From NCBI GenBank assembly GCA_018266075.1, contig JAFEBB010000052.1, positions 1 to 53,057 of the forward strand: a DNA stretch of 53,057 bases, in the 5' to 3' direction. This document shows, in pieces, positions 1 to 53,057 of this stretch. The first letter of the stretch is position 1, and each line of letters begins with the position of its first letter. The notes below the pieces were generated by a model that saw only the letters and a program-made list of their open reading frames with translations, was not told the DNA's origin and made no database searches. Made by a program: the position numbers and the translations under genes. The DNA is from Deltaproteobacteria bacterium (lineage in GTDB: Bacteria > Myxococcota > Myxococcia > Myxococcales > SZAS-1).

Positions 1-54
1 GTCGACGTGCTGCTGGTCGACGTGCTGCTGGTCGACGTGCTGCTGGTCGACGTG
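1..54. repeat. 15-bp tandem repeat inside a lipoprotein linker
   Basis: Three full copies and a 9-bp partial copy of GTCGACGTGCTGCTG run from the window edge. On the minus strand the unit encodes a Ser-Ser-Thr-Ser-Thr pentapeptide in the linker of the truncated lipoprotein. As the unit is a multiple of three, copy-number change would alter linker length without breaking the frame. The array may continue outside the window. Confidence 0.9.
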
Positions 55-302
55 CCGGAGCTTCCAATCGTGGTCGATGTGGCCCCGATGGTTCCCGTCG
101 AACTCGCGGCGGTGCCCGTGCTCGCTCCGTTGCCGCCGCGCCCCGCTGTATTCCCAGAGCCGGCGGTCGACAGAGACGTACCGCTGGCGCCGGCCGACCC
201 ACCGTTTTCCGGCGCCACGAAGCACGCCGAGAGTGTCCACGCCATCAGCAACCCCGAACCGATGCGTCCTGCGATCCATGCGCTTCGAGAACACGCCGCC
301 AT
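1..302 (-). CDS. Lipoprotein with Ser/Thr linker, N-terminal part only
   Basis: The N-terminal ~100 residues of a gene that runs off the left edge. The start ATG (302) follows a G-rich GGAGGGGGGCGG stretch. The first 26 residues are a basic then hydrophobic signal peptide ending in the lipobox LSAC (Cys27), so the protein should be lipidated and exported. From about residue 37 it is a Gly/Ser/Thr linker that passes into the SSTST pentapeptide repeat. The functional domain lies outside the window, so no role can be given. The architecture matches other lipoproteins in this window (1053, 22440, 23631, 28945, 49423). Confidence 0.7.
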   Translation of the reverse strand, partial: MAACSRSAWIAGRIGSGLLMAWTLSACFVAPENGGSAGASGTSLSTAGSGNTAGRGGNGASTGTAASSTGTIGATSTTIGSSGTSTSSTSTSSTSTSSTS

Positions 303-401
303 GGCAATCCGCCCCCCTCCGTGAATTCCGGAAGACGAAGGCTATCCCAGATTCGCCTGCGGGTAAGCCGTCCAGCGGCCCTCGACGGCCGATAACCCGC
401 G

Positions 402-608
402 TTACGACAAGTCTTGCCGCCGGAGCTCTGCCCTTCCCCCGTGATACGACCAGGCTCTGCAATTCGCGCGGGCATCGGCGATCCCTTGGGCAGCGAGACG
501 AGAGATCTCGTCCACGCAGTTCTCGGGAACTCGACCGGGCGACCTCGGCTGCGCGGCCGCCGCTGTGAAAAGCAGACCAACCGTGACAAATCCGCGGGTC
601 CACATCAT
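402..608 (-). CDS. Small putative secreted protein, unknown function
   Basis: 68 residues beginning Met-Met-Trp-Thr-Arg and followed by a short hydrophobic stretch ending in four Ala, which reads as a Sec signal peptide with a cleavage site near residue 19. The mature part is about 48 residues with two Cys. A GAGGG sequence stands just before the ATG, and a second ATG three bases downstream is an alternative start. It lies 19 nt downstream of the weak hypothetical at 628-882 on the same strand. I recognise no family, and the gene could be a fragment. Confidence 0.4.
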   Translation of the reverse strand: MMWTRGFVTVGLLFTAAAAQPRSPGRVPENCVDEISRLAAQGIADARANCRAWSYHGGRAELRRQDLS

Positions 609-627
609 GGATCCCTCGAGCTCCACG

Positions 628-882
628 TCAGTACTCGAACGCGTGGCCCTCTTCGAGAAAGAGATCATCACGAGCCCGCGGTGTCTGAGCGCGGTCGAGG
701 CCGTCGACGTCAAAGCCAACGAGGATCCGTTCGTAGGCAGGACGTCTTGCAGCGAGGTCAGCCACTCGGAACGGAAGCTCTGGCCCGTCGCGCATCAGGT
801 CGACCTCCCCCATTTCGACCGGCCGATGCCCGGGCGCGACCCACTTCACCAGAAGCCGACCTCGCCCGGCCCCAAGAGACAC
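628..882 (-). CDS. Hypothetical protein, possibly the frameshifted 3' part of a longer gene
   Basis: 84 residues from a GTG, with a protein-like composition (GRLLVKWVAPGHRPVEMGEV near the start). The frame stays open upstream of the GTG (residues SGDIEREF) until a TGA. The neighbouring frame further upstream (ATG at 998, reading STLYLAAPVTHERDDQ) continues naturally into it if one base is added or lost around 905-925. The locus may therefore be a frameshifted gene of about 120 codons spanning 628-998. No family recognised. Low confidence because no ribosome-binding site is evident. Confidence 0.33.
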   Translation of the reverse strand: MSLGAGRGRLLVKWVAPGHRPVEMGEVDLMRDGPELPFRVADLAARRPAYERILVGFDVDGLDRAQTPRARDDLFLEEGHAFEY

Positions 883-1052
883 GAACTCGCGCTCGATGTC
901 TCCGCTGACGGCACAATTTGGTCGTCTCGCTCATGCGTCACCGGGGCGGCGAGATAGAGCGTGCTCTTCGTGAGGAGAGGGTTCGACGGTGGCTGCATGG
1001 TTTCGACCGACGCCGCGGCGGGCGAACCGGGCACGGATTCTCCGTCGCACAG

Positions 1053-1802
1053 CTACCTCGGGACGAGGAAGAAGAGCGGCGCGAAGTCCGATTCCGAGTT
1101 GTATTGAACCTGGCCCCCATGGGCGATGTACGTCAGCGCATCGACCTCGCCGAACATGGCCTCGGCGCCCACCTGGTTCCCAAAGTTGCAATCATAGAAA
1201 CCGTAGTTGAGGTCGTGTTCTCCGCCTTGCTCAGCCTTTCGCCACGCTCCCGCATCGTCGATTTCGCCGTCGCCCCCCTCGAATCCGGACGGGCTGAGTC
1301 CTCCGTCGTTGTTGTCGACGATGTCGAGGCCCCATTTGAGCTGGTACATGTTGATGCAGTTCCCGGCGTCGTCCGAAAAATGGGCGGGCACCGTTATCTG
1401 GAAGCGGTGGGTCTCTGAGTTTCCGGTCGGCGCGCCCGAGGAGTCGAACTCGTCCAACGTAAACTCGAGGATCTCTCCGTTCGTGACCAGCCTACCGGCG
1501 CAGCTGGGTGCAATCGTTGAGTTGGCGAACTCGGTACAGCACGGCGGGATGCCTGCGGTCTCTCCCGGCCCGCAGACGCTACGAAAACCGCCATCAAGGA
1601 ACGCCTGTGACGCGCCGGTCGTTCCGGATGTGCCGCTCGTGCTGGTGGCGGCGCTGCCCGTTGAGGTCCCACTCGTCGATGAGCTGGCAGATGAGCTCGC
1701 CCCTCCAGAGCAAGCAGAGAGCAGTCCCATAATCGAGATTGCGCAGAGCGCCGACGAGACGGAGCTGCCCCTCGCGAGCGATGTCTCCACAAGCCTCAGC
1801 AT
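1053..1802 (-). CDS. Secreted lipoprotein with Ser/Thr linker, unknown function
   Basis: 249 residues. The ATG at 1802 is preceded at good spacing by GGACGGAG. The frame stays open upstream, but only from this start does a signal peptide follow directly, ending in lipobox LSAC around residue 31. A linker of about 35 Ser/Thr/Gly residues leads to a Cys-containing domain (Cys at CGPGE, CCTEF, SCAG, NCIN and YDCNFG). The domain is rich in Asp/Gly and probably disulfide-bonded. No enzyme motif seen and no family recognised. Likely anchored in the outer membrane or exposed at the surface. Confidence 0.75.
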   Translation of the reverse strand: MLRLVETSLARGSSVSSALCAISIMGLLSACSGGASSSASSSTSGTSTGSAATSTSGTSGTTGASQAFLDGGFRSVCGPGETAGIPPCCTEFANSTIAPSCAGRLVTNGEILEFTLDEFDSSGAPTGNSETHRFQITVPAHFSDDAGNCINMYQLKWGLDIVDNNDGGLSPSGFEGGDGEIDDAGAWRKAEQGGEHDLNYGFYDCNFGNQVGAEAMFGEVDALTYIAHGGQVQYNSESDFAPLFFLVPR

Positions 1803-2748
1803 GAAAACTCCGTCCTGAGCCGCCTCTAAGTTGTTTAATGCAACTCCACGAGCTCGAATCCAACCGGCATAGGAGCGCACCTCGCCCTGCGGCTCGCGCC
1901 GAGCATTTCTGAACGACCCCGGCAGGCCATCATGCGTGCTGAGGCAGCCCGCCAGGTTTCGTGTGCGAAGCGGAGCGAACCAGTCGTGCCCATGATGGCG
2001 TGCTCCGTGCGTGCGATTGCCCCCGAGGCGCGCGTCTACTTCACAGGGTTGAAGTCGGTTGCGATAACGAAAATGAGAACGAGGAAGCTCGCCATCGCAG
2101 TGGGCGCGGCTCATTGGAGGTCATGTATGGAATTTAGCGGGACGCCTCGTTCGATTTCCAGAAATTTCGCGCCTCGCGACTCTTGAGAGCGTCCGTTTAC
2201 TCCACCTCGCCCTTAGGAGTGGCTCGTTGGGCCTTTTCACGGGTGCTGCGTCAGAAGGACACCTTCCTGTCGGTGCACGCGGCGCTACCCAGCCCATCCG
2301 CCCATCCGCCCACTGCACCCACCCCAACATCCCCCTCTCGACCCCTCGCTCACCTTGCTCGAGGTTTCCGAACCCTCAAGTCGCCTCATCGAATGAAAGC
2401 CCCGTCGATTCACTCACCCCTGCCGACGATTCAAAAACCTCTCCACACGTCTTCGAATGAAAGCCCCGTTCATTCGATCGAACGACCCGATAATTCGAAT
2501 CCCTCCCCGCCGGCGAGCGAATGAAAGCCTCGTTCATTCCCTCCCTCTCCTCAACCTCTCGCTCCCTCCGCTTCACGATTTCCTCCCACCACTTCACAAC
2601 TCCGCCGCCTCCGATTGCACACTAGCTTCGCCGGCTGCTCCCAATCGGGGCCACACCTGTCGCGCACCGCCCACACTCCGCGTGAACCCATTGAGCCGGC
2701 CCTCTCGAACCGGGCACCCTCTGCGCTCCCTTTCACAAGGAGCTGCAC
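1803..2748. other. Long intergenic region without a convincing gene
   Basis: About 945 bp between a leftward lipoprotein gene and a rightward hypothetical gene. Open frames here are short, of poor composition and lack ribosome-binding sites. The right half carries the 64-bp-spaced palindromes described separately. Base composition is less GC-rich than the flanking genes. The region may hold regulatory sites for both divergent genes or be decayed sequence. Confidence 0.6.
2391..2582. repeat. Three palindrome-containing units spaced exactly 64 bp
   Basis: GAATGAAAGCC recurs at 2391, 2455 and 2519, exactly 64 bp apart. In units 2 and 3 the repeat is a perfect 7-bp inverted repeat, GAATGAA with 7-nt loop AGCCCCG or AGCCTCG then TTCATTC (2455-2475 and 2519-2539). 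Unit 1 (2391-2411) has a degenerate right arm, TCGATTC. Units 1 and 2 share further similarity (CCGA then ATTC then CCTC at the same offsets), while unit 3 diverges after the palindrome. The array ends about 165 bp before the gene at 2749. It could be tandem operators about six helical turns apart, or a decayed tandem duplication. Confidence 0.85.
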
Positions 2749-3438
2749 ATGTCGCCTCGCAAGCCGCACGATCCCAGCTCGAAGAACCACGTCGCCGCCG
2801 GTGGCCAGCCCAACCCGTTCCTCGAGTCGGGCCCCTATGACGCCCTGGGGATGCTCACCCCGGCCGACCTCAAGCAGATGCGCGAGACCGCGGTCCCGCC
2901 CGCCGTGCCCAAGAACCCACCCCGGAACCTGGTCACGGCCTTCACGCCCGAGGTGAAGCGGATCCTCAGCCACCCCGGCGTCCGCGCCTTCTTCGGCACC
3001 CGGGTGGACATGGCCGGGCTGCTCGAGTCGGAGGGCCGCTTCGAGATCTTCGACGCCATCCGCACCCGGGCGGACAACACCTCGGCGCTCGCCGCGCAGA
3101 TCAGCGCCCCCGACGGCCTGCGGGTGCAGGACCAGCTCGGCAAGCTGATGAGCAACTGGGACGACTTCGAGGAGGCCTTCCCCAAGGAGGCACTGGTGCT
3201 CGCGCCGCTGCAGCAGCTCTGGGTGACGAACCACCCCGGGCGCAAGCCGGCCAAGGCGACCAGGTCGGGCAAGCCCGGCGCCGAGGAGGGAGCGAGCGCC
3301 CCGGGCGCGGGCGCCACGGTCCCGTCGGTGGTCCCGGCGAGCAAGGTGACACCGGCGTCGACGTCGAGCGCGACGGCCAGCGCCACCCCGCCTCCGGAGA
3401 TCGCAGCGGAGACGCGGGACGTGCGGCCTCAAGCTTGA
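2749..3438 (+). CDS. Hypothetical protein with Pro/Ala-rich tail
   Basis: 229 residues, ATG preceded by AAGGAG at ideal spacing. No signal peptide or membrane segment. Residues ~1-60 are polar and Pro-containing. Residues ~60-165 look like a compact helical domain (includes TPEVKRILSHPGVRAFF and QLGKLMSNWDDFEEAF). Residues ~165-229 are a low-complexity Ala/Pro/Ser/Thr tail, probably disordered. I do not recognise the family. It stands alone between the palindrome array, which may regulate it, and a terminator-like hairpin. Confidence 0.8.
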   Translation: MSPRKPHDPSSKNHVAAGGQPNPFLESGPYDALGMLTPADLKQMRETAVPPAVPKNPPRNLVTAFTPEVKRILSHPGVRAFFGTRVDMAGLLESEGRFEIFDAIRTRADNTSALAAQISAPDGLRVQDQLGKLMSNWDDFEEAFPKEALVLAPLQQLWVTNHPGRKPAKATRSGKPGAEEGASAPGAGATVPSVVPASKVTPASTSSATASATPPPEIAAETRDVRPQA

Positions 3439-3442
3439 GCCA

Positions 3443-3484
3443 GCCCGGGCCGCGAGCGGGAGCTCCCTCTCTCCCGCCCGCGGG
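3443..3484. terminator. Terminator-like hairpin after the 2749 gene
   Basis: Directly after the stop codon, GCGGGAG (3456-3462) pairs with CTCCCGC (3471-3477) across an 8-nt loop, and outer GC-rich arms around 3443 and 3480 can extend the stem. No T-run follows, so termination by this hairpin is inferred. Confidence 0.4.
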
Positions 3485-3537
3485 CAGCCCGGCGGCGACG
3501 CCCGCTCCGCCGTTGGAGGCGCGGCGGCCTTTCCGTG

Positions 3538-3543
3538 TACCTT
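3538..3543 (+). promoter_or_regulatory. -10-like hexamer of a possible leaderless transcript
   Basis: TACCTT lies 7 nt before the ATG at 3551, and no Shine-Dalgarno sequence is present. The spacing would put the transcription start at or beside the start codon, as at several other genes in this window. Confidence 0.4.
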
Positions 3544-3550
3544 GCCGCCC

Positions 3551-4114
3551 ATGAGCCCTGCCCTCCTCCTCGCTGCCGCGCTGCTCACGGGCGCCACCAC
3601 CGACGCCTCGGCGCTGCTCGATCGCGGCCCCATCGTCTCCATCGAGCAGACGCCGGACGGCAAGTTCAAGCAGTGCACCGCGCTCGCGCGCGTGGACGCG
3701 CCCATCGACCGCGTGTGGCAGGTGGCCACCAACTACAAGGACTTCCATACCTTCATGCCCAAGGTGGTCGCGTCGGACGTGATTCACGAGGAGCCCGGCA
3801 TCGTGGACGTGAAGTTCGAGATCGACGTGCCCGGCGTGAACACCAAGTACGTGATGCGTCACAGCCTTCATCCGGACACGCACACCATCGAGATGAACTG
3901 GGTGAAGGGCGACTTGAAGGGTTCGCACTGGGTGCTGCACATGGAGAGCACGCCGGACGGCAAGACGCTCATCAGCTACAGCGGCGCGAGCAAGAACTTC
4001 TCGTCGATCCTCGAGGGCCTGGAGGACAGCCAGCAGACGATCTCTGTCGGCGTGAATGTCTCGAGCGCGCTCACGGTGGTGAAGGCGTTCAAGCAGCAGG
4101 CCGAGGCGAAGTAG
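3551..4114 (+). CDS. Exported START-like (SRPBCC) domain protein
   Basis: 187 residues. An N-terminal hydrophobic signal peptide (about 1-20, ending ATTDASA) precedes a domain with the pattern of the SRPBCC / polyketide-cyclase-like fold: ARVDAPIDRVWQVATNY near residues 47-63, then alternating beta-strand segments and a long C-terminal helix ending KAFKQQAEAK. Such domains bind hydrophobic ligands in a helix-grip pocket, and the ligand here is unknown. The ATG at 3551 is preferred over the in-frame TTG at 3542 because a -10-like TACCTT sits 7 nt upstream. mobA follows after 3 nt, so the two are likely co-transcribed. Confidence 0.75.
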   Translation: MSPALLLAAALLTGATTDASALLDRGPIVSIEQTPDGKFKQCTALARVDAPIDRVWQVATNYKDFHTFMPKVVASDVIHEEPGIVDVKFEIDVPGVNTKYVMRHSLHPDTHTIEMNWVKGDLKGSHWVLHMESTPDGKTLISYSGASKNFSSILEGLEDSQQTISVGVNVSSALTVVKAFKQQAEAK

Positions 4115-4117
4115 CGG

Positions 4118-4684
4118 GTGCGCGCGGGCATCTTCGTCGGCGGGCAGAGCACGCGGATGGGCGGCAAGCCCAAGGGGCTCCTGCACGCGCCAGGCACGCA
4201 GACGCCGCTCGTGGTGCGGCTCGCGTCGATCGCTCGGAGCGTCGGTCTCGAGCCCGTCTTCGTGGGAAAGACCGACGCCGCCTACCGTTCGCTGCTTCCG
4301 GACTTGCGCACGATCGACGACGCGCCCGGCATCGAAGGTCCGCTCGCGGGTCTCGCGGCGCTGCTTCAGGACGCCGGCGACGCGCGCGTCATTGCGCTCG
4401 CATGTGATTTGCCGTTCGTGGAAGCGCGGCTGCTCGAGCGGCTCGCGTCGGAGAGCTCGGACGCATCCGTGCTCGCGCCGCGCGCCACGCCGAGTGCGCC
4501 CTGGGAGCCGCTGTTCGCGCGCTACGACGCGACGAAGGTTCGGCCCGTGTTGCAGCGCGCGCTCATCGAAGGCGTCCGTTCGTTTCAGGCGCTCTTCGCG
4601 CGGCTCGACGTCATCCAGCTCGCGCTGAGCGACGACGAGCGGCCGCAGCTCCGCGACTGGGACTCGCCCGACGATCTCGCGTGA
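4118..4684 (+). CDS. mobA: Molybdenum cofactor guanylyltransferase MobA
   Basis: 188 residues, GTG start 3 nt after the preceding stop. MobA transfers GMP from GTP to molybdopterin to make the bis-MGD cofactor of DMSO-reductase-family enzymes such as formate dehydrogenase and nitrate reductase. The nucleotide-binding signature is clear at residues 8-20 (GGQSTRMGGKPKG), as is ALACDLPFV, the family's CDxPF metal-binding motif. Length is normal. fdhD and a nitrate-reductase-associated gene lie just beyond on the opposite strand, which supports a bis-MGD role. Its stop codon abuts that of the convergent lipoprotein gene at 4685. Confidence 0.88.
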   Translation: MRAGIFVGGQSTRMGGKPKGLLHAPGTQTPLVVRLASIARSVGLEPVFVGKTDAAYRSLLPDLRTIDDAPGIEGPLAGLAALLQDAGDARVIALACDLPFVEARLLERLASESSDASVLAPRATPSAPWEPLFARYDATKVRPVLQRALIEGVRSFQALFARLDVIQLALSDDERPQLRDWDSPDDLA

Positions 4685-5653
4685 CTACTGCGCGCCCCAC
4701 TTGCCGCCGTTGGTTTGCCACTCGAGCTCGTCGTCGATGGCGTGGGTGAGATCTTCGGCGCTCATGGGCAGCTCGTAGTCGCGCCCATTGATGAAGATGG
4801 ACGGCGTGCCCTTCACCTTCGCGCGGTGGCCCTCTTCCTTGGAGGCCTCGATGAGCGACTGGAACGCGTTCGACTGGATGGCCTCCATCAGCCGGTGCGG
4901 ATCGAGCTCCGCGTCGGAGGCGTAGCGCTGCAGATCGCTCACGTCCAGGGCCTCCTGGTGCTCGAACATCGCGTCGTGCATGGGCCAGAACTTGCCCTGC
5001 GCCTTGGCGAAGTACGCGGCCTCGGCAGCGAGGTCCGAGTGCGGATGCATCTTGAGCGGGAACGGCTTGAAGCAGAGCCGCACCATGCCATTCGGCGTCA
5101 CCAGCGACTCGAGCACCGGCCGCGCGAGCCGACAGAACGGACACTCGAAGTCGCTGAACTCCACGATGGTGACCTTCGCGTCGGCCGGCCCGCGGCACAT
5201 GCCATCGTCCACCGAGAGCGGCACGCGCTCCGACGCCGCGAACGCCGTGTAGTACTTGTTCAGCGAGGTGTTGATCTCCGTGTTCGTCGCGCCCGCCGAC
5301 GCCAGGCCGGTGGCGAGCTGGAGCATTCGCAGCGCGTGCCGCTGGTGCGCGGGCTGCTTGAGGCACTCCTGGAGCGTCGTGGCGCAGCCGTCGTACGAGA
5401 ACGCGTCCTTCGAATAGGCAAGAATCTGCCGCGACAGCGAAGGCAGCACCTGGTCGAGCGGATAGCCCGGCAAGTCTGCCTCGGTCGGCGTGGGGCCGTC
5501 GGCGCCATCCGTGAAGCCGCCGTCGACGCTGCGCAATGTTGGCTGCGCAGCCACGCGCTCTGGCATCGGCGGGGTCATCGCGGGCTTCTGCGACTCGGCG
5601 CACCCGACACCCAGCGCGACGGCGAGAAACACGAACGGGAGACGCTTGGCCAT
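4685..5653 (-). CDS. DsbA-like thioredoxin-fold lipoprotein
   Basis: 322 residues. The ATG at 5653 begins a signal peptide ending in lipobox GVGC (Cys18). Residues ~60-145 are a helical region with two Cys. Residues ~147-320 are a thioredoxin-fold domain of the DsbA/DsbG type, with the CxxC active site CPFC at 171-174 in the context VEFSDFECPFC and a cis-Pro loop GTPSIF near the C-terminus. It probably acts as an exported, membrane-tethered thiol-disulfide oxidoreductase. It belongs to the leftward run with fdhD and the nitrate-reductase-associated gene, though the 41-nt gap allows separate expression. Any link to molybdoenzyme maturation is inference. Confidence 0.85.
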   Translation of the reverse strand: MAKRLPFVFLAVALGVGCAESQKPAMTPPMPERVAAQPTLRSVDGGFTDGADGPTPTEADLPGYPLDQVLPSLSRQILAYSKDAFSYDGCATTLQECLKQPAHQRHALRMLQLATGLASAGATNTEINTSLNKYYTAFAASERVPLSVDDGMCRGPADAKVTIVEFSDFECPFCRLARPVLESLVTPNGMVRLCFKPFPLKMHPHSDLAAEAAYFAKAQGKFWPMHDAMFEHQEALDVSDLQRYASDAELDPHRLMEAIQSNAFQSLIEASKEEGHRAKVKGTPSIFINGRDYELPMSAEDLTHAIDDELEWQTNGGKWGAQ

Positions 5654-5694
5654 GGCAAAACTCAAGCGCGCTCGGACGCAGGCGTCAATCGACT

Positions 5695-6210
5695 TCACGC
5701 GCCACCCTGCCCCGGCGCGCAAATGATTGCTTGGGGCTCGAGCTTCGGCGCCGGACCGTCCTTGATTCCCAGTTCCACGCACAGCGCGTGAAGCTTCTCC
5801 GAGGTGCGCTTCGGATGCGCGAGCTTGAGGAGCGCGTAGCGCGTCTCCTCGTCGAGCGCGCGCCAACCCGAGGCATCGAGGCGCACGCCCAGCTCGGCCA
5901 GCCGCGACGTCACGAGCGCGGGGATCTCCGGCGCGTTCCAGCTGCGCTGCTCGGCGTCCGCGTCTTGAAGCGGCTTGAGGTGCACCCCCGCACGCGCGCA
6001 GAACCCCTGGAGCACCTCTCGATAGATGGAGAGCTCCGCGTCGGTATCCACGGACAGGTGGCAGAGCGCGAGCCGCTCGGGCCGGGTGAGCGCTTGCCAG
6101 CCCTCGAGGGAGATCTTGAGCTGCGCGAGGTCGAGCTTGCGGCGCACGGTGAGCGGCACGCAGTCGAGCTTCTCGTGGATGTCGCCCTCGAAGCGGAACT
6201 GGCGGTACAT
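5695..6210 (-). CDS. Nitrate reductase-associated family protein
   Basis: 171 residues, no signal peptide. The N-terminus MYRQFRFEGDIHEKLDCVPL followed by VRRKLDLAQLKISLEGW matches what I know of the nitrate-reductase-associated family, small proteins found near assimilatory nitrate reductase in cyanobacteria and others. A second, weaker copy of the motif (LAELGVRLDASGWRALDEETR) in the C-terminal half suggests an internal duplication. The biochemical role is unknown. It lies 18 nt downstream of fdhD. A -10-like TAGTCT is centred in that gap, so it may also have its own promoter. No nitrate reductase gene is in the window. Confidence 0.7.
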   Translation of the reverse strand: MYRQFRFEGDIHEKLDCVPLTVRRKLDLAQLKISLEGWQALTRPERLALCHLSVDTDAELSIYREVLQGFCARAGVHLKPLQDADAEQRSWNAPEIPALVTSRLAELGVRLDASGWRALDEETRYALLKLAHPKRTSEKLHALCVELGIKDGPAPKLEPQAIICAPGQGGA

Positions 6211-6217
6211 GGCGCCG

Positions 6218-6223
6218 AGACTA
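6218..6223 (-). promoter_or_regulatory. -10-like hexamer between fdhD and the 6210 gene
   Basis: TAGTCT on the minus strand ends 7 nt before the ATG at 6210, within the 18-nt gap after fdhD. It fits the leaderless pattern seen elsewhere in the window but could be chance. Confidence 0.3.
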
Positions 6224-6228
6224 ACGCC

Positions 6229-7068
6229 TCACGGGCCCACGCGCTCGGGTCGGCTGTAGAGGTTGAAGCGCTCGCCGCGCACGAAGGCCGCCAGCGTGAC
6301 GTTCGCCCGGCTGGCCAGGTCGATGGCGAGCGAGCTCGCTGCGCCCAGGCTGGCCACGACGGGGATGCGCGCCATGGTGGCCTTCTGCACCACCTCGAAG
6401 CCCGCCCGGCTGCTCACCACCAGGAGCGCCGGCCGCTTCACTTCGGGCTTCACCTTCGACCCGACGAGCCCCGCGTACAGCAGCGCACCGACGACCTTGT
6501 CCACGGCGTTGTGGCGGCCCACGTCCTCGTGCGCTGCGAGCAGCTCGCCCTGCGCATCGAAGGCGGCCGCGGCGTGCGTGCCCCCGGTCTGCGCGAAGAG
6601 CGCCTGCTTCTCGCCGAGCCGCGCCGCCGACGCGAGCAGCACCGCGCGGGGAATCCTCGGGCCATCGGGAAGCGGGAGACAGCGCTCGAGCAGATCGTCG
6701 ACGCTCTGCCGGCCGCACAGGCCACACGCGGCCGTGGTCAGCGTTCCGCGGCGGCTGGCCTGCGCGCGCTCGATGGCGAGCACCACCCCGCCCGAGGGCC
6801 GCGCGTCGACCACATTTCCGTAAGCTTCGTCACCGGGCCGACCGCAGTGCGCGAGAGAGCTCAGCTCGTCGAGCGACCGGATGATGCCCTCGGCGAAGAG
6901 GAAGCCCGCCGCGAGCCGCGCGTCGTCGCCAGGCGTGCGAAGCGTGATGGCCAGGGTGTCGCCGGCCGCGCGGATCTCCAGCGGCTCCTCGACGGCCACC
7001 GCATCGCGCGCGCGAACCCCGTCGCGCCACACCTCGCGCTCGGTGGCGCCGGCCTTGGAAATGCTCAT
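6229..7068 (-). CDS. fdhD: Formate dehydrogenase accessory sulfurtransferase FdhD
   Basis: 279 residues, the usual length. FdhD moves sulfur from the IscS cysteine desulfurase to bis-MGD before its insertion into formate dehydrogenase. The essential Cys pair is at 115 and 118 (TTAACGLCG). Other family blocks are RTPGDDARLAAGFLFAEGII near 45-64, a conserved AHEDVGRHNAVDKVVG and SSRAGFEVVQK. The start at 7068 has a -10-like TAGATT 6 nt upstream and no Shine-Dalgarno. It is divergent from the kinase at 7112, the two start codons being only 43 bp apart. The formate dehydrogenase structural genes are not in this window. Confidence 0.92.
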   Translation of the reverse strand: MSISKAGATEREVWRDGVRARDAVAVEEPLEIRAAGDTLAITLRTPGDDARLAAGFLFAEGIIRSLDELSSLAHCGRPGDEAYGNVVDARPSGGVVLAIERAQASRRGTLTTAACGLCGRQSVDDLLERCLPLPDGPRIPRAVLLASAARLGEKQALFAQTGGTHAAAAFDAQGELLAAHEDVGRHNAVDKVVGALLYAGLVGSKVKPEVKRPALLVVSSRAGFEVVQKATMARIPVVASLGAASSLAIDLASRANVTLAAFVRGERFNLYSRPERVGP

Positions 7069-7074
7069 GCGCCC

Positions 7075-7104
7075 AATCTAACCAGAGCGGCGTCGGTCTA
7101 TGCT
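7075..7104. promoter_or_regulatory. Divergent -10-like hexamers between fdhD and the kinase gene
   Basis: On the minus strand TAGATT (7080-7075) ends 6 nt before the fdhD ATG. On the plus strand TATGCT (7099-7104) ends 7 nt before the ATG at 7112. With only 43 bp between the two starts, both transcripts would be leaderless and the -35 regions would overlap the opposite promoter. Confidence 0.45.
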
Positions 7105-7111
7105 CACGTCC

Positions 7112-8698
7112 ATGGGCCAACGCTACGAGATCCTCCGCAAGCTCGGCGCCGGCGGCATGGGCACGGTGTACCTGGCCAAGCTCAAGGGCGAGGCGGGCTT
7201 CGAGCGGCTGGTGGCGCTCAAGAAGCTGAATCCGGAAGTGCTCGGCAACGAGGACGTGCGCACGCTCTTCGTGCGCGAGATCCAGCTCGGCGCGCGGCTG
7301 GTGCACCCGGCCATCGTGCAGGTGCTCGACGCCGGCATCTCCACGGGCGAGCCGTACCTCGCGTCGGAGTTCGTCGACGGCTCGGACCTCGAGGCGATCA
7401 TCGACGCCCTCAAGAAGCAGGGCGCCAAGCTGCCGCCCGAGGCGGTGGCCTACGTGGGCAGCCAGGTGTGCCAGGCGCTGGCGTTCATGGTGGGCGTCAC
7501 CGACGAGCAGGGCCAGCGCGTCATCCAGGCCCACCGCGACATCTCGCCCAGCAACGTGCTCGTGGCCCGCACCGGCGCGGTGAAGCTGGCCGACTTCGGC
7601 GTGGCCCGGCTGACGACTTCACAAACCTCGGCGGCGGTGGTGCGCGGCAAGTGGCAGTACTTCCCGCCGGAGATTTCGACGTCGGATCCCGACGTCCGCT
7701 CGGATCTCTTCGCGCTGGGCATCACCTTGTTCCAGCTCGCGTCGCTGCGGCATCCCTTCGAAGCGGCCACGGCGCAGGGCTACTACGAGCGCGCGGCGAC
7801 CTTTCATCCCCCGCGGCCCGACGAGATCCCCGAGGCGCTCTGGAGCATCGTGAACCGCGCGCTCGCCAAGGATCCGGCGACGCGCTTCCAGTCGCCGGCG
7901 GAGATGGGCGAGGCGCTCGACCAGTTCGTGGCCTCCACGGGAAAGCCGATGAGCGCGCCGCAGCTCGCGCGGCTGGTGGGGCCCTTGCTGCCGCCGCCCG
8001 TGCCCACCACGACCGACCCCACGCTGGAGGCGCCCTTCGCGCGCACGGTGATGAGCGGCAGCCGCTTCGAGATGGATCCCGAGTGGCGAGCGGTGGGTCC
8101 GGCCATGGGCGCCGATGGGCAGATGGTGGGTAAGGCGCCGCCGCCTGCGTCTTCCGCCCCGCGCGCGCCTGCGCCGATCCCACGGCATGCGCCGCCGCCT
8201 GCGTCGGCCATCTCGGGGATCGCCGAGGACCTGCACGCTGGGTCGGCGCACGCGGCGCCGCGGCTGCACGAGGTGGAGAGCCTGGAGCTGCACGACAAGC
8301 CGCTGGTGGAGAAGCCGCCACCCGACGAGCCCGGCCCGCTGCTCGCGCCGCTTGCTGCGCCCGCGGCCAAGCGCGGCGGAGCGCTCGGCGCCGTGGTGGT
8401 GCTGCTGGTGCTGGCGGCAGCGGGCGGCGGTTTCTACGCGTGGAAGATGCTGCCGCGCCCCAACCTGCCCGGGACGACTGCGAGCGCGCCGCTGGTGGTG
8501 ATCGACTCGACGCCCGACGGCGCCAGCGTGTACTCCGGCCAGGAGAAGCTCGGCGAGACGCCGCTCTCGTTTCCGAACGACTACCCCGCGGGCCAGACCG
8601 TGAGCCTGCAGCTCCGCAAGAAGGGCTACGCCAGCGCGGACATCGCCTTCGACGGCGACAAGCCGCAGCACATCAACGCGAAGCTCAAGAAGAAGTAG
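7112..8698 (+). CDS. Membrane Ser/Thr protein kinase with C-terminal PEGA-like domain
   Basis: 528 residues. The N-terminal Hanks-type kinase domain (~5-265) has the Gly loop GAGGMGTVY, the VALKK lysine (Lys37), catalytic loop HRDISPSN (141-148) and DFG (161-163). Ser replaces the usual Lys after HRD, as in many myxobacterial kinases I know of. A Pro/Ala-rich juxtamembrane stretch (~300-425) leads to one transmembrane helix (~430-450, GAVVVLLVLAAAGGGFYAW) and an exported PEGA-like domain (VVIDSTPDGASVYSGQEKLG onward). I prefer the ATG at 7112 over the one at 7100, because the latter lies inside the -10-like TATGCT. It probably senses an envelope signal. The gene is monocistronic, and its stop adjoins that of the convergent 8699 gene. 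Confidence 0.9.
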   Translation: MGQRYEILRKLGAGGMGTVYLAKLKGEAGFERLVALKKLNPEVLGNEDVRTLFVREIQLGARLVHPAIVQVLDAGISTGEPYLASEFVDGSDLEAIIDALKKQGAKLPPEAVAYVGSQVCQALAFMVGVTDEQGQRVIQAHRDISPSNVLVARTGAVKLADFGVARLTTSQTSAAVVRGKWQYFPPEISTSDPDVRSDLFALGITLFQLASLRHPFEAATAQGYYERAATFHPPRPDEIPEALWSIVNRALAKDPATRFQSPAEMGEALDQFVASTGKPMSAPQLARLVGPLLPPPVPTTTDPTLEAPFARTVMSGSRFEMDPEWRAVGPAMGADGQMVGKAPPPASSAPRAPAPIPRHAPPPASAISGIAEDLHAGSAHAAPRLHEVESLELHDKPLVEKPPPDEPGPLLAPLAAPAAKRGGALGAVVVLLVLAAAGGGFYAWKMLPRPNLPGTTASAPLVVIDSTPDGASVYSGQEKLGETPLSFPNDYPAGQTVSLQLRKKGYASADIAFDGDKPQHINAKLKKK

Positions 8699-8962
8699 TT
8701 ACGCGCGGAAGAGCGGCTGCTCCACCGACACATCGCGCTGCTGCTCATTGGCGCGAATCAGGTAGCCCATGAGCATGAGCGAGCTGGTGTTCTCGAGCAC
8801 GCGCTCGGGATCCTTGGAGATGAGGTTGGCGCTGTAGCTGAGGAAGAACTGCGCCAGCTCCTCTCCCGCCTCGCGGACGATGAGCGCGTTCAGCGCCGAA
8901 GCATCCATCTCGCGGATGGCGTTGATGAACTCCACCGCCAAGCCCTTCTTGCGCTGATCCAT
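8699..8962 (-). CDS. Small hypothetical helical protein
   Basis: 87 residues, ATG preceded by a GGGGGA purine stretch. The sequence is largely helical and amphipathic, without signal peptide, Cys or membrane segment: MDQRKKGLAVEFINAIREMD, then REAGEELAQFFLSYSANLIS. The C-terminal part contains SSLMLMGYLIRAN. Composition and start suggest a real gene. Family not recognised. It is convergent with the kinase gene, and the stop codons touch. Confidence 0.65.
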   Translation of the reverse strand: MDQRKKGLAVEFINAIREMDASALNALIVREAGEELAQFFLSYSANLISKDPERVLENTSSLMLMGYLIRANEQQRDVSVEQPLFRA

Positions 8963-9107
8963 GGCATTCCCCCTGCGCCCGTCCCAGGAACATAGGCACG
9001 CTTCGGCGCGTGCCCCAGCGTCGGCGCTTTGACATCAAATCAACGTGCGTGCCATCGTCGAATGGACCGTTGGTACCATACCGATTCACCACCCGGGGGG
9101 TGGGCGG

Positions 9108-9296
9108 ATGTTCACGGGCGTGAAGGTGTTCTCCGCGACGAAGGCCAAAGAGCGCGAAGAGCTCGGTGAAGTCATCAATCGCTGGATCCGCGACCACCGC
9201 GAGGTGGAGATCGTGGATCGCGTCGTGACCCAGTCTTCGGACAACGAGTTCCACTGCCTCACGGTGGTGCTGTTCTTCAAAGACGGCGCGAAGTAG
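9108..9296 (+). CDS. Small hypothetical protein
   Basis: 62 residues beginning MFTGVKVFSATKAKEREELG. It reads as one small alpha/beta domain: a strand, a helix with WIRDHREVE, then two strands ending LTVVLFFKDGAK. The start at 9108 is chosen because the residues before it in the longer frame look non-coding; the upstream GGGGGGTGGGCGG stretch could serve as ribosome-binding site. Family not recognised. It is convergent with the membrane-protein gene at 9300, 3 nt apart. Confidence 0.6.
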   Translation: MFTGVKVFSATKAKEREELGEVINRWIRDHREVEIVDRVVTQSSDNEFHCLTVVLFFKDGAK

Positions 9297-9299
9297 CGG

Positions 9300-10124
9300 C
9301 TACGGCCAGGCACCCCACAGCCCGAGCGCCGTACACAGCGCAGCCGCCGCGGCGCAGAGCCCGGCTTCGCGCGCGAGCCGGCGGGCCACATCGTCGCCCA
9401 GGCTGAAGGCATCGCGGCCGGCGTGCACCAGCGAGGGCCCCTGTTCGCGCCGCACCACGCGGCCCAGCACGCGCGCGGGCGCGCCATCGGGCAGGCCCAC
9501 GGTGCGGGAGCGATAGAGCGCCGCAGGATCCGGATCGGCGTCGAGGCGCCAGCCCTCATCGCACGCGCGCGCAGGCAGGAGCTCGACGGCCGCGCGCCGC
9601 AGCACGCCCGGTGGCACCGAGAGCGCGAGCGAGCGCGTGCGTCCATGCAGCTCGACCAGCTCGGCCCAGGCTTCGCGCGTCGAGATGCGGCGCCAGCGGC
9701 CGGCGTCCCAGCGATCGACCTCCACGCGTCGATAGAGGCACGCGGGCGCACCGTCGAGCGCGGGCAGCGGCTCGGGCGAGCGGAGCGTGCCGGCCCAGAG
9801 GCGCCGGTGCTTGTCGTCGGCGAGCTCGTCGGGAGAGCGCGGCCGTTCGGCGAGCATGGCGCGGCGCAGGATCCACCGCCGGGCGGCCACGAGGCTCAAC
9901 GCCGCGGTGAGCGCGCCCGCGAGGCCGATCATGCCCGCATGCACCACGGGCACGCTGCGCAGCTCGCCGTGCACGAAGAGGATGCCGCAGCCGAGCACCA
10001 CGAGCAGCCCCACCCGCCTCGGCCGGCGCTCGGCGTCCGCGAGCAGCAAGGGCATGCCCAGCAGCGCCGCGACGCCGCCGAACAAGGCCACCAGCGGCGC
10101 CAGCAGCGGCTGCCAGACGCCCAT
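9300..10124 (-). CDS. Four-helix membrane protein of unknown function
   Basis: 274 residues. Three hydrophobic helices in the first ~85 residues (from [17 protein letters not shown]) and one at the C-terminus ([18 protein letters not shown]) flank a soluble domain of ~150 residues. That domain has [20 protein letters not shown], then a strand-rich region and an [16 protein letters not shown] segment. The layout recalls bacterial proteins with the GIDE-type domain named after mitochondrial E3 ligases, but I hold that only as a weak possibility, and no RING finger is present. GGGGAG precedes the ATG at good spacing. Confidence 0.75.
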
Positions 10125-10230
10125 GACTCCCCCCAGCGATCAAAGCTGGGGAGCCGGTCCGAGCTCAGCAACCGTGGGCACACGGATCGGTCGACTCCGA
10201 ACGACCCACGACCCACGTCCCGCGATCGGG

Positions 10231-11385
<1,155 letters not shown>

Positions 11386-11455
11386 GGCTCACCCGGTGTC
11401 GGACTCTCCGACGCGCGAGCCTGCCAAAGCCTGAAGCCTGTCGCCTGACCTGGGG

Positions 11456-12628
11456 TCATCGAAGTGGCGGCAACAGCACGTAGGACTGGGCCGCCGTCCG
11501 ACGGTAATAGTAGCGCTCACCCCAGGGGAATTGCAGGTCGGCGGGGCTGAGGAGCTGCTCGTTGGCGAGGGCGTCGAGCTCGGCCGGCAGCTCGCCGTGC
11601 TCCAGCCGGAAGACGTCGATGGCGCCGCGGATGCGCTCGATCTGCCCGCGGGCCAGGAGCCGGCGGGCGGCGGGGTCCACCACCTCCAGCTCGCCCTGGG
11701 AGAGCCGCCGCGAGAGCAGCCCGCTCTGCCCGAACACGAACACCACCACGGCCACCAGCAGCACCGTCACCACGGCGCTGCCCATGCCCTCGCGCAGCCG
11801 CTCGCCGAAGCCCTTCTGCACCGAGCTGCCGAGGTCGTCGTCGTCCTTGCCGCGCGGGGTGAGCGCCGCGAGGTAGCCCTCGGCCACGAGCACCTGGAGC
11901 GCCTTGCAGGTCTCGAACTCGCCGAGCCGCGAGAGCTCGATGTAGCGGGTCACCGTGCGGTGCGACTCGTAGAGCGAGAGGACCTTGCGCTCTGCGCGGC
12001 CGAGCTCGCCCTTCTTGGGCTCGTCGCCGCCGCCCTCGCCGAAGGCCGCGTCGAGGCCGAAGTCGTCGTCGCTCTGGCTCTCGGCGGGCGCTTCCTTGAG
12101 CTGCTGGAAGGTCATGCGCCCGCTGGTGATGACCCGGCGCACCGCGGGCCACTCGTCCACGCGGCGGAAGCCCTCCATCAGCACGCTCTCGCTGCGGATG
12201 GGCGTCACGGATTCCGGATCGACGTCGACGTCCTGCTGCTCGAAGGCGTAGCTGCCCTGCTTCCACGCGAAGAGCCGGTAGAGCGTCTCGGTGGTCTGGA
12301 GGTGCGTCGTCTCCTTCAAGGCCTCGCGGGTGAGCGCGCCGGAGCCGATGAGGATGTCGCCGAGGCGGCGGAGGGTGCGCTTCTGCTCGTCGAGGGCGGC
12401 GTCGAGCTGGGCCTGGGTGATGAGATCGGCCCGGACGAGCATGTGGCCGAGGAGCTCCTTGCGCTTGCGCGCGGCGCTCTCGGCCTTCACCACGTTCCCG
12501 TCCTTGAACGAGATGTGGACCTCTTCGTCCTTGCCGTTGAGGTGGAGGACGCCGGTTTTGCCTTGCTGGCCGATGAGCTGGAAGATGTCGGCGATGCCGA
12601 AGTCGCCGAGCGTGCCTTGGAGGGCCAT
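11456..12628 (-). CDS. DUF4388 protein with one membrane helix
   Basis: 390 residues. The N-terminus MALQGTLGDFGIADIFQLIG and LHLNGKDEEVHISFKDGNVV belong to the DUF4388 (PatA N-terminal-like) domain common in Myxococcota, which is thought to act in signalling or motility networks. Helical regions follow (~100-280). One transmembrane helix (~285-303, VVTVLLVAVVVFVFGQSG) is followed by a short outer domain with IERIRGAIDVFRLEHGELP and a final PWGERYYYR segment resembling the C-terminal half of type II pseudopilins. The ATG directly follows the stop of the upstream TPR gene, so the two are translationally linked and probably work together. Confidence 0.85.
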   Translation of the reverse strand: MALQGTLGDFGIADIFQLIGQQGKTGVLHLNGKDEEVHISFKDGNVVKAESAARKRKELLGHMLVRADLITQAQLDAALDEQKRTLRRLGDILIGSGALTREALKETTHLQTTETLYRLFAWKQGSYAFEQQDVDVDPESVTPIRSESVLMEGFRRVDEWPAVRRVITSGRMTFQQLKEAPAESQSDDDFGLDAAFGEGGGDEPKKGELGRAERKVLSLYESHRTVTRYIELSRLGEFETCKALQVLVAEGYLAALTPRGKDDDDLGSSVQKGFGERLREGMGSAVVTVLLVAVVVFVFGQSGLLSRRLSQGELEVVDPAARRLLARGQIERIRGAIDVFRLEHGELPAELDALANEQLLSPADLQFPWGERYYYRRTAAQSYVLLPPLR

Positions 12629-14875
12629 CTAGACCACCCTCCGTTCTTCGCCGGAGCGATAGCTGCGGATGGAGAGCGCCCAGGCGACGAGCAAGAGCGC
12701 GCCGCCCACGATCTGCCGCGGCAGGGCCAGGCCGCCGCCGAAGGGCACGCGGAACAAGCCCTCACCGAGCACCAGCGCCGCGCCCCCCAACAGCGCCAGT
12801 ACGAGGAAGATCGTGCCCACGATTGGCCGGCCGCCGAGCAGGTGGCCCATGCCGGCCATGACGTAGCTCGCGAACCGGCGCCCCTTCAGCCAGCGGTCCT
12901 GGTACTTGCGCGCGCTGGCCTCCTTGCGCGCGCGCGTCTGCGGATCGACGGCGCCCTTCTTCATGAAGGCGTTGTGGCACTGGCCGCAGTTGGTGCCGCC
13001 GGCCAGCTCGCGGTCGCAGCGCGCGCACACCGGACGGCCGCAGCGGCTGCACTCCGAGCACGGGTTCAGCTTCGCGCCCGCGAGCGCCAGGCCCCAGAAG
13101 CCGAGGATCAGCGCCGCCGCGAAGCCCTGGCTCGCGCCCGGCGCGGCGCTGCCCCAGATCTGATCGCGGAGCTGGCGCGTCACCGAGGCCTCCACCGCCG
13201 GCCCTTCGCGCGCCGCGACGACGGCCGTCGAGGGCAGCTCGAGATCGATGACGAAGAGGTTGGCGCGGTTGTCGCTCGCGCGGTCCATCAAGGTGCGGTC
13301 CAGACGGTAGACGGCGCTGGTGGCGGCCTTGCCGCGCTCAATGTCATCGCTGACGTCGCGGTCGCGGTTCTGGAGCTGCGCCTTGCGCACCGAGGCCTTG
13401 GCGAGGTTGTAGTGGATGATCGCCGAGTCCGGCTCGATCTGCGCGGCCGAGAGGTACGCGTCGCGCGCGCCCTCGAGATCGCCCGAGATGAGCAGCGCAT
13501 TTCCCAGGTCGTTCTGCGCCTCCGCGAGCCGCGGGCTGAGCGCGAGCGCCTTCTTGAACCGCTCGATGGCCAGCGGGTAGCGGCCGGCGCGCTTGGCGTC
13601 GAGCCCGAGCACGAAGAGCACCGACGCGTCGGCCTGGCCGTTCTTCTCCAGCGTCTCCAGCCGGGCCACGCTCTCCGCTGCGTCCGGACCGCCCTCCTGC
13701 ACCCGGTCCTCGGCCTCGGCGAGCGTGCCCGTGTACACCAGCGCCCGGCTGCCGATGCCGCCCAGGATTGGGAAGGCCGCGAGCAACGCCAGGAGCAGGG
13801 TCATCACCACCCGCTCCGAGGTGCGCACGTACAGGAACGACGCCGCCGCCAGCGCGCAGAGCTCCGCCAGCGGCCCGAGCTTGAAGGCCCAGGGCAGGAG
13901 CAGGAGCAGCACGAAGAGCACGGTGGTCTGCGCGGGCAGCGCGCCGCGCGGAAAGAGGTGGTGGAAGTCGTGCAGCGCGTAGCGCAGCGGCCGCAGCGCG
14001 AGCCCCAGGATGCCCAGCACCGCCGCGAGCGCCAACCCCAGCCCCGCCGCCGCGCCCAGGTTGCCGATGAACGACAGCCGGGTGTTGTTCTGCCCCATCG
14101 CGCGGGCCACGCCGTCGCGCAGGGCGCCGAGCGAATCGCCGATGTTCGAGATGTCGCTGGAGATCTTCACGCGCGCGAGGGCGAAGCGCGCGCTGGGCGC
14201 ATCGGGCGCGAGGGCCACCGCGAGCTCGGCGAGCCGCGTGGCCTCCGCGGGATCCTTGGCGTCGAGCTGGAGCTGCGCCTCGTGGTCCAGCGCGCCGGCC
14301 ATGCTGGTCAGGTCGCGGATGCCCAGCTCCTCGCGCGCCTTCTTCAGCTGCGCCTCGGCCTGCGCCTCGACCTTGGGGTTGTGGGTGGACACGGCCTTGC
14401 GGCGCACGTCCCAGGTGTCCTGCAGGCTCGACCAGGAGCTCTTGGGCGGCACCAGGGGCAGCGCCTCGGCGAGGCCACCGTCCACGGCGAGCGGACCTGC
14501 ATCGGGCGCGCCAGCATCGGGCGGGCCCTTCTGGGCCATGGCGCCGCCTGCGTCGCGGACTTTCTTGCCCGGCTTGCCCACCTCGGGCGCCTGCTCGGGC
14601 TCGGGCGCGAGCGGCGAGCGCTTGATGTCGTCGCCGGCCTGCTGCTCGCCGTCGTCCGGCTCGGGGCCGGTGTCGGTGGGCAGGCCTTCGGACTCGCTGG
14701 TGTCGTCGTCGTCGCTGGCCTTGTGGGCCTTGCCGTTCTTGGCCTTGTGCTGCGGCTCGTTCTCGATCTCCTCGACCGTCTTGGGCGCGTGAAACTGCGC
14801 CAGCGCCGGCCCGGGGAGGGAGAGCGCGAGGCCTGCGACGAAGGCGAAGGCGAGGATGATTCGAGCGCGGTTCAG
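12629..14875 (-). CDS. Exported/membrane TPR protein with zinc-ribbon-like Cys cluster; start codon unclear
   Basis: About 748 residues if translation begins at CTG 14875; the first canonical in-frame start is GTG at 14581. Upstream of that GTG the frame encodes a convincing signal peptide (ARIILAFAFVAGLALSLPGP, cleavage after ALA) and an acidic, Lys-rich linker. The true start must therefore lie upstream, yet no ATG, GTG or TTG is in frame. The rest has membrane helices around GNLGAAAGLGLALAAVLGIL and VLFVLLLLLPWAF, TPR repeats (ADASVLFVLGLDAKRAGRYP and following), a Cys cluster with CSECSRCGRPVCARCDREL and CGQCH, and further helices. It looks like an envelope scaffold. It is followed directly by the DUF4388 gene. 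Confidence 0.75.
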   Translation of the reverse strand: MNRARIILAFAFVAGLALSLPGPALAQFHAPKTVEEIENEPQHKAKNGKAHKASDDDDTSESEGLPTDTGPEPDDGEQQAGDDIKRSPLAPEPEQAPEVGKPGKKVRDAGGAMAQKGPPDAGAPDAGPLAVDGGLAEALPLVPPKSSWSSLQDTWDVRRKAVSTHNPKVEAQAEAQLKKAREELGIRDLTSMAGALDHEAQLQLDAKDPAEATRLAELAVALAPDAPSARFALARVKISSDISNIGDSLGALRDGVARAMGQNNTRLSFIGNLGAAAGLGLALAAVLGILGLALRPLRYALHDFHHLFPRGALPAQTTVLFVLLLLLPWAFKLGPLAELCALAAASFLYVRTSERVVMTLLLALLAAFPILGGIGSRALVYTGTLAEAEDRVQEGGPDAAESVARLETLEKNGQADASVLFVLGLDAKRAGRYPLAIERFKKALALSPRLAEAQNDLGNALLISGDLEGARDAYLSAAQIEPDSAIIHYNLAKASVRKAQLQNRDRDVSDDIERGKAATSAVYRLDRTLMDRASDNRANLFVIDLELPSTAVVAAREGPAVEASVTRQLRDQIWGSAAPGASQGFAAALILGFWGLALAGAKLNPCSECSRCGRPVCARCDRELAGGTNCGQCHNAFMKKGAVDPQTRARKEASARKYQDRWLKGRRFASYVMAGMGHLLGGRPIVGTIFLVLALLGGAALVLGEGLFRVPFGGGLALPRQIVGGALLLVAWALSIRSYRSGEERRVV

Positions 14876-14994
14876 GGCGAAGCGAGACCGTGAGAGTTGG
14901 CGCGAGTCTACGGGTGGTGTCCGGGGGGCGGCAAGCAGCGGCGCGGGGCGTTCGAGCCAGCTATCCTGCGGCCGACGTTGACTTCAGGAGTCGC

Positions 14995-15822
14995 ATGTCG
15001 CGCGCCGCCGAGCAGCTGGACCGCCTCATCGAGATCATGCGCCGCCTGCGCGCCCCCGGCGGCTGCCCCTGGGACCGCGAGCAGGACCTGGCCTCGTTGC
15101 GGCGCTACCTGGTCGAGGAGACCTACGAGGTCCTCGACGCCCTCGACGCCGCCGTGGACAAAGGCGAGCTCAAGAAGGGCGCGCTGCGCGAGCTGCCTGT
15201 GGAGCTCGGCGACCTGCTCTTCCAGATCATCTTCCACGCGCAGCTGGGCCAGGAGCGCGGCGAGTTCGACATGGCCGACGTGGTCCAGGCCATCGCCGAC
15301 AAGATCGAGTCGCGGCATCCGCACGTCTTCGGGGACCAGAAGTTCGAGAGCACCGAGGCCTTCCTCGGCGCGTGGGCGGGCTTCAAGGAGAAGGAGCGCA
15401 AGGCCGCCGGCCAGGAGAACCCGTCGGCCATCGACGGCGTCCCGACGGCGGCCCCTGCCCTGCTCCGCGCCGAGCGGCTCACCGACAAGGCGAGCAAGGT
15501 CGGCTTCGACTGGAAGGACTGGCACGGCCCGCGCGACAAGGTCACCGAGGAGCTGCGCGAGCTCGACGAGGCGCTCGCCGCCAACGACAAGGCCCGCATC
15601 GAAGACGAGCTCGGCGACCTGCTCTTCTCGCTCTGCAACCTGGCGCGCTTCACCCACACGCCCGCGGAGGACGCGCTCCGCCGCACCATCCGCAAGTTCG
15701 ATCGCCGCTTTCGCCACGTGGAGTCGCGGCTGCGCGCGCAGGGAAAGAAGCCGAGCGACGTGACGCTCGCGGAGATGGACGCGCTCTGGGACGAGGCGAA
15801 GAAGCTGCCTTCCGACCGTTGA
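14995..15822 (+). CDS. mazG: Nucleoside triphosphate pyrophosphohydrolase MazG
   Basis: 275 residues with AGGAG before the ATG. MazG hydrolyses nucleoside triphosphates to monophosphates and pyrophosphate, cleaning nucleotide pools and, in some bacteria, lowering ppGpp. The hallmark block is at 21-45 (GGCPWDREQDLASLRRYL, then EETYE), with metal-binding Glu/Asp in ELGDLLFQ at ~70-77. A second MazG module appears at ~180-215 (EDELGDLLFSLCN), giving the usual two-domain form. The longer frame to 14890 has no credible ribosome-binding site and is rejected. Confidence 0.93.
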   Translation: MSRAAEQLDRLIEIMRRLRAPGGCPWDREQDLASLRRYLVEETYEVLDALDAAVDKGELKKGALRELPVELGDLLFQIIFHAQLGQERGEFDMADVVQAIADKIESRHPHVFGDQKFESTEAFLGAWAGFKEKERKAAGQENPSAIDGVPTAAPALLRAERLTDKASKVGFDWKDWHGPRDKVTEELRELDEALAANDKARIEDELGDLLFSLCNLARFTHTPAEDALRRTIRKFDRRFRHVESRLRAQGKKPSDVTLAEMDALWDEAKKLPSDR

Positions 15823-15871
15823 TGGCGCACGCGCGACGCGTTCACCCCGCGCTCGCTCGAGCGTCACCTGC

Positions 15872-16084
15872 TTTTCACAGGAGCTGTGCGTTGCCTGTTG
15901 GAAGAGCTGTGGAAAACACGACGCGCCCTGCGTCCCTTCAAGCGATCCCTCAGCTCGCTCCAGGTTGCAGCGAATCCGAATCGTGATGGGCAACGCGTGC
16001 TTGCGCGATTTCGGGCGCGCATTCTCCACAGGCGACTGCCCGGAACGGCACTTTTGGCGCGATTGCCAGGAGGCCGGTGGATAA
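15872..16084. promoter_or_regulatory. Cluster of DnaA-box-like sites
   Basis: Three 9-mers differ from the DnaA consensus TTATCCACA at one position: TTTTCCACA (minus strand, 15908-15916), TTCTCCACA (plus, 16022-16030) and TTATCCACC (minus, 16076-16084). A weaker TTTTCACAG occurs at 15872. Such a density within about 210 bp is unlikely by chance in GC-rich DNA. The segment could be a replication-initiation or DnaA-titration site, or could let DnaA regulate rpsT. No AT-rich unwinding element or dnaA gene is visible nearby. Confidence 0.5.
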
Positions 16085-16154
16085 CCCTCACGCGCTGCGG
16101 CGGACGGACGTGGAGCGAGCGACCATTCGTTCGCTCGAAAACCGCAGACGTTCC

Positions 16155-16184
16155 TTGACGCTGCGTCGCGTTGCTTGCTATGAG
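16155..16184 (+). promoter_or_regulatory. Probable sigma-70-type promoter of rpsT
   Basis: TTGACG (16155-16160) and TATGAG (16179-16184) are separated by 18 bp, placing transcription start about 40 nt before the rpsT GTG. This is the best classical -35/-10 pair I see in the window. Confidence 0.5.
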
Positions 16185-16230
16185 CCGCGCCTCTTTTGCG
16201 AGAAGTTCGCGTCGTTTTGTGGAGGAATTC

Positions 16231-16503
16231 GTGGCCAATCTGCCGTCAGTCGAGAAGCGTCACCGCCAGTCGTTGAAGCGCAATGCCCGCAACGTGCAGA
16301 AGCGCACCCAGGTGAAGACCGCGGTGAAGAAGCTTCGCGACGCCATCGCCAAGAAGGACGCCGCCAAGGCCAAGGAAGCGCTCAAGGAGGCCCAGGGCGT
16401 GCTGTCCAAGGCTGCTTCGAAGGGCGTGCTCACCGACCGCAACGTGTCGCGCCGCATCGGCCGCCTGAGCAAGGCCGTCCACGGCCTGAGCGCCGCCAAG
16501 TAG
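16231..16503 (+). CDS. rpsT: 30S ribosomal protein S20
   Basis: 90 residues. S20 is a primary 16S rRNA-binding protein of the small subunit. The Lys/Arg/Ala-rich helical sequence, with SVEKRHRQSLKRNARNVQKR at the start and KGVLTDRNVSRRIGRLSKAV near the end, is typical in composition and length. The GTG at 16231 is chosen because GGAGG lies at ideal distance; upstream ATGs extend the protein with non-homologous residues. Monocistronic, with a classical promoter upstream and a double hairpin downstream. Confidence 0.95.
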   Translation: MANLPSVEKRHRQSLKRNARNVQKRTQVKTAVKKLRDAIAKKDAAKAKEALKEAQGVLSKAASKGVLTDRNVSRRIGRLSKAVHGLSAAK

Positions 16504-16525
16504 TTCGCGCTTCGTCGTTCGCTCC

Positions 16526-16556
16526 GAGCGCTCTCGGCATTGTGCCGTGAGCGCTC
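16526..16556. terminator. Terminator-like hairpin after rpsT
   Basis: GAGCGCTC (16526-16533) pairs with GAGCGCTC (16549-16556), and inside it CGGCA pairs with TGCCG across a 3-nt loop, with one T-T mismatch between the stems. It lies 22 nt after the rpsT stop. No T-run. Confidence 0.5.
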
Positions 16557-16585
16557 GATGCGTTGCGGGGAAACCCCATCCCCGG

Positions 16586-16612
16586 CCCTTCCCCGTCTCA
16601 CGCGGGGAAGGG
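16586..16612. terminator. Second hairpin between convergent rpsT and lptE
   Basis: CCCTTCCCCG (16586-16595) and CGGGGAAGGG (16603-16612) form a perfect 10-bp stem with a 7-nt loop, 14 nt from the lptE stop. It could end leftward leuS-lptE transcripts, or be one copy of a dispersed GC-rich palindrome. Confidence 0.5.
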
Positions 16613-16626
16613 AGCTGATTCGTTCG

Positions 16627-17145
16627 TTAGAACCCGATCGAAAGCTTGTCGAACGCCTCGCGCATGAGCCGCTTGGCCAGGCGCTGCAAGGCGACGCGGC
16701 GCGCGGCTTCAATCTCCAGCGCGTCGCGGCCGGGCGCATAGTCCTCGGTCCCGTTCACACAAGCATTGGCGAGGATCTTGTCGGCCTCGATGAGCCGGAC
16801 GCACGCGCTCACGCTCACGTAGTACGCCGCCGCGCTGTTGCCGAACGGCCCCAGCGACTGCGGATTGCCGGTGGGGTTGGTGTACACGAGCCCCGGCCCG
16901 CCGCCCGACGCGGTGACCACACCCTTGGCCTGGACGACGCAATCCGAGTCGCCGGCGGCGTGCGCGTTGGCGAGCTCGGCGCGAAAGGCGTCGGTGAACA
17001 CGACCTCGAGCCCGGGATCGGCCGTATCGTTCTGGAACGTGGGCGCAAAGACGCGCTTGCCCTCGGTGGGCAAGGAATCGCTGCGGGCGCTGAACCGGTA
17101 GCCACAGCCGCAGAGCAGCGCGAGGAGGACGAGCGCGCGCCTCAT
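16627..17145 (-). CDS. lptE: LptE-like LPS-assembly lipoprotein
   Basis: 172 residues. The signal peptide ends in LCGC, giving a lipidated Cys14, followed by GYRFSAR, which matches the CGYxF start typical of LptE-family proteins. LptE plugs the LptD barrel that inserts LPS into the outer membrane. Further family-like features are the KRVFAPTFQNDTADPGLEVV block and the C-terminal helix with RRVALQRLAKRLMREAF. The gene starts immediately after the leuS stop, the same leuS-lptE order as in enterobacteria. Sequence identity of the family is generally low, so the context counts for much. Confidence 0.82.
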   Translation of the reverse strand: MRRALVLLALLCGCGYRFSARSDSLPTEGKRVFAPTFQNDTADPGLEVVFTDAFRAELANAHAAGDSDCVVQAKGVVTASGGGPGLVYTNPTGNPQSLGPFGNSAAAYYVSVSACVRLIEADKILANACVNGTEDYAPGRDALEIEAARRVALQRLAKRLMREAFDKLSIGF

Positions 17146-19641
17146 CTATCCAACGACGAAGTTCACGAGCCGCTTGGGCACGAACACGAACTTGCGAATC
17201 GTCTTGCCCTCGAGGTGCGGCTTGAGCGCGTCGAGCTTCTCGGCGGCGGCGCGGACCTCGGCCTCGGGCGCGGCGATCGGCATCGCCACTTCGCCGCGGA
17301 GCTTGCCGTTCACCTGTACGGCGTAGCTCACGGTGTCATCGACGACGAGCGTGCCGTCGAACTCGGGCCAGCTCTGCGCCTGGAGGCAGTCCTTGGCGCC
17401 GAAGTGCTGGGCGATCTCGTCCGAGAGGTGCGGTGAGAACGGGCTCATGCACACCGCGAGGATGCGAATCGCCTCGGCCCAGGCCGCGTCCAGGTTGTTC
17501 GACGGCGCCGCGTCCTTGAGCGCCATGAGCGCGTTCACCGCCTCCATCACGCCGGCGATGGCGGTGTTGAAGGAGAGCTTCTCCATGCTCTCGGTGACGC
17601 GCTTGAGGCACTTGTGCGCAATGCGGCGGATGGCGAGCGCGTCGCCCTCGACCTTGCCCTCGAAGGTCTTTCCCGCGGCGCCTTCGTGCGCGCGCGCGAG
17701 CCGCCAGAGCCGGCCGGCGAAGCGGTACTGGCCCTCGACCTGCTCGTCGCTCCAGTCGATGTCGTTCTCGGGCGGGCCGGCGAACATCACGAACATGCGC
17801 GCGGTGTCGGCGCCGTACTTCTCGATGATGGAGCGCGGGCTGATGACGTTCTTCCAGCGCTTGCTCATCTTGCGGCCGTCGGGGCCGTTCACGATGCCCT
17901 GGGTGATGAGCCGCTTCACCGGCTCGGCGACGCCCATGAGGCCCATCTCCTTCATCACCCGCGTCCAGAAGCGGAAGTAGAGGAGGTGCATCACCGCGTG
18001 CTCGGGGCCGCCCACGTACACGTCGACGGGGAGCCAGCGATCGGCGTCGGCGCGCTCGAAGGGGAGCTTGTCGTCGTTCGGCGAGAGGTAGCGCGCGTAG
18101 TACCAGGTGGAGTCGACGAAAGTATCCATCGTCTCCACTTCGCGCTTCGCCGGCCCGCTGCACTTCGGGCAGGTGGTGTTCACGAAGTCCGGCACCTTCG
18201 CGAGCGGCGGCTCACCGCGGCCGGTGAGCACCGCGGCCACGTCGATCTCCGGGAGCTTCACCGGGAGCTGCTCGAGCGGGACGGGAATGCCCACGCGCTT
18301 CGGGTCGCACTTTTCACAATAAACAATGGGAATCGGCGTGCCCCAGTAGCGCTGGCGCGAGAAGCCCCAGTCGCGGAGGTGCCAGTTCACGGTCTTCTTG
18401 CCGAAGCCCTTCGACTCGGCGTCGGCGGTCATCTTGGCGCGCGCGTCGCTGCTGGTGAGGCCGGTGTACGGGCCGCTCTCGACGAGCTTGCCGTCGTCGG
18501 TGAACGCCGCGTCGGCCTTCACCTCCGTGCCGGCCTTCGCGGGCGCGATCACGGTCTTGATGGGCAAGCTGTACTTCTTGGCGAACGCGTGGTCGCGCAC
18601 GTCGTGTGCGGGCACGCTCATCACCGCGCCCGTGCCGTAGGTGGCCACGACGAAGTTGGCCACCCAGACCGGCACCTTCTCGCCGGTGAACGGGTTGATG
18701 GCGTGCGCGCCGGTGGCCACGCCGTGCTTCTCGGCCTTCTCGTCGGTGCGCGTGGCGGCGTCCTGCGTGGCGAGCTCCTTGCGGAGCGCGTGGATGCGCG
18801 GCAAGTGCTCGGGCGTGGCGATCTTGTCGACGATGGCGTGCTCGGGCGCGACGACCACGTACGTGCAGCCGAAGATGGTGTCCACGCGCGTGGTGAAGAC
18901 GCGGAGCTTCTCCGGCTTGCCGTCGATGGCGAACTCGACCTCCGCGCCCTCCGAGCGGCCAATCCAGTGCCGCTGCGAGGAGGTGATGCGATCAGGCCAC
19001 TCCTTCAATTCATTGAGCCCGTCGAGCAACTGTTGGGCGTAGTTCGTAATCCGGAACGCCCACTCCGGCATCTCGCGCTGCTCGACCACGTCGCCCGAGC
19101 GCTCGCAGGTGCCGTCGTCCTTCACCTGCTCGTTGGCGATGACGGTGGCACAGCCTGGGCACCAGTTCACCCGGTTGATGCGCCGATAGACGACGCCTTT
19201 CTCGAGCATCTTGATGAAGAACCACTGGTTCCAGCGGTAGTACTTCGGATCCGAAGTATTGACCTCGCGGCTCCAGTCGTAGCTCAAGCCGAGCGCCTGG
19301 GTGTCCTCGCGGAAGACCTGGATGTTCTGCGCGGTGCGGACGGCGGGGTGGACCTTGTCGGCGATGGCGGCGTTCTCTGCGGGGAGGCCGAGCGCGTCCC
19401 AGCCGAAGGGGTGGAGGACGTCGAAGCCGCGCATGCGGTAGTAGCGCGCGAGCACGTCGCCGATGAGGTAGTTGCGCACGTGCCCCATGTGCATGTTGCC
19501 CGAGGGGTACGGGAACATCTCCAGCACGTACTTCTTGGGTGCGCCCGGGCGCTTGCCGGCCTCGGTGAGGCCTTCCTTGGCCCAGCGGTCCTGCCAGCGC
19601 TTCTCGATCTGCTGCGGCTCGTAGAACTCCGACATCGCCAT
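17146..19641 (-). CDS. leuS: Leucyl-tRNA synthetase
   Basis: 831 residues. It charges tRNA-Leu. The class I signatures are present: HMGH at 51-54 in the context FPYPSGNMHMGH, and KMSKR near residue 590. Between them lie a Cys-bearing zinc-type insertion and the editing (CP1) domain (TRVDTIFGCTYVVVAPEH). The start at 19641 has GGGAG upstream; an ATG two codons further on is possible. The frame stays open far upstream, but those residues lack homology. lptE follows without a gap. Confidence 0.96.
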   Translation of the reverse strand: MAMSEFYEPQQIEKRWQDRWAKEGLTEAGKRPGAPKKYVLEMFPYPSGNMHMGHVRNYLIGDVLARYYRMRGFDVLHPFGWDALGLPAENAAIADKVHPAVRTAQNIQVFREDTQALGLSYDWSREVNTSDPKYYRWNQWFFIKMLEKGVVYRRINRVNWCPGCATVIANEQVKDDGTCERSGDVVEQREMPEWAFRITNYAQQLLDGLNELKEWPDRITSSQRHWIGRSEGAEVEFAIDGKPEKLRVFTTRVDTIFGCTYVVVAPEHAIVDKIATPEHLPRIHALRKELATQDAATRTDEKAEKHGVATGAHAINPFTGEKVPVWVANFVVATYGTGAVMSVPAHDVRDHAFAKKYSLPIKTVIAPAKAGTEVKADAAFTDDGKLVESGPYTGLTSSDARAKMTADAESKGFGKKTVNWHLRDWGFSRQRYWGTPIPIVYCEKCDPKRVGIPVPLEQLPVKLPEIDVAAVLTGRGEPPLAKVPDFVNTTCPKCSGPAKREVETMDTFVDSTWYYARYLSPNDDKLPFERADADRWLPVDVYVGGPEHAVMHLLYFRFWTRVMKEMGLMGVAEPVKRLITQGIVNGPDGRKMSKRWKNVISPRSIIEKYGADTARMFVMFAGPPENDIDWSDEQVEGQYRFAGRLWRLARAHEGAAGKTFEGKVEGDALAIRRIAHKCLKRVTESMEKLSFNTAIAGVMEAVNALMALKDAAPSNNLDAAWAEAIRILAVCMSPFSPHLSDEIAQHFGAKDCLQAQSWPEFDGTLVVDDTVSYAVQVNGKLRGEVAMPIAAPEAEVRAAAEKLDALKPHLEGKTIRKFVFVPKRLVNFVVG

Positions 19642-19782
19642 GGTGCGTGCTCCCTGAAAGCGCGCGGAAGCTAGCAGAAGGTGCCGCAGCGCGTAACGGC
19701 GCTGACGCGTGCGGGTGTGCCCTCTGACGCCGCTCGGCCGCCCGCCCAGCAGCCCCTCGCCGCTCGCGCGCCGCGTGCTCTG

Positions 19783-20568
19783 ATGCGCGCGATGCTGCCG
19801 CTCCTCGCCACGTTGCTCGCCGCGACGCCCGCCTGGCAGCCGCCCTCGGACACCGCACTCGACGCGCTCGTCCGCGAGCTTCAGGCCCGTCCGCTGACGG
19901 AACGGCTCGACGCGCTCTCCACGCGCTTTCTCGGCGCGCCGTACCAGATGGGCCTGCTCGGCGAAGGCCCGGGGAACGGGCCCGATCCCGATCCGCTCTG
20001 GCGCTGGGATGCCGTGGATTGCGTGACCTTCGTGGAGGAGATGCTCGCGCTCGCGCGCGCATCGTCGCTCGCCGACGCCGAGCAGGTGCTTCAGCGCATC
20101 CGCTACGGCGGCAACGCGATCCGCTTCGCCGAGCGAAATCACCTGATGGAGTCGCAGTGGCTTCCCAACAACATCCGCAAGGGCTTCGTGCGGCTCGTGA
20201 CCAAGGACATCGCCGGCACCGACGTGCGCTACCTCTGGCGGCGCGCGCTGCTGCCCGACCGCGTGAGCGACGTCGCCCTGCCCTACCTGCCCCTGGATCG
20301 CGCGCTCGCGCACCAGGACCAGATTCCAGAAGGCGCCATCTTCTTCGTCGCGCGCGGGTTTCGCGGACACGTGGCCGATCACGTGACGCACGTGGGCTTC
20401 TTCGTGCGGCACGGCGGGCGGCTCTTCGCACGGCATGCGTCGAGCGGACGGCGCAAGGTGGTGGACGAGCCTTTCGAACACTTCTTGCTGCGCGAGGCGC
20501 AGAGCATCCCGCGCTTCCCCGTGGTCGGACTGGAGCTCGCACTGCCAGTGGAACCCGGCGCGCCCTGA
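19783..20568 (+). CDS. DUF1460 / NlpC-P60-like exported protein
   Basis: 261 residues. A short hydrophobic signal peptide (MRAMLPLLATLLAATPAW) precedes a domain with DAVDCVTFVEEMLALA (Cys80), the Cys block of DUF1460, an N-acetylmuramoyl-amidase-like branch of the NlpC/P60 cysteine peptidases. A His in HVTHVGFFV probably completes the catalytic pair. Members known to me cleave peptidoglycan peptides. The start is uncertain between 19783 and an ATG three codons later. It is divergent from leuS and upstream of a lipoprotein gene. Confidence 0.8.
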   Translation: MRAMLPLLATLLAATPAWQPPSDTALDALVRELQARPLTERLDALSTRFLGAPYQMGLLGEGPGNGPDPDPLWRWDAVDCVTFVEEMLALARASSLADAEQVLQRIRYGGNAIRFAERNHLMESQWLPNNIRKGFVRLVTKDIAGTDVRYLWRRALLPDRVSDVALPYLPLDRALAHQDQIPEGAIFFVARGFRGHVADHVTHVGFFVRHGGRLFARHASSGRRKVVDEPFEHFLLREAQSIPRFPVVGLELALPVEPGAP

Positions 20569-20631
20569 GCGCGCTTGAATCCCGCGCGGGATCCACATAG
20601 TCGAAAGGGACTGTCGACCCGAGGTCGGTGA

Positions 20632-21165
20632 ATGAAGCGCGTGTTCCTGGTGGCCGTGGCAGCGCTGGCGCTCGCCGGCTGCAAGATCAACGACGACTCC
20701 GCCTCGACGCTCCCCGGCGCCGGCGGCACCGGCACCGAAGCCGAGGCGCGCACGTTCCTCGAGGGCTTCCTCAAGGCCGACACCAACAAGCACGCGCTCT
20801 CGCAGCGGCTCGAGCCGCGCGCCGACGACTACGACGCGGTCTTCGAGGATGCGTCGGTCGAGAAGGCGCGCACCTGGTACCAGCACGCGTGGTCGACCCA
20901 CAAGCTGACCATCCAGGGCACGAAGGAGCAGACGGAGCTGCAGGTCTTCCACATGACCACGGAGGACCTGAAGGCCAACGCCGACTCCGCGAAGCAGTTC
21001 CCCATGAGCTACTCGCGCGTGGCCAACGCGCTCAAGCCGGGGCTCACCATCTACGGCTTCCGCTTCGTGAAGCCGGGCGAGACTGCGGGCACGTCATTCG
21101 ACGGCCTCATCTTCGTGAACGGCCACTGGGCGTTCTTCCCCAAGCCGTTCCACGCGCTGCGTTAG
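20632..21165 (+). CDS. Lipoprotein of unknown function
   Basis: 177 residues, ATG preceded by GAGGTCGG. The signal peptide MKRVFLVAVAALALAGC has lipobox LAGC with Cys17. The mature part has a helical segment (EARTFLEGFLKADTNKHALS), a region with Trp and Tyr (EKARTWYQHAWSTHKLTIQG), and ends in strands (GLTIYGFRFV, FDGLIFVNGHWAFFPKPFHA). The pattern resembles small envelope lipoproteins with an NTF2- or SnoaL-like fold, but I do not assign one. It is followed by a terminator hairpin. Confidence 0.8.
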   Translation: MKRVFLVAVAALALAGCKINDDSASTLPGAGGTGTEAEARTFLEGFLKADTNKHALSQRLEPRADDYDAVFEDASVEKARTWYQHAWSTHKLTIQGTKEQTELQVFHMTTEDLKANADSAKQFPMSYSRVANALKPGLTIYGFRFVKPGETAGTSFDGLIFVNGHWAFFPKPFHALR

Positions 21166-21186
21166 CCGACCAGCCACCAGCCACCA

Positions 21187-21213
21187 GCGAACTTCACCGC
21201 AGGTGAAGTTTGC
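21187..21213. terminator. Terminator hairpin after the 20632 lipoprotein gene
   Basis: AACTTCACC (21190-21198) and GGTGAAGTT (21202-21210) form a perfect 9-bp stem with a 3-nt loop, extendable by three further pairs including a G-T. It starts about 20 nt after the stop codon and is followed by a short T-containing stretch. Confidence 0.6.
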
Positions 21214-21338
21214 TTGCTCGCCCGCTCTCCAAGCGACCAACAGTGGTCTTCGTTGCAAGCGTTCCTACCTTCCAGGGAGCGCGGAGGCTGCTCCGCGCGC
21301 AACCCGTCGACCCCTGGGTCGAGGAGGAGGACACCAAT

Positions 21339-21986
21339 ATGAAGGCCAAGATGCTGGCGAGCGTCGTGGGTGCCTTGCTGATGGCCGGTGCCACCAGCGC
21401 CCTGGCGGACCCGTCCGACACCAACGACATCAACAACACCGGTTCGCAGGACATGAACCAGGGCAACGCGGGCCAGGGCATGTCGGGCAGCGAGCAGGAT
21501 CAGACCGGCGCGAACACGAACCTGCAGCAGAAGAACATCAAGAATGCCCACGCCGAGTCGGCCAAGGGCATGCTCATGAGGACCGACAACGACGCGCACA
21601 CGCTCACGCTCACCATCCCCGCGGGCAAGACGACCACCATCGAGAAGGCTGGCAACGTGACCAGCATCGACCAGACCAAGCACCTGGTGACGCTCTCGCT
21701 GCCCGTGGCCCAGGACGCGAAGGTGCTCCGCAACGGCAAGAGCTCGTCGCTCACCGCGCTGCAGCCGGGCGATGAGATCCGCGTGAAGTACGACCCCAAG
21801 CTGAACGCCATCACCAACATCTCGGCCACGCCGATGAAGGGCCACGCCGGTCACCAGGGCGCGATGCAGCCCGAGCAGCCCGCGGGCACCACCAGCCCGG
21901 ACATGACCAACCCGGGCACGCCCGAGGGCGCGGGTGGCGGCGCGAACACGCCGCCGGGCTCGAACACGAACCCGTCGAACCCGTAG
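21339..21986 (+). CDS. Secreted protein with Asn/Gln- and Gly/Pro-rich ends
   Basis: 215 residues. The ATG at 21339 has GGAGGAGG upstream and opens a clean signal peptide ending SALA (cleavage near residue 24). After a polar, Asn/Gln/Gly-rich stretch comes a beta-rich core (~85-165) with TDNDAHTLTLTIPAGKTTTI and LQPGDEIRVKYDPKLNAITN, resembling small OB-like or DUF5666-type beta domains. The tail is Gly/Pro/Asn/Thr-rich. The gene at 37662 encodes a similar core (LSLGDWVRVDF). Role unknown; probably periplasmic or surface. Confidence 0.78.
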   Translation: MKAKMLASVVGALLMAGATSALADPSDTNDINNTGSQDMNQGNAGQGMSGSEQDQTGANTNLQQKNIKNAHAESAKGMLMRTDNDAHTLTLTIPAGKTTTIEKAGNVTSIDQTKHLVTLSLPVAQDAKVLRNGKSSSLTALQPGDEIRVKYDPKLNAITNISATPMKGHAGHQGAMQPEQPAGTTSPDMTNPGTPEGAGGGANTPPGSNTNPSNP

Positions 21987-22046
21987 CTGCAGATCGGTGG
22001 CGCGCCGCGGCGCGAAATGAACTTCGCACCTGGCGATTGTCAAAAC

Positions 22047-22086
22047 CGGCCCTGCACGTTCGTGCTTCTCGAACGTTGCAGGGCCG
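22047..22086. terminator. Long terminator-like hairpin
   Basis: CGGCCCTGCACGTTCG (22047-22062) pairs with CGAACGTTGCAGGGCCG (22070-22086) over a 7-nt loop, with a single bulged T. It lies 61 nt after the stop of the 21339 gene. There is no T-run, but the stem is the most stable I see in the window. Confidence 0.6.
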
Positions 22087-22180
22087 TCACCGTTCGATCG
22101 CGCTGAACGGTTGCTCAATTTCGGCGTCCGGGCGGATGCTCGTGGATGGGAGAGAGATTCGCCGGGCCGGAGGTGCTCCC

Positions 22181-22399
22181 ATGAACGCCAGATTGTTCCT
22201 CGCGTGGTTGTGGCGCGAGATCCTCAGCGTGGTGCTGGTTGGCGCGGTGGGGATGGTGTCGTTCGAGCTCGCGTGGCTCGCGGTTCGCCTTCCCGGCCAG
22301 CCGCCCCGGAGCTTCTTGCTCTTCGCGGGAGTGGCCCTGTGCAGCTGGCTGCACCCGCGGCTGACGCGGCCGAAGCGGCGGCTGGCGGCGGCGCACTGA
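22181..22399 (+). CDS. Small two-helix membrane protein
   Basis: 72 residues with GGAGGTG before the ATG. Two hydrophobic segments (LSVVLVGAVGMVSFELAWLA and SFLLFAGVALCSWL) are joined by a short loop, and the tail is Arg/Lys-rich (HPRLTRPKRRLAAAH), consistent with an inner-membrane protein with cytoplasmic ends. No family recognised. It lies between a hairpin and the tandem LamG-like lipoprotein genes. Confidence 0.65.
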   Translation: MNARLFLAWLWREILSVVLVGAVGMVSFELAWLAVRLPGQPPRSFLLFAGVALCSWLHPRLTRPKRRLAAAH

Positions 22400-22424
22400 G
22401 AGCCGCCATTCGACGGGAGCGCTG

Positions 22425-22433
22425 TGCTACCGT
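22425..22433 (+). promoter_or_regulatory. Extended -10-like element of the first LamG lipoprotein gene
   Basis: TGCTACCGT ends 6 nt before the ATG at 22440 and matches the TGnTAnnnT form of an extended -10. No ribosome-binding site is present. The same sequence at the same distance precedes the paralogue at 23631. Confidence 0.5.
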
Positions 22434-22439
22434 CGATTC

Positions 22440-23597
22440 ATGAAAGTCTGGATTTCTGTCGTTTCGCTCATCGCGCTTGCGGGCTGCTTTCACAGCGGCT
22501 CGGAAGCGACGGAGAGCTCGAGCAACACCACGGGCGGCATCGGCGCGACGGGCTCGAGCGGAACGGGCACCAGCGCAAGCGCCACCGCGAGTACGGCAAC
22601 TTCGACCGGCTCGACAACGGATACGTCGAGCAGCGCGAGCGGCGGCGCAACGAGCAGCTCAACCGGAGCGAGCGCGTCCAGCGGCAGCTCCTCGAACAGC
22701 AGCAGCTCCTCGAGCAGCACGTCGTCGAGCAGCTCCACCAGCAGCTCGACTTCCAGCAGCAGTTCCAGCTCCAACAGCAGCTCCTCGACCAGCTCCACCT
22801 CGAGCAGCAGCTCGTCGAGCGGTTCGACCGGCGGGACCACGGGCGGCATCGATGCCGGGTTCGTTCCCCCGGCTGGCCTGGCGCTCTGGTTGAAGGGCGA
22901 CGGTGAGATCGACACGATCGATGGCGGATACGTGACCGCCTGGCACGACGCCTCGGGGAATGGGCGAGACGCGACTCAGAGCTCTGCGCTCAAGCAGCCT
23001 CAGCTCATGGACGCGACGCCGTTGCCTGGCGCCAGCGCGAACGTTCCCTGGCTGCAGTTCCAGCCTGGCACGGGTCTCGGCTGGACCGACGGCACCGAGC
23101 TCGACGTCGACCTCACGTTCCTCGTCGGCGCGGACTACACGATCTTCGCGGTCATCTCGCGCTTCGGCGACACGTCGCCCTCGGGGAACTACTTCCTAGG
23201 CACGGGCTCGGTGACTCAGAGCTTGAACTACGGCGCGCTCCACCTCGGCTACTACGACGACACCGACTTCCGCTTCTCCGAATTTGGAAATGACATCGAC
23301 GCGTCCGTTCCTTCCAACCTGCCCGGGCAGTGGCAGCTCGCGCTCGTGACGGGGGAATTCTCGAAGACAGGCGGGCACACGCTGTACCTCGGCGGGAATC
23401 TCGTCGGCAGCAACCCCGACCAGACCGCGATGCAGAGCGCGCTTCAGGGCGCCGTCGGCCGAGGGTTCCTGGCGACGGCCGGGAGCACGCAGTACCAGGG
23501 CGGAATCGGCGAGATCCTCATCTTCACCGAGGCGCTCTCGAGCACGGATCGCGCGGCCGTTGAGAACTACTTGAGGACGAAGTGGCGGCTGCCATGA
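22440..23597 (+). CDS. Lipoprotein with Ser-rich linker and LamG-like C-terminal domain (copy 1)
   Basis: 385 residues. The signal peptide ends in lipobox LAGC (Cys16). Residues ~20-135 are almost only Ser/Thr/Gly/Ala, with long Ser runs, probably a spacer that lifts the domain off the outer membrane. Residues ~145-385 begin LALWLKGDGEIDTIDGGYVT, followed by WHDASGNGRDATQ. This is the usual opening of a concanavalin A/LamG-type sandwich in secreted proteins, suggesting carbohydrate or surface binding. It ends in a conserved helix with DRAAVENYLRTKW. The gene at 23631 is a tandem paralogue. Expression appears leaderless. Confidence 0.85.
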   Translation: MKVWISVVSLIALAGCFHSGSEATESSSNTTGGIGATGSSGTGTSASATASTATSTGSTTDTSSSASGGATSSSTGASASSGSSSNSSSSSSSTSSSSSTSSSTSSSSSSSNSSSSTSSTSSSSSSSGSTGGTTGGIDAGFVPPAGLALWLKGDGEIDTIDGGYVTAWHDASGNGRDATQSSALKQPQLMDATPLPGASANVPWLQFQPGTGLGWTDGTELDVDLTFLVGADYTIFAVISRFGDTSPSGNYFLGTGSVTQSLNYGALHLGYYDDTDFRFSEFGNDIDASVPSNLPGQWQLALVTGEFSKTGGHTLYLGGNLVGSNPDQTAMQSALQGAVGRGFLATAGSTQYQGGIGEILIFTEALSSTDRAAVENYLRTKWRLP

Positions 23598-23615
23598 AGT
23601 GACGCGATGCAGTCG

Positions 23616-23624
23616 TGCTACCGT
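23616..23624 (+). promoter_or_regulatory. Extended -10-like element of the second LamG lipoprotein gene
   Basis: TGCTACCGT ends 6 nt before the ATG at 23631. The 16 nt directly upstream of both paralogues match at 14 positions, so the promoter was duplicated with the gene or is under selection. Confidence 0.5.
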
Positions 23625-23630
23625 CAATCC

Positions 23631-24821
23631 ATGCAAATCAGGGTTTCGGCCGCTTGCCTTTTGGCCTTGGCGGGCTGCTTCAAGAGCGGAACGGACACCT
23701 CTGAGACCTCGAGCAGCACCACGGTTGGCGTCGGAGCAACCGGCTCGAGCGGGACCGGCGCGAACACCAGCGTGACCGCGAGCACGGGAACCTCAAGTAG
23801 CTCGAGCGGAACCACAGACACGTCGAGTGCAACGAGCAGCCCGTCGAGCAGCTCCAGCTCGAGCTCGTCGAGCGACGGCACATCGTCGAGCAGCGCGAGC
23901 TCCGTCAGCAGCTCCTCGAGCTTCTCGAGCTCGGGGAGCAGCTCGTCGAGCAGTTCGAGCTCCAGCAGTTCGTCGAGCAGCTCCAGCTCGTCCGGCAACA
24001 GCTCGAGCTCCTCGAGCTCGACCGGATCCACCGGCGGCACCACGGGCGCCGTCGACTCAGGCGTTGTCCTGAGACCGAGCCTCGCGCTGTGGCTGCGCGG
24101 CGATGGGCAGATCGACACCGTCGACGGCGGGTACGTGACCACCTGGCACGACGCCTCCGGGAATGGTCGCGATGCAAGTCAAGCGAACGCGATCAAGTTG
24201 CCGCAGCTCCAGTCGGCCACTCCACTTCCGGGCACGGGCGCCGCTCTCGAGTGGGTTCAGTTCTCTCCAGGAACCGGCCTCGGCCACACAGACGGCCAGG
24301 ATCTCGATGTCGACCTGAGCTTCCTGACCAACAGCGACTACACCATCGTCGCGTTGGTATCGCGGTACGGGGACACGTGGCTGAGCAACAACCAAGAAGG
24401 CAACTACTTCATCGGCGCCGGCGTTCTCACAAGCCAGAACAACAGCCTCCCCTACGGCGCGCTGCATGCCGGTTGGTACACCGATACGGACTTCCGCTTC
24501 TCGGAGTTCGGCAATGACGCCGATGCGAACGTGCCACCAAATCCGGTCGGAAGTTGGCAGGCCCAGCTCGTGACGTGCCGTTTCTCTAAACAGAACGGCC
24601 GGACGATTTACCTGGACGGCAATCTGGCCGCATTCGTTAGTGACACGACGCCACTCAATGCTGCCGACCAGGGCGCAGTGGGTCGCGGGTTCCTGAATGA
24701 CCATGCGAGCAATCAGTTCTCAGGCGGCATCGCAGAGCTCCTCGTCTATTCGGAAGCGCTCGGAGACGTCGACCGTGCGGCGGTCGAGTCGTTCCTGAGA
24801 ACGAAGTGGCAGGCACCCTAG
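23631..24821 (+). CDS. Lipoprotein with Ser-rich linker and LamG-like C-terminal domain (copy 2)
   Basis: 396 residues, tandem paralogue of the gene at 22440 and 33 nt from its stop. Lipobox LAGC is at ~16, followed by ~115 residues of Ser/Thr/Gly spacer with even longer Ser runs. The C-terminal domain starts LALWLRGDGQIDTVDGGYVT and ends DRAAVESFLRTKWQAP. The domain is much better conserved between copies than the linker, which differs in length and sequence. The ATG at 23631 is preferred over one at 23607 because only the former is followed directly by the signal peptide and preceded by the conserved -10-like element. Confidence 0.85.
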   Translation: MQIRVSAACLLALAGCFKSGTDTSETSSSTTVGVGATGSSGTGANTSVTASTGTSSSSSGTTDTSSATSSPSSSSSSSSSSDGTSSSSASSVSSSSSFSSSGSSSSSSSSSSSSSSSSSSSGNSSSSSSSTGSTGGTTGAVDSGVVLRPSLALWLRGDGQIDTVDGGYVTTWHDASGNGRDASQANAIKLPQLQSATPLPGTGAALEWVQFSPGTGLGHTDGQDLDVDLSFLTNSDYTIVALVSRYGDTWLSNNQEGNYFIGAGVLTSQNNSLPYGALHAGWYTDTDFRFSEFGNDADANVPPNPVGSWQAQLVTCRFSKQNGRTIYLDGNLAAFVSDTTPLNAADQGAVGRGFLNDHASNQFSGGIAELLVYSEALGDVDRAAVESFLRTKWQAP

Positions 24822-24837
24822 CCTGGGCATCTCCAGC

Positions 24838-25029
24838 TCAAAAGTCCTTTTCGAGCAGCATCACGATGAACTCGCCGGGGAGCAGAGTCTCGACGAACAC
24901 CGCGATCAACTCCGCAGCGATAATAATGAGCGCGCCCAAGGTCGCTCGGCTTCGAACCGGCCCGAGCTGAGCAACATCCAAAAGCGGGAGCAGAAATAGT
25001 CCGTGCCAGCGCGCCTCCGTTGAGCGCAT
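24838..25029 (-). CDS. Possible small membrane protein
   Basis: 63 residues from ATG 25029, with GGAG about 9 nt upstream. The second half is hydrophobic (LGALIIIAAELIAVFVETLL) and could form a membrane helix. It lies 55 nt after the PIG-V-like gene on the same strand and would be the last gene of that operon. No family recognised; it could equally be a non-coding frame. Confidence 0.35.
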   Translation of the reverse strand: MRSTEARWHGLFLLPLLDVAQLGPVRSRATLGALIIIAAELIAVFVETLLPGEFIVMLLEKDF

Positions 25030-25084
25030 CCGAAGGACTCCAGAACGCACTCCAGAACGCCCTATCCTCGACGACCGACTCCGC

Positions 25085-26284
25085 TCAAACGGGCCCGAAC
25101 CAGTGGGCGTATCCATTCGTCAGGTAGATGAGCAACGCCGTAAACAACACCAGCGCGGCGCCGATTAGAGGCGCGCGCTTCAAGCGGATGCCGGCCGCAA
25201 TGAAGAGCGGGAAGAGGACACTGGCATAGCGACCGGAGCTCACGTACGTGCCCGAGCCGAGAAAAGGCAGTGTGGAGCCAACGGAATAGAGAACCATCTC
25301 GGCTGGGATCGTGAATATTGCGAGCACCGTGGCAATGCCATTTAACGGCACCAGCAACATGTGCGTCGCATTCACCACGCGATCATAGAAGGGAACTCGC
25401 GGGTCGGTCGCATAGTGGATGTCGCGCCAGAGGTACGAAAAGCCGAAGCTCCGTCCCCACCCCGGCGCGCCCTGAATGGATGCGAACGCCAGCGGCGTAC
25501 CAAACGCCGTCCAGTTGAAATACAGGAAGCAGCAGAGCAACAGAGGCGTAAGCAGAAACGCGAACGCGTCGCGACGAATGCGTCGTGGGTCAAACCGAAT
25601 CTCTCTCAAATAGATGAGGCCGAGGATAGGCAGCAGCGCGATTCCAATGTTCCGGGTCACAGCCACGAACATGGCGAACACTGCGGCGCGCAGCCATCTG
25701 CCCTCGTACGCGCTCAAGACTGACCACGTGGACAGGGCCAGAAACAGCGATTCCGTATAGACGCAGCTGAAGAAATAAGAGAACGGATACAACGCCACGA
25801 GCCAGCAGGCACGCGTCGCGGCAGATGGGTCGGTCGTCCAGCGACTCGACAAACGGTGAATCGCCACCAGCGCGAAGCCAAAGGCCACGTTCGAGACGAT
25901 CAGCCCGCCCACGTAGAATGCACGATCCGGCGCGAGGACCAGTCGCCACGGCAACGCCATGAGCGCCGAGAGGTAACTATAGAGAGGAAAGAACGCGATG
26001 TTCGACTGGGCGCCGCGATGCAAAAAGTAGCCAGGATCGACGATGCTCCAATACCACGCCGAATCGCAGCGAATCAGTCCATCGATCGGCAAGAAGTCGG
26101 GAAACGCGCGAACGATGTAGCCAGGCGAGCGCAGCGGCCGGACGCCAATGGGTGAGTTGAGCGCTGGCCAAATTTCGAGGCCGATAAAGGCGACGGCCCA
26201 GACCAGGATTCGACTCACGAGAAACGGCAAAGCCGCCTTGCGGACGTGATCGTCGTCCAGGAAGCGTGGTCTGGCGAGCTTCAT
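25085..26284 (-). CDS. PIG-V-like GT-C mannosyltransferase
   Basis: 399 residues with about ten hydrophobic helices. An acidic motif after the first membrane segment (CDSAWYWSIVDPGYF, Asp74) and SNIAFFPLYSYL at ~94-105 match the PIG-V-like family of GT-C glycosyltransferases, which transfer mannose from a polyprenyl-phosphate sugar on the outer face of the membrane. It starts inside the end of the upstream GT2 gene (ATGA overlap), and that GT2 would supply the lipid-linked donor. The acceptor is unknown. The gene is less GC-rich than its surroundings and uses AT-ending codons freely, suggesting transfer. Confidence 0.78.
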   Translation of the reverse strand: MKLARPRFLDDDHVRKAALPFLVSRILVWAVAFIGLEIWPALNSPIGVRPLRSPGYIVRAFPDFLPIDGLIRCDSAWYWSIVDPGYFLHRGAQSNIAFFPLYSYLSALMALPWRLVLAPDRAFYVGGLIVSNVAFGFALVAIHRLSSRWTTDPSAATRACWLVALYPFSYFFSCVYTESLFLALSTWSVLSAYEGRWLRAAVFAMFVAVTRNIGIALLPILGLIYLREIRFDPRRIRRDAFAFLLTPLLLCCFLYFNWTAFGTPLAFASIQGAPGWGRSFGFSYLWRDIHYATDPRVPFYDRVVNATHMLLVPLNGIATVLAIFTIPAEMVLYSVGSTLPFLGSGTYVSSGRYASVLFPLFIAAGIRLKRAPLIGAALVLFTALLIYLTNGYAHWFGPV

Positions 26285-27042
26285 GCGGCGACGGCCCTTG
26301 TCGAGCCGCGTCGCCGCTTGTTCCGATCGACCTTGAATCGAGCGAGGTCAATTCCGGCGCGGAGCATGCTCCTGAGGCGCAGCTTCGACCCGCCGACATC
26401 GCGCCACCTCAGCAGCGGCACCTCGACGAAATCACCGAACGCCAGCGCATCTGGCCCATTCAGCAGGCGCGAAAGAAGCTCGACGTCGAAAACCCAGCGC
26501 GATTGAAAGGGCGTCGCCAGGGCGCGTCGCAGCGCAGGGGTATCCAAGAATACCTTCGCGCCACACTGAGTATCATAGAACGGGTGCTCCAAAGTGATGC
26601 TCACAGCGGTTGCGAAGATGCGTCCAACCACGTGGCGAACCGCGAGCCGTTCGACCTGCGCCCCGGCGCGACGTACGCGAGAGCCCAGAACTACCCTCAT
26701 ACCCGTAGCACGCAGCACGCCCAGCAACCGCAACCACTCGAGGGCGAGCGGCGAGAAATCTGCATCGAGGAACCCAACGATCTCGTAGCCACTCGCCAGT
26801 CCCTGCTGCAACCCGCGGCGCACCGCCTCGGCTTTCCCGTCGTGCCTCTCGAGAATCAGCGCTCGAACGCGCGCGGGCGCCTGGGCGCTGATTTCTCGAA
26901 GCAGCGAAGCGGTGCCGTCGATCGAGCCATCGTCCACGAGCAAGACATCGACCTTCTCGGCCGAAATGAGCCGGAGCACCTCATCCGCACGGAGGCGCCG
27001 CTCCTCGTTGAAACAAGGGACGATGACTAACGCTTTCGACAT
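26281..27042 (-). CDS. GT2 glycosyltransferase, dolichol-phosphate-mannose-synthase-like
   Basis: 253 residues from ATG 27042 (another ATG at 27051). It has a GT-A fold: VIVPCFNEE at 7-15, LLVDDGSIDGT at 34-44 and the DxD-type DAD at 93-95, then a CGAKVF block and DVELL typical of DPM1-like enzymes. It lacks the C-terminal membrane helices of longer relatives and ends in a basic tail. Likely product: polyprenyl-phosphate mannose (or glucose) made at the inner membrane for the PIG-V-like enzyme. It overlaps the methyltransferase gene upstream and the transferase gene downstream. Confidence 0.85.
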   Translation of the reverse strand: MSKALVIVPCFNEERRLRADEVLRLISAEKVDVLLVDDGSIDGTASLLREISAQAPARVRALILERHDGKAEAVRRGLQQGLASGYEIVGFLDADFSPLALEWLRLLGVLRATGMRVVLGSRVRRAGAQVERLAVRHVVGRIFATAVSITLEHPFYDTQCGAKVFLDTPALRRALATPFQSRWVFDVELLSRLLNGPDALAFGDFVEVPLLRWRDVGGSKLRLRSMLRAGIDLARFKVDRNKRRRGSTRAVAA

Positions 27043-27863
27043 AGCGCCCACGCACTGAGTCCCGGCAGAGCAACGCCATGATCGGATGCGCGCGCAGAGA
27101 TGCGGCCCTCAACCACGAGCGCTGAATGAACCACTTTCGTGATCCAAGTTGGCTTGTTCCAAGTACCGAGATCCTGCGTCTCGTTCTTTGACGTGGCGAA
27201 CTCCAGCGCGCGGGTCGCGACGCGCGCCAGGAGCAGACCATGAAAGAGACCGCCTTGTTTCACGTTATCGAGATCGGCGCTGCGTACGGCATCCGTAAGC
27301 TGTGCGGGCGAATAGCGGCGGAAGTGCTTTAGCCGTGCATCGTGCGGACCGTAGAGCTGCTGCCATGCCGGCACGCTCACCAGAATCCAGCCGCGCGGAC
27401 GGAGACACCCGACGAGCCCGCGCAGAAACCCGACATCGTCCTCGACGTGCTCGATGACATCGAGCGCAAGCGCGAGACCAAACGGTCCCCGTGGCGTCTC
27501 GGCGGTAAATCGGCCCCCCGGATGCTGCGCTTCCAGCTCGCCAATTTGCGATATTGTATAGTTCAGATCCCAGCACGTTAGCTCAACACTGCTGCGCAGC
27601 ACGGGCGCGAGCTCGCTCAGAAACCAGCCGTCTCCGGCGCCAGCATCGAGGACCGAGCCGATCTCCCCCATGGCGAGGTTGTCGACGAGCAGCCGAGCGA
27701 AGAAGTCACGACGACTGCTTTCCCACGGGTGTCGCGCAAATTGCCCGCTGGGGATTTCGACGAGGTCCATGCGATGGTCGACGTGGATGCACATCGTCGC
27801 CGGGAACTCAAAGGGATGCAAGAACGAGCTGGGGGCACCCAGCTGCGAACTGCGAGTGGTCAT
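27027..27863 (-). CDS. Class I SAM-dependent methyltransferase
   Basis: 278 residues. Motif I VLDAGAGDG is at 71-79, and the post-II/III region has ALDVIEHVEDD (Asp135 onward) followed by a WILVSVPAWQQLYGPHD block common in glycan-cluster methyltransferases. The start is uncertain: the ATG at 27863 overlaps the terminal repeat of the IS remnant, and Met24 (27794) or Met32 could be the ancestral start (MDLVEIPSGQFARHPWES resembles a family N-terminus). First gene of the three- or four-gene glycosylation operon. The substrate is probably a sugar or lipid-linked intermediate. Confidence 0.82.
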   Translation of the reverse strand: MTTRSSQLGAPSSFLHPFEFPATMCIHVDHRMDLVEIPSGQFARHPWESSRRDFFARLLVDNLAMGEIGSVLDAGAGDGWFLSELAPVLRSSVELTCWDLNYTISQIGELEAQHPGGRFTAETPRGPFGLALALDVIEHVEDDVGFLRGLVGCLRPRGWILVSVPAWQQLYGPHDARLKHFRRYSPAQLTDAVRSADLDNVKQGGLFHGLLLARVATRALEFATSKNETQDLGTWNKPTWITKVVHSALVVEGRISARASDHGVALPGLSAWALCRKR

Positions 27864-28028
27864 GACCTGCTCCCCGAAGACTGGACCAGTTGAAGCGTGA
27901 GTCCTTCAATGGGCGCTACACAACGAAGTCAGACCCCACGGCTCTCTTAGCAATCTGACGCCTATCGAGTACGAGAGAGCGAACTCAGGACTCACGCATC
28001 GAGTGGCCTGACGATGAGGGGCAGGTCA
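27863..28028 (+). mobile_element. Internally deleted IS3-family insertion sequence (166 bp)
   Basis: Left end TGACCTGCTCCCC (27863-27875) and right end GAGGGGCAGGTCA (28016-28028) are inverted repeats matching at 11 of 13 positions, of the TGACCTGC type found on IS3-family elements. Between them lie only ~25 bp of left-end sequence and the last ~36 codons of the transposase. Almost all of an originally ~1.2-1.5 kb element is gone. Flanking triplets TCA and CGG show no target duplication. The element abuts the start codon of the methyltransferase gene. Confidence 0.75.
27901..28011 (+). pseudogene. C-terminal remnant of an IS3-family transposase (OrfB)
   Basis: Reading from 27901 gives VLQWALHNEVRPHGSLSNLT, then PIEYERANSGLTHRVA and a stop at 28011. 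This is the characteristic end of IS3-family OrfB integrases (an RPHxSL block, then LTPxEY). A TGA stands just upstream in frame and no start codon is present, so it cannot be expressed as a protein. The DDE catalytic core is missing. Confidence 0.75.
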
Positions 28029-28090
28029 CGGCGACCATCTCATTTCACCACGACGGCGAGACGCGAGACGTCGTGACGCTTCGAAACTAG
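28028..28090 (+). pseudogene. Possible 3' fragment of a gene interrupted by the IS element
   Basis: Just after the IS right end, the frame VTATISFHHDGETRDVVTLR with a last Asn then TAG reads like the beta-rich tail of a protein. No matching 5' part is visible on the other side of the element, which is now the methyltransferase gene on the opposite strand. Weak evidence. Confidence 0.25.
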
Positions 28091-28154
28091 AAGGCTGGCC
28101 AAGAAGCAGCGGCTGGCGACGTCCTCGTCACGCTGTTCACGATGAAGCAACGAA

Positions 28155-28862
28155 TTACCACCCGCGCACGACCTCGTACCGCCCGGCCGTCGTATCCAAC
28201 GACAGCCACGTGAACGCCCCGCGCGCGCACGAGCCGCTGTTCAAGAACAGCTGGCTCCCGTGCTCCGCGCGCGCGGCCACGTGCGTGTGCCCGGTGATCA
28301 CCACATCCGCATTTCGCGCGCGCGCGAGGTGCGTCGACCAGCGCTGGAACAAGCACTTCGACGAATCGTGCTTAGGGCCTTCGCGAAAATTGTCGATTGC
28401 GTCGAAGGCTTTGTAGATGGGCCCGAGCGACAGCCGCCGCAGCCAGCCGCCGAACCACACGCCCATCTCCGAGAGCCACCGCGCGCGTCGACAGATCACG
28501 TCGTACAGGTGCCCGTGCGTGAAGAGCAGCCGCGTCGAGCCGGCCTGGATCACCAGCTCTTCCGGCGCGAGCCCGAGCTCGCCGGCGACGAAGTCGTGAT
28601 TCCCGTGCACGTACGAGTAGCAGAGCCGCTGAAAGCGCTGGGCCAGCTTGGGATGCGCGCGCTGCGCCTCGCGCAGGCCGGTGACCGCGTCGCGCGGGCG
28701 GCGACAGGTGAGCGTCTCCCAGATGTCCCCGAGCAGCACGACCTTCTCGAAGTTTCCCTCGAGGTGATCGAGAAACAAGAGAAACCGCTCATCCTCGTGA
28801 CCGAAGCCGTCGGTTCGATCGCCATTTCCAAGATGCAAATCCGAGATCACCGCTACGCGCAT
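28155..28862 (-). CDS. LpxH-like metallophosphatase
   Basis: 235 residues. It carries all motifs of calcineurin-like phosphatases in the LpxH order: SDLHLG (Asp8, His10), LLGDIWE (Asp46), HGNHDF (Asn88, His89), FTHGHLYD (His116, His118) and ITGHTHV near 190. LpxH removes UMP from UDP-2,3-diacylglucosamine in lipid A synthesis, but paralogues with other substrates are common, so I do not assign lpxH. The ATG at 28862 is chosen over a much longer frame that is only the antisense of the neighbouring Ser-rich gene. CACAAT lies 7 nt before it. Divergent from the lipoprotein gene at 28945. Confidence 0.82.
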   Translation of the reverse strand: MRVAVISDLHLGNGDRTDGFGHEDERFLLFLDHLEGNFEKVVLLGDIWETLTCRRPRDAVTGLREAQRAHPKLAQRFQRLCYSYVHGNHDFVAGELGLAPEELVIQAGSTRLLFTHGHLYDVICRRARWLSEMGVWFGGWLRRLSLGPIYKAFDAIDNFREGPKHDSSKCLFQRWSTHLARARNADVVITGHTHVAARAEHGSQLFLNSGSCARGAFTWLSLDTTAGRYEVVRGW

Positions 28863-28944
28863 GGACTCGATTGTGTCGGGGTCAATGCACGCGCGCAATG
28901 CGGGGCCCCTTGCTGGGGTGCGCTTGAGCTGCGTCAAATGAGCC

Positions 28945-30120
28945 ATGCGCTCGCTTGCACTCTCGCTCATCGCAACGTCCACGTTCGCCTGCGGCACGAA
29001 CAATTCGAGCTCCAGCAGCAGCTCGGCCACGGGCACCCCAGGCAGCAGCACGACCGCTTCTTCGGTGGGCTCGAGCAGCGGTTCGACGAGCGCTTCGAGC
29101 TCGACCGGATCCAGCGCCTCGTCCTCGTCGGGCGCGTCCTCGGGCTCGAGCGGCACGTCGTCATCGAGCAGCACCAGCAGCAGCTCGACGGGCTCCAGCG
29201 GCGGCAGCGGCTCGTCGACCGGCGGCACCTTCGATACGAGCGCGGTCTACTTCGTGGGCACGCTCGACACGCACTTCTGCGGCTCGGACGTGATCGTCAC
29301 ACCCGATGCGCCGACCGATGTGAGCGTCGGCCTGCCCTGCTTCGACGTCGGCTTCTCGCTGCGCAACGACGGCAAGCTCGTCTACCTCTACACCGACGGC
29401 AACGCCGTCACGCACGTGGCGGCCTTCGTGCCCGACGCGTTCGTCTCGAGCGGCGGCACCTGGAGCTTACCTTCGAGACCTGAAGCGAACGACACGCTCA
29501 TCCCCACCCCCGCCTGCGACGCGGCGGGCGGCCCGAGCGGCTTCGCGCTCGATCCCGAGACGGGCGAGACCATCTTCAACTGCCCGGGCAGCAACGACTG
29601 GGTCGACGAAGCCGGCAACCTGCGCGTGCCTGGCGCGGCACCGCTCTCGCTCGGCTACGGCGGCACCGCGCTCGCGTTCGCGCCGGGCGGCGGACTCCTC
29701 GTGTTCGCACCCGACGGCGGCGCCACGGTCGCGACCGGCTTGCCCGGCAGCTTCGAGATGGACGCCGCGCGCCCGGTGTCCGACGGCTGGAAGGTCGCGC
29801 TCGACGACGGCAGCGGAAATCGCACGCTCTTCCACGTCGACTTCACTGCGAGTGCGACCTCGCTCGGCATCTATCCCGCGTTCGACGCGGTCGAGCTCAC
29901 GTCCGCCATCGATGGCGCCAACGCGCTCTACCTCTTCGGCAGCGATCCCGCGGATTCGAGCGGAGGTTCGCGCACGATCGCGCGGCTGCCGTTGAACGGC
30001 TCGAGCGCCGACGTCATCTATACGGACTTCAACGCGCCGGTCGACGACTACACGTCGACACCGCCGCACGTGTTCGCGCGCGTCGGCGTGACCGGCGGAC
30101 GACTGGTCGGCGTGCACTAG
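28945..30120 (+). CDS. Lipoprotein with Ser-rich linker and beta-rich domain
   Basis: 391 residues. The signal peptide ends TFAC (Cys16) and is followed by ~75 residues of Ser/Gly/Thr spacer. The remaining ~300 residues have repeated strand-turn patterns with Asp/Gly (for example DGKLVYLYTDGNAVTHVAAF, DGWKVALDDGSGNRTLFHVD and NALYLFGSDPADSSG), suggesting a beta-propeller. Four Cys probably pair as disulfides. No catalytic motif recognised. The stop codon overlaps that of the convergent NAD-synthase-like gene within CTAG. Confidence 0.82.
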   Translation: MRSLALSLIATSTFACGTNNSSSSSSSATGTPGSSTTASSVGSSSGSTSASSSTGSSASSSSGASSGSSGTSSSSSTSSSSTGSSGGSGSSTGGTFDTSAVYFVGTLDTHFCGSDVIVTPDAPTDVSVGLPCFDVGFSLRNDGKLVYLYTDGNAVTHVAAFVPDAFVSSGGTWSLPSRPEANDTLIPTPACDAAGGPSGFALDPETGETIFNCPGSNDWVDEAGNLRVPGAAPLSLGYGGTALAFAPGGGLLVFAPDGGATVATGLPGSFEMDAARPVSDGWKVALDDGSGNRTLFHVDFTASATSLGIYPAFDAVELTSAIDGANALYLFGSDPADSSGGSRTIARLPLNGSSADVIYTDFNAPVDDYTSTPPHVFARVGVTGGRLVGVH

Positions 30121-31118
30121 GCAATCGCGAACGGCTTGAGCTCAGCCACCTGCTCCAGCAACAACGGCGGCGCGTGCAGGTACGCGGTCGTGCGCCGCTT
30201 CTGATCCACGTCGTCGTAGACGCGCTGCACCTGCTCGGGCGTGTACGCGAGCTCGCGCGCGACGTCGGCCACAGGCACGCCGTTGTTCTTCGCCCAGAGG
30301 ATCAGGTCGAGCTGCTGGTACGGCACCGAAAAATAGAAGTCCTCCTGGCTCTGCTCGAGGCTGTACGTGTCGGTCGTGGGCGCGCGCGCGCAGATCTCAG
30401 GCGTCACGCCGAGGTGCCGCGCGAGCGCGTAGGTCTGCGTCTTGTACAAGCCAGCGATCGGCTTCACATCGGCGCTGCCGTCGCCGAGCTTCACGAAGAA
30501 GCCCTGGTCGTACTCCAGCCGATTCGGCGTGCCCGCGACCGCGTAGTGCAAGCGATCCGCCTGGTGGTACTCGAGCATCTTGCGCGCGCGCTGCTTGAAG
30601 TTCGTCGCGGCCACGATGCGCAGGTACGCCTCGGCGGTGAGCCGAACCTTGTGCTCCTTGCCCTGCGCGTCGCGCACCACCACGTAGAACACGTTGAGCT
30701 GCTCGGAGCTCAGCCGATCACCGTGCATGGTGATCTTCCACTTCATTCCCGGCTCGAATGCAGGAAACACCGAGCGCACCGCGGCGTCGCGCTCGGCATA
30801 GCAACCTGCGGCCTCGAGCATCGGCGCGATGTCCTGCATGTGGAACGCGATGCCCAGCTTCTCGCAGAGCGCGCGTCCGAGCTTCGTGCTCTCGGGACTC
30901 GAGTCGCGCTCGGGCAACAGCAGCCCGAACACGCGCTCCTTGCCCAGCGCGCGCACGCCGAGCGCGGCCACGCACGCCGAGTCGATGCCACCCGAGACGG
31001 CCACGACGAGCCCGCGCCGCTTCAACCGCTTGAGCACGGCCTCGCGAAGCTGCTGGGAGAGCGCTTCAGCGCGCGCCTCCAGATCGATCTCGAGCACGTT
31101 CTTGGAAAACGCCTTCAT
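30117..31118 (-). CDS. NAD-synthase-like ATP-dependent amide-forming enzyme
   Basis: 333 residues. It is an N-type ATP pyrophosphatase with P-loop SGGIDS (42-47) and further NAD-synthetase features: GTPNRLEYDQGFFVKLGDGS, then PIAGLYKTQTYALARHLGV. Genuine NadE has a KPPSADLxxGQTDE-type segment; here it reads APTTDTYSLEQSQEDFYF, and an inserted region (~105-165) is present. It is last in the five-gene operon (ATGA overlap with the ligase). NadE adenylates a carboxylate and forms an amide with ammonia. I infer the same chemistry, perhaps on an ACP-bound or pathway-specific acid, but ordinary NAD synthesis cannot be excluded. Confidence 0.8.
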   Translation of the reverse strand: MKAFSKNVLEIDLEARAEALSQQLREAVLKRLKRRGLVVAVSGGIDSACVAALGVRALGKERVFGLLLPERDSSPESTKLGRALCEKLGIAFHMQDIAPMLEAAGCYAERDAAVRSVFPAFEPGMKWKITMHGDRLSSEQLNVFYVVVRDAQGKEHKVRLTAEAYLRIVAATNFKQRARKMLEYHQADRLHYAVAGTPNRLEYDQGFFVKLGDGSADVKPIAGLYKTQTYALARHLGVTPEICARAPTTDTYSLEQSQEDFYFSVPYQQLDLILWAKNNGVPVADVARELAYTPEQVQRVYDDVDQKRRTTAYLHAPPLLLEQVAELKPFAIA

Positions 31119-32701
31119 CCCGTCTCTCCCCGCGGCCTGCGCGCCGCGATGAGCCGCGCCACCTCGCGGCGCAGCACCTTGCCCACTTCGTTGCGCGGCA
31201 ATGCATCCACGGCGACCACCCAGCGCGGCACGTGCGTGGGCGAGAGCTGCGCGCGACACCGCCGACGCAGCGCGTCCAGCGAAATCGAGTGGCCCGGCCG
31301 CTGCACCACCGCCGCCGCCGGCACCTCCCCTTCGACGGGATCCACGACTCCAACCACCGCCGCCTCGAGTACGCCCGGATCCGCCGCGAGCACGCTCTCA
31401 ATCTGCGCCGGGCTCACACGATATCCGCCGACCTTGAGCAGCTCCTTCGCGCGATCCACGAGGAAGAAGTAGCCGTCGGCGTCGCGGTAGCCGACGTCGC
31501 CCGTGAAGAGCCAGTTCTCACGGAACGTGCGCATCTGCTCTTCCGGCGCGTCGAGGTAGCCGAGCGCCACGCCGGGCCCGCGCGCGACGAGCTCGCCCAC
31601 CTGGCCATCCGGCAGCGGGTTCGCGTTCGCGTCGACCACGTACAGCTCCATGTTCTCCACGGGCACGCCGATGGAGCCTTCCTTCGTCGAGCCCTGCTCC
31701 GGCGGCAGGTAGCAGAGCCGCGCGGTGGCCTCGGTCTGGCCGTACATGACGAAGAACTTCGCGGGCCAGAACTGCGCGCGCGCCCAGCGCACCGTGTCCG
31801 TCGACATCGCGCCGCCGGCCTGGGTCACGTAGCGCAGGCTCATCGACACGCGGAACGACGGCACCGTGCGGCGCAAGAGCTCAAAGGTCGCGGGCACGCC
31901 GGAGAAGCCCGTGCAGCGCTCTTCCGACATGGCCTCCAGCACCACGCGCGGGAACATGAAGCGATCGTCGAGGTACACCGAGCCGCCGACGAGCAGGTGC
32001 GAGTGCAGCACGCTGCGCCCGTACGCGTAGCTGAGCGGCAGGATGAGCATCGCGCGGTCTTCTGCGCCCAGCGACAGGTACTTCGCGATCGCCCGAGCGT
32101 TCGCCTCCAGGTTTCCAAACGAGAGCACCACGCCCCGCGGAACTGCCGTGCTGCCGGAGGTGAAGAGCACCAACGCGGGCTCGTGCGCCTCGCGCTGCGC
32201 GGGCTCGAGGCGATCCGGAACCTCCGCGCGAAGAAGCTCGCCCGACTGGGTCATGGTCTCGAGCTGCGAGGCGCCGAACGATCCGAGCGACGCGGGCCGC
32301 GAGCCGCCGCCGACCACGATCACCTTCTCGAACCAGCGCGCCGCCGGCACCTGCGCCCAGAGCGCGCTGTCCCGCTCGCGCACGAACGCGAAGCGCGCGC
32401 CCACTTGCGCAGCCGCGGCAGCCACCGTCTCCGGCCCGCTCGAGGGACTCACCTCGCACGCGCAGCCGCCCGCAGCCTGAACGCCGAGGGCTGCCACCGC
32501 CGCCGCTGCCGAGTTGCTCAGCGAGATGAGCACGCGCTCGCCCGGCGAGATCCCCGCGGTGCGCAGGTTGGCGACGACGGCGCCCACGCGGCGCGCGAGC
32601 GCGGAGTAGCTCACGCGCGCGTGCGGCGAGTCGACTGCCGGCGCCATCGGCCGGCGCATCGCGTGACGGAAGAGCCAATCGTGGGGAGCCAGGACACTCA
32701 T
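31115..32701 (-). CDS. AMP-forming acyl/aminoacyl ligase
   Basis: 528 residues of the ANL superfamily. Motif A3 reads LVLFTSGSTAVPRG (177-190), where Ala replaces the usual Gly and Arg the usual Lys of TSGTTGxPKG. VMYGQTEATARLCYL is motif A5, GDVGYRDADGYFFLVDR A7, KVGGYRVSPAQIE A8, and the C-terminal catalytic Lys lies in PRNEVGKVLR. It should activate a carboxylic acid as adenylate and load it on CoA or, given the neighbouring carrier, on the ACP at 34694. The ATG overlaps the asparagine-synthase stop, and its own stop overlaps the next start. Confidence 0.9.
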   Translation of the reverse strand: MSVLAPHDWLFRHAMRRPMAPAVDSPHARVSYSALARRVGAVVANLRTAGISPGERVLISLSNSAAAAVAALGVQAAGGCACEVSPSSGPETVAAAAAQVGARFAFVRERDSALWAQVPAARWFEKVIVVGGGSRPASLGSFGASQLETMTQSGELLRAEVPDRLEPAQREAHEPALVLFTSGSTAVPRGVVLSFGNLEANARAIAKYLSLGAEDRAMLILPLSYAYGRSVLHSHLLVGGSVYLDDRFMFPRVVLEAMSEERCTGFSGVPATFELLRRTVPSFRVSMSLRYVTQAGGAMSTDTVRWARAQFWPAKFFVMYGQTEATARLCYLPPEQGSTKEGSIGVPVENMELYVVDANANPLPDGQVGELVARGPGVALGYLDAPEEQMRTFRENWLFTGDVGYRDADGYFFLVDRAKELLKVGGYRVSPAQIESVLAADPGVLEAAVVGVVDPVEGEVPAAAVVQRPGHSISLDALRRRCRAQLSPTHVPRWVVAVDALPRNEVGKVLRREVARLIAARRPRGETG

Positions 32702-34671
32702 GCAGCCTCCACCTCCGCCGGGAAGGGGCCGGCGCGGAACGGGCGCGTCCACGCGACGCGCATCTGCTCGAGGAGCTGCCCCGTGGCCACCGCGACGAGC
32801 GCGGAGGCGTCGGACTCGCTCGCGTGACCGCCGCGCGCGAGCTTGTCCACGAGCAGCTTCACCTTGTTGGCATCGAACAAGCCGGCCTGGCGAATCGCGC
32901 TCGGCTGCAGCGCCTCGCGAGCCCAGTCGACGGCGTTCGGCCCCACGAGCCCCGAGACCACCGGCGCGCGATAGGGAAACTTTCCGCGCTGCGCGAGCAC
33001 GGGCGGCAAGAGTCGCCGCCCGATTCGCCGCAGGATCCGCTTGTCGCGCAGACCGCGGAGCTTCGCGGTGTCCGGCAGTCGCGCCGCGCACTGCATCAGC
33101 CGATGATCGAGGAACGGAAAGCGCCCCTCCACGCCGTGGCCGAGCAGCACGCGGTCGCCCTGCGCCGAGAGCAGGTAGCCGGAGAGGAACGTCTGCATCT
33201 CCAGCACCTGCGCCCGCGCGAGCGCGCGAAAGCCGAGCGCACGCGTGGGGAACGCCAGCTCCGCCGAGCTCGCCGGATCCTCGTCGGCCGCGGCGAAGGC
33301 GACACCCGGCTCGAGCAAGCGCATCAAGCGCGCGCCCGCCGTCCAGCGCACGCGGTGCGAGAAGTCCCACGCATCTGGCGCATCGAGCCCGACACCGAAC
33401 GACTCGCGCAGCATCCCGCTCGCGCGCGCAAACGTCCCGAGCCACGGATAGAGCCGCGACAGCAGCGACGACCACCGCGGCGAGTCCGGCTCCTGCGCCC
33501 AGCGCTGGCGGACGCTCGTTTCCTTGTAGAGGTCGTAGCCCCAGAAGATCTCGTCGGCGCCTTCGCCGGTGAGCACGACCTTCAAGCCGTGCTCGCGCAC
33601 CAGGTTCGAGAGCTTGAGCAGCGGCGCCGGCGCCGCGCGCAAGAGCAACTGCTCGGCGTGCCACACCACCTCGGGCAAGGCCTCAGCCACCGCGCGCTCG
33701 TCGACCTCCACCGTCGCGTGCTCGGTGCGCAGCGCCGCCACCGCGCGCGCCTGGTGCTCGCGCTCGTCGAAGTCGCCGTTGCGGAACTTCACCGAGAACG
33801 TCTTCAGCCCGTCGCCGATCTGCAGCTTGGCGATCGCCGAGAGCAGGCTCGAGTCCAGGCCACCCGAGAGGTACGCGCCCACGGGGACGTCGGCGCGCAG
33901 CCGCAGCCGCACCGCATCGCGCAGCAGCGCCTCCACCTCGAGCTCGTCCTCGCGCGCGCTGCGGCGAACGATGTGCGCGTCGTCGAGGTCCAGCTCCCAG
34001 TAGCGCCGCAGCTCCAGCGCGCCCGACGCGAAGCGCGCGACCGTCCGCGGCGGCAGCGCGCACACGCCCTCGAAGGCGCTGCGCCCCTCGGCCGGACTCC
34101 AGAGCTGCAGCGTCTGCTTGAGTGACGCGACATCGAGCCGAGGTGTCACCAGCCCAGCGGCGAAGAGCGCCTTGGCCTCCGACGCGAACGCCAGCCCTGC
34201 ACTGGTGCGCGCATAGAAGAGCGGACAGATGCCCACGCGGTCGCGCGCGAGCCAGAGCTCTCGCGTGCGCGGATCCCAGATCGCGAACGCGAACTGTCCG
34301 TTGAAGCTCTGGACGCAGTCGATGCCGTAGGCGAGGTAGCTCGCGAGCAGCACCTCGGTGTCGGAGCGGGTGCGGAACGCGTAGCCACGCGCGAGCGGCT
34401 CGCGCAGCTCCTGGTGGTTGAAGATCTCGCCGTTGAAGGTGACGGTTACTCCTGTCGCGGGATCGCGCATCGGCTGCACGCCACCCTCGAGGTCGACGAT
34501 GGCGAGCCGGGTGTGGCCGAGCGCCATGCCGTCGAGGAGCAGCCCGCGCTGCGCGTCGGGGCCGCGGTGGCGCAGCGCCGCGAGCATCCGCTGCAGGGGC
34601 CGCTCGAAGCGTCCGCGCCGCTCCATGCCGCGAAGCCCCGCATCGAACGTGAACCCTGCCACGCCGCACAT
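32698..34671 (-). CDS. asnB: Glutamine-dependent asparagine-synthase-type amidotransferase
   Basis: 657 residues, normal for AsnB. The N-terminal glutaminase domain starts MCGVAGF with nucleophile Cys2 and has LRHRGPDA and VTFNGEIFNHQELR. The synthetase domain has the ATP pyrophosphatase loop LSGGLDSS (269-274) and VLTGEGADEIFWGYDLYKE. The family amidates carboxylates with Gln nitrogen. Many cluster-borne members modify pathway intermediates rather than aspartate, and the ACP and ligase neighbours make that likely here. The start is 22 nt after the ACP stop. Confidence 0.9.
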   Translation of the reverse strand: MCGVAGFTFDAGLRGMERRGRFERPLQRMLAALRHRGPDAQRGLLLDGMALGHTRLAIVDLEGGVQPMRDPATGVTVTFNGEIFNHQELREPLARGYAFRTRSDTEVLLASYLAYGIDCVQSFNGQFAFAIWDPRTRELWLARDRVGICPLFYARTSAGLAFASEAKALFAAGLVTPRLDVASLKQTLQLWSPAEGRSAFEGVCALPPRTVARFASGALELRRYWELDLDDAHIVRRSAREDELEVEALLRDAVRLRLRADVPVGAYLSGGLDSSLLSAIAKLQIGDGLKTFSVKFRNGDFDEREHQARAVAALRTEHATVEVDERAVAEALPEVVWHAEQLLLRAAPAPLLKLSNLVREHGLKVVLTGEGADEIFWGYDLYKETSVRQRWAQEPDSPRWSSLLSRLYPWLGTFARASGMLRESFGVGLDAPDAWDFSHRVRWTAGARLMRLLEPGVAFAAADEDPASSAELAFPTRALGFRALARAQVLEMQTFLSGYLLSAQGDRVLLGHGVEGRFPFLDHRLMQCAARLPDTAKLRGLRDKRILRRIGRRLLPPVLAQRGKFPYRAPVVSGLVGPNAVDWAREALQPSAIRQAGLFDANKVKLLVDKLARGGHASESDASALVAVATGQLLEQMRVAWTRPFRAGPFPAEVEAA

Positions 34672-34693
34672 GGCTGAACCTCAGTTGCACACC

Positions 34694-34939
34694 TCAGGCC
34701 GACCGGCGCTGCCGCTTGCCCTCCACGAACGCGACCACCTTCGTCAGCGACTCGAAGTTCGCGGGCACCAGCTCTTCGTCCTCCACTTCGACGCCGAACG
34801 TGTCCTCCACGAACGCCACGAGCTGCAGCATCCCCATGGAGTCGATGATTCCCGTGCGAAGGAACGAGTCGTCGTCGCCGAAGGTCTCGACGAAGAACGA
34901 CTCGCAGATGAATTTCCTCAGTTGCTCCGTCGTGCTCAT
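34694..34939 (-). CDS. Acyl carrier protein
   Basis: 81 residues. The phosphopantetheine attachment Ser34 lies in GIIDSMGMLQLVAFVEDTFG, a variant of the ACP DSL motif with Met after Ser. An acidic helix II-III surface (FGVEVEDEELVP) and overall length are typical. It is a stand-alone carrier inside the operon, unlikely to be the fatty-acid ACP because of its context and sequence. The ATG overlaps the stop of the SGNH-like gene (ATGA). Confidence 0.9.
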   Translation of the reverse strand: MSTTEQLRKFICESFFVETFGDDDSFLRTGIIDSMGMLQLVAFVEDTFGVEVEDEELVPANFESLTKVVAFVEGKRQRRSA

Positions 34940-35739
34940 GCGCGCCTTTCCCCCTCGTGCGTCAACGCGGCCTCGCCCAGGCCCGCTGCAAACTCGACGA
35001 GCGCCCGCGCGAGGCGAAGCTGGGCCGTCGCGTTCAGGTGTCCGCCGTCATCGGTGTTGCAATCGGCCAGCACCGGGACCGAGAGCCCGCGGTGCATCTG
35101 CGAAGCGGGCTGGCCCTCGGCGTCGAGCGACTCCAGCCACGCCAGATCGAAGAGCTCGGGCTCGTGCCGCCGCAGCCGCTGGTTGAGCGCCTGCCGATGG
35201 AGGTTGTCCTCGGCGCCCGCGCCAGGCCGCCCCAGCAGCCGCCGCGCCCAGGCCTTGGGTCCGCGAGGCGCCGCGGTGAGCGGCACGGTCATCAGCGCGA
35301 ACCCGGTGCGCGGGTGGCGCTCGCGGAGCGCGGTGAAGATTTCGCGAATGCGGCCGAAGAGCGCGTCGATCGGCGTCTGCGCGCCCACGTCGACATAGCA
35401 GAGCTTGAAGAGCACCAGGTCCGCGTGCGCGGCGATGCCGCCGTCGGCGAGCTCACGAAGGCGCGTCAGCTTGCGGCCGGGATCGCCGTTGTGTCCCAGA
35501 CGCGCGTGCACCCAGGTGCCAGGAACGAGCGCCGCCGGGTCCTCGCTCTCCACCAGCTGCAGGCGCAGATCCGGGTGCTCCGCGAACCAGTGCCCGAGGC
35601 CGGAAAGCAAGTTCGCGCCCACGGACGCGTGCGCGAAAAAGATTCGCTTCTCGCGCAAGGCAGAGAGGGCACGCCGCATGCGCGCGTCCGCACTCTCACC
35701 CGGAGCCGCGCCCCGCCCCCGCGCCGCCTGGGTCTGCAT
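34936..35739 (-). CDS. SGNH-hydrolase-like protein, first gene of the ACP operon
   Basis: 267 residues from ATG 35739, chosen because GGAGG precedes it. The frame is open to 35829. A nucleophile-like Ser is in FFAHASVGANLLSGLGHWF. LGHNGDPGRKL and LFKLCYVDVGAQTP resemble internal SGNH blocks, and DDGGHLN near the C-terminus supplies a catalytic Asp-x-x-His pattern. No signal peptide seen. Possible roles: esterase or acyltransferase acting on the ACP-bound or glycan product. The assignment to SGNH is by motif order only. Confidence 0.62.
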   Translation of the reverse strand: MQTQAARGRGAAPGESADARMRRALSALREKRIFFAHASVGANLLSGLGHWFAEHPDLRLQLVESEDPAALVPGTWVHARLGHNGDPGRKLTRLRELADGGIAAHADLVLFKLCYVDVGAQTPIDALFGRIREIFTALRERHPRTGFALMTVPLTAAPRGPKAWARRLLGRPGAGAEDNLHRQALNQRLRRHEPELFDLAWLESLDAEGQPASQMHRGLSVPVLADCNTDDGGHLNATAQLRLARALVEFAAGLGEAALTHEGERRA

Positions 35740-35857
35740 CCCCGCCCTCCATGCTCCGAGCAGGAATCTGCGAACGGTGGGTCGGCGAGGGAAGCGCCGG
35801 CCGGGTGCACCGACGCACGGGAAGCCCAAGCGCGCAGTGGCCGACGCGGTCGCGCCT

Positions 35858-36124
35858 TCACTCCGGGCGAACCTGGCTCCGCGTCCGGCGCGCGCCCTCG
35901 AAGGGGTACTCCCCGAGGCGCGGCAGCCAACCGATCAAGGCCACGCCTGCCAGCCCGATGACGGCGTACACCGCTCGGGTGAACGCGCCGGCATTCGAGT
36001 GCACGGCGCCGCCAAAGATGGCCGCGAGCAGGTTCCAGTTGAACAGGCCCACCAGGCCCCAATTGAGCGCGCCGAGGATGGCCAGCGCGAGCAGCACCAC
36101 GCTCATTCCGCCCAGCCGCTTCAT
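35858..36124 (-). CDS. DUF378 family membrane protein
   Basis: 88 residues, ATG with AGGAGG upstream. The sequence includes LAILGALNWGLVGLFNWNLL, the core motif of DUF378 (YuzA-like) proteins, then a second helix (FTRAVYAVIGLAGVALIGWL). Two membrane helices with short polar ends. Function unknown. It lies at the left edge of the stress-type island and is 57 nt downstream of the PRTase-hydrolase gene on the same strand. Confidence 0.85.
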   Translation of the reverse strand: MKRLGGMSVVLLALAILGALNWGLVGLFNWNLLAAIFGGAVHSNAGAFTRAVYAVIGLAGVALIGWLPRLGEYPFEGARRTRSQVRPE

Positions 36125-36181
36125 GACCCACGCCTCCTGCCCGTGGTCCACGGTGAACACTGCAGCGCAGAGACGCAATGA

Positions 36182-37519
36182 CTACGCGTGGAGGTGGGGC
36201 GGCTGGGGCGCGAGGTAGAGCTCGAACTCGTGGAGTGCGAGCCGCGTCACCTGCTCCAGCGCGCCCGGCTCCGAGAAGAGGTGCGTCGCCCCTTCGACGA
36301 CCGCGATCCGTGTCGGAGCGTGCAGGTGCCGCGCCGCCGTCCGGTTGAGCGCGAGCACCTCCGTGTCGTCGCCGCCCACGATGAGCAGGACCGGCGCGCG
36401 CACCCGACCGAGCACGGTCGCTGGCGCGAGGTCCGGTCGCCCGCCGCGTGAGACCACCGCGTGCACGCGCTCGGGCCGCTCGGCCGCGGCGGTCAGTGCC
36501 GCGGCGGCGCCCGTGCTCGCGCCAAACAACCCCAGCGGCAGGTCGCGCGTGGCGGGCTCCATCGACAGCCAGTCCACGACCTCCACCACGCGCGTCGACA
36601 GCAGCTCGATGTCGAAGCGGAGATCGCCCGTGAGCTCGTCCTCGCGCTCTTCCTCCTCGCTCAGGAGATCGACGAGCAGCGCGCCGAAGCCCGCGTCCTC
36701 GAGCGCGCGGGCCACCGCCTGGTTGCGCGGGCTGAAGCGGCTGCTCCCGCTGCCGTGAACGAAGAGCACCAGCCCTCGCGCGCCGCGTGGCACGCGCAAG
36801 AGCCCCGCGAGCCGGACGCCGCCCGCGGGCACCTTCACCTCGCTGTGCAGCGGCGTGGGCACCGTGTCGGCTGGCGCAGGCGAGCTCGCGAATGAGCGCG
36901 CATCGGAGAGGAGCTGCAGCGCCGTGGTCTCGCTCACCTCTGGAAAGTGCTCGTACGCCTCGACGACATTCTCCAGATCGGCAAGCGCGACGAGCGCGTC
37001 CACCTCGGGCTCGAGCGCCTCGCGACTGCCTCTGGCGAGCACCGGCGTTCCCAACACCACGCGCGCCGCGCCCGAATTGCGAAGGTGTCTCGCCGCCGCG
37101 CCGACCACGAGTGCCGGCGACGCACCGTCGTCGACGATGATCGCCGTTCGCCCGCGCAAGTCCGGCCCCGAGCCCTCGCCGCGATAGGTGTGCAGCCGCC
37201 GAGCGACCTCGTCCGCTTCGTGCTCGGCGAGCGACGCGAGCTCCGCGGGCTCCATGTCGAGCCGCTCGATGGCCTCGCGGTCGAGGCACAACGAGCCGCC
37301 CTCCGCCACCGCGCCCACCACACAGCTCGCGTCCCCGGGGGCGCACACGCGGCGCGCCACGAGCACGTCGAGCGGCGCGCCGAGCGCGCGCGCGACCTCC
37401 ACGGCCACGGGCAGCCCGCCGCGCGGCAACGCGAAGACGATGGGCGCATCCGCGCGATAGCTCCGCAGCCTCTCGGCGAGCTGCGCGCCTGCGTCGTGCC
37501 GATCCGCGAAGCAAGCCAT
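36182..37519 (-). CDS. Phosphoribosyltransferase-like / dienelactone-hydrolase-like fusion
   Basis: 445 residues in two parts. Residues 1-210 are a type I phosphoribosyltransferase fold (ALPRGGLPVAVEVARALGAP; VAEGGSLCLD), but the PRPP loop at 126-139 reads AIIVDDGASPALVV, lacking the ATG-type residues that hold the phosphate in the sister protein at 38051. Residues ~230-445 are an alpha/beta hydrolase of the dienelactone-hydrolase type: VLFVHGSGSSRFS, nucleophile in LFGASTGAAAA, Asp in VGGDDTEVL and His in EGATHLFSE. The same fusion is known from the Mycobacterium DosR dormancy regulon (Rv0571c). AGGTG precedes the ATG. Confidence 0.85.
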   Translation of the reverse strand: MACFADRHDAGAQLAERLRSYRADAPIVFALPRGGLPVAVEVARALGAPLDVLVARRVCAPGDASCVVGAVAEGGSLCLDREAIERLDMEPAELASLAEHEADEVARRLHTYRGEGSGPDLRGRTAIIVDDGASPALVVGAAARHLRNSGAARVVLGTPVLARGSREALEPEVDALVALADLENVVEAYEHFPEVSETTALQLLSDARSFASSPAPADTVPTPLHSEVKVPAGGVRLAGLLRVPRGARGLVLFVHGSGSSRFSPRNQAVARALEDAGFGALLVDLLSEEEEREDELTGDLRFDIELLSTRVVEVVDWLSMEPATRDLPLGLFGASTGAAAALTAAAERPERVHAVVSRGGRPDLAPATVLGRVRAPVLLIVGGDDTEVLALNRTAARHLHAPTRIAVVEGATHLFSEPGALEQVTRLALHEFELYLAPQPPHLHA

Positions 37520-37661
37520 CAGGCACCTGCGATCACACCCAAGCTGAGGCTGCGTATCGCGAGGCCGCGAGCCAAGGCGCGCAACCCGTGCAGGCCAGCG
37601 AGCGGATGTGCGCCTCGCCGAAGGACTTGATCATTGCTCGATGCTGCACACCCTGAACGCC

Positions 37662-38048
37662 ATGAATCGCACGCGCAAATTGTTCCTCGTCCTCGCGCTG
37701 CTGATGGGCGCCGCACCGGCGTTCGCGGCGTACCAGAGCAACAAGATCACCTGGGGCTACGTGAAGAGCATCCAGGGCCACGGCGACAACACGTCGATCA
37801 CCTTGGCCACGGCCGCCGGCTCGCGAACGCTGCACTTCACGCCCGGCATGCGCACGGCGATCACCAACGACGCCGGCAAGGCCATCAAGCTCGATCAGCT
37901 CTCGCTGGGCGATTGGGTGCGCGTCGACTTCCAGTCCGATCAGCCCGGCTCGCCGCGCGAGCAAGACTGGATCATCGGCGTCGAGGATCTCAGCAAGCCT
38001 GTGCAGGTGAACTCCGCAGCCACCAGCCCCACGCAGACCAGGCCCTAG
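37662..38048 (+). CDS. Small exported beta-rich protein
   Basis: 128 residues. The signal peptide MNRTRKLFLVLALLMGAAPA ends with cleavage after AFAA. The core (~30-115) alternates strands: TWGYVKSIQGHGDNTSITLA, then LHFTPGMRTAITN and LSLGDWVRVDF. The core resembles that of the protein at 21339 and suggests an OB-like domain. An upstream in-frame ATG at 37641 would add seven residues. It is the only rightward gene in this part of the island and is convergent with the PRTase at 38051, 2 nt apart. Confidence 0.72.
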   Translation: MNRTRKLFLVLALLMGAAPAFAAYQSNKITWGYVKSIQGHGDNTSITLATAAGSRTLHFTPGMRTAITNDAGKAIKLDQLSLGDWVRVDFQSDQPGSPREQDWIIGVEDLSKPVQVNSAATSPTQTRP

Positions 38049-38050
38049 GC

Positions 38051-38704
38051 TCAAGTCGGAAGCGATTCGGGGATGCGAGGTGACGCATCGAGGAGGCGCG
38101 CCACCTCTTCGTCTGTGGTCTGGCTGAAGTCGAAGTACCACTCGCCGATCGCGAAGAGCGCATCGGTGGGATCCACGCAGACCACTTCGTCCGCGAGCGC
38201 GGCGAGCTCCCGCAGCGACGCGTTCGGCGCCACGGGCGTGGCGAGAACGAGCTTCTTGGGCTTCAAGCTGCGCAGGTCGCTCAGCGCCGCGCGCACCGAG
38301 CGCCCGGTGGCGATGCCGTCGTCCACGAGGATGACCGTGCGGCCGCGGGGATCCACGCGCGGTCGATCGCCGCGATACGCGCGCATTCGGCGCTGGAGCT
38401 CGAGGGTCTCGCGCTTCACGAGCGCATCGACGTACGCGCGCGTGGCGCCCGCCTCCGCTGCATCGGGCCAGTCGACGTAGCAGGTGCCGCCCTCGCCGAT
38501 GGCGCCGATGGCGTACTCCTGCTGAAAGGGCGCGCCGAGCTTGCGGACGATCCACACATCGAGCGGCGCGTTCAGCGCTCGAGCGACCTCGTAGCCCACG
38601 GGCACGCCGCCGCGAGGCAGTGCGAGCACCAGGGGCGCTTCCTTCGCCAGGTGCCCGAGCCTCGCAGCGAGCTGTCGACCTGCGTCTTTTCGATCACGAA
38701 ACAC
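38051..38704 (-). CDS. Phosphoribosyltransferase family protein
   Basis: 217 residues, GTG start with GAGG upstream. It has an intact PRPP-binding loop VILVDDGIATGRSV (123-136), together with LALPRGGVPVGYEVARALNA and EYAIGAIGEGGTCYVDW. Homologous over its length to the N-terminal half of the fusion at 36182, but with conserved ligand residues. The nucleobase or other acceptor is unknown. Such stand-alone PRTases often sit beside CBS, hydrolase and universal-stress genes. A PRPP synthetase gene lies 2.5 kb away in the same island. Confidence 0.85.
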   Translation of the reverse strand: MFRDRKDAGRQLAARLGHLAKEAPLVLALPRGGVPVGYEVARALNAPLDVWIVRKLGAPFQQEYAIGAIGEGGTCYVDWPDAAEAGATRAYVDALVKRETLELQRRMRAYRGDRPRVDPRGRTVILVDDGIATGRSVRAALSDLRSLKPKKLVLATPVAPNASLRELAALADEVVCVDPTDALFAIGEWYFDFSQTTDEEVARLLDASPRIPESLPT

Positions 38705-38739
38705 GCGCCGACCTCAATCCCAAAAGTGGGACGCGCGCG

Positions 38740-39837
38740 TCACAGGTGCCTGCTCGTCCCGCTGTCCTGCATCGCGAGACGAAGCGACGCGCCGTCCAGC
38801 TCGACCGACGTGCCCAGCGGACGGCCCACCTTCGTCAGCGTGCTCGCCAACCAGGCGCGCTTCTCCATGCTCGCCGGCTCGAGCGAGAAGCGCTTCGCGT
38901 GAAACGGCAACAGCTCGAGCGCGAGCAACCGGCCTTCCTGGCCGACGTCCACCTGGTAGAGCAGGCGCAGATCGCTCCGGAACTCTTCGTAGCCGCGGAT
39001 GCCCTCGTAGTCGTTGATGAGATCGCCGCAGCCGTAGAGCACCAGCCGTCCTTGATATATCTCGATTGGCCTTGGGTGGTGCGACGAGTGCCCGTGCACC
39101 ACGTCGACGCCCGCGTCAATGAGCGCGTGGGCGAACGCGCGCTCGGCCGCGCTGGGCGGGTATCCCCAGTTGTCGCCCCAGTGAATGGAGATGACGCGCA
39201 CGTCACCCGAGAGCCCCTGCGCGAGTCGCGGCGCGTCCCTCGCAGAGAGCGAGGAAACGAGCGCAATCCCTGGCAGCCCCTTCTCCGCCGCCCATTCCCG
39301 CGGCACGCCGCTGTCCTCGGTGGCGATCGACCGCACCGAGAGAGCCCCACTCGAGGTCGCGACACGAACAGGCAGGAGCGCGCGCGCCAGGTCGCGTCCG
39401 GCGCCGGCGGTGCGAAGCCCTGCGCGCTCGAGGACGTCGAGCGTCTCGAGCAAGCCGTCGATGCCGAAGTCCATGACGTGGTTGTTGGCGAGCCCGCACA
39501 CGTCGGGCCTCGCGATCTGGAGGCAGCCCACGTTGGCGGGGCTCATGCGGTAGTGGATTCCCTTTCCCTGCCAGAACTCACTCGAGCGCGTGACGCTGGT
39601 CTCGACGTTGATGATGCGCGCGTCGACGGCGGCTCGCGTGAACGCCTCGAGCGCGGCGCCCCACACGTGGCTTGGCGTCGCAGCGCGCGGAATGGGACCG
39701 TTCGTTCGCTCGGCCAGGACGACGTAGTCGCGCGCATCGCGGATGAAGTCCTCGTGGAGGATGGGCGAGCCCGGCGACACGAGGATCTGATCGATGCCGC
39801 GCCCCACCATCACGTCGCCGCCGAGGAGGAGCCGCAT
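38740..39837 (-). CDS. CapA-family protein (PGA_cap metallophosphatase-like)
   Basis: 365 residues, no signal peptide. It starts MRLLLGGDVMVGRGIDQIL, with metal-binding GD and R as in CapA. Then come RIINVETSVT, ANNHVMDFGIDGLLETLDVL (the GLANNH block), SIHWGDNWGY and VHGHSSHHPRPIEIY, all in family order. CapA proteins act in poly-gamma-glutamate capsule export, but many bacteria carry unlinked cytoplasmic homologues of unknown role, and no capBC is here. It lies 6 nt downstream of the four-CBS gene, so they are co-transcribed. Confidence 0.88.
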   Translation of the reverse strand: MRLLLGGDVMVGRGIDQILVSPGSPILHEDFIRDARDYVVLAERTNGPIPRAATPSHVWGAALEAFTRAAVDARIINVETSVTRSSEFWQGKGIHYRMSPANVGCLQIARPDVCGLANNHVMDFGIDGLLETLDVLERAGLRTAGAGRDLARALLPVRVATSSGALSVRSIATEDSGVPREWAAEKGLPGIALVSSLSARDAPRLAQGLSGDVRVISIHWGDNWGYPPSAAERAFAHALIDAGVDVVHGHSSHHPRPIEIYQGRLVLYGCGDLINDYEGIRGYEEFRSDLRLLYQVDVGQEGRLLALELLPFHAKRFSLEPASMEKRAWLASTLTKVGRPLGTSVELDGASLRLAMQDSGTSRHL

Positions 39838-39843
39838 GGTTTC

Positions 39844-40680
39844 TCACGCGTTCAGGCCGAGCTCCACGTGCGCAGGCTCGCGGCCGAGGAGCCAGCCCAG
39901 CACCTCGAGGTAGGACACGATTCCCACCACGCGATCGTCGGCGGTCACGACGGGCACCGCACCGCGGCGCCCGTTGAACATCACATCGAGCGCGTCGGCG
40001 ATCGGCCGATCCACCTCGACCGCGAGCGGATCGATGGTCATGAGCGAGATGGCGCGCTCCTCCAGCCGCTCGGGAGAGGCCTGATCGAACTCACGCAGCT
40101 CCATGCCGATGCGCGCGCGCACGTCGCGCTCGGAGATGAGACCGAGCAGCTTGTCGTCGTCGGCCACCACCGGCAGGTGCGGCACGCCTTCCTGGAGCAT
40201 CAGCGCCACCACGTCGCCCACGGTCGCGGTCGAGGCCACCACGGTCGGCGTGGGCGTCATCAGCGCGCCCACGCGCACACCCGTGAGCTGTCGCTGCTGC
40301 GAGCGCTCCGCGCGCAAGCCCACGAGGAGGTCCGCATCGCTCAACGTGCCGACCACCTCGCGCTGGCTGTTCACCACCGGCAGCGCCGTTGCGCCCACGT
40401 TCGCCAGCTGCTCGAACGCGTCCTCGAGCCGATCCGACGCCTGGATCGACGCGGTGTCGCGGACCATGGCCTCGTCGGCGCGAAGCCTGGCGCGCGGTCG
40501 GTCGCCGTGGAGCAGCGCCTCGAGGAGCGACACGCGCGTGACGGCGCCCTCGAGCTTGCCGTTGATGTCCACCACGGGCAGCAGGGGCACGTCGGGACCG
40601 AGCGGGAACGAGCGCAGGCTCACCTCCTCGTCGCTCCGCAGGGGACGCGCCCCGCGGCTCATGACCTCGCTCACTCGCAT
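39844..40680 (-). CDS. Four-CBS-domain protein
   Basis: 278 residues made of two Bateman modules. Each CBS begins with a VMS/MV/LM/LMT-type turn: MRVSEVMSRGARPL, then RADEAMVRDTASI, VGALMTPTPTVVAS and ISLMTIDPLAVEVD, each followed by a VVxxxxxxVGxxS strand-turn. CBS pairs bind adenosine nucleotides (AMP, ATP, SAM, c-di-AMP). With no effector domain attached, this protein probably regulates a partner. GGAG stands 6 nt before the ATG. Divergent from the two-CBS gene at 40856, with 175 bp between. Confidence 0.88.
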   Translation of the reverse strand: MRVSEVMSRGARPLRSDEEVSLRSFPLGPDVPLLPVVDINGKLEGAVTRVSLLEALLHGDRPRARLRADEAMVRDTASIQASDRLEDAFEQLANVGATALPVVNSQREVVGTLSDADLLVGLRAERSQQRQLTGVRVGALMTPTPTVVASTATVGDVVALMLQEGVPHLPVVADDDKLLGLISERDVRARIGMELREFDQASPERLEERAISLMTIDPLAVEVDRPIADALDVMFNGRRGAVPVVTADDRVVGIVSYLEVLGWLLGREPAHVELGLNA

Positions 40681-40855
40681 GGACGCTCCAGGCCCGAGAC
40701 TCCTCGCAAGCTATGGTCCGCGCGCGCCAGCCCGCACAGATCAGACCCGGCGCCCCGCGGCTCGCACGCTCCAGCGCGCAGCGTGCCCTTGCCTCTTGGT
40801 CCTCGCGCGAGGCGTTCGCATCTATGCCTTCGGGGTGTGACCCGCGAGGTGTGCG

Positions 40856-41284
40856 ATGCGTATCGGCGACGTGATGACCCGCAGCGTGGTGAACACCGAG
40901 CCGCGGACCAGCCTGCAGGAGGCCGCGCAGATCATGCGCGCGAGCGACGTGGGGCTCTTGCCTGTCTACGAGGGCGGCGAGCTGGTGGGCGTGCTCACCG
41001 ATCGCGACATCGTGGTTCGCGCGGTGGCCGAGGGCATCGAGCCGAGAGGCAAGGTCCGCGACGCGATGACCTCGCAGATCATCAGCTGCTACGACGACCT
41101 GCCGCTCTACGAGGCCGCGCGCTTGATGGGCATGCACGCGGTGCGCAGGCTGGTGGTCTTCGACCGGCGCGACCGCGTGGTGGGCATCATCTCCATCGAT
41201 GACCTCGCGGCGTTCGGTGAGCCGCACGTCGCGCAGACGCTCGAGCAGATCTCCAGCCCGTCGCCCGACGGATTCTCGGGTTAG
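40856..41284 (+). CDS. Two-CBS-domain protein
   Basis: 142 residues forming one Bateman pair: MRIGDVMTRSVVNTEPRTSL with LVGVLTDRDIVVRAVAEG, then VRDAMTSQIISCYDD with VVGIISIDDLAAFG. It resembles the stand-alone hypoxic-response CBS protein of mycobacteria in size and layout, though the exact relation needs alignment. Probably an adenylate sensor. The stop codon overlaps that of the convergent PRPP-synthetase-like gene. Confidence 0.88.
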   Translation: MRIGDVMTRSVVNTEPRTSLQEAAQIMRASDVGLLPVYEGGELVGVLTDRDIVVRAVAEGIEPRGKVRDAMTSQIISCYDDLPLYEAARLMGMHAVRRLVVFDRRDRVVGIISIDDLAAFGEPHVAQTLEQISSPSPDGFSG

Positions 41285-42174
41285 CGCTTCAGTGCAGTCG
41301 CAATCAGCGGCGCCACCGGGACGACCTTTCGCGCGACCGCGGCATCGCCCGTCTGCGGCAGGGAGTCGGTGACCGCGAGCCCGCGCACACCCAGCCGGGC
41401 CAGACGCGCGAGCGCATCGCCCGCGAACACGCCGTGCACCGCGCCCACCAGCGGCCCGCTCTCGGCGCCGTGCGCTTCCACCGCGCGTGCCGCCGCTTCA
41501 ATCGTCGAGCCGGTGGTGATCATGTCGTCGATGATCACCGGCACCTTGCCCTTCACGTCGCCCACAACCCCGCGCGCCTGCACCTGGGCGCCGCCGAGCC
41601 GCGCCTTGTGCACGATGGCCGCGGGCAGCCCGAGCCGATCGGCGAAGCGCTGCGCGAGCTTCATCGCGCCGAGGTCCGGCGCGACGACCACCGCGTTGGG
41701 CGGGAGCATGGACTTCATCGCGTCGGCGAGCAGGTCTGCGGCCGTGAGCTGAATCATGGGAAACGGGAAGCAGCCCTCGACCGCGGGCTGGTGGACGTCC
41801 ACGACCACGATGGCATCGAGCGGCGCCGAGCCCACCAGCCGCCCGAGCACCTGCGAGCCGAGCGCCTCGCCGGGCGCGGTGCGGCGATCCTGGCGCGCGT
41901 AGCCGAGGTACGGCGTCACGGCGATGTTCCGCGAAGCGCCCGCGCGCCGGCACGCATCCGCGATGAGCGCGAGCTCCAGCACGTGCTCGCCCACCGGATT
42001 GCCCAGCGGCTGCACGATGAAGACCTCGCCGCGCACGTCGCACGCGAGCTGGATGTGTCGCTCGCCGTCGGGGAAGCGGTCGAGCCCACAGCGCCCGAGC
42101 GGCAAGCCCGTCTCGCGGGCAAGCGCCTCGGCGAGCTGCGGGTGGGCCGAACCGGAGATGAGGGTCGCGCTCAA
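41281..42174 (-). CDS. Divergent ribose-phosphate diphosphokinase (PRPP synthetase)
   Basis: 297 residues from TTG 42174, chosen because GGAGG lies 6-7 nt upstream and the protein then begins SATLISGSAHPQLAEALA, the normal Prs start. The ATP-binding flexible loop GYARQDRR (91-98) is present, as are VVVDVHQPAVEGCF and the PRPP loop VIIDDMITTGST (213-224). The usual catalytic KRR after PLAIIDKR reads VHKARLGG. It should make PRPP from ribose 5-phosphate and ATP, feeding the two PRTases nearby. The sequence is too divergent to be sure it is the housekeeping enzyme. Confidence 0.82.
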   Translation of the reverse strand: MSATLISGSAHPQLAEALARETGLPLGRCGLDRFPDGERHIQLACDVRGEVFIVQPLGNPVGEHVLELALIADACRRAGASRNIAVTPYLGYARQDRRTAPGEALGSQVLGRLVGSAPLDAIVVVDVHQPAVEGCFPFPMIQLTAADLLADAMKSMLPPNAVVVAPDLGAMKLAQRFADRLGLPAAIVHKARLGGAQVQARGVVGDVKGKVPVIIDDMITTGSTIEAAARAVEAHGAESGPLVGAVHGVFAGDALARLARLGVRGLAVTDSLPQTGDAAVARKVVPVAPLIATALKR

Positions 42175-42308
42175 GTCACGCCTCCAAGAAGCGACTTCAA
42201 GCGTATGGCGAATCGGCGCCATGGGGCGGGGATTCGACGCCGGCCGCCGTTGCCGCGGCTTCCGCGCATGCCTAGCAACGAAGCGAGGGCATTCGGGCGA
42301 GGTCGGCG

Positions 42309-42857
42309 ATGGCGCGAATCCTGGTGGCCTACGCATCGCGCTACGGCTCCACGAGGGGCATCGCCGAGGCGATCGGCCAGGCGCTCAGCGAGCAAGGCGG
42401 CGACGTGACGGTGGCTCCGGTCCGAGACATCCGGGACGTCTCGTCATTCGATGCGGTGGTGGTCGGCGCGCCGCTCTACTTCCACGGCTGGCTGCCGGAG
42501 GCGCTCGAGTTTCTCACGCGCTTCCGGCTCTCGCTGCTTGGACGGCCGCTCGCAATCTTCGGCGTGGGGCTGTCGATGCTCCACGGCGGGCCGGGCGAGG
42601 TCGTCGACGCGCGCGAGTGTGTCGAGGCAAGCCTGCGCGAGGTGCACGAGCTGCAGCCCGTGTCACTGGGCATCTTCACCGGGGTGCTGCAACCGCGGGA
42701 CCACCCGTTCTTCATGCGATGGTACCTGCGTCTGCGCCGAGCGCCCGAGGGCGACTTCCGCGATTGGGATGAGATCCGGCGCTGGGCGCTGCAGCTCGAC
42801 TTCCACCCTCTGCATTCGTCTCCGATTCGCGACCTGCACTCGCCGCTCAACCCTTGA
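42309..42857 (+). CDS. Flavodoxin-domain protein, HemG-like
   Basis: 182 residues. The FMN phosphate-binding loop is YASRYGSTRGIAEAI near residue 8, followed by VVVGAPLYFHGWLPEALEFL and a LAIFGVGLSM strand. The C-terminal DHPFFMRWYLRLRR and RDWDEIRRWALQL match the oxygen-independent protoporphyrinogen IX dehydrogenase (HemG) subgroup, but similar proteins occur in stress islands without a haem role. GAGGTCGG precedes the ATG. The gene ends 11 bp inside the convergent rtcB. Confidence 0.82.
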   Translation: MARILVAYASRYGSTRGIAEAIGQALSEQGGDVTVAPVRDIRDVSSFDAVVVGAPLYFHGWLPEALEFLTRFRLSLLGRPLAIFGVGLSMLHGGPGEVVDARECVEASLREVHELQPVSLGIFTGVLQPRDHPFFMRWYLRLRRAPEGDFRDWDEIRRWALQLDFHPLHSSPIRDLHSPLNP

Positions 42858-44292
42858 GCACGCCCAGCGGCACCAGCCGCGCAACCTTGCGCGCCAGGCC
42901 CGCACGCGCGACCACGTCCACCACGCGGTCCACGTCTTTGTAGGCAAGCGGCGCTTCCTCGGCGAGCTCCGCATTCGACGGGCAGCGCACCACGATCCCG
43001 CGCGCCTCGAGCTCGCGTCGAAGCAGGTGCCCCTGCACCTGGTGCTTCGCAGAGGTTCGGCTCATCGCGCGGCCCGCACCGTGGCAGCAGCTGGCGAGCG
43101 AGATCGCCTCCGACGTATCCGCGCCCGCGAGCACGTACGACGCCGTCCCCATGCTCCCGGGGATGAACACCGGCTGTCCGACGTGTCGATAGCGCGCAGG
43201 CACCTCGTCGCGCGAGGGCCCGAACGCGCGTGTGGCGCCCTTGCGGTGCACGCAGAGCAACTCGTCGCCGTGGCGCTCGAGCTTGGCCATGTTGTGGGCC
43301 ACGTCGTAGACGACGCGGAGCGTGCCCTCGTGGCGGCCGAGCACGCGCAGAAAGCACTCGCGCGCGCGCTGGGTGAGCACCTGGCGATTGCAGAACGCGA
43401 AGTTCGCAGCGGCGCACATCGCGGCGAAGTAGCCCCTCCCCTCCGGCGACGAGAGCGGCGCGCACGCGAGCTGTCGATCCGGCAGCGTGATGCCGTAGCG
43501 CGCGTGCACGGCGTCCATGGTGCGCACGTGATCGCTGCAGACCTGGTGGCCGAGCCCGCGGGAGCCGGTGTGGATGAGCACGACGAGTTGTCCCTCGAAG
43601 ATTCCGAACGCGCGCGCAGCTTCGTCGTCGAGCACGGACTGCACGCGCTGCACTTCGAGGAAGTGATTTCCGCCGCCAAGCGTGCCGAGCTGATCGGCGC
43701 CGCGCTCGCGCGCGTGCAGGCTCACCTGCGCCACGTCGGCCGCCGCGAGTCGACCGTTGGCTTCGATGTGCTCGAGATCCTCGGGCTCACCGAAGCCGAG
43801 CTGATTAACCAAATAGTTACAGCCTTCGATGAGCACGTGATCGAGCTGATCGCTCGACAGCTCGAGGCGTCCGCTGCGTCCATATCCGGTGGGAACGCTG
43901 CGGCTGAGCTCGTGCACCAGCGGCTCGAGTCGCGCGCCGAGCGCGTCGGCGGAGATCGTCGACGCGAGGAGCCGCACGCCGCAGTTGATGTCGAAGCCAA
44001 TTCCGCCGGGTGAGATCACGCCGTCCGGCCAGCGCGTCGCGGCCACGCCGCCCACGGGAAAGCCGTAGCCCTCGTGCATGTCCGGCATTCCGAGCGCGAA
44101 CCCGACGATGCCCGGCAGCGTGCTCACGTTGATGAGCTGCTCCAGGCTGTGATCGTGCGAGAGTTGCAGCATGAGCACCGCGTCGGCCACCACGCGCACG
44201 GGCACGCGCATGTCGGCGCGCGCAGACCGCGGCAGCTCGTAGAGCGCCTCGCCCACGGGGTGCAGCTCCGGTGGATGGACGTGCGGGTCCAT
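42847..44292 (-). CDS. rtcB: RNA-splicing ligase RtcB
   Basis: 481 residues. RtcB joins RNA 2',3'-cyclic phosphate (via 3'-phosphate) and 5'-hydroxyl ends using GTP and Mn2+, repairing broken tRNA or rRNA. All catalytic residues known from the archaeal enzyme are visible: Asp101 and Cys104 in GFDINCGVR, His210 in GGGNHF, His241 in IHTGSRGLGH, His333 in DVAHN, and the guanylylated His404 in CCHGAGRAMSR. Length is normal. The ATG at 44292 is 5 nt after the archease stop; a GTG at 44301 would give a GTGA overlap. Probable operon with archease and a flavodoxin. Confidence 0.95.
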   Translation of the reverse strand: MDPHVHPPELHPVGEALYELPRSARADMRVPVRVVADAVLMLQLSHDHSLEQLINVSTLPGIVGFALGMPDMHEGYGFPVGGVAATRWPDGVISPGGIGFDINCGVRLLASTISADALGARLEPLVHELSRSVPTGYGRSGRLELSSDQLDHVLIEGCNYLVNQLGFGEPEDLEHIEANGRLAAADVAQVSLHARERGADQLGTLGGGNHFLEVQRVQSVLDDEAARAFGIFEGQLVVLIHTGSRGLGHQVCSDHVRTMDAVHARYGITLPDRQLACAPLSSPEGRGYFAAMCAAANFAFCNRQVLTQRARECFLRVLGRHEGTLRVVYDVAHNMAKLERHGDELLCVHRKGATRAFGPSRDEVPARYRHVGQPVFIPGSMGTASYVLAGADTSEAISLASCCHGAGRAMSRTSAKHQVQGHLLRRELEARGIVVRCPSNAELAEEAPLAYKDVDRVVDVVARAGLARKVARLVPLGVLKG

Positions 44293-44297
44293 GGTTC

Positions 44298-44723
44298 TCA
44301 CACATCGAGCACCAGCTCGGCGCTGCAGCGCGGACCGCTCGCGTCGACGCGCAGGCGATGGAACGTCGCGGCCTTCACCTGGGTGCGCAGCTCGCCCGGC
44401 ACGCCGCCGAAGACCACCGCACGCAGCGAGGAGGTCGTGCAGCGCTCGAGGTCGAAGCGCGTGTACACGTGGCCGTGCACGTCGCCCAGGTAGATGAGCT
44501 CGTCGAGCCAGGCCACGAGGAGCGCCTCCACGTCCGGCGCCTCGAGCTCCACGACGTCGCTGCGATCGAGCAACTTCGGCAGCGACGCTCCGGCCTGGAG
44601 CTCGGCCAGCGCCGAGGCCGCTTCGACGAAGAGGCCGGGCACATCGCGCGCGCCCACGCGCAAGAGCACCTCGCCGGTGTGCGGCGCAAAGCGATACGTC
44701 CCCGGATCCTTCACCAGGTGCAT
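44298..44723 (-). CDS. Archease, RtcB cofactor
   Basis: 141 residues. Archease enables multiple turnover of RtcB by promoting guanylylation. The N-terminal HTGEVLLRVGARDVPGLFVE corresponds to the HTAD...DLxGLF block of the family, with Glu in place of the usual Asp. The C-terminal half has LLVAWLDELIYLGDVHGHVY and later VKAATFHRLRV. GAGGG precedes the ATG at 44723; an upstream GTG (44735) would overlap the flavodoxin stop. It is placed directly before rtcB, the classic pairing. Confidence 0.9.
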   Translation of the reverse strand: MHLVKDPGTYRFAPHTGEVLLRVGARDVPGLFVEAASALAELQAGASLPKLLDRSDVVELEAPDVEALLVAWLDELIYLGDVHGHVYTRFDLERCTTSSLRAVVFGGVPGELRTQVKAATFHRLRVDASGPRCSAELVLDV

Positions 44724-44731
44724 GGCAGCCC

Positions 44732-45265
44732 TCACGGTCCTGGAGCGTGTGGCCCCTCGCGTGGCGTGGGCGTGCGCGGCGGCGTGGTGCGCTTCAGCTC
44801 GTCGACGAAGCGGCCGAGCGCCTCGGGTCGCACCCCGTGCGCCACGTCGTCAGCGCGCAGCGCGAGCGTGGCAATGGGCGTGTGCCCGGAAGCCTCTTCC
44901 ATCTGGCGGAACACGCGCGCGTCGCCGTGGCCGCCCTCGGTCAGAAAGAACGCCAGCTCGGGCAGGTGCGGCCCGTAGCGCGACAGGAAGCTGCGAACCG
45001 GCGTCGACACCGACGCGTTCCAGACCGGCGTGCCCACCACCACGCGGCTGTAGAGCGTCGGCTCGGGCTCCAACGGCTCGAGCGGCCCCGTAGCGCCCCG
45101 GCCGGCCTCGAAGGCGGAGCGCAGATAGCCGAACACGCCAAGGCGCGTGCGCGGCTCGTGAAGCTCGCAGAGGTCCGCGTGCAGCTCGTATGCGAGCGCG
45201 TGCGCGAGCCAGCGGGTGTGGCCCGTCCGCGAGTAGAAGACGACCAGCGTGTCGCGCGTCGGCAT
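44732..45265 (-). CDS. Flavodoxin family protein
   Basis: 177 residues with GAGG before ATG 45265. It begins MPTRDTLVVFYSRTGHTRWL, an FMN-binding loop, followed by YSRVVVGTPVWNASVSTPVR (a quinone-reductase-like block) and ELAFFLTEGGHGDARVF. It lies 8 nt upstream of the archease ATG, so it is probably the first gene of a flavodoxin-archease-rtcB operon. A redox partner for RNA repair is conceivable but is inference. The longer frame to 45847 is an antisense shadow of the S53 peptidase. Confidence 0.82.
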   Translation of the reverse strand: MPTRDTLVVFYSRTGHTRWLAHALAYELHADLCELHEPRTRLGVFGYLRSAFEAGRGATGPLEPLEPEPTLYSRVVVGTPVWNASVSTPVRSFLSRYGPHLPELAFFLTEGGHGDARVFRQMEEASGHTPIATLALRADDVAHGVRPEALGRFVDELKRTTPPRTPTPREGPHAPGP

Positions 45266-45342
45266 GGCCGGCACCTCGTCCCTCCGGAAGCCGCGGCGCG
45301 CGACCTCCAGAGGCAACGATGTGCACGGCCTTCCGCGACGCC

Positions 45343-48216
45343 CTATTGCCGGCGCCGGCGCAGCAGCGCGATGGCGCCCAGCAAGAGGCCCAGCGGCGCC
45401 TCGAGGTCCGCGCCGGTGTTGCAGCCGCAGCCGCTGCTCTTGCCACCAGTGGAGCCGGTCGAGCCCAAGGTCGCGCCCGCGGCGGTGGCGCCGGCGGTGG
45501 AGCCGGTCGCGCCCGTGGTGCCGGTGGAGCCTTCGGTGCCGGTGCTCGCGCCCGTGCTTCCCGTGGAGGCGCCCGTGCTGCTGCCCGTCGTCGAGCCCGA
45601 CGAGGTCGACCCGCCAGTCGAGCCGGAGCTGCTGGCCGTCGTCGAGAGCACGTTCACGCAGAGGCCGGTCGAGGTGTCGCAGACGGTCTGCGTGGGATCG
45701 GTGTTGCAGTCCGCGTCGGAGCCGCACGGGGGCAAGCAGCCACCGGTCTGGCCATCGCCGATGCCGTCGCACACCAGGCCCGCGCCGCACTGACCGGTCT
45801 GGCCGAGCGTGCACTGCGCGAGGCAGAGGCCGAACGCATCGAGGCACACCGCGCCCGCGGGGCAGCCGCAGGTGCTGCCGCCGCCGCAGAACGCGGAGCA
45901 GTAGCCGTTGGGGAAGCCGTCCTGCGCGGTGAGGCAGACCTCGCCGGTGGAGCAGTCGGTGCGCGAGGCGCAGGTCGCGCCGACGCCGCCGCCGTCGCGG
46001 ATGGTCACGCAGCGGTTGAGGCAGGCCTCACAGGCCTTGCCGGTGGGGCAGTCCACGTCGGTGTTGCAGCCCGTGCCGCAGGTGTTGGTCGACGCGAGGC
46101 AGTTGTCGCCCGCAGGGCAGCCCGCGTCGGCCGCGGTGGGATCGCAGTTCTGCGCGCAGCTGCCGGCCTGGCCGTTGGCCGCGCCCTCGCAGGTGAAGCC
46201 CGTGGCGCAGTCTGTGGTCACCAGGCAGCCGAACTGGCAGGTGTTGCTGGTCGGGTCGCAGTAGCTGCCCGCGGTGCACGGCGAGGGCGAGGCGCCCGGG
46301 GTGCAGGGCATCACGCAAAACGCAGGGCCGGCGTCGAGAACGGTGCAGGTGGCGCCGCCGTCGCAGGCGATGACCGCACACGGGTCGTACGCATCGCGGC
46401 CCGCATCGAGGCCGCCGCCGTCAAAGGCGCCGGGCTGGAACTGGCCGGGGTCGTAGAGGCCGGCGTCGTTGAGCGGCAGGCCGCCGTCGGCGAGGAACAC
46501 CGGGCCCGAGGCCGTGCCCGTCGTGGGGCACTTGGGCCAGGCGGTCGCGAGCGCGTTGATGTCCACCGAGCCCCAGCCGGTGGCGTCGTCGAAGCCCGCG
46601 TGCGCGGCGGGCGCGCCGGCGTCCACGGTGATGCCGTCCTGCGAGAGGTTGCCGAGGGTGACGTCGTGGAAGACCGCGGTGCCGCCCGACAGCTGTGCGG
46701 CGCCGAGCTGGTAGAGCTCGAAGTGCGGCGCGCCCACGCGGCAGCCGCCGATGGCGTCGTTCAAGAGCGCGAACACGCCCGCTGCCATGGGCGCCGCGTC
46801 GCTGGTGCCGCCCACCACATTGACCGAGCCCGGCGGGCCGTCGCAGAAGGCCACGCCAGGGTTCGGCGCGGCGTGCAGCGAGAAGTCGGGCAGGTTGCGG
46901 AACGAGGCGCTGTCGCCGAACGTCGACTGGTACGCGGGCTTGGGGAAGAGCTGGCTGATGCCGCCGCCGCCCGCGCCGCCCTGCGCGTCGCCCCAGGTCA
47001 CCTCATCGCCCGCGTGGTACGCGCTGATGATGCCCGTGGAGCCGAGCTCGCTGCCGGCGTACTCGGTGCCGCCCACCGCGACCATGTACGGAATGGACGC
47101 GGGGAAGTCGACGCTCGCGCCCTGCGTGGCGTCCTGGCAATCATCCGCGCCGTTGTCGCCCGAGGCTGCGAAGAAGGCGATGCCCTCGGCGGTGCCCTGC
47201 GCGACGAGGTTGGCGTCGATGAGGTGCTCGTTGGCGTTGCCAGAGGTCTCGCTCTGGAGCTGCGCGGCCTCGCAGTTGCCGTAGCTGATGGACACCGCGG
47301 TGATGTCCGGGCGCTGGTTCACGAAGTAGCCGAAGCCCTGCACGAAGAGCTGGTCCTGGGGCGCGAGCACCATGGTGATGCCCTGCTCCAGCGGCGCGGC
47401 GATGGTCGACATCTCCGCGTCGAGCTCGAGCTCGCTCTTGTCACCCTGGCGATCCGGCTGGCTGCCCTGCAGGCCGAGGTTCACCACGTTGAACTGCGCC
47501 CAGCTGTCGGAGAGGTTGCCGTAGAACCAGCTCAGGTCGGCGGGGTCGGGCATGTTGGCGGGATCCGGAATCGGGCCGACGACGCCCACGCTCGAGAGCT
47601 GCCCGCCGATGCCCTGCTGGTGCAGCGGCACTGCGTCGTAGAAGCGGCGGAGGTCCTGCGGGCCGAGCGTGGAGAAGCCCTGGCCGAGGCTGAGGCGGCG
47701 CTTGAAATGCGCGCGGGTGTCGAGGCCAGCGAGGCTCAAGAGGTTCGCCGCCATGGCGCGCGGCAGGTGCACGGCGCCGCGGAAGGTGCGGAACTCCGGG
47801 TCGCCGCCGATGCTCACGTCGTAGAGCTGGATGCCGAAGAGCTTCTCCACCTGCGCCACCGTGCCCGTGGCGTGGAGGAGGATGCGGTCGGGGTAGCGGT
47901 CCACGCGGAGGCCGGCGCTCACCAGCGGCTGGGCCACGCTCTCGTAGATGTCGTCGGGCTGGCCGAAGCGCGCGCCGAACTCCTGCGGCGTGAGCCAGCG
48001 GCGATAGAGCGGCGAGGCCGGGTCGTGCTGGAGGGTGATGAGCTGCTCGAGCACCGCCGGGTCGCGCAGCGGCAAGCCGAACGTGAGGCCCACCTCGGCA
48101 TCCGGCGACGCGCGCGTGAGCTGCGCGCCCTTCGGAACCGGAGGCGACTCGAGCTTCAGGTGGGACGGCGGCGCGGCGAGCAGCGCCAGGGCGAGCAGCG
48201 GAGCGGGAGCGAGCAT
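45343..48216 (-). CDS. Secreted S53 (sedolisin/kumamolisin-type) peptidase with MYXO-CTERM-like tail
   Basis: 957 residues. Signal peptide (1-15), then an activation propeptide (~30-165, LTFGLPLRDPAVLEQLI and YRRWLTPQEFGARFG) and the S53 domain (~185-560). The catalytic Glu262 and Asp266 lie in KSELELDAEMS, the oxyanion Asp354 in SGDNGADD and Ser472 in VGGTSDAAPMAAG. A Ca-site-like FDDATGWGSVDI closes the domain. Residues ~575-855 hold Cys-rich modules (for example CDPTAADAGCPAGDNC), then ~60 residues of Ser/Thr/Gly linker. The end SGCGCNTG, a hydrophobic LLLGAIALL and RRRR form a Cys-TM-Arg sorting signal. It is an acid-type endopeptidase presumably displayed on the surface. Confidence 0.92.
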   Translation of the reverse strand: MLAPAPLLALALLAAPPSHLKLESPPVPKGAQLTRASPDAEVGLTFGLPLRDPAVLEQLITLQHDPASPLYRRWLTPQEFGARFGQPDDIYESVAQPLVSAGLRVDRYPDRILLHATGTVAQVEKLFGIQLYDVSIGGDPEFRTFRGAVHLPRAMAANLLSLAGLDTRAHFKRRLSLGQGFSTLGPQDLRRFYDAVPLHQQGIGGQLSSVGVVGPIPDPANMPDPADLSWFYGNLSDSWAQFNVVNLGLQGSQPDRQGDKSELELDAEMSTIAAPLEQGITMVLAPQDQLFVQGFGYFVNQRPDITAVSISYGNCEAAQLQSETSGNANEHLIDANLVAQGTAEGIAFFAASGDNGADDCQDATQGASVDFPASIPYMVAVGGTEYAGSELGSTGIISAYHAGDEVTWGDAQGGAGGGGISQLFPKPAYQSTFGDSASFRNLPDFSLHAAPNPGVAFCDGPPGSVNVVGGTSDAAPMAAGVFALLNDAIGGCRVGAPHFELYQLGAAQLSGGTAVFHDVTLGNLSQDGITVDAGAPAAHAGFDDATGWGSVDINALATAWPKCPTTGTASGPVFLADGGLPLNDAGLYDPGQFQPGAFDGGGLDAGRDAYDPCAVIACDGGATCTVLDAGPAFCVMPCTPGASPSPCTAGSYCDPTSNTCQFGCLVTTDCATGFTCEGAANGQAGSCAQNCDPTAADAGCPAGDNCLASTNTCGTGCNTDVDCPTGKACEACLNRCVTIRDGGGVGATCASRTDCSTGEVCLTAQDGFPNGYCSAFCGGGSTCGCPAGAVCLDAFGLCLAQCTLGQTGQCGAGLVCDGIGDGQTGGCLPPCGSDADCNTDPTQTVCDTSTGLCVNVLSTTASSSGSTGGSTSSGSTTGSSTGASTGSTGASTGTEGSTGTTGATGSTAGATAAGATLGSTGSTGGKSSGCGCNTGADLEAPLGLLLGAIALLRRRRQ

Positions 48217-48336
48217 GGGCTTGGCCGGGAAAAAGGCCGGCGCACTCTAGCGATCCGTTCGCCAATGCCCAACGTCGATCAGGCCACGCGGCTGTGCCGG
48301 TTCGGAATCGCAAGGCCTCTGAAAGGTTCTTGTGGA

Positions 48337-49410
48337 TCAGGGCTTGCTGTCGCTGAGCAGCGCGCAGAGCTTCTTGAACGCCGCCCTGCCCTTCGCCGCC
48401 TTCGTGCACTGCGCGGCGAGCTCGGTCTCCGAGAACGACACGTGGACGTCCTGGTTCGCGCGCTCCCAGTCGCTGGTCCCGGGTTGAAGCTCCGAGCGCC
48501 ACGCGAGCATGCGCATCGGCTCGGCAGCAGCGCGGTCGTACAGCAGCGCAAGCTCCAGCAGCGGCTCGCGCGGCACACTCCCCTTGGGCACGACCTTCCA
48601 ATAGACCTGCCACGCCGAGAGGAGCGTGGACTGCCCGGGCGAGACCAGCTCCGGCCCCAGCTGCTGCGACTCCAGAAATCCCTGGAGCAGGCTCAGCCGC
48701 TCGCGGTTGGCCAGCTCGAAGAGCCAGGCCCGTGCGTCGCCCTTCAACGGCGCGTCGGTGACGAGCTTGCGCGCCTTGGCCGCGTCGCCGTCCTGGAGCG
48801 CCTGGGCGTAGTCCATCGCGCGCGCGAGCCCTTGCGAATAGCCCGCGGGATCCTTCTGCACGCGTTGCAGCACCTTCGTCACGCGCGTGGGAAAGGCCTG
48901 CTTCCACGTCCACGACGTCGCCAGGTGCGTGGCGCCCGCGGGCCAGCGCGTGGGCCCGTGCAGCTCGAGCTCGGACGCGTCGCCCTTGGGGTCGTCGAGC
49001 GCCGAGACAATCTCGCCCTTCTCCTTCCACAGCGGCACGAGCTCACACGGCAGCGGCGGCTCGTAGCCGGTGGCGGGCCGCTCGGTGACACACGCGTCGA
49101 ACTTGTCGCGGGGCATGGTGCCGGTGATGTGCAGATCGGCGACGTCGTCGTGAAAGGTCCACGCCCACGTCGTCGCGGTCATGTTCGCGGCGGCGTCGCC
49201 GAAGGTCTTCTTCGCCTCTTCGGCAGAAATGAAGCGGACGATGGTCTCGGCCTGCGGCGCTTCGTCGGCGGTGTTCACGCGGATGTCGCGAAGCCTGGCG
49301 TCGAGCGTCACCACGCTCGGGCCGATGTCGAGCGTGAGCTCCGCTTCCTTCGGACCGCCCATGCAACCGGCGAGCGTCATCAAGAGCCCGAGCCAAGCCG
49401 CGCGTCGCAT
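48337..49410 (-). CDS. Large lipoprotein of unknown function
   Basis: 357 residues, GGAG before the ATG. The signal peptide MRRAAWLGLLMTLAGC has lipobox LAGC (Cys16). The mature protein has a beta-rich first half (VVTLDARLRDIRVN; ATTWAWTFHDDVADLHITGT) and a helical second half (~180-350, with LARAMDYAQALQDGDAAKAR and RAWLFELANRERLSLLQGFL) recalling TPR-like helices. The two Cys near the C-terminus may pair. No family recognised. Confidence 0.82.
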   Translation of the reverse strand: MRRAAWLGLLMTLAGCMGGPKEAELTLDIGPSVVTLDARLRDIRVNTADEAPQAETIVRFISAEEAKKTFGDAAANMTATTWAWTFHDDVADLHITGTMPRDKFDACVTERPATGYEPPLPCELVPLWKEKGEIVSALDDPKGDASELELHGPTRWPAGATHLATSWTWKQAFPTRVTKVLQRVQKDPAGYSQGLARAMDYAQALQDGDAAKARKLVTDAPLKGDARAWLFELANRERLSLLQGFLESQQLGPELVSPGQSTLLSAWQVYWKVVPKGSVPREPLLELALLYDRAAAEPMRMLAWRSELQPGTSDWERANQDVHVSFSETELAAQCTKAAKGRAAFKKLCALLSDSKP

Positions 49411-49422
49411 GCGAGCTCCGTT

Positions 49423-50091
49423 CTAGTGGCAATACGGCGCGTCGAAGCTGCCCGCGAGGCTGCCTGCCCCGCCGTCGTCGAGCGCGAACGTGCTGGAGAA
49501 CGTGCCGATCATTTCCAGAGTGCTCGCGGAGGTGATGTTCACCGTCCCGGCGCTCGCGTTGATGGAGCCCTCGCCGTTGGCGGAGTGCGTGAGGATCGAG
49601 ACCGTGACCGAGAGGTTCGCGGGAGGGCTCGCGAGGTCGTAGCTGCCGGGCTGGACGTCGCTGCCGTCGCTGGTCTCGAGCAGAACCTCCACGTCCTCGA
49701 AGTCGCTCACGGGGTACGTGCCGGTCGCGTCGGCGCAGGAGAAGGTGGGGCCGAAGAGCTTCGCGTTGAGCTTGGTGGCGACTGGATTTCCGCTCGCGTC
49801 GTGGCGCGTGAACAGGAGCTGCGCGCCGACGGGGAATCCGAGATCGCCTGTGAGCACGCTGCCGCTGGTGCCGCTCGACCCGCTCGTTCCGCTGGTCGAG
49901 CCGCTGCCGTTCGTCGTGCCGCTGGTGCTGCCCGAGCCATCGCCGTTCGTCGACGTGCCGCCGGTGGTGCCGTTCGCGGATGTCGTCGCGCCGGTCGTCG
50001 TGCCGGTGCTCGAGCTGCTGGAGCTGCTGCTGCCGCTGCAGCCCGCAACGAGCGCTGCGGAAACGAGGGCCACCGCCATTCGAGCGTTCAC
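49423..50091 (-). CDS. Lipoprotein with Ser/Thr/Gly linker and beta domain
   Basis: 222 residues from GTG 50091, which has AGGAG at good spacing (an ATG four codons later is possible). The signal peptide ends VAGC, followed by ~60 residues of Ser/Thr/Gly/Asn linker. The C-terminal ~145 residues are beta-rich: LTGDLGFPVGAQLLFTRHD; DFEDVEVLLETSDGSDVQPG; TLEMIGTFSSTFALDDG. One Cys in SCADATG and a penultimate Cys (PYCH) may form a disulfide. No family recognised. It is followed 12 nt later by the 49410 lipoprotein gene, so the two are likely co-transcribed. Confidence 0.82.
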   Translation of the reverse strand: MNARMAVALVSAALVAGCSGSSSSSSSSTGTTTGATTSANGTTGGTSTNGDGSGSTSGTTNGSGSTSGTSGSSGTSGSVLTGDLGFPVGAQLLFTRHDASGNPVATKLNAKLFGPTFSCADATGTYPVSDFEDVEVLLETSDGSDVQPGSYDLASPPANLSVTVSILTHSANGEGSINASAGTVNITSASTLEMIGTFSSTFALDDGGAGSLAGSFDAPYCH

Positions 50092-50238
50092 GCGCGACTC
50101 CTTCGGTCTCGATGAAGCATCGCACCCTGGCGAGCGGCCGAGCGAAAGATTCAAGGTCCCCTCCTCGGGGCGCCCAGCGGGCGGCTCGCCTCCCAGCAAG
50201 GCTTCTCGCGCTCGCCCGCCGTCTCCACGTTTTGCGGC

Positions 50239-51852
50239 ATGAGCCTCAAAATCGCTTCCGCTGCGCAGTGGCCCACGGTGCTCGCGCGGCTGCGCGCGCT
50301 GGCGCCCGAGGTCTTCGACAGCGAGGGGCACATCCTGAACCTCGCGCAGGGTCGCTGGGCCAACGCGGGAAAGGGCCGCGCGATCGCCTCGCCCATCGAC
50401 GGCACGCCGCTCGGCAGCTTGCCCATGCTCGATCACGAGACCGCCGTGCGAGCGGTCGAGGCCTCGGCGCGCGAGGGCGTGGGCTGGGGCAAGGTGGAGC
50501 TCGACGAGCGCCGGCGGCGCGTCTCGGCCTGCCTCGACGAGATGGAGCAGCACCGCGAGCTCCTCGCGCTGCTGCTCGTCTGGGACATCGGCAAGCCCTA
50601 CCGGCAAGCGATGACGAGCGTCGATCGCTGCATCTCCGGCGTGCGCTGGTACGTGGAGCACATCGAGCGCATGCAGGGAAATCGCGCGCCGCTGGGGCTC
50701 ATCTCCAACATCGCCTCGTGGAACTACCCGCTCTCCGTGCTCATGCACGCGGTGCTGGTGCAGGTGCTCGCGGGCAACGCCGTCATCGCCAAGACGCCGA
50801 CCGAGGGCGGCCTGCACAGCCTCACGCTCGCCATGGCCATCGCGAAGCGCGCGGGGCTGCCGGTGTCGCTCGTCGCGGGCTCCGGCGCGAGCCTCTCGGA
50901 GGCGCTGGTGAAGCACCCGGCCATCGACTGCGTGGCCTTCGTGGGCGGCAAGTCGACGGGCAAGCCCCTCGCGTCGTGGCTGCGCGAGGGCGACAAGCGC
51001 TACATGCTCGAGATGGAGGGCGTGAACGCGTACGGCGTCTGGCAATTCAGCGATTGGAAGGGCCTCGCCTCGCAGATCCAGAAAGGCTTCGAGTACGCCA
51101 AGCAGCGCTGCACGGCCTATCCGCGCTGGGTCGTGGAGCGACGGCTGATGCCGCACTTCCTGGAGACGTACTTAGGAGTACTTTCCAAGTTGCGCGTGGG
51201 CCATCCGCTCGCGGTGAGCTCCGACAACGACGCGCTGCCCGACGTCGACTTCGCCTCGCTCATCAGCAAGAAGCAGGTGGCCGAGCTCGAGGAGAAGATC
51301 GCGGATGCCGTCTCGCGCGGCGCGGTGCCGCTCTATCGGGGAACGCTCAATCCTGCGGCGTTCATCGAGGCACAGGACCGCGCGGCCTACCTCCCGCCGG
51401 TGACGCTGCTGAGCACACCGCACAGCTGCGCGCTGTACCACAACGAGCCCTTCGGCCCGGTGGACACGCTCGTCGTCGTGGATTCGCTCGAGGAGCTCAT
51501 CGCAGAGATGAACGTCTCGAATGGCTCGCTGGTGTCGTCGATTGCGTGCGACGACGCCGAGCTGGCGAAGACCATCGCCCAGGATCTGCGCGCCTTCAAG
51601 GTGGGCCACAACAAGCTGCGCTCACGCGGCGATCGCGAGGAGCTCTTCGGCGGCATTGGGCAGTCGTGGAAGGGCTGCTTCGTGGGCGGCGCGCTGCTGG
51701 TGCGCGCGGTGACCGCGGGCCAACCCGGCGAGACCTTGCCTGGTAATTATGAGGATTATCGATTTGAAGAGCGCTGGACCCGCGAGACGGAAGAGGCGCT
51801 CCAGCGCGAGGCCGAGGCGGGCGGCTGGGCGGGTCAGCCCGCGAGCCGCTGA
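50239..51852 (+). CDS. Atypical aldehyde dehydrogenase
   Basis: 537 residues of the ALDH superfamily. NAD-site residues are in [18 protein letters not shown] and [12 protein letters not shown], and the Glu region reads [14 protein letters not shown], where most ALDHs have LELGGKNP. The catalytic Cys is in [14 protein letters not shown], replacing NAGQxCxxxxR. [12 protein letters not shown] near the C-terminus fits the family. The changed Glu-loop and the Gln-Arg-Cys context suggest an unusual substrate or cofactor preference. The last 19 bp overlap the convergent macrodomain gene. No ribosome-binding site is obvious. Confidence 0.88.
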
Positions 51853-52334
51853 TACGCCGCGAAGACATCGTGGTCAAAGCACACCACGGTCGCGCGAAGT
51901 GAAGGCTGCGCGACCAGGCCACGCACGAGCTCATCCCACGCGGCCGCGACGGCCTTCTCGAGTGGATAGCGAAACGCGCCCGTGCTGATCGACGGGAAGG
52001 CGATACTCGCGAAGCCCTTCTCACGCGCGATCGCGAGCGAGCTCCGGTAGCAACTTCGGAGAACTTGTTCCTCGCCTCGCGTGCCACCGGACCAGCGCGG
52101 GCCGACCGTGTGGATCACGAACTTCGCGGGCAAGTTGAAACCTGGTGTGAGCTTGGCCTCACCTGGATTGCAGCCGCCGAGCTTGCGGCACGCCGCGAGC
52201 AACTCGGGGCCGGCCGCGTCGTGAATTGCGCCATCGACGCCACCACCGCCAAGGAGTGATTCGTTCGCCGCGTTCACGATGGCGTCGACGGCGAGCGTGG
52301 TGATGTCGCCCTGGATGATTTCGGGCTGGTTCAT
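51834..52334 (-). CDS. Macrodomain protein (MacroD/YmdB-type ADP-ribose hydrolase)
   Basis: 166 residues. Signature blocks are [20 protein letters not shown], then [14 protein letters not shown] (with the Asn and Asp used to deacetylate O-acetyl-ADP-ribose or remove ADP-ribose from proteins), [11 protein letters not shown], and [10 protein letters not shown], the second ligand loop. The size is normal for a stand-alone macrodomain. The ATG at 52334 is preferred; the 14 residues before it do not fit the family. Divergent from the pilin-like gene with 58 bp between. Confidence 0.92.
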
Positions 52335-52380
52335 GGCCGCATTCCAGATGCGTGCGAGCGCGTTCGCAAGGCGCATTCGC

Positions 52381-52386
52381 TACAAT
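52381..52386 (+). promoter_or_regulatory. -10-like hexamer of a possible leaderless transcript
   Basis: TACAAT, one mismatch from TATAAT, lies 6 nt before the GTG at 52393, and no ribosome-binding site is present. This is the best hexamer of the leaderless series. Confidence 0.5.
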
Positions 52387-52392
52387 CGAGCG

Positions 52393-52992
52393 GTGATTGA
52401 CGTCCGCGCGCGCGAGCAGATCGTCTACGGCGTGTTTGGTGTCCTCGTGCTGGCGGGCGCGCTCGTCGCCTGGGATCACTTCCGCGACAAGGACCTGCGT
52501 GCAGTCACGACCGAGTGCGCCACCAACCTGCGCGGGTTCTGCCAAGCGGAGGCCGGCGCATACAAAAAGTTCCAGCGCTATCTGACGACCGTCGACGACG
52601 TGGCCGTCGGCTACGTCCCACAGCGTGGCAATCGATATACATATTATCTCGACGCCAACGGCCCGATGGAACGTCGCGATGAAAAGCGCCGCACGCCCGT
52701 CGCCGACGCGGTGATCCTCGGCCCCGACACATGGATGAACAACGGCGTCGCCTCGGTCGCCCCCGACTCTCCGCTCCCCGAGCATTTCGCCGGCGATGTC
52801 CCGCTCGGCGTCTCTGGCGAATGCCCCGCGTGCAGCATGGTCATCGCCTGCGCGGCCAACCTGCACGAGAGCCCGTCGCTCGATGTGTGGAGCGTGTCGA
52901 CCGCTCCTCGCAAGCGCGCCGACGGCTCGATCATCCCGGCCTGCGAGCCATTCCACGACCGCGACGGTCTCGACGGCGCCATCCAGCGCTAA
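52393..52992 (+). CDS. Pilin-like membrane-anchored protein without a prepilin leader
   Basis: 199 residues from GTG 52393. One N-terminal membrane helix (~10-27, IVYGVFGVLVLAGALVAW) is followed by an amphipathic helix with ECATNLRGFCQAEAGAYKKF. Then comes VGYVPQRGNRYTYYL, which resembles the (G)F.PERGNRY motif of myxobacterial type IV pilins. The C-terminal ~110 residues have four Cys, two of them in GECPACSM. No prepilin-peptidase site (Gly before a methylated Phe, Glu at +5) is visible, so it is probably membrane-anchored rather than assembled as a major pilin. An earlier ATG (52279) gives an implausible N-terminus. Confidence 0.75.
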   Translation: MIDVRAREQIVYGVFGVLVLAGALVAWDHFRDKDLRAVTTECATNLRGFCQAEAGAYKKFQRYLTTVDDVAVGYVPQRGNRYTYYLDANGPMERRDEKRRTPVADAVILGPDTWMNNGVASVAPDSPLPEHFAGDVPLGVSGECPACSMVIACAANLHESPSLDVWSVSTAPRKRADGSIIPACEPFHDRDGLDGAIQR

Positions 52993-53057
52993 GACCCACC
53001 CGTTTCAAGGTCGTAAGAGATCATAATCGCTCAGATCCAGCCTCAAGGCGGGCGCGT

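Follow-up and report, generated by a model that had tools for sequence, protein, structure and literature searches.

An NAD(+) synthase-like protein in a conserved acyl carrier protein cassette with a candidate link to surface glycans

Why should a protein that databases name an NAD(+) synthase be encoded together with an acyl carrier protein (ACP), an AsnB-type amidotransferase and an AMP-forming acyl ligase? The question is raised by an operon in the window, by which we mean the whole stretch of 53,057 nucleotides analysed here. A preliminary description had listed five leftward genes at 30117-35739, with three ATGA junctions and one of 22 nt, and had proposed a surface-glycan or small-molecule decoration pathway not yet described. 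Coordinates and sequence agree with this layout (Table 1); the ATGA overlaps lie at 34936-34939 (SGNH/ACP), 32698-32701 (AsnB/ligase) and 31115-31118 (ligase/NadL). Its family calls hold for all five genes, through curated profile cut-offs and, for the SGNH protein, through the predicted structure. Since homologues of the five frames occur in dozens of genomes, chance frames can be excluded. At its 3' end the operon meets a convergent gene (28945-30120), with a 4-nt overlap at the NadL stop. A small DUF378 protein is encoded upstream of the operon on the same strand (35858-36124).

Table 1. Coordinates of the operon features in the window (assembly GCA_018266075.1, contig JAFEBB010000052.1)
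Feature	Position	Strand	Basis or remark
SGNH-fold hydrolase/transferase	34936..35739	-	Operon gene 1, ATG start; SGNH model match and conserved S39/D231/H234
ACP with DSxG phosphopantetheine motif	34694..34939	-	PF00550
Gap, ACP stop to AsnB start	34672..34693	-	22 nt
AsnB-type glutamine amidotransferase, glutaminase and synthetase domains	32698..34671	-	TIGR01536
AMP-forming acyl ligase	31115..32701	-	PF00501 and PF13193
NadE-like protein NadL	30117..31118	-	NF002048/PRK00876
NadL-specific insertion, about residues 121-164	30627..30758	-	Alignment against 16 NadE; model

A four-gene cassette in two phyla

Among 195 Myxococcota genomes, 75 gave a match to the NadL family profile NF002048, as did 15 of 398 Pseudomonadota genomes. 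From Myxococcota, Pseudomonadota and two plasmids we compiled 68 non-duplicate NadL loci, and in 60 of them the ACP, the AsnB-like protein and the ligase are all encoded within 7.5 kb of NadL. Six of the eight incomplete loci have NadL at most 1.3 kb from a contig end; the other two lie away from contig ends, one without a ligase found (L018) and one without an AsnB found (L119). Gene order varies freely among the cassettes, so the linkage is not that of one frozen operon passed down by descent. Within a genus whose other members carry NadL, two genomes (G034 and G039) are missing both NadL and the matching AsnB. We are therefore nearly certain that ACP, AsnB, ligase and NadL form one functional unit. 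Lack of co-conservation elsewhere, named beforehand as an argument against the proposed operon, was not observed for this four-gene core. The SGNH gene does not belong to it: it accompanies only some Myxococcota loci and is a clade-specific extra.

Two kinds of setting can be distinguished. Type A cassettes (Myxococcaceae, the window and a Nevskia MAG) usually have an SGNH gene and/or two hexapeptide (LbH) acyltransferase genes before the ACP, and in the window operon and at locus L087 this LbH pair is missing from between SGNH and ACP. Type B cassettes lie more often inside polysaccharide loci. Stand-alone cassettes also occur, as in Sinorhizobium meliloti and Shinella, and some of these are found on plasmids.

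AsnB scores 454 bits against a TIGR01536 cut-off of 267 and carries both the SGGLDSS synthetase motif and the Cys2 glutaminase residue, as expected of the asparagine synthase superfamily; Cys2 is retained in 31 of the 33 rows with a letter at that position. The cassette AsnBs form one clade (FastTree support 0.97) when compared with other AsnBs from the window genome and from genomes without NadL, and 33 positions are conserved in this clade and rare outside it. An equivalence of R345 with the E. coli IRAS arginine was dropped, the alignment being ambiguous there. Judged from sequence, the core motifs of AsnB and the ATP site of NadL are intact. In the ligase TSGST, YGQTE and the C-terminal Lys508 are conserved. 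The ACP exceeds its PF00550 cut-off (27.0 against 20.8), and D33, S34 and G36 are near-invariant among 65 cassette ACPs. The cispentacin ACP AmcB was considered as a guide to the product and rejected as too weak a match (47 bits, cut-off 80).

No family or structure-sequence library that was searched returned a match for the SGNH protein. Its AlphaFold model (pLDDT 89.9) does resemble natural SGNH esterases, the best VIA matches giving Z of about 14-15 and an rmsd of about 2.9 over some 175 residues. All 22 homologues compared keep S39, D231 and H234, so that the SGNH fold, the serine and the Asp-x-x-His of the superfamily are all present. A clear signal peptide was not seen on this protein, unlike several of its homologues.

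NadL and housekeeping NadE

NadL scores 474.8 bits with NF002048, against a cut-off of 313. A maximum likelihood tree of 26 NadL and 16 NadE rows separates the two groups with a support of 100/100; the branches at the join are long, and our claim is limited to the split. The comparison with true NadE that had been called for thus places NadL in a clade of its own. All 51 cassette genomes tested contain another NadE (a TIGR00552 match elsewhere), and on this ground an identity of NadL with the housekeeping enzyme was rejected. In the window genome this second NadE is a 553-residue frame on another contig (C42), which scores 210 bits with TIGR00552 against 142 for NadL. NadL as the genome's sole NadE, the other counter-argument raised in advance, has accordingly not come true.

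In structure, NadL and NadE (PDB 2e18, 1xng) share a common fold and the SGGxDS P-loop, GTxNxxE and KxGDGxxD core. The NadL model (pLDDT 92.8) has the NadE fold, with TM-scores by target of 0.81-0.85 against NadE structures. NadL retains SGGxDS, GTxNxxE, KxGDGxAD and a later lysine, and its K210, D217 and K226 correspond to conserved NadE positions. Some of the retained motifs bind deamido-NAD in NadE, and for that reason an NAD-like substrate is a possibility for NadL. Unlike NadE, it has an insertion of about 44 residues, modelled as a three-stranded beta hairpin (strands 126-131, 144-149 and 155-159) and absent from the 16 NadE sequences in the alignment. EYDQGFFVK, PTTDT and the C-terminal His315 are invariant motifs peculiar to NadL, which also keeps fixed gene company and is without a glutaminase domain. 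Overall, NadL is very likely not a housekeeping NadE.

A protein of this kind may already have been observed. A study of Azospirillum brasilense cell extracts detected a third NadE isoform, which lacks glutaminase and was not bound by PII (PMC7646526). Plasmids of A. brasilense carry a NadL gene, and the third isoform is probably the cassette protein.

Known systems and a probable surface-glycan link

The cassette is not wholly undescribed: the same four genes (asnB, ACP, ligase and nadE) are present on S. meliloti pSymB (L139/L141). Identities with the window proteins amount to 52% for NadL, 44% for AsnB, 40% for the ACP and 30% for the ligase. The S. meliloti operon differs in having no SGNH gene and another gene order, with a PrmC-like gene about 11.5 kb away. 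We take the locus tags SMb20650 and SMb20651 to be the ligase and ACP genes that we located in the sequence. The operon was first described by Ramos-Vega et al. in 2009, who reportedly named asnB and nadE1 in it and saw C12/C18 acylation of its ACP. The ligase gene SMb20650 is co-transcribed with the ACP gene SMb20651, and its product acylates the ACP on co-expression in E. coli and is no substitute for FadD (PMC7232532). A literature search for the four genes together gave no match, and a term search of the 2006 PEP-CTERM paper did not find the cassette enzymes named. The breadth of the cassette, its glycan link and the neofunctionalisation of NadE appear to be so far undescribed.

The XrtA/PEP-CTERM system (TIGR03098, TIGR03108, TIGR03101) uses the same enzyme classes in an EPS setting, and TIGR03101-like hydrolases are encoded near some cassettes as well. 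Membership of the cassette in this system was nevertheless rejected, since the window ligase scores 301.5 bits with TIGR03098 (cut-off 592.4), the window AsnB 353.8 bits with TIGR03108 (cut-off 816.9), and the window genome (a 96.6% complete draft) has no PF09721 exosortase match. The preliminary description had noted that parts of the operon recall exosortase-associated clusters and that an exosortase is not present. Exosortases are absent from 28 of 36 cassette genomes, and the five operon genes include no PLP-dependent decarboxylase. The FkbH/ACP glyceryl-ACP systems likewise provide an acyl donor bound to an ACP, within an EPS locus; there the acyl group is loaded by FkbH, without ligase or amidation. 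Elsewhere in the window genome, contig C53 encodes an LbH-FkbH fusion and an LbH-ACP-like fusion. By sequence, the closest solved structure to the cassette AsnB is the hydroxyamidotransferase 7ylz of the AsnB superfamily, a natural-product enzyme that makes a hydroxamate; we know of no NadE-like partner for it.

The link to surface glycans comes from the neighbourhoods. EPS markers occur in 10 of 20 cassette regions against none of 20 control regions, the controls being the 20 kb around the true NadE, drawn from 20 of these cassette genomes (Fisher p = 0.0002; the value is optimistic, since cassette loci supplied some of the markers and the genomes come from related species). Azospirillum EPS markers are among the matches in all ten regions, apart from any in which a Myxococcota Wzc alone would count. 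LbH/SAT genes are found in 5 of 20 cassette regions and in none of the 20 controls. Genes near the type B and Pseudomonadota cassettes encode, among others, EPS initiating transferases, glycosyltransferases, hexapeptide and EpsC-like acyltransferases, polysaccharide deacetylases and XrtA-type hydrolase 2. In Azospirillum ramasamyi a complete EPS locus closes with the cassette and a GNAT gene. The other ten of the 20 cassette loci tested lack a nearby EPS marker, and the window operon has no adjacent EPS cluster and no adjoining dedicated acyltransferase. Hexapeptide (LbH2-like) acyltransferases are encoded near 32 of the 68 NadL loci. A counterpart of the Corallococcus LbH acyltransferase pair was sought in the window genome and not accepted, the best match, 33% identical, being confined to the LbH part of an LbH-FkbH fusion.

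Another recurrent neighbour is a PrmC/HemK-family gene with an NPPY motif, which lies inside the cassette at five loci (L051, L053, L057, L061, L064) and next to it or a short distance away at seven more (L113, L114, L115, L118, L120, L122, L140). Two such proteins were scored: at 170-179 bits they stay under the cut-off of the release-factor N5-glutamine methyltransferase model (199 bits), and they pass the broader HemK cut-off. PrmC is a methyltransferase of the glutamine side-chain amide, and a PrmC-like neighbour would therefore be expected if the cassette product bears a carboxamide.

A candidate pathway and its alternatives

Taken together, the cassette may well make a carboxamide-bearing acyl group on its dedicated ACP and hand it on to an acyltransferase for the decoration of a cell-surface polysaccharide; we put this forward tentatively. 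The ligase would activate a carboxylic acid as acyl-AMP and load it onto the ACP phosphopantetheine. This is the one step with experimental support, in another species, namely the loading of the S. meliloti ACP by its ligase in E. coli. The AsnB-like enzyme would then hydrolyse glutamine and convert an adenylated carboxylate, belonging to the acyl group or to a partner acid, to an amide. NadL, as a neofunctionalised NadE, might catalyse a second adenylation and amide bond in the same pathway, and in some lineages the PrmC-like enzyme may N-methylate the amide. Finally, a clade-specific acyltransferase would move the group, a hexapeptide LbH enzyme in Myxococcota and a GNAT in Azospirillum. Because the window operon carries only the SGNH gene, the gene for this acyltransferase would lie elsewhere in the window genome; the SGNH protein itself could transfer or trim the acyl group, as a transferase or an esterase.

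Three other explanations have to be weighed. The product might instead be a small molecule that diffuses away, either an amide or an amino-acid conjugate (a signal, a metallophore or an antibiotic-like compound), freed by hydrolysis or a thioesterase, with the proximity to EPS genes incidental. Stand-alone cassettes on plasmids speak for this, as does the fact that AsnB homologues form other amide-type bonds in natural products, 7ylz (the best PDB match) being an example. Its best support comes from the Pseudomonadota loci L113, L118 and L120, where an adenylation-thioesterase protein is encoded beside the cassette, and L114 has a thioesterase; a released small molecule fits the former three loci better than glycan decoration does. 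Judging from the tree, in which the two of the three that were included fall near Mesorhizobium, these loci are probably from Rhizobiales. For the cassette as a whole we nonetheless consider a diffusible product unlikely, given the enrichment of EPS genes over the controls and the fact that the cassette showed no conserved association with a transporter, a condensation domain or a ketosynthase. Family profile searches of the genes in the window operon found no ketosynthase to go with the ACP, which sets the operon apart from a fatty-acid or polyketide synthase.

Alternatively, the ligase could load a fatty acid on the ACP, from which the two amide-forming enzymes would make a fatty amide or aminolipid. 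The ligase superfamily does include fatty-acyl ligases, and the S. meliloti ACP becomes acylated when co-expressed with its ligase, but that ligase does not replace FadD for long-chain fatty acids (PMC7232532) and no conserved lipid-synthesis genes were seen nearby, which makes a lipid modification rather improbable. That NadL works as an ammonia-dependent NAD synthetase, among unrelated fatty-acid and asparagine genes, is very improbable. The family name, a score above the NF002048 cut-off and the NadE-matching K210, D217 and K226 are in line with such a role; the additional NadE in every genome tested, the strict linkage to the same three genes across two phyla, and the separate clade with its insertion all argue against it.

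Summarizing, the cassette is real, conserved and partly known as an orphan operon. The earlier proposal of surface-glycan or small-molecule decoration is supported in part, for ACP-based amidation and the glycan link, and the S. meliloti set qualifies its claim to be entirely new. By its gene company, its tree position and the redundancy of NadE, a protein that databases call NAD(+) synthase appears to be dedicated to another pathway, which extends over rhizobia, Azospirillum, myxobacteria and others; a neofunctionalised NadE and an ACP-fed amide decoration of glycans would each, to our knowledge, be a first case. The family is a good candidate for a correction of its name. Possibly, and with some doubt, the whole NF002048/PRK00876 family is misnamed and represents an amide-forming enzyme from a widespread ACP-dependent pathway by which exopolysaccharides receive carboxamide acyl groups, N-methylated in some lineages. 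If the protein does serve another pathway than NAD synthesis, many genomes carry a wrong name, and the orphan S. meliloti operon, whose ACP and ligase have been studied biochemically, would gain a testable role in surface chemistry.

Adenylation-thioesterase proteins adjoining the cassette

Next to the cassette, three loci encode an adenylation-thioesterase-type protein (see table). These proteins are without a condensation domain; those of L113 and L120 were assigned by scanning, that of L118 by similarity.

Features of the cassette loci, the window and the window's genome
Feature	Location	Strand	Note
Adenylation-thioesterase-type protein, single-module	L113:2359-5112		directly adjoins cassette; scanned
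Adenylation-thioesterase-type protein, single-module	L120:6669-9416		directly adjoins cassette; scanned
Adenylation-thioesterase-type protein, single-module	L118:10459-13254		directly adjoins cassette; by similarity
Phosphoribosyltransferase domain fused to dienelactone-hydrolase-like domain	window 36182-37519
Second, similar phosphoribosyltransferase-like frame	window 38051-38704		upstream of the fusion, same strand
Multi-span membrane protein, GT2 glycosyltransferase, methyltransferase	window 25085-27863	-	three overlapping genes
Lipoprotein-like frame	window 28945-30120	+	very long serine-rich linker
Lipoprotein-like frame	window 23607-24821	+	very long serine-rich linker
EPS-type locus	G000 (window's genome) contig C53, L137, 8598-14727

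Cassette setting in other genomes

A type A cassette including both LbH genes is present on contig JADHNH010000006.1 of a gammaproteobacterial Nevskia MAG (L017), where NadL is 73% identical; this is due either to horizontal transfer or to a misbinned contig. Several tandem SGNH paralogues are located 5' of the cassette in two loci (L010:367-4788 and L073:1-1824). On two different rhizobial plasmids, of S. meliloti (L139) and Rhizobium sp. ACO-34A (L198), minCDE is found near the cassette.

Other candidate glycan loci in the window's genome

The three overlapping genes in the window possibly form a separate glycan or lipid operon. The EPS-type locus on C53 encodes LbH fused to FkbH and what seems to be a fusion of LbH with ACP; it also has WecG-like and Wzx-like genes and a gene for a probable Sfp-type phosphopantetheinyl transferase. 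The locus appears to be a glyceroyl-ACP decoration system in its own right.
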